Below are positions 1 through 29,622 of a DNA stretch of 29,622 nt, piece after piece. The notes beneath the pieces were generated by a model that was given only the letters and a program-made list of their open reading frames with translations, had not been told where the DNA came from and ran no database searches. The number at the start of each line of letters is the position of its first letter. Within the stretch, counting starts at the first letter, position 1. The stretch is from a virus, in the IMG/VR virus record IMGVR_UViG_3300030419_001398, positions 1 through 29,622 of that record; one strand, given 5' to 3'. Both the position numbers and the translations under genes were made by a program.

Positions 1-55
1 AAATCATCATAATAAATACATATAATACCCATAATGATAATAATAATATAAACAT
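1..55 (-). CDS. Possible membrane protein, truncated by window edge
   Basis: An ATG at 53-55 opens a minus-strand frame that runs off the left edge. The 18 visible residues are almost entirely hydrophobic (Leu, Ile, Val, Phe, Trp, Met), like a signal peptide or membrane helix. It lies downstream of the promoter at 120-147. No clear ribosome binding site is visible and the region is extremely AT-rich, so this could be a chance reading frame. Function unknown. Confidence 0.3.
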   Translation of the reverse strand, partial: MFILLLSLWVLYVFIMMI

Positions 56-119
56 ATTTATTATATATTTTAATAAATAATTATTAATTATATTATATAT
101 TATATATATATATTTATAT
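56..119. other. Extremely AT-rich spacer
   Basis: These bases are almost pure A and T with alternating TA runs. The stretch lies between the minus-strand promoter at 120-147 and a possible truncated gene. It would form an AU-rich 5' untranslated leader for that gene. No stable GC-containing hairpin or other signal is seen. Confidence 0.4.
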
Positions 120-147
120 ATTATAGAAAACTTTTTCATAATGTCAA
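120..147 (-). promoter_or_regulatory. Sigma70-like promoter, leftward
   Basis: On the minus strand TTGACA (142-147) is followed by a 16-nt spacer and TATAAT (120-125). Both hexamers are perfect consensus. The -35 box overlaps the stop codon of the gene at 144-329. It would drive transcription off the left edge of the window. Confidence 0.7.
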
Positions 148-329
148 GAAGAATCTTTTAAAGTAATATTAAAAAGTCTTTCAGCATAATCTATATCATG
201 ACCAATACTATTCTTACAGTCTTGTTTAGCATACAGTCTAGCTTCTTCGTTAGACAAACCTTCTCTCTTATATTCTTTGAATAATTTTCTATACAATTTC
301 TTTTCGTCTTTTTCCCACAAATTAATCAT
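144..329 (-). CDS. Hypothetical protein, 61 aa
   Basis: Small Lys/Glu-rich, probably helical protein containing a segment like GLSNEEARLYAKQ. The start at 329 is chosen because GAGGAA lies about 7 nt upstream. A longer frame reaches 362, but its N-terminus (MVCLYMMRKKM) only reads through the preceding gene and its Shine-Dalgarno sequence. It overlaps the end of the upstream gene by 8 nt, which suggests translational coupling. Last gene of the 1421-144 operon. Family not recognised. Confidence 0.65.
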   Translation of the reverse strand: MINLWEKDEKKLYRKLFKEYKREGLSNEEARLYAKQDCKNSIGHDIDYAERLFNITLKDSS

Positions 330-594
330 CATCTTCTTCCTCATCATATATAAACATACCAATATCGTAGGACATATCCTCTACCTCTTTATCATCTTCT
401 ATTAACTCTGGATCTTCATCTGATAATTCTATATTATCAAAACCAGTGTCCTCTTCTGTCCAAGTGTTAATCATATTACCCCAGATATATTCTTTTACCT
501 GTTCCTTACTCCAATCTTTTGGAACTTCTACAAGTGTTGAATAATCCACTTGTTTCTTACCTAAAATTTTATAACATTTTGTATCTACTGCCAT
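322..594 (-). CDS. Hypothetical acidic protein, 90 aa
   Basis: A strongly acidic protein whose last 40 residues are mostly Asp and Glu, ending in EEEDDD. The N-terminal half has a mixed KCYKILGKKQVDYSTLVEVP segment. A good Shine-Dalgarno (AGGAG) precedes the ATG at 594. Very acidic small phage proteins sometimes act as DNA mimics or inhibitors, but nothing specific supports that here. Function unknown. Confidence 0.7.
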   Translation of the reverse strand: MAVDTKCYKILGKKQVDYSTLVEVPKDWSKEQVKEYIWGNMINTWTEEDTGFDNIELSDEDPELIEDDKEVEDMSYDIGMFIYDEEEDDD

Positions 595-604
595 TGTAAT
601 TCTC

Positions 605-745
605 CTAATAATTATACAATAAAAAAAATAAACTTACAAATAGTAAGGCCGGAAAAATATTATTTGTCCATAAATATTTAATCTTCTTTGGTTTTTGAAA
701 CCACCTACCTGTAACTTTTAGTCTTCTTTCTCTTGCTCTATCCAC
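605..745 (-). CDS. Small membrane protein, 46 aa, GTG start
   Basis: The frame starts with GTG at 745, overlapping the stop of the upstream gene (GTGGATAG). The N-terminal 22 residues are basic (Arg/Lys). Residues 24-46 are hydrophobic and aromatic (WTNNIFPALLFVSLFFLL), so a single C-terminal membrane helix with a cytoplasmic basic head is likely. It fills the gap between two genes exactly. The role could be membrane interference or lysis-related, but this is only inferred from its shape. Confidence 0.6.
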   Translation of the reverse strand: MDRARERRLKVTGRWFQKPKKIKYLWTNNIFPALLFVSLFFLLYNY

Positions 746-974
746 CGGTTTTAAAATCTCTCTTTATGTGAGTAGCATCTGGGTTTTCTGAATCTCCTTT
801 CCAAACATCTCCTTCGGTGAGTCCATATCCAGAATTACTCTCTATATTAATTTTTCTTCTTAATTCATAATTTTCATCTGTCAATACTTTAATTCTTTTA
901 TGTGCATTAACAAGCTGTCCTTGTAATTCTTTTACATTCTTTTCTAACAAAGTTATTACTACTGGATCATACAT
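738..974 (-). CDS. Hypothetical coiled-coil protein, 78 aa
   Basis: Residues 8-45 (LLEKNVKELQGQLVNAHKR and onward) have heptad-like Leu/Val spacing typical of a short coiled coil. The C-terminal part is polar and ends FKTGG. A strong AGGAG precedes the ATG at 974. The stop overlaps the GTG start of the next gene. No family recognised. Confidence 0.7.
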   Translation of the reverse strand: MYDPVVITLLEKNVKELQGQLVNAHKRIKVLTDENYELRRKINIESNSGYGLTEGDVWKGDSENPDATHIKRDFKTGG

Positions 975-983
975 TTTTTTCTC

Positions 984-1091
984 CTATCTTTTTGATAATA
1001 TATATGCTATTAAAATTAATAACATTCCTATGATAATGCCACCAATAAAAGCATAAAGAATATGTGTTTGATAAACATTTACATAAATCAT
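984..1091 (-). CDS. 35-aa single-helix membrane peptide
   Basis: ATG at 1091 overlaps the stop of the upstream gene in an ATGA arrangement. Residues 11-31 (ILYAFIGGIIIGMLLILIAYI) form one long hydrophobic helix, followed by a short basic end (SKR). It is a small inner-membrane peptide of unknown role, sitting in an operon of other tiny genes. Confidence 0.55.
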   Translation of the reverse strand: MIYVNVYQTHILYAFIGGIIIGMLLILIAYILSKR

Positions 1092-1300
1092 TGTAAACTC
1101 ACAACCTTTACACCTTGTTGCTCTGCAAAATTTATATCAACTCCCCACTCCTCTAAAGTATCATATGCTTCTTGTTTAGTTTTAAATTTTAGTGGCATAT
1201 TATATTCGTCTACTAACTGGTCAACCGGAAAGGTAGAAGTCCATTTACACTTTCTTACCCACCTGTCTGACTTAAATTTATACTGTGCGATCATAAACAT
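1088..1300 (-). CDS. Hypothetical protein, 70 aa
   Basis: The C-terminal portion (TKQEAYDTLEEWGVDINFAEQQGVKVVSL) is a plausible folded alpha/beta unit. A frame reaching 1366 would need a TTG start inside the overlapping upstream gene. The ATG at 1300, preceded by a purine-rich GAAAGAGAG stretch, is preferred. ATGs at 1321 and 1294 are possible alternatives. It overlaps its upstream neighbour by 23 nt and the next gene by 4 nt. Function unknown. Confidence 0.6.
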   Translation of the reverse strand: MFMIAQYKFKSDRWVRKCKWTSTFPVDQLVDEYNMPLKFKTKQEAYDTLEEWGVDINFAEQQGVKVVSLQ

Positions 1301-1421
1301 TTTTTTCTCTCTTTCTATCATACCTCTTTTTATTTTTGACAATTCTCTGTCTATATCTTGTGTCAAGTAATTTTTTTGCCACAGGATTTGGTATTCTTGA
1401 TATTGGTTTTATTCTATTCAT
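1278..1421 (-). CDS. Basic mini-protein of the NP-[VI]-AK type, 47 aa
   Basis: Very basic 47-residue protein containing NPVAKKL, then RYRQRIVKNKKRYDRKREK. The pattern NP-[VI]-AK-x-L ... R-x-R-[IV] ... KK-x-Y-x-RK resembles a small basic protein seen repeatedly in tailed-phage genomes (my recollection; function unknown to me). A diverged second copy lies at 4341-4472. First gene after the promoter at 1437-1465, with AGGAAT upstream of the ATG. The charge suggests nucleic-acid binding. Confidence 0.7.
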   Translation of the reverse strand: MNRIKPISRIPNPVAKKLLDTRYRQRIVKNKKRYDRKREKNVYDRTV

Positions 1422-1436
1422 AATATTCCTACATCT

Positions 1437-1465
1437 ATTATAGCACATATAATTAATAGGTGCAA
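1437..1465 (-). promoter_or_regulatory. Sigma70-like promoter, leftward
   Basis: On the minus strand TTGCAA-type -35 (read as TTGCAC, 1460-1465) is followed by 17 nt and a perfect TATAAT (1437-1442). It starts immediately after the stop of the glutaredoxin gene and lies 16 nt before the ATG at 1421. It should drive the 1421-144 operon. Confidence 0.7.
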
Positions 1466-1804
1466 CTAATCATCTTCTTTCTCTCCAGAGATAGCACCTA
1501 TCTTAAAAGGTAATATCTTCGCCGGCTTCTTTGTTTCTTTAACCACAGATATTTTATCAAGCAATTCTAATGACGCATCAAAATCTACTTCTTCAGTAAA
1601 GAAAAATTCTTCCAACTCATTGTACCCACCTATATGTAGAAAGATCTGTGGCACAGTCGTATGGCCGGCATCTTTAAATCTTTTTAGCTTTGCAGGTGTA
1701 TCTAATAATCGTTCTTCAAAATGTTCTCCGGCATCTCGTAATAAATCTTTTGCTTTGTTACAAAACTCACAAGAGTGTTGTGTGTATATAATATATTTAA
1801 TCAT
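1466..1804 (-). CDS. grx: Glutaredoxin
   Basis: Thioredoxin-fold oxidoreductase that reduces disulfides, typically ribonucleotide reductase, with glutathione. The N-terminal strand IKYIIYTQHS leads to the dithiol active site C12-EF-C15. The cis-proline motif TVPQIF is at residues 50-55 and the glutathione-contact GG at 59-60. The domain ends near residue 88. A tail of about 24 mostly charged residues extends beyond the usual length of about 85. Coupled to the upstream gene by an 8-nt overlap. Phage glutaredoxins usually support nucleotide synthesis, but no ribonucleotide reductase gene is in this window. Confidence 0.93.
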   Translation of the reverse strand: MIKYIIYTQHSCEFCNKAKDLLRDAGEHFEERLLDTPAKLKRFKDAGHTTVPQIFLHIGGYNELEEFFFTEEVDFDASLELLDKISVVKETKKPAKILPFKIGAISGEKEDD

Positions 1805-2060
1805 ATGCTACATCTCCCTCTACAATATCCATTTGTGAATCTTCTCCATATTCAGTACCTTCATATACACCTATAATATCTACCTCTTTGCCACTAGGTA
1901 ATTCATCTATTTTTATTTCTTCACCTGCTTTTACAGGTATACCTACTTCTCTAACTGAATCTCTTACTTCTTCTTCAGTAAGTTTTTCATCTGATTCTAT
2001 CTTATAAAATCTAGTATCACTAGACCATTCTTCTATCATATATGTATATTTTTTACTCAT
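1797..2060 (-). CDS. Hypothetical acidic protein, 87 aa
   Basis: Begins KKYTYMIEEWSSDTRFYKIESD and continues with an EEEVRDSVREVGIPV segment, then an acidic C-terminus ending VEGDVAYD. A strong GAAGGAG precedes the ATG at 2060. It sits directly upstream of the glutaredoxin gene and overlaps it by 8 nt. Family not recognised. Confidence 0.75.
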   Translation of the reverse strand: MSKKYTYMIEEWSSDTRFYKIESDEKLTEEEVRDSVREVGIPVKAGEEIKIDELPSGKEVDIIGVYEGTEYGEDSQMDIVEGDVAYD

Positions 2061-2337
2061 TAAAATTCTCCTTCTCTACTTCTTTTCTTAATCTATGGTT
2101 GATAATATCTAATAACATACTTGATGCTACTGTATTGCTTGGTGCAGTATCAAATGCAAGATCTGTAACTAATAACTGTACTGCAATAATAGTATTAGGT
2201 ATAGTTACTTTATCTTGTATCTTATCAAACATATCATACATTTTATCTGTTACTAATTCTACTTGCTCGGCATCTCCAAGTGGTCGTTTATCATCTAGCT
2301 TTACCACCTTTAGTTTTGGTTTATTTTTTCTCGGCAT
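2053..2337 (-). CDS. Hypothetical protein, 94 aa
   Basis: Basic N-terminus (MPRKNKPKLKVVKLDDKR) followed by a mostly helical body rich in Val/Leu/Ile (residues 28-75, including TIPNTIIAVQLLVTDLAF) and a charged end. The sequence is more soluble-helical than membrane-like. GAGGAG precedes the ATG. Overlaps the following gene by 8 nt. Function unknown. Confidence 0.72.
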   Translation of the reverse strand: MPRKNKPKLKVVKLDDKRPLGDAEQVELVTDKMYDMFDKIQDKVTIPNTIIAVQLLVTDLAFDTAPSNTVASSMLLDIINHRLRKEVEKENFNE

Positions 2338-2479
2338 TATATCTCTCCTCTATGCTTTTTAGATTATGAATATAAGAAAGCACATCAAGATGACTATATC
2401 TATTCATACCATCTACACCTACTAATGCTTCAAATATTTCTTTATATTTTTCTTTGTAAAATTTTTCTTTATCAATCAT
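2321..2479 (-). CDS. Hypothetical protein, 52 aa
   Basis: The ATG at 2479 has GGAG at an ideal 7-nt distance. The frame can be extended to 2518, but that extension only reads through the preceding zinc-ribbon gene. The protein starts MIDKEKFYKEKYKEIFEAL and is Lys/Tyr/Glu-rich and helical. It overlaps its neighbours on both sides. Function unknown. Confidence 0.65.
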   Translation of the reverse strand: MIDKEKFYKEKYKEIFEALVGVDGMNRYSHLDVLSYIHNLKSIEERYNAEKK

Positions 2480-2615
2480 CTTCATTCTCCTTTTTACCAG
2501 AACCACGACAATTTTCACATTCTATTCTACTATCACTATCGTCATAATTTGCACTTAAATTATAATATCCTTTACCTTCGCAACGATTACATTCTAATTC
2601 TTTTATGCTACTCAT
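2472..2615 (-). CDS. DnaJ-type zinc-ribbon mini-protein, 47 aa
   Basis: The protein has two CxxCxGxG-type knuckles: C9-NR-C12-EGKG and C35-EN-C38-RGSG. This is the arrangement of half a DnaJ central zinc-finger domain. One zinc ion would be bound by the four cysteines. Three consecutive ATGs (2621, 2618, 2615) are in frame; 2615 gives the same 7-nt spacing to GGAG seen in the next gene. DnaJ-like single ribbons occur in many small phage and bacterial proteins of unknown partner. Confidence 0.7.
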   Translation of the reverse strand: MSSIKELECNRCEGKGYYNLSANYDDSDSRIECENCRGSGKKENEDD

Positions 2616-2793
2616 CATCATTCTCCTCTATACTTGTTATATAAAACTCCTCGCCATTATGTGTAAACAATCTTTCTGGATTGTCGTCTGCTTCATAAGT
2701 GCGACCCCTATCTTCTGCACTATCCCTATCTTTAGAATTTATTTCTTTCTTATAGTGCAAAACTTTTTGTGCATATATGATAAATTTAGTCAT
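2608..2793 (-). CDS. Hypothetical protein, 61 aa
   Basis: Starts TKFIIYAQKVLHYKKEI and ends with an acidic tail EENDDE; the middle is charged (DRDSAEDRGRTYEADD). The start at 2793 follows GAGGAG at 7 nt; an upstream in-frame ATG at 2817 lies within the preceding coding sequence. Overlaps the zinc-ribbon gene by 8 nt. Function unknown. Confidence 0.7.
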   Translation of the reverse strand: MTKFIIYAQKVLHYKKEINSKDRDSAEDRGRTYEADDNPERLFTHNGEEFYITSIEENDDE

Positions 2794-3031
2794 CTTTATT
2801 CTCCTCATTGTATACACCTACATCAGATAAACATTGTTCTACTGCATTTAATATATCATTAAATATATCTTGTCCTTCTTCAGTATATTCTGATTCAACT
2901 ACTTTACCTTTATGTTTTATATAAACAATATAGTTATCATAATCTTTACCTAACTTCATCTGCATAATTTTATCTGCTTGCTCACAAGTATACTCTATGT
3001 ATTCATCTGCACTTAAATAAACATTAACCAT
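2786..3031 (-). CDS. Hypothetical acidic protein, 81 aa
   Basis: Mixed alpha/beta-looking sequence (VNVYLSADEYIEYTCEQADK; NYIVYIKHKGKVVESEYTEEG) with an acidic end NEENKDD. GAGGTG precedes the ATG at 3031. Overlaps both neighbours by 8 nt. Family not recognised. Confidence 0.72.
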   Translation of the reverse strand: MVNVYLSADEYIEYTCEQADKIMQMKLGKDYDNYIVYIKHKGKVVESEYTEEGQDIFNDILNAVEQCLSDVGVYNEENKDD

Positions 3032-3365
3032 TTTGCACCTCTATTAATTGTACCTCTCTTGATTTGTAATTAACAAACTTTAGTTTCATTCTATCTTCTG
3101 GGTCTGGATTTGTAAAGCCAAAGTGTTCCCACACTTCTGGTAGTTCATCACCATATATCCATACCCAAGTAGGTCTCTTTTTTGTTTCACTTTGGTTGTC
3201 ATCTTCGTTCTCCTCAAGTTCTTTAAAGTGTCTTAATAATCTATCTAAACCTTCACATAAACCATTGTAGTAAACTTTTTCATGACTATCATTTACCCAT
3301 TCATTATCTTCTTTAATATCTTTTACTGCATTTTTTAATCGTTGTAAAGTTATGTTATAACTCAT
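3024..3365 (-). CDS. Hypothetical protein, 113 aa
   Basis: The N-terminal 55 residues look helical. The C-terminal half carries an aromatic segment PTWVWIYGDELPEVWEHFGF and ends with a strand-rich KFVNYKSREVQLIEVQNG. The start overlaps the upstream stop in an ATGA arrangement, so translation is probably coupled. Function unknown. Confidence 0.75.
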   Translation of the reverse strand: MSYNITLQRLKNAVKDIKEDNEWVNDSHEKVYYNGLCEGLDRLLRHFKELEENEDDNQSETKKRPTWVWIYGDELPEVWEHFGFTNPDPEDRMKLKFVNYKSREVQLIEVQNG

Positions 3366-3559
3366 ATGTTATTCTCCTTTGATATAGGAAACCATTTTAT
3401 AAAACCTTTTGTTGAATATGTATACTTTAATTTTGCTTTATTGTCAACATATATAGCAGTAGTTCTATCTTTATATTTAAGTTCCATATCACAACCTAGC
3501 ATATGCCATAGTCCTTGATGCAGTTCCCAATGTTCTTTTGGTGTTAGGTTCTTACTCAT
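3362..3559 (-). CDS. Hypothetical protein, 65 aa
   Basis: Contains a His/Trp-rich N-terminal segment (KEHWELHQGLWHMLGCDMEL) followed by a short beta-like tail (KAKLKYTYSTKGFIKWFP). The ATG at 3559 overlaps the end of the upstream gene by 8 nt. Function unknown. Confidence 0.7.
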   Translation of the reverse strand: MSKNLTPKEHWELHQGLWHMLGCDMELKYKDRTTAIYVDNKAKLKYTYSTKGFIKWFPISKENNI

Positions 3560-3719
3560 TTTTTAACTCCACATTTGTTATGTTGTTATCACTTAAAAGT
3601 ATACCATATTCTTCAAGAAATCCTTGCTTTAATTGTTTAATATATTCTTCTTTATTTTTAACTTCAAGCATATTACCTTCCCATATTACACTTATTGTTG
3701 ATGTATATTTTTTACTCAT
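3552..3719 (-). CDS. Hypothetical protein, 55 aa
   Basis: Translated by eye: starts MSKKYTSTISVIWEG and ends NITNVELKNE. The N-terminus resembles that of the gene at 1797-2060 (MSKKYTYMIEEW). It fits exactly between two genes with 8-nt overlaps on both sides. Function unknown. Confidence 0.65.
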   Translation of the reverse strand: MSKKYTSTISVIWEGNMLEVKNKEEYIKQLKQGFLEEYGILLSDNNITNVELKNE

Positions 3720-3882
3720 TTTCAATTTCCTCTCTTATTTTATCAAGCATAAATGAAACAGCTTGCAAGTCTTTTCCTAAATCAAAAGACATATAGTCTT
3801 GCTGTTCCATTTGTTCTAGCTTTTCTTCTAGTGCATCTAGTAACTGTTCTATTTTATTTATTTGTTGTTGTCTTAACTTCAC
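3712..3882 (-). CDS. Hypothetical coiled-coil protein, 56 aa, GTG start
   Basis: Residues 1-30 (LRQQQINKIEQLLDALEEKL) form a clear heptad pattern, so a short coiled coil is likely. The GTG at 3882 has a good GGGGAG Shine-Dalgarno. A longer frame with a GTG at 3924 lacks such a site and reads through the Cys-pair gene. It overlaps the upstream gene by 29 nt. Function unknown. Confidence 0.6.
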   Translation of the reverse strand: MKLRQQQINKIEQLLDALEEKLEQMEQQDYMSFDLGKDLQAVSFMLDKIREEIENE

Positions 3883-4018
3883 AGCTACTCCCCTTTGCAC
3901 ACTTATTACACATTGTTCCTTCACTATAATCTGCTACTTGTTGACCTTTAGTATCTTGTAGGTATTCATCTCCACAAGCAACGCAAGTCCAACCATTTGG
4001 TAAATCATATTTATTCAT
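3854..4018 (-). CDS. Cys-pair (zinc-ribbon-like) mini-protein, 54 aa
   Basis: Two CxxC pairs, C12-VA-C15-G and C37-NK-C40, are spaced as in a single zinc ribbon. A further Cys lies at 46. The N-terminus is NKYDLPNGWT and the C-terminus is Lys/Thr-rich. AAAGGAG precedes the ATG at 4018. It is the first gene after the 322-nt structured gap. Function unknown. Confidence 0.68.
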   Translation of the reverse strand: MNKYDLPNGWTCVACGDEYLQDTKGQQVADYSEGTMCNKCAKGSSCEVKTTTNK

Positions 4019-4340
4019 TTGTTTCTCCTTTTTTTATGTGGTAGTTTTTTCTTTTAGAGTCTAAAAACTACCAAAAACATTACTCGCAATTTAGTTCTTT
4101 TTTTTAGTGGAAGAACTAGGGCAACCCTCAACAAACCACATATATGTTATATCTCTGTTCAGTAACCACAAATTTCACAGAGAACCCTCAATGGTGGTTG
4201 GATTAAATATAACACGCATTTGTAATGGGATACTATCCAATCCCACATACTTCTGGGCTTCATTACAAATTCCTTATAAGTGGCTAGAGTATTGGTCTGC
4301 TTGGACTGTTCCCCTCTAATTAAGTGTCCTATAACTAGTA
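4019..4340 (-). ncRNA. Candidate structured RNA in a 322-nt gene-free gap
   Basis: No convincing gene lies here, but there are several perfect inverted repeats. ATTTGTAATG (4219-4228) pairs with CATTACAAAT (4261-4270) and encloses TGGGAT/ATCCCA. TCTCTGT (4152-4158) pairs with ACAGAGA (4177-4183), flanked by GTTATA/TATAAC. TAGTTCTT pairs with AAGAACTA (about 4092-4119), and a 10-bp arm lies at 4041-4073. A GTGGTT loop could pair with an upstream AACCAC. TTGAGGGTT occurs twice. The neighbours are all minus strand, so a processed operon RNA or long leader is likely. It matches no RNA family I know. Confidence 0.45.
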
Positions 4341-4472
4341 TCACCATTTCCACACCACATTTTTATGTTTTTCTTTTCTTGTATACTTCTTCTTATTCTT
4401 TGTTACTCTTTTTCTAAACAAAGAAGTTCTCAATAACTTTGCAATAGGATTTATTTTTCTTAATCTATCCAT
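4341..4472 (-). CDS. Basic mini-protein of the NP-[VI]-AK type, 43 aa
   Basis: A diverged paralogue of the gene at 1278-1421. It has NPIAKLLRT, then LFRKRVTKNKKKYTRKEK, with a basic and aromatic end (VVWKW). Shared positions include NP, AK, R-x-R, KNKK, Y and RK. The ATG at 4472 lies inside the end of the upstream gene (13-nt overlap). Its high charge suggests nucleic-acid or ribosome contact, but no function is known to me. Confidence 0.65.
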   Translation of the reverse strand: MDRLRKINPIAKLLRTSLFRKRVTKNKKKYTRKEKHKNVVWKW

Positions 4473-4762
4473 ACTTCTTCAGGTCTTCCTAACCATTTTG
4501 AATTCATCCAAAATCTTTTATCATCTTTAGTAACAAAGCAGAACTTGTCTGTATTTATCTCTCTTACTACTGCACCTTTACCATAGTCTTCTATGTTTCT
4601 TTTGTTTTGAATGTGAATGTTGTCTAGTTTATCTATTAAATCTTTTTTAGATAGCTTAACATACTCACCCTCTTGACCTTCTTCGTGCATATTTACATAG
4701 GTATAAACTCTCTTTGCCATTACTATGTATGTTCTTAATTTTATAAAATCTTTTCTATTCAT
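4460..4762 (-). CDS. Hypothetical protein, 100 aa
   Basis: N-terminal half basic and helical (RKDFIKLRTYIVMAKRVYTY). C-terminal half strand-rich with aromatic residues (FCFVTKDDKRFWMNSKWLGRPEEVWID). AAGGAGAAAACAA precedes the ATG. Overlaps both neighbours. Function unknown. Confidence 0.75.
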   Translation of the reverse strand: MNRKDFIKLRTYIVMAKRVYTYVNMHEEGQEGEYVKLSKKDLIDKLDNIHIQNKRNIEDYGKGAVVREINTDKFCFVTKDDKRFWMNSKWLGRPEEVWID

Positions 4763-5024
4763 TTGTTTTCTCCTTGTTATATCCTTCTTTTACATCAGCA
4801 AAATCAGGAATTGTTATGACCTCTGCATCTGTTTCTATCCATACTCTAGCACCACAAGATAGAGGTTTGTCTGGACTATACACAACCTTACACTCTCCAA
4901 GTATCTGCACCTGATGACCATAGGTATTACTCTTGTATGTCTTCACAGTAATCACAGGCTCTCGTTTGTTATGCTTGTGATTAGATTTTATCTTGTGTTG
5001 GTTTATATGTATATACTTTTTCAT
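4755..5024 (-). CDS. Conserved hypothetical phage protein, 89 aa
   Basis: Starts KKYIHINQHKIKSNHKHNKR and contains VITVKTYKSNTYGHQVQILG and LSCGARVWIETDAEV. I recall closely similar proteins in marine phage genomes, always unannotated. The beta-rich core with a His/Lys-rich N-terminus may be a small nucleic-acid-binding fold, which is inference. It overlaps the upstream stop in an ATGA arrangement. Confidence 0.78.
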   Translation of the reverse strand: MKKYIHINQHKIKSNHKHNKREPVITVKTYKSNTYGHQVQILGECKVVYSPDKPLSCGARVWIETDAEVITIPDFADVKEGYNKEKTNE

Positions 5025-5368
5025 GCAGGTTCTACCTCATACTGTTCATAGTTAGGAATAATAATTGCAACACTACCATTGATGGTAGCATTAGTCCATT
5101 GTTTTTTTCTAGCCCAATAAGTTCTATATGCCATAGTTGCTTTATCATTAACAGACTTACCTTTAATTTTAGCTTCTTCATCTGTCCACATCTCAACAGT
5201 TTTTCTTTTAATACCTTGATTGGTGTCTATCTCAATAGTGCCTTTGACTATCTCAATAGTATCTGCACCTATCATAGGATATATATCTTTGAATGTAGGT
5301 TTCTTCTTAAATATATCGTCAAACATTCTACCACTTCTTGCTTGTATTGTTATTACTCTGGTCGCCAT
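5021..5368 (-). CDS. Hypothetical protein, 115 aa
   Basis: The segment FKDIYPMIGADTIEIVKG (about residues 26-43) resembles the conserved 'YPLIG-DTIE' motif of a small uncharacterised family common in phages and their hosts. The C-terminus (WTNATINGSVAIIIPN) is compatible with that fold. A GAGAGG Shine-Dalgarno precedes the ATG. Its biochemical role is unknown. Confidence 0.75.
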   Translation of the reverse strand: MATRVITIQARSGRMFDDIFKKKPTFKDIYPMIGADTIEIVKGTIEIDTNQGIKRKTVEMWTDEEAKIKGKSVNDKATMAYRTYWARKKQWTNATINGSVAIIIPNYEQYEVEPA

Positions 5369-5388
5369 TATCCTCTCCTTTGTTATGG

Positions 5389-5616
5389 TTAATATCGTTC
5401 TTCTAAAAAATCAACATACTCGTGTCCTTGCTCAATAGACCAACCAAGTTTGTTGCATACTTTCTGAATATCAGAATGTATTTCTTGCTCTGTTCGTAGT
5501 GAACCTACAGAAACAGTATATTCATATTCGTTAGCTAAATTTACTAACTGTTTTTTTAACTCTGATTCTTTCTTCCATTGTTTTATTTCATTTGCTACTT
5601 TTATTAACTCTTTCAT
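5389..5616 (-). CDS. Hypothetical helical protein, 75 aa
   Basis: Lys/Glu-rich helices (ELIKVANEIKQWKKESELKK) followed by a segment ending GHEYVDFLEERY. The ATG at 5616 lies 8 nt after GAGAGGAG. An in-frame TTG at 5622 is less likely. It overlaps the upstream stop by 4 nt. Function unknown. Confidence 0.7.
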   Translation of the reverse strand: MKELIKVANEIKQWKKESELKKQLVNLANEYEYTVSVGSLRTEQEIHSDIQKVCNKLGWSIEQGHEYVDFLEERY

Positions 5617-5831
5617 ATACAAGGCTCCTCTCTATCCATATCTGATAAGTCTTCTAGTTCATACCCATCATAGCTTAATGGTTCTTCATCATGCCAGAAG
5701 TCTGGATTATCTTCTGCGAACTTCTCTGCAAGTGCTTCTGCTTGTTCTTCTGTGTGACCTGCATCTATGTATTGTTGCTTTACTTCTTCGAAAGCATCTT
5801 CTTTTTTCTGTTCGTTACCACTATGTGACAT
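5613..5831 (-). CDS. Hypothetical acidic protein, 72 aa
   Basis: Strongly acidic. Contains GHTEEQAEALAEKFAEDNPDFW, which looks like a short UBA-like or helix-turn-helix-like three-helix segment, and a C-terminus rich in Asp/Glu. The start overlaps the upstream stop as TAATG. Function unknown. Confidence 0.72.
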   Translation of the reverse strand: MSHSGNEQKKEDAFEEVKQQYIDAGHTEEQAEALAEKFAEDNPDFWHDEEPLSYDGYELEDLSDMDREEPCI

Positions 5832-6133
5832 TATAATACCTCCTCTTCTAAAAATTCAATCTCATCTTCTTGATAGGTACATCTATCAAGTTCACTATTG
5901 TTAACAGATACATCTTCCATTTCTGAACCATCTGGTTTACTATGACTTTCTGATTTGTTTCTTGCTATATCTTCAGCTTCATCTTTAGTATATGCTTGAA
6001 CAACAAACTCTTCAGTAACTGTCTTATCTATATAAACTCTCCAAGTTCTAGGGTTCTCTTTTAGATATTGTTTTTCTTCTTCATCTAACTCTGGATATGT
6101 TATTGTTGTTTCTATTTTTTCTTTATACGACAT
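5831..6133 (-). CDS. Hypothetical acidic protein, 100 aa
   Basis: First gene of the operon driven by the promoter at 6157-6184, with AAGGAG 6 nt before the ATG. The middle segment TWRVYIDKTVTEEFVVQAYTKDEAEDIAR is a strand-strand-helix pattern common in small phage proteins of unknown function. The C-terminus is acidic and ends EEEVL. Family not recognised. Confidence 0.75.
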   Translation of the reverse strand: MSYKEKIETTITYPELDEEEKQYLKENPRTWRVYIDKTVTEEFVVQAYTKDEAEDIARNKSESHSKPDGSEMEDVSVNNSELDRCTYQEDEIEFLEEEVL

Positions 6134-6156
6134 ACTATCTCCTTATTTCTATATAG

Positions 6157-6184
6157 ATTATACATACTTATAAAAATGTGTCAA
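6157..6184 (-). promoter_or_regulatory. Sigma70-like promoter, leftward
   Basis: On the minus strand a perfect TTGACA (6179-6184) is followed by a 16-nt spacer and a perfect TATAAT (6157-6162). The transcript would start near 6150, just upstream of the gene at 5831-6133. It would read through to about 1466. A copy of the 16-bp palindrome is centred about 65 bp upstream of the expected start site. Confidence 0.78.
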
Positions 6185-6207
6185 GTTATTTTTTTAGAAG
6201 CTATAAG

Positions 6208-6223
6208 TTACGCAACTGCGTAA
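6208..6223. repeat. 16-bp palindromic repeat, copy 1 of 5
   Basis: TTACGCAACTGCGTAA: 7-bp arms around a central AC. At this copy the symmetry extends to 13-bp arms with one mismatch. It lies between two operons, 23 bp upstream of the -35 box of the promoter at 6157-6184. The position suits an activator or operator site. Confidence 0.8.
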
Positions 6224-6241
6224 CCTATAACTCCTTGTTTC

Positions 6242-6412
6242 TTAATCACTTATGAAAGACAAATCATATCCACCATGCTCACGCATAGCTTTAATGATTT
6301 CATTTTTAGAGAACGAACCATCAGCAATCATTAAATTGTAAAACTCTTTACTCATTTCTATTCTCTCTTTTTCTTTGTTTTTTTCAAAGAAACCTTTTAT
6401 AACTTCACCCAT
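6242..6412 (-). CDS. Hypothetical protein, 56 aa
   Basis: Translated by eye: starts MGEVIKGFFEKNKEKERIE and continues with FYNLMIADGSFSKNEIIKAM, a helical pattern resembling a small EF-hand-like or helix-turn-helix unit. It ends YDLSFISD. The start lies 2 nt after the upstream stop. Last gene of the 9454-6242 operon. Function unknown. Confidence 0.65.
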   Translation of the reverse strand: MGEVIKGFFEKNKEKERIEMSKEFYNLMIADGSFSKNEIIKAMREHGGYDLSFISD

Positions 6413-6414
6413 TA

Positions 6415-6645
6415 TTAAACCTCCACATTAATCCAATTATCATTTCTTTTTACTTTTAATATATCTGTAATGTATATACTGCCATGCTCATTAAACATAC
6501 CTATATCTTCACCATAAGCATATATTAATATAGTTTTTTTAACACCTTTTCCTTGTCTAGGACTTTCTAATAGCTTCCCTTTTATAGGTACACCTAATTG
6601 TTTAGATAAAATTATATCATTCTTTTTTAATTCTGAAACTTTCAT
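6415..6645 (-). CDS. Hypothetical protein, 76 aa
   Basis: Starts MKVSELKKNDIILSKQLGVPIKGKLLE, a small beta-barrel-like pattern, and ends WINVEV. The start at 6645 follows AAGGAG. A longer frame reaching 6783 reads through the gene above it without its own ribosome site. Function unknown. Confidence 0.72.
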   Translation of the reverse strand: MKVSELKKNDIILSKQLGVPIKGKLLESPRQGKGVKKTILIYAYGEDIGMFNEHGSIYITDILKVKRNDNWINVEV

Positions 6646-6646
6646 A

Positions 6647-6841
6647 CTATTTCTCCTTTTGTTTTTGAAATTTACCATCTTTATCTCTACCACCTTTTGA
6701 CATTGTTCCATAATAACCTCTGTTATTATGTGGTGTGCCTTTCTTTCCTGTTGGACTATCAACAGTTCTCGTGATAGAAACATCTGTGTCTAGAAAACCA
6801 CCTTCTCCATTCTCTATAACTAATTCTATTTTAGTAGTCAT
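6647..6841 (-). CDS. Hypothetical Gly-rich protein, 64 aa
   Basis: N-terminal beta segment (TTKIELVIENGEGGF) followed by a Gly/Lys/Arg-rich tail (RGYYGTMSKGGRDKDGKF), probably disordered and positively charged. GAGGAG precedes the ATG. Overlaps the upstream gene by 11 nt. Function unknown. Confidence 0.7.
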   Translation of the reverse strand: MTTKIELVIENGEGGFLDTDVSITRTVDSPTGKKGTPHNNRGYYGTMSKGGRDKDGKFQKQKEK

Positions 6842-6956
6842 TTTTTTTCTCCTCTATTCTGTATCCTAAATTAATTAATAACTGCAATATCTCTAACAAG
6901 TTTCCTTTAGCAACTAATTCATTATCTTCATTGTATATTGTATATTCTGTAGTCAT
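6831..6956 (-). CDS. Hypothetical protein, 41 aa
   Basis: Translated by eye: MTTEYTIYNEDNELVAKGNL, then LEILQLLINLGYRIEEKKNDY. A beta hairpin followed by one amphipathic helix is likely. It has a good AAGGAG and fits exactly between its neighbours. Function unknown. Confidence 0.6.
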   Translation of the reverse strand: MTTEYTIYNEDNELVAKGNLLEILQLLINLGYRIEEKKNDY

Positions 6957-6974
6957 TTATTCTCCTTATTATGG

Positions 6975-7712
6975 TTAATGAATAATGATGGTAATGTTTT
7001 TCTTAACTTTGCTACTTGTTCCACTACACATCATACAATCTGCACAAGGAACTAACTTTCTTCCTTTCCTTGCCACTTTATCAGAAAGGCATATTACCTC
7101 ATCTGATTCGATAGGTTCACTAGCTAGTCTAGTTCTAAAGGTTCTATACCCTAGCTTGTTTGCCTGTCGTTTCTCTTCTAACGAATCAACACTTGCCATA
7201 TTGAATCTAGAATTTGTACTATCACACTTCTGCCATTGGTGTGTGTAACCTGTGTTACCTAGTGTTCTACTTAACATCTTATTCCACACTTCACTAGGTA
7301 TAACTGCAGGGTCGCCATAGCTACCTACTCTTACAAATCTAAATGCAAGTAACTTGGCTAGTTTCTGTAAACTAATCTTTTTGTAATTACCTTTCTTGTA
7401 AGACTTCCATATTATGTAAGGTGCTTGAAATAATTTTACATAACACTTTCTCTTCTTGTTGATTGTCTTCAACCCATTACGCACAGAGTAAGACTTCTTA
7501 TCTCTCTTCTTGTCTACTAATACAACTTCACCTCTGTGTTTACAATCACCACAGATAAGTTTGTCTGCACCTGTGTTGACTGCTTCAATAGGATTGACAT
7601 TCTTAACAAATATCCAAGTCTGTGGCATATCACCTGTCTTAATATTGTTAGAATTGAATGTAACAATTCCTACTTTGTCATTGTCTTCGTAGAATATATA
7701 TCCATTAGACAT
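6975..7712 (-). CDS. Conserved Cys-rich phage protein, 245 aa
   Basis: By far the largest protein of the 9454-6242 operon. It carries C54-GD-C57-KHRG near the start, a further Cys at CYVKLFQAP, and a C-terminal PCADCMMCSG cluster, suggesting bound zinc. Central motifs are RVGSYGDPAVIPSEVW, NTGYTHQWQKC and NMASVDSLEEKRQANKLGYRTFR. I recall these motifs from an uncharacterised family widespread in phages but do not know a demonstrated activity. AT-rich composition matches its neighbours. A nucleic-acid-related role would be plausible for a Cys-rich phage protein. Confidence 0.8.
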   Translation of the reverse strand: MSNGYIFYEDNDKVGIVTFNSNNIKTGDMPQTWIFVKNVNPIEAVNTGADKLICGDCKHRGEVVLVDKKRDKKSYSVRNGLKTINKKRKCYVKLFQAPYIIWKSYKKGNYKKISLQKLAKLLAFRFVRVGSYGDPAVIPSEVWNKMLSRTLGNTGYTHQWQKCDSTNSRFNMASVDSLEEKRQANKLGYRTFRTRLASEPIESDEVICLSDKVARKGRKLVPCADCMMCSGTSSKVKKNITIIIH

Positions 7713-7715
7713 ATA

Positions 7716-7907
7716 TCACCTCGCAATTAACATTATTATTATTATAATAGAACTTATTAAACCTATAGTTACAAGAATACCATATGCTTTCCACCATTGC
7801 ATATCTCCCTTATTGTGTTGTCTTTTATATCTGTAATTGTTCACTAGTTTCTCTCTTTGTTGTGTATCTATTATTACTCTACGCAAATCTTTAGTTGTGT
7901 CAAACAT
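7716..7907 (-). CDS. Small membrane-anchored protein, 63 aa
   Basis: A basic soluble N-terminus (RRVIIDTQQREKLVNNYRYKR) is followed by one hydrophobic helix at residues 38-63 (WWKAYGILVTIGLISSIIII). This gives a C-terminal membrane anchor with a cytoplasmic head. Overlaps the upstream gene by 8 nt. A spanin or lysis role is not supported by a lipobox or partner. Function unknown. Confidence 0.7.
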   Translation of the reverse strand: MFDTTKDLRRVIIDTQQREKLVNNYRYKRQHNKGDMQWWKAYGILVTIGLISSIIIIIMLIAR

Positions 7908-8064
7908 TATTTTCTCCTTTTGTATTATCTAAAAGTTTATCTGATAAGTCTTGAAACAAACAATGTATAATCTCTCTTTCTTTTTTATCTTCAATAAGAT
8001 TGATTACTTTTCTATACATATTCTGTAAATCATTGTGTGATTTTAACAATATTTTATTACTCAT
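7900..8064 (-). CDS. Hypothetical protein, 54 aa
   Basis: Translated by eye: starts MSNKILLKSHNDLQNMYRK and ends DNTKGENNV. Likely one long amphipathic helix pair (VINLIEDKKEREIIHCLFQD). TAGGAGAAACTA precedes the ATG at 8064. Overlaps the membrane protein gene by 8 nt. Function unknown. Confidence 0.65.
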   Translation of the reverse strand: MSNKILLKSHNDLQNMYRKVINLIEDKKEREIIHCLFQDLSDKLLDNTKGENNV

Positions 8065-8073
8065 TAGTTTCTC

Positions 8074-8412
8074 CTATTTTTGGTTTAGTCTAAAATCTTC
8101 TATACTTGTGTCAAGAAAATAAAAGTTTTCAAGGTCAGCTTTATAAGTGTCCCTATGGTAATCATCTATGGTTAAATAGTTATTATTTTCTAGTCTATTT
8201 CTTTCTTCCCTACAAGCATCTTCAATTATACCATTACCATCATTATGCTCATCAAACTCATCAATAAGTTTTAAATATTCTTGTCCAATATCATAGACCT
8301 CTTTTTTTATTTTCTCTGCTCGTTCTTGTAATACTTTAAACTTATTATCTAATTCATCACTAGACATTTTAGCTATCCAAGAGTTATAAACTTTTGTTAT
8401 AGTATTTACCAT
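8074..8412 (-). CDS. Hypothetical coiled-coil protein, 112 aa
   Basis: Residues 15-60 (DELDNKFKVLQERAEKIKKE and onward) form a probable coiled coil. A polar second half contains NYLTIDDYHRDTYKADLENF. The start shares one base with the upstream stop (TAATG). Function unknown. Confidence 0.72.
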   Translation of the reverse strand: MVNTITKVYNSWIAKMSSDELDNKFKVLQERAEKIKKEVYDIGQEYLKLIDEFDEHNDGNGIIEDACREERNRLENNNYLTIDDYHRDTYKADLENFYFLDTSIEDFRLNQK

Positions 8413-8612
8413 TAATAAAATCCCCCATTATATAATTCTGATTCTTCATTAATCAATTTACTTAATTGTGGTTTGTCTTTGCTGTATCTCTTTTCACATT
8501 CCTCACAGTAATCTTGTTCACCACTAGGTAAGGTTGTGCCACAATCGTGATACATAACTTTGCCATAGTGGTTACTGTATGTACCTTGCATACCTTTGTT
8601 TGTGCATCTCAT
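8412..8612 (-). CDS. Cys-rich mini-protein, 66 aa, possible zinc binding
   Basis: Cysteines at 3, 24, 36 and 39 with the motif YCEECEKRY, plus histidines at 15 and 23 (YHDCG). One zinc site is plausible. AAAGGAG precedes the ATG. First protein gene after the tRNA in the direction of transcription. Function unknown. Confidence 0.7.
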   Translation of the reverse strand: MRCTNKGMQGTYSNHYGKVMYHDCGTTLPSGEQDYCEECEKRYSKDKPQLSKLINEESELYNGGFY

Positions 8613-8640
8613 TTTGTAACTCCTTTATATAAATGTTATA

Positions 8641-8726
8641 TGGTGCGTGAGGTAGGATTTGCACCTACGAAGCCATATGGCGACTGATTTACAGTCAGTT
8701 GGGTTTGACTACTTCCCTACTCACGC
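8641..8726 (-). tRNA. tRNA-Tyr (anticodon GUA)
   Basis: Full cloverleaf on the minus strand. The acceptor GCGTGAG pairs with CTCACGC, with discriminator A and an encoded CCA (8641-8643). The D arm is GGG/CCC. The anticodon stem ACTGA/TCAGT holds loop CTGTAAA, giving anticodon GUA. A long variable arm (GCC-ATAT-GGC) is typical of bacterial tRNA-Tyr. The T arm is GTAGG/CCTAC. All stems are perfect, so it should be functional. It sits inside the small-gene operon and is probably released by host tRNA processing. Confidence 0.95.
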
Positions 8727-8731
8727 ATATT

Positions 8732-8989
8732 TTATAATAGTGTTGGATATAAGTCCTCTACTATGCTATCAAGTGAATCAGGTTTATCAAAGTCTTCACA
8801 TTCATTATTCTGTAATCCAAATAATATGAACATTACATCTTCATAATAAACTTCACTTAATTCTTCTCTTAATAAATACTTTTTATCTTTTATGTCACCA
8901 TACATAAGAGTATATATTTGTCTACCATTTATTTTTATATCTCTAGATGTAGTTACTCCAGATACTATTGATGTTCTAAATATTTTCAT
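8732..8989 (-). CDS. Hypothetical protein, 85 aa
   Basis: Beta-rich N-terminus (KIFRTSIVSGVTTSRDIKI, RQIYTLMYGDIKDKKYLL) and acidic C-terminus ending VEDLYPTLL. Coupled to the upstream gene by an ATGA overlap. The tRNA begins 5 nt downstream of its stop. Function unknown. Confidence 0.73.
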   Translation of the reverse strand: MKIFRTSIVSGVTTSRDIKINGRQIYTLMYGDIKDKKYLLREELSEVYYEDVMFILFGLQNNECEDFDKPDSLDSIVEDLYPTLL

Positions 8990-9192
8990 TTTACTATATC
9001 CTCTATCTCACCATCACTAACTTCAGTAGCATAGTCCCAAGTTTGTTTAGTAGTTACTTTCTTTTCATTTTGTTTTTCTTTTTCTTTGATAGCATAGTAT
9101 TCTTCTGTGTTCTCAAATTCATCCATACTATTGTCATAAGTATTCGTGTTCACTTCATCTTTTTTTACTTTGTAATCCATTAAGCTACACAT
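8986..9192 (-). CDS. Hypothetical charged protein, 68 aa
   Basis: Highly charged Glu/Lys-rich protein (EFENTEEYYAIKEKEKQNEKK). The ATG at 9192 has GGAG 8 nt upstream. An ATG at 9180 is an alternative. It contains at 9146-9158 an exact 13-base match to the iteron core found at 9562-9642, possibly by chance. Function unknown. Confidence 0.68.
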   Translation of the reverse strand: MCSLMDYKVKKDEVNTNTYDNSMDEFENTEEYYAIKEKEKQNEKKVTTKQTWDYATEVSDGEIEDIVK

Positions 9193-9454
9193 TATTATTT
9201 CTCCTCATAAAATATACTTTGTTGTTAGGTGTTGTCTTCATATTCTCTAGTGTGTGAGTGATTCGTTGTTGAGCATAACTCACATTACCAAGCTTGTTTA
9301 ACTCATTGCCTAAAAACTTTTTGATTCTATCTTGCTTGGTTATCTTGGTTACGCAACTGCGTAAGTTAGAATCTTTCTTGGTTACGCAACTGCGTAAGTT
9401 AGAATCTTTTAAGCTATTGTTTACTGCTCTATTAATAACTTGTCGTCTATTCAT
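9185..9454 (-). CDS. Basic protein with internal 11-residue tandem duplication, 89 aa
   Basis: First gene after the promoter at 9483-9510, with AAAGGAG before the ATG. Basic throughout. The 11-residue unit DSNLRSCVTKK is duplicated in tandem at about residues 17-38 because of a perfect 33-bp DNA duplication (9344-9409). The Asn/Leu/Arg-rich, Cys-containing repeat appears to arise from the palindrome sequence rather than from selection on the protein. The rest (QDRIKKFLGNELNKLGNVSY) looks helical. Function unknown. Confidence 0.65.
   Translation of the reverse strand: MNRRQVINRAVNNSLKDSNLRSCVTKKDSNLRSCVTKITKQDRIKKFLGNELNKLGNVSYAQQRITHTLENMKTTPNNKVYFMRRNNNV
9344..9409. repeat. Perfect 33-bp tandem duplication containing palindrome copies 2 and 3
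   Basis: Units 9344-9376 and 9377-9409 are identical. Each contains the 16-bp palindrome TTACGCAACTGCGTAA (9349-9364 and 9382-9397). The length is a multiple of three, so the host gene keeps its frame. Identical units suggest a recent duplication. Confidence 0.9.
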
Positions 9455-9482
9455 AAATGTTCTCCTTTATTATTATGATACC

Positions 9483-9510
9483 ATCATATCAAACCTATAT
9501 GTTGTGTCAA
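9483..9510 (-). promoter_or_regulatory. Sigma70-like promoter, leftward
   Basis: On the minus strand a perfect TTGACA (9505-9510) is followed by 16 nt and TATGAT (9483-9488, five of six). It should drive the operon from 9454 down to about 6242, including the tRNA. Palindrome copy 4 is centred about 70 bp upstream of the expected start, close to the arrangement at 6157-6223. Confidence 0.72.
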
Positions 9511-9538
9511 GCATTATTTTTCTTCAATATGTAGTAGG

Positions 9539-9554
9539 TTACGCAACTGCGTAA
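9539..9554. repeat. 16-bp palindromic repeat, copy 4 of 5
   Basis: Exact copy of TTACGCAACTGCGTAA in the same orientation as the others. It lies between the leftward promoter at 9483-9510 and the iteron array. Confidence 0.85.
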
Positions 9555-9561
9555 GTTAATC

Positions 9562-9646
9562 GTATTCACTTCATTGCTGTGTTCACTTCATAGTCGTATT
9601 CACTTCATTGCTGTGTTCACTTCATAGTCGTGTTCACTTCATATAA
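9562..9646. repeat. Five 17-bp iterons, origin candidate
   Basis: The core GT[A/G]TTCACTTCAT starts at 9562, 9579, 9596, 9613 and 9630, exactly every 17 bp. Alternate units differ consistently (ATTGCT versus ATAGTC), giving a 34-bp super-repeat. Direct repeats with a period of about 1.6 helical turns, next to an AT-rich stretch (9640-9672), resemble iteron origins of plasmids and phages. The region is non-coding. They could instead be tandem operators for a regulator. Confidence 0.7.
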
Positions 9647-9674
9647 AAAAATATATAGGGAAATAAAAAATATA

Positions 9675-9692
9675 GGTAGGGTAGGGTAGGGG
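9675..9692 (+). other. G-rich run, possible G-quadruplex
   Basis: GG-TA-GGG-TA-GGG-TA-GGGG: four G runs separated by TA, highly unusual in such AT-rich DNA. It can form at least a two-tier G-quadruplex on the plus strand. It lies between the AT-rich stretch after the iterons and the terminator. It may mark an origin or a transcription pause. Confidence 0.55.
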
Positions 9693-9708
9693 TAGTCAAA
9701 TTTTTGAC

Positions 9709-9744
9709 CAAAAAAAAGTCCCATATAAATTAATATATGGGACT
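9709..9744 (-). terminator. Rho-independent terminator of the 258-aa gene
   Basis: The arms AGTCCCATATA (9717-9727) and TATATGGGACT (9734-9744) are perfectly complementary with a 6-nt loop. On the minus strand the hairpin is followed by a run of eight U residues. It lies 10 nt after the stop of the gene at 9754-10530. It isolates that gene from the iteron region. Confidence 0.88.
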
Positions 9745-9753
9745 CTAGGGAGT

Positions 9754-10530
9754 TTAAACTGCTTGTTTTTTATCTTCAATTTTTAAGTCTTTAATGAAGT
9801 CTTCAACGCTCATATTTAAAGTTTTAGCATTAGATAATTTAGTAATATAGAATTGCATATCTCTAGAACTTAATTTCTTAAATGTTGGATATGTTTGAGC
9901 AAGTAACTCTAAAACTAAATTTTTGCTTTCTAGTTTCAATTCTTGAGCAATAGATACATCTTTTTTAGTATCTTGATTGGTAGCACCAGAAGGACTCTTT
10001 GATTCTTTCTTATCTTTATTTTTACTAAAGATTCCTTTTTTCTGGCAACTTGCATTTAATTGACTAGATAAAGTAATATTTTTAGTTTTTAGAAATTCTA
10101 AAACATTTTTAGAAGTTGCTTTTTTATTTCCTAAATATTTTGCAAGACTTTCATTTAGTAACTTATTATTACAAGGTTGGGTAATTCGATTAATATTTCC
10201 AGAATTAAAAAAGTTAAAAACAAAAATATCAGCAGTAATTTCGTCATTTTTAGTCTTTAAATTTTTAGTTTTATTTCTATCAATATCATTATCAGCAACT
10301 GACCCAACTCTAACAATCAATTTAGTTGATTCGCCACTTATTCCAATTAATTTAGATTTAACAAATTTCAATTTTTCTTTTGAATTTGTACAATCATTTT
10401 TATTATAATTTTCAGCCATAAAGATAGACTGAATACCTAATAAACTTGATTGTATATCTTTCTCATAATTAGAGACCATATTTAAATGAGTAACAACTTT
10501 AGTAGTAATAATTTCATTAAAATTTTGCAT
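9754..10530 (-). CDS. Protein of unknown function, 258 aa, beside the iterons
   Basis: A lone gene with its own promoter, leader and terminator. It is rich in Asn, Lys and Ser. Residues 1-125 look alpha/beta (KLIGISGESTKLIVRVGSVA, ITADIFVFNFF). Residues 130-165 look helical (LLNESLAKYLGNKK, NVLEFLKTKN). A Lys/Ser-rich linker at 168-192 is followed by a C-terminal helical domain (SSRDMQFYITKLSNAKTLN, SVEDFIKDLKIED). I recognise no family. Its isolated position between the iterons and the Fur-box array would suit a replication initiator or a regulator; that is inference only. Confidence 0.75.
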   Translation of the reverse strand: MQNFNEIITTKVVTHLNMVSNYEKDIQSSLLGIQSIFMAENYNKNDCTNSKEKLKFVKSKLIGISGESTKLIVRVGSVADNDIDRNKTKNLKTKNDEITADIFVFNFFNSGNINRITQPCNNKLLNESLAKYLGNKKATSKNVLEFLKTKNITLSSQLNASCQKKGIFSKNKDKKESKSPSGATNQDTKKDVSIAQELKLESKNLVLELLAQTYPTFKKLSSRDMQFYITKLSNAKTLNMSVEDFIKDLKIEDKKQAV

Positions 10531-10584
10531 AACAAAATCCTTTCATAATTAAGTGATTGAAAATCTTAAAACTTATTCTTTAAC

Positions 10585-10627
10585 GACCCCCAACTTATCT
10601 GGGTCTATATACCTTGTTAATTCAAGG
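10585..10627 (-). promoter_or_regulatory. Two adjacent hairpins in the leader of the 258-aa gene
   Basis: On the minus-strand transcript CCTTG/CAAGG with a 6-nt loop (10612-10627) comes first, then GACCC/GGGTC with an 11-nt loop (10585-10605). These are the only GC-rich stems in a leader of about 160 nt. No U run follows, so they are not an ordinary terminator. A structured regulatory leader is possible. Confidence 0.4.
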
Positions 10628-10699
10628 CGACTATGAAATAAAACCTAGAGGTAGTGCAAGTAATTTTAGTTACGATTACATAAATTTTAAACATACCTA

Positions 10700-10727
10700 A
10701 TTATCGCTATATGAGTAATTAAGTCAA
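10700..10727 (-). promoter_or_regulatory. Probable leftward promoter of the 258-aa gene
   Basis: On the minus strand TTGACT (10722-10727, five of six) is followed by 16 nt and GATAAT (10700-10705, five of six). It would give a leader of about 160 nt containing two hairpins. Weaker than the other promoters here. Confidence 0.5.
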
Positions 10728-10787
10728 CTAGTAAAAATATTAGTTTTTTTATTAGTCTGTAACACGCATAAAACCAACATTGTTAAC

Positions 10788-10803
10788 TTACGCAACTGCG
10801 TAA
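10788..10803. repeat. 16-bp palindromic repeat, copy 5 of 5
   Basis: Exact copy of TTACGCAACTGCGTAA, same orientation as the other four. Located 60 bp upstream of the -35 box of the leftward promoter at 10700-10727 and 43 bp from the Fur-box array. Confidence 0.85.
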
Positions 10804-10846
10804 CTTGATTAATCCTATAAGTAAATACTAGCGAATCACTTATTAA

Positions 10847-11025
10847 TTGAGAATTATTCGCAATAATAATGAGAATTATTAGCATTGATAATAATAATCA
10901 TTCTCAACTGTATTGTTTTAGTGAGAATCATTCGCAACTATGTAAATGATAATGATAATCGTTCTCAATGCTAATGAGAACTATTCTCAATCTATCCTAA
11001 CTATTGCAAATGAGAACTATTCTCA
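10847..11025. promoter_or_regulatory. Array of about seven Fur-box-like operators
   Basis: Seven near-palindromes lie within 179 bp, centred at about 10855, 10877, 10896, 10929, 10957, 10982 and 11018. GATAATAATAATCATTCTC (10887-10905) and GATAATGATAATCGTTCTC (10948-10966) each match the classical 19-bp Fur box GATAATGATAATCATTATC at 17 positions. The others follow TGAGAA-[CT]-x-ATTC-[TG]-C, for example TGAGAACTATTCTCA at 10975-10989 and 11011-11025. Fur with ferrous iron binds such sites and represses iron-uptake genes. Here they sit between divergent phage promoters, about 180 bp from either, so they may act as a sponge or as a control region. Confidence 0.75.
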
Positions 11026-11207
11026 ACTTAAGGTATCTTTTAGTTTGTTTCCTCTAGACCTATAACATATATATGTATACCCACAGAAAAAAATTATGTG
11101 CGTGTGTATAATCTAGATACCCCACCCCCATATATTTACCAAAATACTGGCTATGTTAATAAATATGTTGTAAAAAAACAACAAATAAAATAAAAATAAA
11201 ACAATGC
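11026..11207. other. Remainder of the divergent intergenic region
   Basis: No gene is seen. The sequence is AT-rich with a C-rich run (CCCCACCCCC near 11120-11130) and A-rich tracts just before the rightward promoter. An isolated TATAAT near 11110 lacks a good -35 partner. The A tracts at 11171-11203 may act as an UP element for the promoter at 11208. Confidence 0.4.
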
Positions 11208-11236
11208 TTGACAAACATGGGGGAGTTATGTATAAT
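11208..11236 (+). promoter_or_regulatory. Perfect consensus sigma70 promoter of the late region
   Basis: TTGACA (11208-11213), a 17-nt spacer and TATAAT (11231-11236): a full consensus promoter, preceded by A-rich tracts. Transcription would start near 11243, giving a 70-nt leader to the terminase gene. Such a strong host-type promoter suggests that host RNA polymerase, not a phage enzyme, transcribes the virion genes. Confidence 0.85.
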
Positions 11237-11312
11237 TATATATAGTTAAGAAAAATACTTATACTCTTTGTTTATCTTTTATTCTTTTTTTAATCTTCTT
11301 TTTATAAATATA

Positions 11313-12863
11313 ATGAATACAAATGAAAATAATACACAATTAGAAACTATTAATAACTATATTAGTCTATATAATAACTTAAATGATATAGATTTAAAAT
11401 ATTCTAAAGATAGTTTTCTTGAATTTGTTTACACAATGGCTCCAACCCTTGTTTCTGATTGGAAAATGGGTCGCCACATAGAAGTAATAAGTGAAAAATT
11501 AGAAAAATTAGAGTCTGGAGAGATAAAAAGGCTTATGGTCTTTCTACCTCCACGTAGTTCCAAGTCTGTAATCTGTTCCAAACTGTTTCCTGCATGGTAT
11601 ATTGGAAGAAATCCTACACATGAAATACTAACTGTTTCTCATAGTGACCAATTAAGTTCTGATTTTGGTAGAAGTGTAAGAGATATTGTTAATGATGAAA
11701 CATTTCAAAACATATTTAAAGGTGTTCAGCTACGAAGTGATGTAAGAGCTGCAGGAAAATGGAAGACTACCCACAATGGCACGTACTATGCAGCAGGTGT
11801 TAGGTCACAGATAGCAGGTCGAGGTGCACATATAGCAATTCTTGATGATGTGATGTCTGAAGAGGACTCATTCTCTGAAGCAGGTAGAAGATATGTTAAA
11901 GAATGGTATCCATCAGGATTAAGAACACGTATTATGCCCAATGGTTCCATATTAATTATTAATACTAGGTACCATTATGATGATTTATGTGGATGGTTAC
12001 TAAAACAACAAGAGAATATAGGAGATTATGCTGTAACTCCCTGGGATGTAGTGCGTATCCCTGCATGGTTAGACGAGGAGTCATCTTCGTTACTGCAATT
12101 ACCTGTGGGTTCAAGCTATTTTCCAGAATGGAAACCTGATGATGTTTTAAAGGTAGACGAAGCAGAGATAAAGGCATCCAATGGAGCAAGATACTGGAAC
12201 GCATTATATATGCAGGACCCAACTCCTGATGAAGGAGGAATAATAAAAAAGAAATGGATACGTTTCTGGGAACAAGATGCTCCTCCACCTTGTGAATTTA
12301 TAATACAAACGTATGATACTGCATTTTCCACATCAAGAACTGCAGATTATAGTGTAATACAAACATGGGGAATCTTTCATAGCTATGAAGATGATGAGAA
12401 TGGATATGAAACTTGTGTTGCTCATTTAATATTACTGGGAAATATAAAAGGAAGATTTGAATATCCAGAGTTAAGACGTATAGCTCAAAAGTTATACCAT
12501 GAACATAGACCTGATATATGTATGGTAGAAAAGAAAGCATCAGGACAATCACTTATACAAGATATGAGAAGAGCAGGTTTACCTGTTTTAGAATATTTAC
12601 CAGATAGAGATAAAGTAGCCAGAGTATATTCTGCAACTCCTATGATGGAAGCAGGTAGAGTTTGGATACCAGATAATAAAAAGTGGTCAGAAGACTTATT
12701 AGAAGAATTATTACGTTTTCCACATGCAGCTCATGATGACCAAGTTGATGCTATGACTATGGCAATACACTATATGAAAGAGTCTTGGCATTTAGAACAT
12801 CCTGAAGACCCAGAGTGGGATGACCCACCTATGAAAAAAAAGGTTGCATACTGGCGAACTTAA
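11313..12863 (+). CDS. terL: Terminase large subunit (DNA packaging ATPase-nuclease)
   Basis: The motor docks on the portal, translocates DNA into the prohead and cuts concatemers. The N-terminal ATPase has a Walker A-like PPRSSKS (residues 79-85) and Walker B IAILDD (174-179) with catalytic acidic residues following. The C-terminal RNase H-like nuclease shows YDTAFS with D334, VEKKASG with E406, and DDQVDA with D475/D476. The start at 11313 (ATG, 516 aa) is preferred over a TTG at 11268 that adds a hydrophobic stretch lacking conservation. No small terminase subunit is recognised next to it. First gene of the late operon. Confidence 0.96.
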   Translation: MNTNENNTQLETINNYISLYNNLNDIDLKYSKDSFLEFVYTMAPTLVSDWKMGRHIEVISEKLEKLESGEIKRLMVFLPPRSSKSVICSKLFPAWYIGRNPTHEILTVSHSDQLSSDFGRSVRDIVNDETFQNIFKGVQLRSDVRAAGKWKTTHNGTYYAAGVRSQIAGRGAHIAILDDVMSEEDSFSEAGRRYVKEWYPSGLRTRIMPNGSILIINTRYHYDDLCGWLLKQQENIGDYAVTPWDVVRIPAWLDEESSSLLQLPVGSSYFPEWKPDDVLKVDEAEIKASNGARYWNALYMQDPTPDEGGIIKKKWIRFWEQDAPPPCEFIIQTYDTAFSTSRTADYSVIQTWGIFHSYEDDENGYETCVAHLILLGNIKGRFEYPELRRIAQKLYHEHRPDICMVEKKASGQSLIQDMRRAGLPVLEYLPDRDKVARVYSATPMMEAGRVWIPDNKKWSEDLLEELLRFPHAAHDDQVDAMTMAIHYMKESWHLEHPEDPEWDDPPMKKKVAYWRT

Positions 12864-12891
12864 TGTTATAATAACAATTAATAGGGGAATC

Positions 12892-13890
12892 ATGAAACAA
12901 TCAGAACAAGACATAGTTAATTTAGGTGAAGTAATTGCTTTTCCAGAAGTAGAAGAAGAGGAAGAAGAAAAAGAAGAACCATCTAATTATGCAATGGATG
13001 AATATTTAAGTTTATTGCGTAAAGCAGCTCCTATACTTGCAGAAGTTATATCCCCTGCTTCTGATATAAAAGAAGCATATGAAGGGTCTTCTAAAATTAT
13101 GAAAGGAGAAATACTAGGTTTTCCTCAAATGCTAGCAGGTTTAGCAAGTGTTCTTATTCCAGGTTCTCAATATATTAGAAAAGGTGGAGAAAAACTTTTT
13201 AAATTTACTGATGATAAATTAAAAGGGTATCATGCTACTCCAGAAGAAAATATTTCTTTAATAAAAGAAAAAGGTTTTAATCCTACAGGAAGAAGAAGTC
13301 CAGATGCAGACATAGGAGTACATGTAGCTTTAGACCCTAATATTACAGATAATATTAAAGATACTAGAAATTTTAAAGGTAGCAAAGATGTTTATAAAAC
13401 AGTACCTTTAAATATAAATAAAAATACTAAAGCTTTAGAAATTAATGATATTAATTCTTTTAGAAGACCTACTAATTGGAATAAAGCTTTTGATGGAATT
13501 AAAACAAATAAAGCAATTAAAGAAGATTTTAAAAAAGCTATTGATGAAGCTGAAGATTTTAGAAGAAAAGAAGACACTTCATTAAAAATACAAAGAGGTT
13601 ATTATCCAAGTAGTGGTGGTAAATCTATAACTATAACTGAAGGCTTAGAAACTGATTTTTGGAGCTCTAATTCTGGTAAAGTTTATTGGTTACAAAAATT
13701 AAGGGAATTAGGAAATAAACATAATTTTGATTCTTTTATTTATAATAATAAATTTGAAAAAGGTTTAACAGATAAGAATGATAGTTTAATGTTGCTTTAT
13801 CCAAATCAAGTAGACGAAATATTAGAAATAAAAAAACAAGGGGGTATGGTAATGCGTAGTGATAATTATAATACACAGAGGGCAATATAA
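12892..13890 (+). CDS. ADP-ribosyltransferase-like (ART-fold) protein, 332 aa
   Basis: Lies between TerL and portal, where head-associated or injected proteins often sit. An acidic N-terminus (VEEEEEEKEE, 20-29) and a helical region (35-105) precede a probable ART-like domain. GYHATP (112-117) matches the H-x-[TS] motif that contacts NAD. IGVHVALDP (141-149) matches the following strand. FDSFIYNNKFEKG with DSLMLLYPNQVDEI (279-310) matches the C-terminal strand pattern of phage polyvalent-protein ART domains. Start chosen at 12892, with AGGGGA upstream; an earlier ATG at 12844 overlaps terL. Catalytic Glu not certain. It could modify host proteins after entry or be a minor head protein. Confidence 0.62.
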   Translation: MKQSEQDIVNLGEVIAFPEVEEEEEEKEEPSNYAMDEYLSLLRKAAPILAEVISPASDIKEAYEGSSKIMKGEILGFPQMLAGLASVLIPGSQYIRKGGEKLFKFTDDKLKGYHATPEENISLIKEKGFNPTGRRSPDADIGVHVALDPNITDNIKDTRNFKGSKDVYKTVPLNINKNTKALEINDINSFRRPTNWNKAFDGIKTNKAIKEDFKKAIDEAEDFRRKEDTSLKIQRGYYPSSGGKSITITEGLETDFWSSNSGKVYWLQKLRELGNKHNFDSFIYNNKFEKGLTDKNDSLMLLYPNQVDEILEIKKQGGMVMRSDNYNTQRAI

Positions 13891-16454
13891 TGGCAATAGA
13901 AAAAAATCCATTTGATAAAATTGAGGAAACAATATCAAATGTTGTACAACTTCCAGAGAAAATAAAAGAAGCAACAGATTCACCATCATTTGAGGTAGAC
14001 CCTGATGGGGGAGTTACTGTAGATTTTACTGAGGTTAATATCGAAATGGAACCTGAAGGTGAAATGAAAGAATGGTATAGTAACATTGCAGATACTTTAG
14101 ATGAAGAACAATTAACAAAAATTGCAGAAGATGTAATTAATAATTATACAGCAGATAAAGATTCCAGAGCTGAATGGGAATCAATGTTTGAAAGAGGATT
14201 TGATTTACTAGGATTAAAAATAGAAGATACATCAGAACCTTTTGAAGGTGCATGTACTGCAGTTCATCCTATGTTAATTGAATCAGCAGTTAAGTTTCAA
14301 TCAAAAGCAATACAGGAAATGTTTCCTGCAAATGGTCCAGTTAAAACGCAGATATTAGGAAAGGTAACTCCTGAAAGAGAACTACAATCTAATAGAGTAA
14401 AAGATTTTATGAACTATCAAGTAACAGAGCAGATGCCTGAATACTTTGATGAGTTTGAAAGAATGTTATTTCATTTACCTTTAATAGGTTCTGCATTTAA
14501 AAAAGTTTACTATGATGCTAATCTTAAAAGACCAGTATCAGAATTTATTCCTATAGACCAGTTTTATGTTTCTTACTATGCTTCTAATTTAAGTAAGGCA
14601 GATAGATATACACATGTTATTTATAGAAGCCCAGTAGATTTAGCAAAAGATATGCGTACAGGTATTTATGATGAAATAGATTTACCTGAAGCTACAAATC
14701 CTAATGCTACATCTTTTTCAGAAAAAATGGATACTATATTAGGACTATCTCCTACAGAAAATAGTGACCCACAATATACATTATTAGAACAACATTGTTA
14801 TTTAGAAATTGAAAAAGATTATGCTTGTCCTTATATTGTTACTGTAGAAGAACAGTCAAGAACAGTTTTAAGTATAAGAAGAAATTTTAAAAAAGACGAT
14901 AAACAACAACAAAAGATTTCCCATTTTGTCCACTACAGATTTGTTCCTGGATTTGGATTTTATGGGTTTGGCTTGATGCACTTTCTAGGCAATCTTACTA
15001 TGACTGCAACAGCAGCTATGAGAAGTCTAGTAGACGCAGGTCAATTTGCAAACTTACCAGGAGGTTTTAAAGCAAAAGGTGTACGACTTGTTGGAGACAA
15101 TGAACCAATAAGTCCTGGTGAATTTAAAGAAATAGAAGCAACTGGAGTAGATTTAAGCAAGGCAATTATTCCTCTCCCCTATAAAGAGCCTTCCTCTACT
15201 CTATTTCAGATGCTAGGTTTCGTTACAGCAGCAGGTCAAAAGTTTGCTGATAGTACAGAACAGATAGTTGCTGATGCAGCATCTTATGGTCCTGTTGGAA
15301 CCACTATGGCTTTATTAGAAGCTTCTAGTAAATTTTTTTCAGCTATACATAAACGATTGCATAAATCACAAAGAGAAGAATTTAAAATTCTTGCTCGTAT
15401 AGATTCAGAATATTTACCTATGGAGTATCCTTATGAAGTACCTTATGCTGAACAAAGTGTGTTTAAGAAAGATTTTGATGGAAGGGTTGATGTAATCCCT
15501 GTATCAGACCCTAACATTCCTTCTAATGCACATAGGATGATGTTAGCCCAAATGGCTCTCCAAATGGCACAACAATCCCCTCCTGGTATGTTTAATATAG
15601 AAGCATTAAATAGAACAATTTTAAATGCTGCTAATATGCCAAATATAGAACAGATATTACCTCCTAAAAAAGAACCACAACCTATGGACCCTGTGTCTGA
15701 TATTATGGCAGCAACTAAAGGTATTCCAATAAAAGCATTTGCAGGTCAAAATCATGATGCTCATATCCAAACAAAGATGGCATATTTACAGGACCCACAA
15801 AATGGTAAGAATCCTATTATGGCTAGAATTAAACCATTGTTAGAAGCAAATATACAAGAACATTCTGTAATGAAATATCAAGAACAAGTTAATGGTATGA
15901 CTAGAATGATGATGCAACAAATGCCACCTGAAGCAACACAAAATCCACAAGCTGCAGAATTAGCAATGGCTCAAGCAGCACAACAAGTATTAAATGCTAA
16001 TTTAGCTATTGGTCAAGCACAATCACCAGAGCAACAATTAGTTGCATTAGAACAAGCTAAAGTAGAATTAGAAAAAGAAAAACTAAAAGCACAATCAGCA
16101 AAATTCTCTGCAGATGCTGCATTAGAAGCACAAGAATTAGAATTAAAAGAAGCTAAACTATTAGCAGATTCAGCAAAAGCAGGACAATCTGCTATGATGA
16201 AAAAAGAAAAAGGTGATTTAGATAGAGCAAGTAAAGAAACTATGAAAGCATTAGATGCTATGACTAAAGCAGCTATTGCAGACCAAAAAACTGAAGTTGA
16301 TTATGAAAAAATTAAAGTTCAAGCATTATCAAAATTAGAAGAATTAAATATTAAAGATAGTAAAGAAAGAAGTTTAAAGTTAGTTGAAATACTAACTGAT
16401 TTAATTAAACATGAAGAAAATATTAATTTAAATCAATTAAAACCAAAAGAATAA
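13890..16454 (+). CDS. Portal protein, 854 aa
   Basis: Forms the dodecameric channel at one capsid vertex through which DNA enters and leaves. The N-terminal half has the hallmarks of podoviral portals: the WESMFERGFDLLG helix, EPFEGACTAVHPML, FHLPLIGSAFKKVYYD (about residues 191-206) and the later VHYRFVPGFGFYGFGLMHFLG. Residues about 620-854 are a long Ala/Gln/Lys/Glu-rich, probably coiled-coil region, perhaps a barrel or crown extension. That makes this protein longer than typical portals of 500-700 residues. The start shares one base with the upstream stop (TAATG), so it is translationally coupled to the ART-like gene. Confidence 0.9.
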   Translation: MAIEKNPFDKIEETISNVVQLPEKIKEATDSPSFEVDPDGGVTVDFTEVNIEMEPEGEMKEWYSNIADTLDEEQLTKIAEDVINNYTADKDSRAEWESMFERGFDLLGLKIEDTSEPFEGACTAVHPMLIESAVKFQSKAIQEMFPANGPVKTQILGKVTPERELQSNRVKDFMNYQVTEQMPEYFDEFERMLFHLPLIGSAFKKVYYDANLKRPVSEFIPIDQFYVSYYASNLSKADRYTHVIYRSPVDLAKDMRTGIYDEIDLPEATNPNATSFSEKMDTILGLSPTENSDPQYTLLEQHCYLEIEKDYACPYIVTVEEQSRTVLSIRRNFKKDDKQQQKISHFVHYRFVPGFGFYGFGLMHFLGNLTMTATAAMRSLVDAGQFANLPGGFKAKGVRLVGDNEPISPGEFKEIEATGVDLSKAIIPLPYKEPSSTLFQMLGFVTAAGQKFADSTEQIVADAASYGPVGTTMALLEASSKFFSAIHKRLHKSQREEFKILARIDSEYLPMEYPYEVPYAEQSVFKKDFDGRVDVIPVSDPNIPSNAHRMMLAQMALQMAQQSPPGMFNIEALNRTILNAANMPNIEQILPPKKEPQPMDPVSDIMAATKGIPIKAFAGQNHDAHIQTKMAYLQDPQNGKNPIMARIKPLLEANIQEHSVMKYQEQVNGMTRMMMQQMPPEATQNPQAAELAMAQAAQQVLNANLAIGQAQSPEQQLVALEQAKVELEKEKLKAQSAKFSADAALEAQELELKEAKLLADSAKAGQSAMMKKEKGDLDRASKETMKALDAMTKAAIADQKTEVDYEKIKVQALSKLEELNIKDSKERSLKLVEILTDLIKHEENINLNQLKPKE

Positions 16455-16512
16455 CTAGGGATATTTTATGCCTGTCGACTGCCCTAGCAGACATGCCAAG
16501 ACGATAGGTTAA
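16455..16512 (+). promoter_or_regulatory. Structured leader RNA, possibly with a 14-codon ORF
   Basis: An unusually GC-containing stretch between portal and the next gene. CCTGTCG (16471-16477) pairs with CGATAGG (16502-16508) and encloses a hairpin CTGC-CCTA-GCAG (16479-16490). CTAGGG (16455-16460) is complementary to CCCTAG (16482-16487) in that loop, so a pseudoknot or switch is possible. The same bases encode a 14-residue frame MPVDCPSRHAKTIG (16468-16512), with AGGG 7 nt upstream. A regulator of the following virion gene is likely, by structure or by leader translation. Confidence 0.5.
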
Positions 16513-16532
16513 TTTTAATTAAGGAGAAAAAA

Positions 16533-17117
16533 ATGGCAAACACAACTTTTAAAGGACCTGTTAGAGCTGAAAATGGGTTTGAACAAATTACTATAAACTC
16601 AACTACAGGAGCTGTTACTACAAATTTAGATATTGATACAAGTGGTAATATAGAAACATCTGGTACACTAAAAGTTACTGGTGCAACAAATATTTTATCA
16701 GATTATGAATCAATTACAGATGCTACAAAAACATTGACTGCTGCTGATTCTGGAACTATTTATGGTTTTAATAGAGCAGCAGGTATTGTAGTAACATTAC
16801 CAACACCTGCAGCAGGTATTACTTATACTTTTCTTGTAGAAACTACTTTTACAGGAGCAGGTCAAATTAAAACTGCAACTACTGATGGAACAGATGGTTT
16901 TTTAGGTAACTTAACTATGTATGATACTGGACAGATTGGAGAAACAGATAACTTTCAACCTGCAGCTTCTAATGATATTATTGATTTAGGAGAAGTAGAA
17001 CAAGGTTGGCTAACTGGTGGTATTATTAGACTCATGGGAGTTAATACAACAACATGGTATGTTGAAGGAACTCTAATGGGTGATGGTACTTTAGCTACTC
17101 CATTTGTTGATAGTTAA
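16533..17117 (+). CDS. Probable virion structural protein, 194 aa
   Basis: A beta-rich, Thr/Gly-rich protein: ANTTFKGPVRAENGFEQITI, LKVTGATNIL, RAAGIVVTLPTPAAGITYTF and a C-terminus with Trp-rich WYVEGTLMGDG. The pattern resembles the C-terminal part of the tail fibre at 23668-26007, which also starts with 'VRVSGN' and 'ATTITGN' strands. A capsid decoration or small tail protein is likely. It has a strong AAGGAG, a structured leader upstream and its own terminator downstream, so it can be expressed separately and heavily. Confidence 0.7.
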   Translation: MANTTFKGPVRAENGFEQITINSTTGAVTTNLDIDTSGNIETSGTLKVTGATNILSDYESITDATKTLTAADSGTIYGFNRAAGIVVTLPTPAAGITYTFLVETTFTGAGQIKTATTDGTDGFLGNLTMYDTGQIGETDNFQPAASNDIIDLGEVEQGWLTGGIIRLMGVNTTTWYVEGTLMGDGTLATPFVDS

Positions 17118-17127
17118 TAATTAAAAT

Positions 17128-17162
17128 ATACTGGGTGGTTTAATTACTGCCCAGTATTTTTA
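17128..17162 (+). terminator. Rho-independent terminator
   Basis: ATACTGGGTGG (17128-17138) pairs with CTGCCCAGTAT (17147-17157), an 11-bp stem including two G-U pairs and an 8-nt loop, followed by a run of U residues. It ends the terL-portal transcript after the 194-aa gene, or attenuates it, since genes continue downstream. Confidence 0.85.
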
Positions 17163-17175
17163 TATAAGGATTTAA

Positions 17176-17367
17176 ATGGAAGCATCTAATGAAGCTCTTC
17201 GTAAATTTGAACAAGAATTAAATTTATTAAGAAAAAATATAGCTAATGGTCAAGCTGACAATTATGCTAATTATAAACAACTTGTAGGAAGAATACAAGG
17301 AGTTGAATGGGCAGAAGAAGTTTTAAAATCAATTATTAAAAAAATATATGAAGGAGAAGAAGAATAA
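17176..17367 (+). CDS. Hypothetical helical protein, 63 aa
   Basis: Charged, almost certainly helical (NEALRKFEQELNLLRKNI, QGVEWAEEVLKSIIKKIYEG). AAGGAT precedes the ATG. Its last base is shared with the start of the co-chaperonin gene. Similar small helical proteins between portal and scaffold genes are frequent in marine podoviruses, function unknown. Confidence 0.78.
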   Translation: MEASNEALRKFEQELNLLRKNIANGQADNYANYKQLVGRIQGVEWAEEVLKSIIKKIYEGEEE

Positions 17368-17792
17368 TGCAACAAGTAAGCATGGCAAAAAGTATTAAAA
17401 ATGATGCTTGGATTTCTAAAGAAGAACAAGCAAATCCAGATGTTTTACCAGAACTTCCAGGGTATCATGTTTTAGTACGACCTGTTTCAATAAAAGAAAA
17501 AACTAAAGGTGGTATTTTATTACCAGACTCTACAAGAGATGATATGGCTTATCTTACAACAGTAGGAGAAGTTGTGGCATTAGGTGATTTAGCTTATCAT
17601 GATATGGAAAAGTTTGCTAAAGGACCTTGGTGTGAAGTAGGAGATTATGTTTGTTATGGCAAACATTCTGGTCAAAAAATAAAATATAAAGGTTTAAAAT
17701 ATATATTATTATTTGATGACCAAGTGATAATGAAGGTAGAAAGTCCTAAAACATTAGACCCTACTTTTAATTTATCTAAACATAGTGTGTAA
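17367..17792 (+). CDS. GroES-like co-chaperonin, 141 aa
   Basis: Caps host GroEL to help fold virion proteins, as T4 gp31 does for its capsid protein. The Cpn10 fold is evident from residue 32. YHVLVRPVSIKEKTKGGILLP includes the mobile loop with the GroEL-binding GGILL (48-52). VGEVVALGDLAY, GDYVCYGKHSGQKIKYKG and YILLFDDQVIMKV follow. It has about 30 extra N-terminal residues and an insertion around 76-90. An ATG at 17382 is an alternative start. Located just before the scaffold and capsid genes, which suggests help with capsid folding. Confidence 0.9.
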   Translation: MQQVSMAKSIKNDAWISKEEQANPDVLPELPGYHVLVRPVSIKEKTKGGILLPDSTRDDMAYLTTVGEVVALGDLAYHDMEKFAKGPWCEVGDYVCYGKHSGQKIKYKGLKYILLFDDQVIMKVESPKTLDPTFNLSKHSV

Positions 17793-17798
17793 TACTAC

Positions 17799-17827
17799 TT
17801 GCATACTTTAAAATAATATAGTATAAT
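17799..17827 (+). promoter_or_regulatory. Sigma70-like promoter of the scaffold-capsid operon
   Basis: TTGCAT (17799-17804), 17-nt spacer, TATAAT (17822-17827). Transcription would start near 17834. The leader to the ATG at 17879 contains short complementary segments (TAACG/CGTTA) and AAAGGG as ribosome site. It allows capsid genes to be expressed above the level of the upstream genes. Confidence 0.75.
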
Positions 17828-17878
17828 ATTAATTATAACGTAACTCGTATGTGTCGTTAACAACGAAAGGGAATAAAA

Positions 17879-18844
17879 ATGGAACAACAAGAAGAATGGA
17901 ATGAAGTTAAAGCTGAAAATCCAGAAAAAGAAAAAGTAGAATTTGAAGTAGAAAAAGACGAACCAAAAAAAGAAGAAATAAAACAAGAAGTAAAACAAGA
18001 AGTAAAAACAACAGAACCTGAAGTAAAAAAAGAAGAACCTAAAGAACTTGAGGGTATAAATACAAAAGGTGCAGAAAAAAGAATTAGACAGTTAATTAAG
18101 CAAAGAAAAGATAGAGAAAACGAAATTGCTAGATTAATTAAACAAAATGAAGAATTAAATAATAAAATACAAAAAACAAATACAGATTTTAGTAAGTTAA
18201 GTAAATTAAATTTAGATGCAACTGAAAAACAATTAAATGATAAATTAGAACTTGCTAGAAGTGCATATAAAACAGCACACGAAGAAGGCGATAGTGTTAA
18301 AATATTAAAAGCACAAGAGTATTTAAATGAAACACAAAATGATTTAAAATCATTAGGTGCAACAAAAGAACATTTTAAAGAGCAGCCAGAGGTTACACAA
18401 CAAGTACGACAACCTCAACAACAATATCAACAACCAACTCCTGACCCAAAGGCACAAGATTGGGCTTCAAAAAATGAGTGGTTTGGACAAGATAAAGTTA
18501 TGACTGCTGCTGCATTAGCAATAGATGCAGATTTAAAACAAGAAGGTTTTAGTCCAACAGAAGATGAATATTATCAAGAAATAGATAATAGACTAAAAGA
18601 ATCATTTCCTCATAAATATCAAAAAGAGGAAAATCGTAAGCAGGAATCGACACCTGCTCAAGTGGTAGCAGGAGGTACACGTAGCACTCCTAGTTCCAAA
18701 AATAAAGTTAAGCTTTCAAAAGATGATGTAAGATTAGCTAATAAATGGAATATACCCCTTGAACAATATGCTCAAGAGAAGCTAAAAGCAACCAATGCTG
18801 AAGGTGAGTATACAACAGTAAACATGCAACGTGGAGGTAAATAA
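17879..18844 (+). CDS. Scaffolding protein, 321 aa
   Basis: Directs assembly of the capsid protein into a prohead and leaves before or during packaging. The N-terminal 65 residues are a Glu/Lys repeat region (EKEKVEFEVEKDEPKKEEIK). Residues 65-160 are a long coiled coil (RIRQLIKQRKDRENEIARLI). A Gln/Pro-rich linker lies around 185-205. A C-terminal helical, more basic part (KVKLSKDDVRLANKWNIPLE) probably binds capsid. Charged composition and position just before the capsid genes support the call. Codon use is extremely A-rich. Confidence 0.82.
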   Translation: MEQQEEWNEVKAENPEKEKVEFEVEKDEPKKEEIKQEVKQEVKTTEPEVKKEEPKELEGINTKGAEKRIRQLIKQRKDRENEIARLIKQNEELNNKIQKTNTDFSKLSKLNLDATEKQLNDKLELARSAYKTAHEEGDSVKILKAQEYLNETQNDLKSLGATKEHFKEQPEVTQQVRQPQQQYQQPTPDPKAQDWASKNEWFGQDKVMTAAALAIDADLKQEGFSPTEDEYYQEIDNRLKESFPHKYQKEENRKQESTPAQVVAGGTRSTPSSKNKVKLSKDDVRLANKWNIPLEQYAQEKLKATNAEGEYTTVNMQRGGK

Positions 18845-19339
18845 ATGACAACACGAATCAATACACGTAGTTCTCAATTAAGAGAAAATAATACTAATGA
18901 AGCAACAAATTATCAGTTTGAAGAACAAGATAATTTACACATACCAGAAGCAATAGTAAATCGTTTCAAAAACGAAGGAATGACTCTTGGATGGTTAAGA
19001 ATAACTCTTAAAGGTCAAGATGATTTTAAATATATTGGTAAAAAAATGCAAGAAGGTTGGCAATTTGTTGATATTAAAGAAGTACCTGAATTAGAACAAA
19101 CATCAGTCGTGAAGATGGATGGAAGATACTCTGGAGCTGTCTGTCGTGGGGACATTGCGTTAGGTAAAATACCTACCAAGTTATTCCAAAGTAGAAATGA
19201 GTTTTATAGAAAGAAGTCTGACCAATTAATGGATGCAGTAAATAGTCAATTAATGAGAGGAAATAATTCTAGCATGCCCATTTCTAATTCAAGTAAATCA
19301 ACAGTAACAAAAGGTCGACAACCTAATTTTCAAGAGTAA
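18845..19339 (+). CDS. Conserved capsid-operon protein, 164 aa
   Basis: Starts right after the scaffold stop with no gap (GGAGGT in the end of scaffold acts as ribosome site). Contains FKNEGMTLGWLRITLKGQDD, GWQFVDIKEVPE and GAVCRGDIALGKIPTKLFQSRNEFYRKKSDQL. I recall this type of protein in marine podovirus capsid operons without a proven function. A minor head protein or assembly factor is likely. Confidence 0.75.
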   Translation: MTTRINTRSSQLRENNTNEATNYQFEEQDNLHIPEAIVNRFKNEGMTLGWLRITLKGQDDFKYIGKKMQEGWQFVDIKEVPELEQTSVVKMDGRYSGAVCRGDIALGKIPTKLFQSRNEFYRKKSDQLMDAVNSQLMRGNNSSMPISNSSKSTVTKGRQPNFQE

Positions 19340-19378
19340 GTCTTTTGTTGCTATTTTAATAACAAAGGAGATTAGACT

Positions 19379-20005
19379 ATGGCAAGTAATAATGCCCCAA
19401 GAGGATTAGTCCTCGCTAAGAAAAATGGTGATGGTTCTAACTCTACTGGTATACGAACTATTGATTTGAATGGAGCAAGCCCTTTAGTGGCTTCAGCATT
19501 AATACCTTCAGATGTATTTACAGGAGACCCTGTATTTATTGAATCAGTTGGTACAATAAAACCAAGCACTAATAATACTATTAAAATTGCAGGTGTCTTT
19601 CAAGGAATACAGTTTGTTAATTCTAGTGGAGAACAAAAGTTTGCAAGAAGTTGGACTGGAGGAACTACAGCTACAGATGTAAAAGTTCACATTGCAAGTG
19701 ACCCTGACCAAACATATTTCATTCAAATGGATGGTCCAGTAACTGCTGCTGCAGGTTTAGGATTTGGTGTTTTAAATACTAATATTCAAACAGGTACAGG
19801 AAGTCATAAAACAGGACAAAGTGCCTATGTAGGAGATGCAAATGCACCTGTTGTTACAGACCAACATTTAAGAGTAATACGTAGAGCACCTTGGGATACA
19901 GGTACTAGCTCATCAGTAGGTGAGACAGATGACTATCCTTGGTATGAAGTCAGAATTAATAATCATTTTGACAACTATGTAACTTGTACTCTATCAACAT
20001 CTTAA
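19379..20005 (+). CDS. Probable head decoration or minor capsid protein, 208 aa
   Basis: A beta-rich, Gly/Thr-rich protein immediately before the major capsid gene: SNNAPRGLVLAKKNGDGSNS, DVFTGDPVFIESVGTIKPST, FQGIQFVNSSGEQKF, GPVTAAAGLGFGVLNTNIQT and a C-terminal YPWYEVRINNHFDNY. Its composition and position suit a capsid-stabilising protein. A strong AAAGGAG precedes it. No catalytic motif. Confidence 0.72.
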   Translation: MASNNAPRGLVLAKKNGDGSNSTGIRTIDLNGASPLVASALIPSDVFTGDPVFIESVGTIKPSTNNTIKIAGVFQGIQFVNSSGEQKFARSWTGGTTATDVKVHIASDPDQTYFIQMDGPVTAAAGLGFGVLNTNIQTGTGSHKTGQSAYVGDANAPVVTDQHLRVIRRAPWDTGTSSSVGETDDYPWYEVRINNHFDNYVTCTLSTS

Positions 20006-20025
20006 TCATAAAAGGAGAATAATAA

Positions 20026-20925
20026 ATGCCAATAAATAGAGCTGCGATAAGCAAAGAACTCCTTCCTGGATTAAATGCTGTCTTTGGAATGGAGTATGGT
20101 GAGGTTAATGACGAACATAAACCTCTTTATGAAATAGAAAATTCTGATAGGTCTTTTGAAGAAGAAGTCCTATTTACAGGATTTGGTCAAGCCCCTGTTA
20201 AAAATGAAGGTGCTGCTGTTGTTTATGATGACGCAAGTGAGAGTTATACAGCTCGTTATACAAACGAGACTATAGCTTTAGCTTTCGCAATCACAGAAGA
20301 AGCAATGGAAGATAACCTTTATGATACTTTTGCAAAATTAAGAGCAAAAGGATTAGCAAGAGCCATGGCAAACACTAAACAAGTAAAAGCTGCTAAACTT
20401 TATAATGATGGTTTTTCTACAGCACAAGGAGATGGAGTAAGTTTATTTAATACTGCACATCCAACTGTTGGAGATGGAGACCAAAGTAATACAAGCACAG
20501 CAGCAGCGATTGCTGAAGGCACATTAGAGTCTGCTGTAATTTCAATTCAAAAGTTTAAAGATGACAGAGGTATCTTAATTGGTTCTTCTGCTGTTTCTAT
20601 ACACGTACCTGTAGACTTAATGTTTACATGTGATGTGTTATTAAACACACCAGGAATTGTAGGTAGTGCAGATAATGACCTTAATGCTATTAGAAATCTA
20701 GGAGTTTTCCCAAAAGGATATACAACTAATAGAAGATTCACAGATACTAATGCATGGTTCATTAAAACTGATGTTCCTAATGGTACAAAGATGTTCAATA
20801 GAACACCTTTACAAACCAAAATGGAGCCTGATTTTGATACTGGTAACCTCAGATTTAAAGCCAGAGAAAGATATTCTTTTGGAGTATCTGACTGGAGAGG
20901 TTGGTTTGGTAATCAAGGTGCATAA
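20026..20925 (+). CDS. Major capsid protein (HK97 fold, Mu gpT-like), 299 aa
   Basis: Forms the icosahedral shell. The N-terminal arm is followed by FEEEVLFTGFGQAPVKNEGA (E-loop-like), a helical segment around 88-115 with EDNLYDTFAKLRAKGLARAM (spine helix), then FNTAHPTVGDGD, an A-domain with ILIGSSAVSIHVPVDLMF, and a C-terminal FKARERYSFGVSDWRGWFG. About 300 residues is the usual size for this Mu-like subfamily. Strong AAGGAG. It follows the probable decoration protein. Confidence 0.9.
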   Translation: MPINRAAISKELLPGLNAVFGMEYGEVNDEHKPLYEIENSDRSFEEEVLFTGFGQAPVKNEGAAVVYDDASESYTARYTNETIALAFAITEEAMEDNLYDTFAKLRAKGLARAMANTKQVKAAKLYNDGFSTAQGDGVSLFNTAHPTVGDGDQSNTSTAAAIAEGTLESAVISIQKFKDDRGILIGSSAVSIHVPVDLMFTCDVLLNTPGIVGSADNDLNAIRNLGVFPKGYTTNRRFTDTNAWFIKTDVPNGTKMFNRTPLQTKMEPDFDTGNLRFKARERYSFGVSDWRGWFGNQGA

Positions 20926-20936
20926 CCATTAATAAC

Positions 20937-20964
20937 TAGGGAGGGTAGTAAAATACCCTTCCTA
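20937..20964 (+). promoter_or_regulatory. Hairpin between capsid and next gene
   Basis: TAGGGAGGGTA (20937-20947) pairs with TACCCTTCCTA (20954-20964) through 11 bp including a G-U pair, with a 6-nt loop. It is followed by purines, not a U run. It is therefore more likely an RNA-stability or processing hairpin that protects the abundant capsid message than a terminator. Confidence 0.6.
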
Positions 20965-20979
20965 ATTAAAGGAAAAAAC

Positions 20980-21249
20980 ATGGCAACAAATATAAGAACA
21001 GTTAATAAAAGAGGTGGTGATGGAGATATTATTAGCACCACTAATAGAACTAGAATATTAGGAGTTCATTCCTATTCTACTGTAGCAGGAGTAGTTACTA
21101 TTGGAGACCAATCAGGAGCAGTTATAGTATATGAAGTTGGTGCAAGTGCAGAATCAGATATGTACTTTGGAGAAATGGGTGTACTTTGTAGTGGAACAAT
21201 TAGCATATCTACACCAGATGCAGGTAGTGTTACTTTAACAGTAGGATAA
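20980..21249 (+). CDS. Small virion-like beta protein, 89 aa
   Basis: Beta-rich sequence: NKRGGDGDIISTTNRTRILG, VAGVVTIGDQSGAVIVYEVG, then a Gly/Ser-rich end with GTISISTPDAGSVTLTVG. It lies between the capsid and adaptor genes with AAAGGAAAA upstream. A decoration or head-completion role is likely from position; no family is certain. Confidence 0.7.
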   Translation: MATNIRTVNKRGGDGDIISTTNRTRILGVHSYSTVAGVVTIGDQSGAVIVYEVGASAESDMYFGEMGVLCSGTISISTPDAGSVTLTVG

Positions 21250-21253
21250 TATA

Positions 21254-21952
21254 GTGCCTAATTATTCGTTTCTTAAAACTGATATAACAAATACAATAGA
21301 AAATAACTCAACAGAATTTGAAGAACAAATACCTTATATTGTAGAAAAAGCTGAAGATAGATTAGTAAAAGAACTTGACGACCCAGGTTTAGATAACTAT
21401 TCTACTTTTTCATTTATAGCTTCTAATCCAGTAGTTAGTTTACCTGCTGATACATTAGTCGTAAGAAATGTAAACTATACCACAAGTGTTTCAACAACAG
21501 ACGTTCCTGCTAATTCAAAAGTAAGTTTATTACAAAGACCTTATGAATATGCAATAGATTATTTTCCTTATGCTAGTGCATCAACAGGAACCCCAAGATA
21601 CTATTCAAGAAAAACTAATACACAAATTTATATTGTACCAACACCTGCATCTGCAGTATCAGGTGAAATACAGTATACACGTAGACCTTTGGCATTAGCT
21701 AGTGCTACAGGTACAAGTGTAACAACATCAAATTATTTTAGTGAGTTTTGTTATAATGCTTTATTTTCTGCATGTATGGTAGAATCTTGTTATTTTATAA
21801 AAGATTTACAAGCTGTTGCAACATGGGAAGCTAAATATAAAAATTCAATAGATGCTCTGCGTAATCAAGCTAGAAGAATGAGACAAGATGATATGCAGGT
21901 AGCAGCTAGTCCTGCAGGAGGACCTAACCCAGTAATACAAGGAGCAAACTAA
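21254..21952 (+). CDS. Head-to-tail adaptor protein 1, 232 aa, GTG start
   Basis: Sits under the portal to extend the DNA channel. Pattern of the podoviral adaptor family (gp4/gp11-like): N-terminal helix with QIPYIVEKAEDRLVKELDDP, a beta region with VVSLPADTLVVRNVNY, then RYYSRKTNTQIYIVPTPASA and a helical C-terminus (ATWEAKYKNSIDALRNQARR). The GTG at 21254 has AGGAT upstream. A second adaptor-like protein is encoded at 22701-23381, so two rings may be stacked. Confidence 0.78.
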   Translation: MPNYSFLKTDITNTIENNSTEFEEQIPYIVEKAEDRLVKELDDPGLDNYSTFSFIASNPVVSLPADTLVVRNVNYTTSVSTTDVPANSKVSLLQRPYEYAIDYFPYASASTGTPRYYSRKTNTQIYIVPTPASAVSGEIQYTRRPLALASATGTSVTTSNYFSEFCYNALFSACMVESCYFIKDLQAVATWEAKYKNSIDALRNQARRMRQDDMQVAASPAGGPNPVIQGAN

Positions 21953-22134
21953 TGTCTAATAAACTTAAAGAATTATTGAAAAATGCCAAAAATGAAGAAG
22001 AAAGAGTAGATATAATGGATAAGTGGTTACTTAAAAAAATAGAAATAGAAGAATCAGAAGATTTTAAAAAAGGTGGCTATATAAAAGGTAACAAATTTGT
22101 TGCTAAACAATATGGTGGTAAAATTGGTAAATAG
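21952..22134 (+). CDS. Hypothetical mini-protein, 60 aa
   Basis: Helical charged N-terminus (LKELLKNAKNEEERVDIMDK) and a basic Gly-rich tail (KKGGYIKGNKFVAKQYGGKI). Start shares a base with the adaptor stop (TAATG), with GGAG upstream. First of four tiny genes inserted between the two adaptor genes. Function unknown. Confidence 0.72.
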   Translation: MSNKLKELLKNAKNEEERVDIMDKWLLKKIEIEESEDFKKGGYIKGNKFVAKQYGGKIGK

Positions 22135-22261
22135 AACTAATGTATCAAAACAAATTAGTAAAGAAATAAAAGAATTTAAAAAAGGTAATAAAAAGATAAA
22201 AAATAAAAAGCAGGCTATAGCTATTGCTTATAATAAATTAAAAAAGAAGAGGAGAAAATAA
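22112..22261 (+). CDS. Basic mini-protein resembling DUF6496, 49 aa
   Basis: Translated by eye. The segment KEIKEFKKGNKKIKNKKQAI followed by AIAYNKLKKKRRK matches the pattern 'v-x-eFk-x-GkLks...k-x-kQAIAIA-x-x-x-ar' of small basic proteins known as DUF6496 (from memory). Start at 22112 (ATG) or the following GTG. Overlaps its neighbours. The function of the family is not known. Lys-rich character suggests nucleic-acid binding. Confidence 0.6.
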   Translation: MVVKLVNRTNVSKQISKEIKEFKKGNKKIKNKKQAIAIAYNKLKKKRRK

Positions 22262-22431
22262 TGGAAGATAAGAAACAAACAACTTTAATAGCAGGAGCTA
22301 ATGCAAGATTTATGAATGAAAAGACTGGTTTATATTGTAGTGGTAAACCAACTGGTCAAGGATATGGTGCTGCTAGAAAAGGACCTGCAGTAAATGTAGG
22401 TAAAGAATATAAAAAAACAGAAAAAAAATAA
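22261..22431 (+). CDS. Hypothetical mini-protein, 56 aa
   Basis: Translated by eye: MEDKKQTTLIAGANARFMNE, then KTGLYCSGKPTGQGYGAARK and a Lys-rich end. The Gly-rich 'CSGKPTGQGYGAARKG' looks like a flexible basic tail. AAGAGGAG precedes the ATG, which shares one base with the previous stop. Function unknown. Confidence 0.65.
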   Translation: MEDKKQTTLIAGANARFMNEKTGLYCSGKPTGQGYGAARKGPAVNVGKEYKKTEKK

Positions 22432-22554
22432 ATGAACATAACACCTGAACTAATTACTACAATACATAATATATCTTGGTTTGATGGTATACTTTATATT
22501 ATACTTGGATTAGGTGTTTATTCAGCATATAGATGGATAAAAAATAAAATATAA
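22432..22554 (+). CDS. Small membrane peptide, 40 aa
   Basis: Translated by eye: a polar N-terminus (NITPELITTIHNISW), one hydrophobic helix at residues 18-35 (DGILYIILGLGVYSAYRW) and a basic end (KNKI). It would insert with one membrane span. It lies one base after the previous stop. Ends exactly where the riboswitch-like element begins. Function unknown; holin-like size is noted but not evidence. Confidence 0.6.
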   Translation: MNITPELITTIHNISWFDGILYIILGLGVYSAYRWIKNKI

Positions 22555-22616
22555 TCGTTTGACTCATTGAGTTGGAAGTAGGTATCGAAGAAACGCACTA
22601 ACTTTAATTAGGAGGT
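22555..22616 (+). promoter_or_regulatory. Glutamine-riboswitch-like RNA (glnA/glutamine class)
   Basis: P1 is CGTTT (22556-22560) with AAACG (22591-22595). P2 is a small hairpin GACTC-ATT-GAGTT (22561-22573). The conserved GGAAGTAGG follows (22574-22582), then CGAAG (22586-22590) leading into AAACGC. This order (CGUU-, stem, GGAAGUAGG, CGAAG-AACGC) is the signature I know for the glutamine aptamer. The usual P3 is nearly absent (GG-UAU-C). Downstream CTAA/TTAG (22598-22611) can form beside the GGAGG (22611-22615), so translational control of the 33-aa gene is likely. Confidence 0.8.
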
Positions 22617-22621
22617 GTGTT

Positions 22622-22723
22622 ATGACAAGACAACAATTATATTGTTATCTTAAAGAACAAAAAGAAAAAATAAAAAAAGAAAAATTAAAAAGGTATTTTA
22701 ATGGCATCTTCAGGAACTTATAA
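22622..22723 (+). CDS. 33-aa Lys-rich peptide under the riboswitch
   Basis: Translated by eye: MTRQQLYCYLKEQKEKIKKE, then KLKRYFNGIFRNL. Predicted as one basic amphipathic helix. The strong GGAGG is 6 nt before the ATG. It is the first frame after the glutamine-riboswitch-like element, as is the case for the 'downstream peptide' of the related class. Its end overlaps the adaptor 2 gene by 23 nt, so it may couple riboswitch output to adaptor 2 translation. Confidence 0.65.
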   Translation: MTRQQLYCYLKEQKEKIKKEKLKRYFNGIFRNL

Positions 22724-23381
22724 TTTTAATTTAGATATAGATGAAGTAATTCAAGAAGCTACAGAAATGATAGGTGGTGAACAAACTCTTGGACATACAC
22801 CTCAATCAGCAAGAAGGTCTATAAATTTATTATTAAATGATTGGCAAAATAGAGGTGTTTTATTATGGTCAACATTTACTACAGCAGTAACAGTATCAAC
22901 AAGTGTCACATCTTATGATTTAGCAGATTCAGTAAATGATGCTTTAGTTATTACAATTAAAGCAAGTGCTGCAGCTACAGAAACACAATTAACAAGAATA
23001 TCATTTGAAGAATATAATGTTTTACCTAATAAGTCACAAACAGGTAGACCAACACAATATGCTATAAAAAGAAATGTAGATAAACCTACAGTATTTTTAT
23101 ATCCTATACCTAATAATAATACAGAAATATTAACAATAGAAGCAATAAGACAATTACAAGATGTAAATAAATCTGCAGAACAAAATGCAGATATACCAAA
23201 AAGATTTTTACCTTGCTTAACTTATGGGCTTGCACATCAATTAGCACAAAAAAGACCAGGTATTACTGATGCAAGAGTAGCTATGTTAAAAGCAAGTTAT
23301 GAAGAAACATTTAAAAGAGCTATGGAAGAAGATAAAGAAAGAGCAAGTATTTATTTTAAACCTAAATTAGGATATGTTTAA
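22701..23381 (+). CDS. Head-to-tail adaptor protein 2 (P22 gp4-like), 226 aa
   Basis: N-terminal helices (DIDEVIQEATEMIGGEQTLG, ARRSINLLLNDWQNRGVLLW) match the tail-completion/adaptor family that binds the portal base. A beta region (VTSYDLADSVNDALVITI, RPTQYAIKRNVDKPTVFLYP) and C-terminal helices follow: IPKRFLPCLTYGLAHQLAQK, then RVAMLKASYEETFKRAMEED. The start overlaps the 33-aa peptide gene by 23 nt, with AAGG upstream. It probably builds the second ring below adaptor 1. Confidence 0.82.
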   Translation: MASSGTYNFNLDIDEVIQEATEMIGGEQTLGHTPQSARRSINLLLNDWQNRGVLLWSTFTTAVTVSTSVTSYDLADSVNDALVITIKASAAATETQLTRISFEEYNVLPNKSQTGRPTQYAIKRNVDKPTVFLYPIPNNNTEILTIEAIRQLQDVNKSAEQNADIPKRFLPCLTYGLAHQLAQKRPGITDARVAMLKASYEETFKRAMEEDKERASIYFKPKLGYV

Positions 23382-23671
23382 TGTCTAGAAGAAGTACAAA
23401 AGCAAGAGCAATGTGTGATTCATGTTCATTTGTTTATGACATGAGAGTTATGAAATTAAACAGTTATGATATGGTAGTATGTCCTGAATGTTTTGAAGGT
23501 AATTACGATTTAAAAAATCATCCACAAAATAAAGCTGCTGATGTAAGAGAGGATACAATAGTTCCTAACGCAAGACCAGATAGTGGTGGTAGAAATATAA
23601 TATGGGAATCAGCTAATTTTACATGGAATGATATTCCAGAACCAGATACTAGAAAATGGGGTACAGTATGA
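23381..23671 (+). CDS. Small Cys-pair virion-operon protein, 96 aa
   Basis: Contains C12-DS-C15 and C34-PE-C37 (MCDSCSFVYD; VVCPECFEGN), a classical single zinc ribbon. The C-terminal half is NARPDSGGRNIIWESANFTW, then NDIPEPDTRKWG, which looks extended. TAATG overlap with adaptor 2. Similar proteins lie between adaptor and tail genes in other marine podoviruses. Function unknown, probably a tail component. Confidence 0.78.
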   Translation: MSRRSTKARAMCDSCSFVYDMRVMKLNSYDMVVCPECFEGNYDLKNHPQNKAADVREDTIVPNARPDSGGRNIIWESANFTWNDIPEPDTRKWGTV

Positions 23672-26007
23672 GTGATTTAACAGATAAATTAATTAACGCA
23701 ACATATAAAAAATTATTACAAATAGAAACATCTGGTAATACAGGAGCTGATGGAACTTTAAGAAAAATACAAACAGGTGATGGAACAAGTATTGCTTTAA
23801 AAATAGCAACAAGTGCTGTTGAAGTATCAGGTAATTTAGGTGTTACTAATAATGCTTCTGTAGCAGGAGATTTACAAATAACAAATAAAGTATGTGCTTC
23901 TGCTTTTTATGGTGATGGCTCTAATCTTACAGGTGTTACTATGTCTGTTGGAGGTAATATATCTGTAGGTAATGCAACAGTAGGTGGTAATCTTTATGTT
24001 AGTGGAACTACTACAGTTGTGGGAGCAACACATTTACAAAGTTCATTAAGTGTAGCAGCAGGTACATCAATAGGTGGTAATCTAAATGTATTAGGTACAG
24101 CTACAGTATCTGGAGAAACAGGTTTTCTTGGAGCAGTTAGAGTTTCAGGTAATACAACAATAGGTGGTACATTATCTGTAGGTGGTGCAACACATCTTGG
24201 TTCTACATTAACAGTAGCAGGTAATACAACTTTAACAGGAACACTTGGTGTAGGTGGTGCTGCTAATTTTGCAAGCACAGCAACTATTGCAGGTAATACT
24301 TCTATAGGTGGAACATTATCAGTAGGAGGAGCTACTCATTTAGCAAGTACATTAACAGTAGCAGGTAATACTACTATGACAGGTAACTTGGGAGTTGGTG
24401 GCACATTAACTGCTGTAGGTAAAGCTGAATTTGATGGAGATGTATGTGTTTCAGGTAATACAGCTTTAGTAGGTAATGTTTCAATAGGTGGTACGTCTAA
24501 TACTACAGGTAAAGCAGAATTTGAAGGTGATGTATCTGTATCAGGTAATGTAAATATTGGTGGAACAACTACTATAGCAGGAGCAGTATCATTAGGTAGT
24601 ACACTTGATGTAAATAGCAACGTATCTATAGGTGGTACATCTAATATAACAGGTAAAGCAGAATTTGAAGGTGATGTATCTGTATCAGGTGATATAAATA
24701 TTGGTGGTACAGCAACAATAGCTAGTAATGTATCTATAGGTGGTACAGTAACAATAGGTGGAGCAAATGTACAAGCTGCAAATGCTAAAGTATGTGCTAG
24801 TGCTTTTTATGGAGATGGTGCTAATTTAACAAATGTACCTACAGGAGCCATATCAGGTAATATATCAGTATCTAATGCTGTTGTTGGAGGAACATTACAA
24901 GTATCTTCTACAGCTACTATAACAGGAGCTGTATCTTTAGGAAGTACATTAGATGTAGCAGGTAATACATCAATAGGTGGTACATCCAATATAACAGGTA
25001 AAGCTGAATTTGAAGGAGATGTTTCAGTATCAGGAGATATGAATATTGGAGGTCATACAACTATAGCAGGTGCAGTACAATTAAATTCTACTTTAAGTGT
25101 TGCAGGAGAAGCTCATTTAAAAGATGCAGTAAGTATAGGAACAACACTTGTTGTAGGAGGTAAGGCAGAATTTGATAGTGATGTTTGTGTATCTGGTAAT
25201 ACAGCTTTAGTAGGTAATGTATCTATAGGTGGTACATCCAATATAACAGGTAAAGCAGAGTTTGAGGGTGACGTATCAGTAAGTGGTAATGTTGCAATAG
25301 GTGGCACAACAACAATAACAGGTGCAGTATCTCTTGGCAGTACATTAGATGTTGCAGGTGATGCTTCTGTATCTGGTGATTTAAATATAGGTGGACATGC
25401 TACTATAGCAGGTGCAGTTCAACTAGGTTCTACATTAAGTGTTGCAGGAACAACTCATTTACAAGACGCAGTAAGTTTAGCAAGTACACTTGTTGTAGGT
25501 GGCAAAGCAGAGTTTGATGGAGACGTTTGTATATCAGGTAATTCACAATTAGTAGGTACTGCTAAAATTACAGGTGCTACAACAATAACAGGTAATTCAG
25601 GATTTTTAGGTACAGTAAGAGTATCAGGTAATACTTCATTAGAAGGACAATTACAATTAACAAAAAGTGCAGCAGCAGTTGTATGTGCAACAGCTATTAA
25701 TGGTGTAACATCTGTATCATTAAACTTTGGTGCATGTCAAAACTTTTATACATCAGTAACTGCAGCACATACTTTAGCACAACCTATAGGATGTAGAACA
25801 GGACAAACAGGTAGTATTTTCTTACACCAAGATGGAGGTAGTGGTACAATGGCATATCATGCAGATTTTAAATTTATAGGTGGTACAGACCCAACCATGT
25901 CAACAGCAGATGATGCAGTAGATAGATTAGATTATATTGTAGTATCTGCATCTAGTGATGGAGTTGGAGGAGATATTCAAATGATAATTTCACAGGCATA
26001 CGCATAA
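23668..26007 (+). CDS. Tail fibre protein with beta-repeat shaft, 779 aa
   Basis: Receptor-contacting fibre. The N-terminal 45 residues (LTDKLINATYKKLLQIETSG) probably attach to the tail. Residues about 55-660 are many short repeats of the kind VSGNxxIGGTxTIxGAV with regular Gly and Asn, predicting a long triple-stranded beta-helix-like shaft. KVCASAFYGDG[SA]NLT appears at two places. The C-terminal about 110 residues (VCATAINGVTSVSLNFGACQ to the end) form a separate beta domain, the likely tip or knob. Start at 23668 overlaps the upstream stop as ATGA. An in-frame ATG at 23656 is less likely. Confidence 0.88.
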   Translation: MSDLTDKLINATYKKLLQIETSGNTGADGTLRKIQTGDGTSIALKIATSAVEVSGNLGVTNNASVAGDLQITNKVCASAFYGDGSNLTGVTMSVGGNISVGNATVGGNLYVSGTTTVVGATHLQSSLSVAAGTSIGGNLNVLGTATVSGETGFLGAVRVSGNTTIGGTLSVGGATHLGSTLTVAGNTTLTGTLGVGGAANFASTATIAGNTSIGGTLSVGGATHLASTLTVAGNTTMTGNLGVGGTLTAVGKAEFDGDVCVSGNTALVGNVSIGGTSNTTGKAEFEGDVSVSGNVNIGGTTTIAGAVSLGSTLDVNSNVSIGGTSNITGKAEFEGDVSVSGDINIGGTATIASNVSIGGTVTIGGANVQAANAKVCASAFYGDGANLTNVPTGAISGNISVSNAVVGGTLQVSSTATITGAVSLGSTLDVAGNTSIGGTSNITGKAEFEGDVSVSGDMNIGGHTTIAGAVQLNSTLSVAGEAHLKDAVSIGTTLVVGGKAEFDSDVCVSGNTALVGNVSIGGTSNITGKAEFEGDVSVSGNVAIGGTTTITGAVSLGSTLDVAGDASVSGDLNIGGHATIAGAVQLGSTLSVAGTTHLQDAVSLASTLVVGGKAEFDGDVCISGNSQLVGTAKITGATTITGNSGFLGTVRVSGNTSLEGQLQLTKSAAAVVCATAINGVTSVSLNFGACQNFYTSVTAAHTLAQPIGCRTGQTGSIFLHQDGGSGTMAYHADFKFIGGTDPTMSTADDAVDRLDYIVVSASSDGVGGDIQMIISQAYA
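24484..25286 (+). repeat. Long imperfect repeat in the fibre gene
   Basis: A module of about 66 bp encoding IGGTSN[IT]TGKAEFEGDVSVSG recurs at about 24484, 24625, 24970 and 25221 with 85-95% identity by eye. Related shorter units (IGGT, VSGN, GSTL) fill the rest. High DNA identity between modules suggests recent expansion or recombination in the shaft. Confidence 0.75.
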
Positions 26008-26804
26008 TGGGAGTATTTCAAAATCATTTAATGGGAGCAGCAGCAGCAGCAAGTGCAGGTGGTGATTTTTATTCATATACAATCGACCAAAGCTGTAGAA
26101 TGACTAAATCTGAATCTAGTTATTTAAGAATGACACAAGGAACACCTACTAGCACAACAACTTGTACTTGGAGTATGTGGGTAAAAAGACATGGTCCTAT
26201 ACCTGCAGGACATAATATTAATAATGTTTTTATAACATTAGGAAATAGTGGTTCTCAATATGTTTTTATTGGTTTTAATGTTAGTACAGCAGATGCATTA
26301 AAACAAGATTGGCAAACTAGTCCAGGTGCTGCTACTACTGATGCAAAATTTCGTGATACTTCAGCATGGAATCATTTTGTATTTAGATATGACAGTACTG
26401 AATCTACAGAAGCAGATAGATATAGATGGTATTTAAATGGTAATCAGTTAAGTTTTGCATCACAAGCAGCTATATCTGAAGATGCTTCTTTTTCACAACT
26501 AGGTAGTGGTAATTATATAGGACATGGTTATTTATCTTGGGCACAAGGAGCAGATGTATATTTAGCAGAGGTTCATTTTTGTGATGGACAATCATATGCA
26601 CCTTCACAGTTTGGTGAAACTAAAAATGGTGTATGGATTCCAAAAGACCCTAGTGGAACAACTTATGGTAACAATGGTTACTATTTAAAATTTGAAAATG
26701 CAAGTGACCTTGGAAATGATTCGAGTGGAAACAATAATGATTTAACAGCAAGTGGGCTAGGAACAGACCATCAAGTTCTTGATAGTCCAACATTTGGGAG
26801 TTAA
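26007..26804 (+). CDS. LamG-like (concanavalin-fold) tail protein, 265 aa
   Basis: A Concanavalin A-like/LamG jelly-roll domain is suggested by SSYLRMTQGTPTSTTTCTWS, then MWVKRHGPIPAG, AWNHFVFRYDSTESTEADRY, RWYLNGNQLSF and the C-terminal VYLAEVHFCDGQSYAPSQFG. It is typical of marine phage tail proteins that bind glycans. Ends ASGLGTDHQVLDSPTFGS. In homologues as I recall them, such an end continues into the next domain as one polypeptide; here a stop intervenes and the SPRY-like protein starts 6 nt later in a different frame. Confidence 0.78.
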   Translation: MGVFQNHLMGAAAAASAGGDFYSYTIDQSCRMTKSESSYLRMTQGTPTSTTTCTWSMWVKRHGPIPAGHNINNVFITLGNSGSQYVFIGFNVSTADALKQDWQTSPGAATTDAKFRDTSAWNHFVFRYDSTESTEADRYRWYLNGNQLSFASQAAISEDASFSQLGSGNYIGHGYLSWAQGADVYLAEVHFCDGQSYAPSQFGETKNGVWIPKDPSGTTYGNNGYYLKFENASDLGNDSSGNNNDLTASGLGTDHQVLDSPTFGS

Positions 26805-26809
26805 TTAAT

Positions 26810-28636
26810 ATGGCAGCAAGTGGAAATTTTTGTACTTTAAATCCTTTAGCAGCATTAGGTGGAGGAACACCAGATTTTGGAACTTTATCTGATGGTAATA
26901 CTACAGCAGCTTTAGGAGATACAGCTTTTGGAAATATTGGTGTAACAAGTGGTAAATGGTATTGGGAAATGGTAATAACATCTAGTTCTCCAACTGGACA
27001 AGCAGTAGGATGGGCTAATGAACAAGTAAATTCTGGAGCAGAATTAGGTTATAATAGTCCTAGTTCACAAACAGGAGCACAAATAGTTTATATGTATTTA
27101 GATAAAAATCCTCCAGAAATTATATCTGATGCACCTAAAGCTGCTTCTAGTGGAACTGATGTAGACCTTACTCAAACAATAGCTCAATATGATATTGTAG
27201 GATTAGCAGCAGATTTTGATAATGATAAATGGTATATGTCTATAGATGGTAGTTTTACAGATATGAGAAGTGGACAAAATCCTGCAGATGGAAGTAATCC
27301 TTTATGTAGTAAAACTGGTGAAGGTGGATTAGTAACCATAGCAAGAACAGCAGGTTATGTTTGGTATCCTGCTGTAGGTAATTGGGCTGCTAGTGCAAGA
27401 ACATTTAAAGTTAATTTTGGACAAGATTCTACATTTGGTGGAATCGAAACATCATTACCTGGTACAAATGCTAATGCAGCAGATGGTAATGGTTATGGAG
27501 ATTTTTACTATACTCCACCATCAGGATTTTTAGCTTTATGTTCAGCTAACTTATCAATATCAGATGATATAGACCCTGCACAGACTGATAACGATTATCC
27601 TGGTAAAAATTTTAATGCAATTAAATATACTGGTAATGGTAGTAATAATCATGCAATAAGTGGATTAGGCTTTAAGCCTGACATGGTGTGGATTCAACGA
27701 ATAAGTGGTGGAACTTCTTATGGTAATGGAATACTTGATTCTAGTAGAGGAGCAGGTTTAGGAATGTATCCTGATAGAACTGATGCTGATACAAGTTTTA
27801 CAAGTGATTTTGATTCTTTTGATAGTGATGGTTTTACATTAGATGCAGGTTCAGCTATGAATATAAATAATAGTGGTTCACCTTTTGTGGCACATTGTTG
27901 GAGGGCTAATGGAGGAACAACGAGTAGTAATACAGATGGTTCAATTACTTCAACAGTACAAGCAAATCAAGCAGCAGGATTTAGTATTGTTACTTATTCA
28001 GGAAGTAATTCAACTGGCACTATAGGGCATGGGTTAAGTAAAAAACCTGATTTTATTATAACTAAAAATAGAAGTAGTTCAGCAAGTTGGACAGTTACTC
28101 ACAAAAATATGAATGGTGGAAGTGCACCTGCAAATAATGGTAGAATGTATTTAGATAGTACTGATGGATATGGTGTTGGTAGTAATCTGTATGACTTTGG
28201 TTCTTTTACTAATAGTGTTTATGCTGTTAATGGTGGTGATGTAAATTTAAATAATTCAGGCGATAATTATGTTGCTTATGTATGGCATGGAGTTGAAGGT
28301 TATTCTGCCTTTGGTTCCTATTTTGCAAATGGTGATGCAGATGGACCATTTCAGTATACAGGTTTTAGACCAAGAATGATATTTATTAAAATGACAGTAT
28401 CAGGAGATGGTTGGGGAGTTTGGGATTCTGCAAGAGGAACAGAAAATCCTATAGATAATATTTTATTTTATAATAGTAGTGCAGCAGAATCAAGTAGCTC
28501 TTATTACAATGTGGATTTTTTAAGTAATGGTTTTAAAGTTAGAAGTAGTAATGCACAAGTTAATAGTACCTCTTATGACCCTTATATATGGGGAGCATGG
28601 GGTGATGTTCCATTTAAATATAACAATACTTTTTAA
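26810..28636 (+). CDS. SPRY-like plus repeat-domain tail protein, 608 aa
   Basis: N-terminal SPRY/B30.2-like region: GKWYWEMVITSSSPTGQAVG, then a DIVGLAADFDNDKWYMSIDG segment (about 125-155). FLALCSANLSISDDI at about 242-256 begins a second part with repeats of GLGFKPDMVWIQR / GLSKKPDFIITK / GFRPRMIFIKM, each followed by W and G-rich segments. Such three-fold repeats are common in marine-phage tail proteins of unknown structure. The ATG has GGGAG upstream. Likely a receptor-binding part together with the upstream LamG-like protein. Confidence 0.8.
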   Translation: MAASGNFCTLNPLAALGGGTPDFGTLSDGNTTAALGDTAFGNIGVTSGKWYWEMVITSSSPTGQAVGWANEQVNSGAELGYNSPSSQTGAQIVYMYLDKNPPEIISDAPKAASSGTDVDLTQTIAQYDIVGLAADFDNDKWYMSIDGSFTDMRSGQNPADGSNPLCSKTGEGGLVTIARTAGYVWYPAVGNWAASARTFKVNFGQDSTFGGIETSLPGTNANAADGNGYGDFYYTPPSGFLALCSANLSISDDIDPAQTDNDYPGKNFNAIKYTGNGSNNHAISGLGFKPDMVWIQRISGGTSYGNGILDSSRGAGLGMYPDRTDADTSFTSDFDSFDSDGFTLDAGSAMNINNSGSPFVAHCWRANGGTTSSNTDGSITSTVQANQAAGFSIVTYSGSNSTGTIGHGLSKKPDFIITKNRSSSASWTVTHKNMNGGSAPANNGRMYLDSTDGYGVGSNLYDFGSFTNSVYAVNGGDVNLNNSGDNYVAYVWHGVEGYSAFGSYFANGDADGPFQYTGFRPRMIFIKMTVSGDGWGVWDSARGTENPIDNILFYNSSAAESSSSYYNVDFLSNGFKVRSSNAQVNSTSYDPYIWGAWGDVPFKYNNTF

Positions 28637-28651
28637 AGGAGATAAAATAAT

Positions 28652-29290
28652 ATGTGGGCTTATATAAAGGATAATAAAATAGAACAAATTTATCAAAGAC
28701 CAAAATCTATTATGTTAAATAATGTTCGTTATCCATCTAATATGTTTACTAAATATACAGATGCAGAAAAAGAAGCTATAGGAATATATCCTGTAGAAAA
28801 TAGTGGTACAAAAGGAGATGATAGATTTGAAAATACTTCACAAGCTATATATACTTGGAGTGCTTCTGATAAAAAAGTAACAACATCTTATAATATAACA
28901 GCAAAGTCTTTAGTAGATGTAGAAGCTAAAGATGATTCTGGTAATAATATATTAGATTATAAAGGAAATAAGACTTATACCTATGGTTTAAAAACATTAG
29001 CTAAAAATAAAGCTAAAATTTCAGCAAATCAATTTATAGCTAGATTTAACTGGTTAGTAGAAAGAAGTATCTATGACAGTAGTAAAGCTATACCAAATGC
29101 AATTAAAACTTATGTAGCAGCTATTAAAACTGATTGTGCTGAAATAGAAACAGCTATAGATAATGCTAGTGATATGACAGCATTTAAAGCATTATATCAA
29201 GATACATATAATAGTGATGGTTCTGTAAAAGAAATAGCAAGAATAAATAGATGGAGTGATGATTATGACGTTCAAACGTACATTAGATAG
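28652..29290 (+). CDS. Probable tail fibre assembly protein, 212 aa
   Basis: N-terminus MWAYIKDNKIEQIYQRPKSI followed by YPSNMFTKYTDAEKEAIGIY matches the start of tail fibre assembly or DUF4376-like proteins. A long helical C-terminal half (KTLAKNKAKISANQFIARFN, and TYVAAIKTDCAEIETAID) fits the chaperone-type domain. It follows the fibre genes directly, with AAAGGAG. It would help fold or trimerise one of the tail proteins. Confidence 0.72.
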   Translation: MWAYIKDNKIEQIYQRPKSIMLNNVRYPSNMFTKYTDAEKEAIGIYPVENSGTKGDDRFENTSQAIYTWSASDKKVTTSYNITAKSLVDVEAKDDSGNNILDYKGNKTYTYGLKTLAKNKAKISANQFIARFNWLVERSIYDSSKAIPNAIKTYVAAIKTDCAEIETAIDNASDMTAFKALYQDTYNSDGSVKEIARINRWSDDYDVQTYIR

Positions 29291-29369
29291 ATATAAAAGA
29301 AAAATAAAAAGATTTTATAAAAAAATTAAAAAAAGATTATTTGGTAAACTTTGTAAATGTGACGATTAA
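29265..29369 (+). CDS. Cationic mini-protein, 34 aa
   Basis: Translated by eye: MTFKRTLDRYKRKIKRFYKK, then IKKRLFGKLCKCDD. About half of the residues are Lys or Arg, with aromatic and Leu residues spaced for an amphipathic helix; it resembles a cationic membrane-active peptide. It overlaps the assembly protein by 26 nt and the next gene by one nt. A lysis role is possible but not shown. Confidence 0.55.
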   Translation: MTFKRTLDRYKRKIKRFYKKIKKRLFGKLCKCDD

Positions 29370-29622
29370 TGAAATATTTAGGATATTCAATTATATTTCA
29401 TATATTATTTTTATTATTATCATATTGTGTATCAGCAAATGAAATTATAACTAGAACACTTACAATGAATTATACTTGTTCAGATAGAAATTTTGCAGTT
29501 AGTGATTTAAATAATAGATTAAATCTTACTAGAACAGCTTTTTCAGTAACTTCTAATAATAGTCTTATAGAATTATATACAAATAAACAAAAAGGTGATT
29601 GGTTAATCATGATAACAGGAAC
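29369..29622 (+). CDS. Exported protein, N-terminal part (truncated by window edge)
   Basis: Translated by eye: a signal peptide (KYLGYSIIFHILFLLLSYCV then SANE) with an Ala-x-Ala-like site near residue 23, followed by a polar, Thr/Asn-rich mature part (ITRTLTMNYTCSDRNFAVSD). The gene continues beyond 29622. A periplasmic protein of unknown role; lysis or superinfection functions are conceivable. Its start shares one base with the previous stop. Confidence 0.6.
   Translation, partial: MKYLGYSIIFHILFLLLSYCVSANEIITRTLTMNYTCSDRNFAVSDLNNRLNLTRTAFSVTSNNSLIELYTNKQKGDWLIMITG

Follow-up and report, generated by a model that had tools for sequence, protein, structure and literature searches.

Does the cluster of direct repeats between the divergent gene blocks of this phage mark a start of replication, or does it belong to the control of the early genes? 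Both early control and the start of replication seem to be little studied in uncultivated marine phages, and no experiment was found in the available text of the literature searched. The window, i.e., the whole stretch of DNA analyzed, corresponds to a 29,622-base virus record from IMG/VR, in which early genes run leftward from 9454 and structural genes run rightward from the terminase gene at 11307. The cluster was originally predicted to be an iteron-type replication origin. Comparison with related records makes it look more like a switch region that precedes the early genes than like an established origin of replication. We regard it as about an even prospect that the early leftward operon has its control region here, with the cluster as the upstream part.

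Organization of the repeat cluster

The architecture described in the original prediction is present (Table 1). Five direct repeats follow one another with an exact 17-bp period and are succeeded by an AT-rich segment and a G-run, all within noncoding DNA between a terminator and a leftward promoter found by scan. The longest in-register run of identical 10-mers in the window (periods of 10 to 40) was five; in simulated sequences (first-order Markov, window length), the best run was two in 81 of 100 and zero in 19 of 100, which places the array far beyond chance. The alternation of units that had been proposed to add a 34-bp period is equally clear, with identities of 97% at 34 bp versus 74 to 76% at 17 bp, and a similar alternation of AGTCGT and TG[TC][TC]GT was seen by eye in relatives with at least three repeats. 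The easy-melting character of the AT tract is just mildly exceptional for an AT-rich phage, with 0.66% of 35-bp, 4.5% of 50-bp, and 9.5% of 100-bp windows being less stable. Two elements were absent from the original prediction: a sixth perfect iteron within the second early gene and a 16-bp palindrome, TTACGCAACTGCGTAA, of which the window holds five copies, with none expected by chance. The probability of such codons for Asp-Glu-Val-Asn at the in-gene iteron is 0.019 under leftward-gene codon usage, with related copies being nonindependent. Seen from the left-facing, near-consensus promoter PL, the upstream region in the clade begins with the palindrome, continues with two to five direct repeats, the AT tract, and the G-run, and then reaches the terminator of the adjacent gene. 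Promoter-like sites numbered 19 versus 13.8 expected, and therefore only the best promoter calls were trusted.

Table 1. Positions of the repeats, palindromes, promoters, terminator, and genes around the cluster in the window
Feature	Position	Strand	Remark
Palindrome TTACGCAACTGCGTAA, site i	6208..6223		Between early genes
Early leftward operon, gene 2	8986..9192	-	Contains the sixth iteron
Sixth perfect iteron, GTGTTCACTTCAT	9146..9158	+	Within coding frame 8986-9192 (-)
Early leftward operon, gene 1	9185..9454	-	
Palindrome TTACGCAACTGCGTAA, site ii, first copy	9349..9364		Within first early gene
Palindrome TTACGCAACTGCGTAA, site ii, second copy	9382..9397		Within first early gene
Palindrome TATGAT-ACC-ATCATA, possible operator	9474..9488		Covers PL -10; kept in alignment A1, one loop letter varies; putative function
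Early leftward promoter PL	9483..9510	-	TTGACA, 16 bp, TATGAT; 11/12 consensus letters; kept in alignment A1
Palindrome TTACGCAACTGCGTAA, site iii	9539..9554		Between PL and array
Iteron array, five 17-bp units	9558..9642	+	Cores TTCACTTCAT at 9565, 9582, 9599, 9616, 9633
AT tract	9643..9674		Separates last iteron from G-run
G-run GGTAGGGTAGGGTAGGGG	9675..9692	+	C-rich on leftward strand
Intrinsic terminator of ORF258	9715..9746	-	Scan
ORF258, hypervariable protein, proposed palindrome binder	9754..10530	-	Binding suggested by co-variation
Predicted ORF258 promoter	10700..10727	-	TTGACT, 16, GATAAT; 10/12, consensus match only
Palindrome TTACGCAACTGCGTAA, site iv	10788..10803		Upstream of predicted ORF258 promoter
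Late promoter PR before terminase	11208..11236	+	TTGACA, 17, TATAAT; 12/12
Terminase large subunit	11307..12863	+	phrog_38, E 3.7e-112

Further features were observed elsewhere in the window. Eight sites with at most three mismatches from TGAGAATNATTCTCA, a Fur-box-like sequence, lie at 10848-11025 upstream of the late promoter, several of them 22 bp apart, and form a second iteron-like array. Clusters of this type also occur in L009, L010, and L089 and, further off, in L080, and they are absent or reduced to a single site in L006, L007, L008, L012, and L104. Across the window, Fur-like sites with at most four mismatches are near chance (34 versus a mean of 30.1), and only the cluster at 10848-11025 is notable. 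The early operon contains a tRNA-Tyr (gta) on the minus strand at 8641-8726, and the protein at 6975-7712, which has relatives in 147 phage records, matches the C-terminal part of phrog_2554 (unknown function). A glutamine riboswitch (RF01739, 39.7 bits) is located at 22554-22599 between structural genes, and positions 23656-26007 encode a 783-aa protein that is built from numerous similar repeats and by eye resembles a tail fiber.

Conservation of the array in relatives

The array was found in at least 12 IMG/VR records (the window, L006, L007, L008, L009, the L004/L010 record, L089, L011, L012, L013, L104, and L148), a nonexhaustive list drawn from the best 80 terminase matches, L104 not being among them, and from DNA patterns. 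L011, L012, and L013 are near-identical at the array region. In alignment A1, which comprises nine rows of relatives including the window, the last iteron, the AT tract, and the core TATAGGTAGGG are all kept, and the order of palindrome, iterons, AT tract, G-run, and terminator is the same in all nine rows, the L004 row being partial with its palindrome cut off. L148, found later, has the same order and a G-run, together with a diverged AT tract and weaker upstream repeats (TTCACTCCAT twice and TTCACTACAT). Array copy number ranges from two units in L089 to five in the window. Wherever the sequence of a clade member extends to the second early gene, the in-gene iteron is perfect, and L009 and L089 each carry two iterons within that gene. 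The distance from the first iteron to the -35 hexamer of PL is 32 bp in five of nine members and 58 to 60 bp in the other four. The gap of 26 to 28 bp between these classes is a non-integer number of helical turns, and a strict activator geometry is therefore unsupported; shared ancestry may be the source of the fixed repeat-promoter spacing.

Among the terminase matches listed, repeats were present at 7 of the 40 loci inspected (2.5 to 4 kb upstream, window included), and all seven terminases are at least 91% identical to that of the window. The locus of L104, with a terminase identity of 87%, was picked up through the DNA pattern only. In G014 (terminase identity, 88%; read as L151), iterons were not found in 45 kb with one mismatch allowed, nor was the G-run found at the corresponding place. 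The layout and the primase-helicase are retained in this phage, and the place of the array is taken by different direct repeats and a palindrome, with a like promoter beside them. L014, a more distant relative, has its own TGTCACA direct repeats near the corresponding place (6036-6118 and 7672-7769), beside the same kind of promoter. Another more distant relative, L021, carries a 37-bp repeat of its own near the corresponding place (5867-5987).

A nucleotide search with positions 8700-11300 gave no match to any phage record, a search for the leader pattern of PL added nothing further, and no prophage or host relatives were present among 26 stretches in genome_contigs. The G-run was rejected as a general landmark because approximately half of the 24 stretches with TATAGGTAGGGTAGGG belong to unrelated phages. 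The combined pattern of iteron and AT tract was found in 31 stretches, of which 21 were new (L125 to L145) and proved by eye to be unrelated coding sequence, and L086, which has paired iterons, was not accepted as a clade member because its contig appears unrelated.

Co-variation of ORF258 and the palindromes

ORF258 has no match in Pfam and no sequence match in the PDB, and its sole PHROG match is weak (phrog_1182, "tail"; E 0.001). Structure prediction gave a poor model (mean pLDDT, 59), and a structural search with it returned no fold match (best PDB E-value, 3.7). Identities among members range from 27 to 97% for ORF258 and from 82 to 100% for the terminases. Palindromes occur at corresponding places in the relatives with different letters: TTACGCAACCTTGCGTAA in L006, L012, L104, and L148, TTACGC-TATGTA-GCGTAA in L007, TTTACTCAATTGAGTAAA in L008, TTACGCAATGCGTAA in L089, and TCGCAG-NN-CTGCGA in G014, the last with exactly four copies in 45 kb. 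The inner spacing of the half-sites varies among these types. Each record holds three to five palindromes, and copies within one phage are mostly alike. Exceptions are L009, in which two forms are mixed; L007, whose second gene carries one L006-type copy and whose site i is a hybrid; and L012 and L148, with a single altered copy each (at site i in L012). Site iii is close to the early promoter and site iv to the predicted promoter of ORF258; both promoters are assigned by consensus only, and neither site overlaps the hexamers.

The palindrome letters change in step with the ORF258 allele and not with the terminase. L006 and L104 share 97% identity in ORF258 and have identical palindromes with terminases of 88% identity, whereas L006 and L007 have 99% identical terminases, an ORF258 identity of 29%, and different palindromes. 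In Mantel tests on a small sample of 10 members, in which the L006 palindrome type is entered four times, palindrome type correlated with ORF258 (r 0.79) and not with the terminase (r 0.09, p 0.36). With terminase distance held constant, the partial Mantel r was 0.80 (p 0.0002; 10 members), and it was 0.87 (p 0.0009; 9 members) after removal of G014 and 0.74 (p 0.0054; 7 members) after removal of G014 and two L006-type members. Linkage contributes to the co-variation, since sites iii and iv adjoin ORF258; sites i and ii lie further off. ORF258 and its palindromes look like a repressor with its operators, as far as sequence can tell. The original prediction had proposed the product of this gene as a binder of the iterons, and the pairing with the palindromes shifts that binder to a different target: the iterons are near-constant across members while ORF258 varies, so a role as iteron initiator is disfavored. 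ORF258 was also considered as a small terminase and rejected; an eight-member profile found no convincing relative in 877 upstream reading frames, including the small terminase region of HTVC027P (best E, 0.029).

Replication origin or promoter control

Iteron origins such as lambda ori, RK2 oriV, and P1 oriR have tandem repeats of approximately 17 to 22 bp by an AT-rich stretch. The cluster shares this typical look, its direct repeats fall in the same size class, and the clade retains repeats, AT tract, and G-run as a unit. Were it such an origin, an initiator would bind the 17-bp repeats, melt the AT tract, which is among the least stable 35-bp windows, and load a helicase, and the site may double as promoter control; we consider this possible but doubtful. 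Its location between divergent blocks coincides with a change of GC skew, which the original prediction had offered as a check near 9.6 kb. The sign does change between the early and late blocks, but skew tracks the direction of the genes throughout, so that origin and transcription are not separated by it; in G001, G002, G003, and G005, too, the sign changes between gene blocks, as does gene direction. Third-position GC skew gave no signal in small counts (+0.06 for the left genes and +0.09 for ORF258), and both measures were discarded for locating an origin, the former being confounded by gene direction and the latter having too few letters. Unlike in the known iteron origins, no initiator gene was recognized in the 20 proteins scanned (10 from G001 and 10 from G014), which is a weak argument because many early genes are unannotated, and a repeat copy lies inside an early-operon gene. 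The relatives instead point to a gp4/PolA replisome, with the phrog_239 primase/helicase (gp4 type) in seven of nine relatives' records and PolA in 7 of 13 longer ones, and ORF258 does not co-vary with the array. An origin is not favored because G014 has the layout and the same primase-helicase without the array, because the repeat-PL spacing is fixed, and because a perfect copy lies in the second early gene.

That replisome type would fit an origin primed by transcription, for which T7 and mitochondria offer parallels: a transcript of the G-run would form an R-loop by the AT tract and prime the leading strand for the gp4-like/PolA replisome. The G-run core is retained in all nine A1 rows. The run is G-rich on the plus strand, so the priming transcript must go rightward, but a good rightward promoter is missing from the DNA just before it (one scan call at 9450-9479, 9/12), and G014 is without the G-run, which leaves this analogy quite improbable. 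We also regard a packaging or terminase recognition site as highly improbable. The cluster does lie 1.7 kb upstream of the terminase gene; however, no small terminase gene was recognized nearby, and a C-rich motif by the terminase (CCCCACCCC; CCCCACCCCC at 11120-11129 of the window) is more widespread, occurring at 25 of 71 loci, while the iterons are limited to one clade among the matches listed. These 71 loci comprise 67 of the best 80 terminase loci (the other 13 have fewer than 300 bases upstream) plus the window, L089, L104, and L151; a promoter of the PR type, in which the -35/-10 spacer holds GTGGGGAG or TGGGGGAG, is present at 39 of them.

If the cluster controls the early promoter, a putative protein shared by the clade, encoded by phage or host, would bind the repeats cooperatively and set the activity of PL, with the iteron copy in gene 2 of the operon possibly acting as an auxiliary site. 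The ORF258 protein, as its co-variation suggests, would bind the palindromes at the four conserved places and repress both the early genes and itself. The AT tract and G-run may aid DNA opening for the same switch, or they may provide a C-rich leftward-strand stretch behind the terminator that backs up Rho termination.

Comparison with known systems and implications

The nearest named terminases, at approximately 40% identity, are those of HTVC027P/HTVC023P-type pelagiphages, from which our guess is that the host is SAR11. These are PolA phages with genomes near 58 kb, and the available part of the source names no such control region for them (PMC9599517); HTVC027P has no phrog_239 match, in contrast to the relatives noted above. 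The RNA hairpins of the lambda N/boxB system are transcribed from DNA downstream of the promoter, whereas PL and the predicted ORF258 promoter have their sites (iii and iv, respectively) on the upstream side. The repressor and stoperators of Cluster A mycobacteriophages offer a likeness: according to the available text, the dispersed sites of that regulator vary with it from phage to phage and are found both close to the early promoter and throughout the early region (PMC6550527). The stoperators described there are asymmetric and mostly in one orientation (PMC6550527); instead of the many asymmetric, same-orientation sites of the L5 type, the records here hold a few palindromes each, and a tyrosine integrase (PF00589) is absent from all nine relatives' records, most of them possibly fragments.

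The pairing of ORF258 with the palindromes is the most useful new result. We tentatively propose, at somewhat less than an even chance, that ORF258 represents a new family of phage immunity-type regulators without recognized relatives, with approximately 30% identity between phages whose terminases are 97 to 99% identical. Its own palindromic operators would be rewritten along with it at the four conserved places, of which two are situated within or between early genes, and an independent, near-invariant iteron array would serve the same promoter. Such a repressor system, if real, would provide a sequence handle on mutual exclusion among these phages, which show no integrase, and it could be read directly from metagenomes.

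Follow-up and report, generated by a model that had tools for sequence, protein, structure and literature searches.

Riboswitches are regarded as uncommon in phages. The window (the whole stretch of 29,622 nucleotides of viral DNA analysed here) raises the question of what a glutamine riboswitch would control when it sits among the virion genes of a marine phage. The first-pass annotation had proposed that such an element ties part of late expression to host glutamine. Glutamine riboswitches in phages are already known; one has been published in methylophage Melnitz EXVC044M and another reported in Pelagibacter phage Mosig (PMC9004378), and they have been mentioned for T4-like cyanophages (PMC9602691, PMC9964418), while none was found in pelagimyophages (PMC7029224). 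The Melnitz riboswitch was assigned by its authors to the control of tmRNA (PMC9004378). Our literature search found no paper describing a conserved micropeptide or a riboswitch-micropeptide cassette, and it is the cassette described below that is new.

RESULTS

The window element belongs to the type-1 glutamine riboswitch class

The genes of the window include those for TerL, portal, GroES and the major capsid protein. The capsid protein shares 55% identity with those of Phage DSL-LC04 and Pelagibacter phage HTVC023P, and TerL is 39 to 40% identical to those of HTVC027P and HTVC023P. Judged by these similarities, the window is a marine phage of the HTVC023P/HTVC027P-related group, with a likely SAR11-like host. 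The left arm also carries a tRNA-Tyr (8641-8726) and a glutaredoxin gene (1466-1804), both on the minus strand. The element itself is located in the structural operon, where the first-pass annotation had placed it.

When the entire window was searched with cmscan against every Rfam family, there was a single riboswitch match, to RF01739 (type-1 glutamine riboswitch, glnA aptamer), at positions 22554 to 22599 on the plus strand. The match scored 39.7 bits, the curated gathering cut-off being 35 bits, and spanned the full model (1-53), with E-values of 1.9e-5 against all Rfam families and 4.4e-9 against RF01739 alone. RF01704 (Downstream-peptide, type 2) had no match in the window up to E=5 in the all-Rfam search; hence, of the two covariance models that the first-pass annotation had named, the glnA model matched above its cut-off and the downstream-peptide model did not.

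All of the pieces of the aptamer named in the first-pass annotation were present, in order, on the plus strand: P1 (CGUUU, 22556-22560, with AAACG, 22591-22595), P2 (ACUC, 22562-22565, with GAGU, 22569-22572), the conserved core GGAAGUA (22574-22580), P3 (GGUAUC, 22581-22586) and GAAG (22587-22590). The core, the P1-P2-P3 order, the model match and the proximity to a Shine-Dalgarno (SD) sequence are those of type-1 glutamine riboswitches. The window copy departs from the typical RF01739 in its P1 closing pair, which is U-A and not C-G, in the bases flanking P2, which are G.U and not A.C, and in P3, which consists of one pair (G22581-C22586) and a GUAU tetraloop. The short P3 had been called unusual, and it was found in 6 of 167 distinct phage elements, the shortest class seen. 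Because P3 is a single base pair with a GUAU loop in place of the common GNRA, the affinity of the aptamer might be low. Identical or near-identical elements occur in other contigs (L113/L174, L189, L157 and L145), which argues against an assembly error. A search of 50 records from relatives of the window gave RF01739 matches above the cut-off in 22.

The helices covary among phage copies

A pattern of core bases found at least 119 viral stretches and a second pattern at least 120, together at least about 240 phage stretches; core conservation in these copies is partly by construction, because the core served to find them. The covariation sample consisted of 167 distinct phage elements, chosen by a 5' CGTT and a 3' CG anchor, while P2, P3 and the closing pair of P1 were left free. 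This closing pair was CG in 132 elements, UA in 25 and GC in 10, with zero mismatches. Pairs 1 to 3 of P2 and of P3 were formed in 97 to 100% of elements, versus 45 to 89% when 3' arms were swapped among elements, and none of 1,000 arm swaps reached the observed P2/P3 pairing. The bases flanking P2 (positions 8 and 23) were A.C in 135 elements, G.U in 22, A-U in 6 and G-C in 4 (Fisher p 3e-18), an isosteric switch of which the window has the G.U form. P1, P2 and P3 covary strongly in the 167 distinct phage elements, and covariation among relatives, which the first-pass annotation had named as a check, thus supported all three helices. Taken together, the Rfam model and the covariation identify the window element as a glutamine-class aptamer, and we infer that this copy binds glutamine.

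The expression platform is predicted to act on translation

The first-pass annotation had also noted an SD sequence just downstream of the aptamer; this is AGGAGG (22610-22615, plus strand), which precedes the micropeptide ORF described below and is potentially controllable by the aptamer. In the predicted fold, AACGCACT (22592-22599) pairs with GGTGTGTT (22614-22621), so that the hairpin (22592-22621, plus strand) encloses the SD. AACGCACT joins 3'-strand bases of P1 to those that come after them, and the hairpin and P1 have AACG in common. Folding of the window without ligand gave the 8-bp SD hairpin, competing with P1; enforcing the aptamer removed four of the eight pairs and left a residual CACT/GGTG stem. 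Among 84 distinct phage platforms the SD was paired or enclosed in 80 (mean z -2.9 versus shuffles), and the platform arms change together across phages (CACC/GGTG, CATC/GATG, CACT/AGTG). In most phage platforms the SD hairpin meets P1 at its last base only, and it is therefore in the clade of the window that the two structures most clearly exclude each other.

No terminator-like site was found, and transcription termination was rejected as the mechanism on this ground. The combination of an SD-covering hairpin and no terminator predicts a translational switch. Since the glutamine riboswitches in the literature, type 1 and type 2 alike, turn expression on when glutamine binds (PMC6316151), the predicted direction, by analogy, is ON.

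The aptamer is preceded by a 40-aa ORF, MNITPELITTIHNISWFDGILYIILGLGVYSAYRWIKNKI (22432-22554, plus strand), with its stop codon 1 nt before P1. At phage riboswitch loci more widely, the stop codon of the preceding ORF often lies just 1 to 2 nt ahead of P1 (49 loci), and upstream translation might therefore interfere with aptamer folding.

The likely target is a micropeptide in a 130-bp cassette

Directly behind the riboswitch lies a 33-aa basic micropeptide ORF, MTRQQLYCYLKEQKEKIKKEKLKRYFNGIFRNL (22622-22723, plus strand, ATG at 22622), followed by the gene for a 226-aa head-tail (portal/tail) adaptor (22701-23381, plus strand), which has its own AAAAAGG SD-like sequence. Comparison with relatives delimited a 130-bp cassette (22553-22682, plus strand) comprising the riboswitch, the ribosome-binding site and the 5' part of the micropeptide ORF, which is absent from four related stretches (L121 to L124). 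One of these, L121, has a 98% identical adaptor and also retains the upstream 40-aa ORF; exactly window positions 22553-22682, which hold most of the micropeptide ORF, are missing from it, and the SD-like site of the adaptor is kept.

The ORF behind the riboswitch was consistently small and basic. Across 187 distinct first ORFs, length ranged from 26 to 81 aa and 185 were net positive; no ORF in an initial set of 121 was longer than 78 aa, a length not exceeded by 56% of SD-preceded ORFs at the same loci. The genes that follow the small ORF vary among phages and, as named by eye, include ThyX-like, tail fibre and redoxin-like genes and others. Fifty-nine adaptor relatives had 1.5 kb or more of upstream sequence; 31 of them carried the riboswitch, mostly about 460 nt upstream of the adaptor with another ORF between. 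RF01739 was absent throughout the nearest isolates, HTVC023P, HTVC027P, DSL-LC04, CRP-901 and psg01, and from nine pelagiphages bearing homologues of another riboswitch-linked ORF, and a search of phage records by nucleotide BLAST with the element as query gave chance matches only. The most economical reading is that the main target of the riboswitch is the 33-aa micropeptide and not the surrounding virion genes. The proposal that glutamine governs virion or late expression is not supported as stated, given the 130-bp indel that spares the adaptor SD, the constancy of the small basic ORF before a varying next gene, and the ORF that in most relatives separates cassette and adaptor.

Could the riboswitch nevertheless gate the adaptor and late genes, with the 33-aa ORF serving as a leader that couples ribosomes to the adaptor start? 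The two reading frames overlap by 23 nt, an arrangement that recurs in three other contigs (L125, L126 and L191), and the element does lie within the structural operon. Because the last codons of the micropeptide ORF overlap the adaptor, some coupling is possible. As an account of the element, however, this seems unlikely to us: the cassette-free phage keeps the same adaptor SD, most relatives have an intervening ORF, the five isolates named above have no RF01739, and elsewhere the next gene is a different one.

We consider it rather improbable that the aptamer has decayed, or has taken on another role, and gives no response to glutamine, being for example a structured spacer or an RNA-processing signal at a gene boundary. 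The one-pair P3 with its non-GNRA loop, a score only moderately above the cut-off and a P1 so close to upstream stop codons as to be prone to ribosome disturbance would fit such a copy, but the core and every helix are preserved, copies with a short P3 turn up again in other contigs, and both the expression platform and the small ORF have been kept together with the aptamer. That the resemblance to a glutamine aptamer is due to chance has a negligible probability; although the element is short (46 nt), its E-value against all Rfam families, its recurrence among relatives and the covariation in phage elements refute that explanation.

The micropeptide has a homologue behind the Melnitz riboswitch

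Melnitz, an OM43 myophage, is unrelated to the window phage. Its riboswitch (MZ577097, 46398-46446) scored 52.8 bits to RF01739 and is followed by GGGGAGAGTGTTATG and then by a 32-aa ORF, MTLYQQWCYLKAQKEYRRRQKILMYFRIRLKG (MZ577097, 46469-46567; 1470-1568 of our copy, L419). This ORF is unannotated on its strand, where an opposite-strand ORF is annotated instead, and carries its own SD hairpin directly behind the riboswitch. Thus the aptamer family, the type of SD hairpin and a homologous ORF right behind are all as in the window. The window peptide (MTRQQLYCYLKEQKEKIKKEKLKRYF...) aligned with the Melnitz peptide from the start codon, ungapped over 26 aa, with a Smith-Waterman Z of about 8.6. 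Both ORFs stand directly behind RF01739 and have N-termini of CYLKxQKE type (MTRQQLYCYLKEQKEK in the window, MTLYQQWCYLKAQKEY in Melnitz). Different codons are used at 7 of the 13 residues in common, which suggests selection on the peptide. From this alignment, the 33-aa window peptide is judged homologous to the Melnitz ORF. The position of that ORF right behind the Melnitz riboswitch makes the micropeptide the likelier target there, with tmRNA less probable.

Six further members of the peptide family were found (L473, L445, L515, L111, L052 and L442; Z 6-9), and families tied to other phage lineages were statistically weaker (Z 3-6). Within window-type ORFs pN/pS was about 0.41 (17 codons, 3 pairs), a weak signal because there are just three distinct sequences. 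Many relatives have the same N-terminus joined to a longer tail, also basic (MDNQTLYILQKEKREI...KASKMHKRQA...), and HTVC027P has a riboswitch-free small gene resembling the basic tail alone. The 33-aa micropeptide belongs to no Pfam, PHROG or NCBIfam family and did not match the IF7 or DUF4278 models; a tblastn search of phage records (E<=10) gave no match either.

Related riboswitches precede nitrogen genes in marine bacteria

Bacterial matches to the riboswitch pattern stood before the ammonium transporter gene amt (L313 and L387; PF00909), the glutamine synthetase gene glnA (L335; TIGR00653) and circularly permuted ATP-grasp genes (L356 and L343). Among the records, by title, are Pelagibacteraceae, uncultured Alphaproteobacteria, SAR116, Rhizobiales TMED25 and SAR86. 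Type-1 glutamine riboswitches have been called restricted to cyanobacteria (PMC6316151), whereas here they also occur in marine alphaproteobacterial, SAR116 and SAR86 records. With the riboswitch before amt and glnA of marine hosts, the phage copy would read a signal that hosts use for nitrogen assimilation.

In cyanobacteria the same pattern preceded DUF4278-like and IF7A-like ORFs, the latter behind a type-1 riboswitch in one record (L319). DUF4278-type ORFs with a YRGV motif likewise follow glutamine riboswitches in five phage stretches (L002, L067, L072, L082 and L118), and the two tested gave weak matches to Pfam PF14105. Fifteen phage stretches have two glutamine aptamers in tandem before one short ORF. 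Another family of about 54 to 65 aa (..GTSGYxxKxGxNKGK..) occurs with a riboswitch in three metagenomic phages (L048, L057 and L117) and without one in the cultured pelagiphages HTVC019P, HTVC011P, HTVC106P, Kolga and Eistla (L407, L412, L408, L410 and L415). A small riboswitch-linked ORF (MTKYxxA..AVKKSL), ending in DNPFYP or DNPYYP where complete, is common to the SAR86 records L391 and L303 and the phages L007, L044 and L078. A 64-aa phage ORF family (RHSF/DRFT) aligned weakly with IF7 (Smith-Waterman Z 4.4-4.9) but had no NCBIfam match, and its homology to IF7 was set aside as a lead only.

DISCUSSION

Our analysis points to a mobile cassette, probably ON-switched by glutamine, in which a type-1 riboswitch has as its main target a basic micropeptide of about 30 aa; the case is built on comparative sequence data. 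It would have entered a relative of the Pelagibacter phages HTVC023P and HTVC027P, at a site flanked by the head genes on one side and the gene for the adaptor on the other. With ligand absent, AACGCACT would pair with GGTGTGTT and hide the SD; glutamine binding would stabilise P1, remove AACG from the SD hairpin and expose the SD, so that the peptide would be made at high host glutamine. We infer that the 33-aa peptide is translated, and its function may be to adjust host nitrogen assimilation.

Known systems offer partial parallels. Cyanobacterial type-1 glutamine riboswitches are ON switches that precede small regulatory proteins (DUF4278, IF17) (PMC6316151, PMC2864571); the window copy instead sits among the virion genes of a phage and precedes a phage micropeptide that belongs to no known family. 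Type-2 riboswitches (RF01704), also ON switches, are followed by a short ORF of 17 to 100 aa (PMC2864571, PMC6316151). The window resembles them in joining a riboswitch to a short ORF and in its predicted ON direction, but the aptamer differs and the type-2 peptides are of the DUF4278 kind. IF17 (gifB), a small basic protein under a glutamine riboswitch, is similar in arrangement to the window peptide, which nevertheless matches neither IF7 nor IF17 in NCBIfam, Pfam or PHROG; the weak IF7 alignment (Z 4.9) is confined to the RHSF family.

A more speculative extension, which we hold only tentatively and think doubtful as a whole, is that phages of several marine lineages share a glutamine-gated micropeptide that resets nitrogen assimilation in the infected host, for instance through inhibition of glutamine synthetase or its regulators, as a phage counterpart of cyanobacterial IF7/IF17, with the cassette moving between phages of different marine hosts. 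An action of the peptide on nitrogen metabolism is suggested solely by the company of the riboswitch, which precedes host nitrogen genes.

The best-described phage glutamine riboswitch has been assigned to tmRNA, and our comparison points to a conserved micropeptide that annotation missed. The window and Melnitz copies would then have the same likely target. SAR11-type and other marine alphaproteobacteria have the riboswitch in front of amt and glnA, so that phages and their hosts may be reading one nitrogen signal, and the short cassette could be used to ask why ocean phages sense glutamine.
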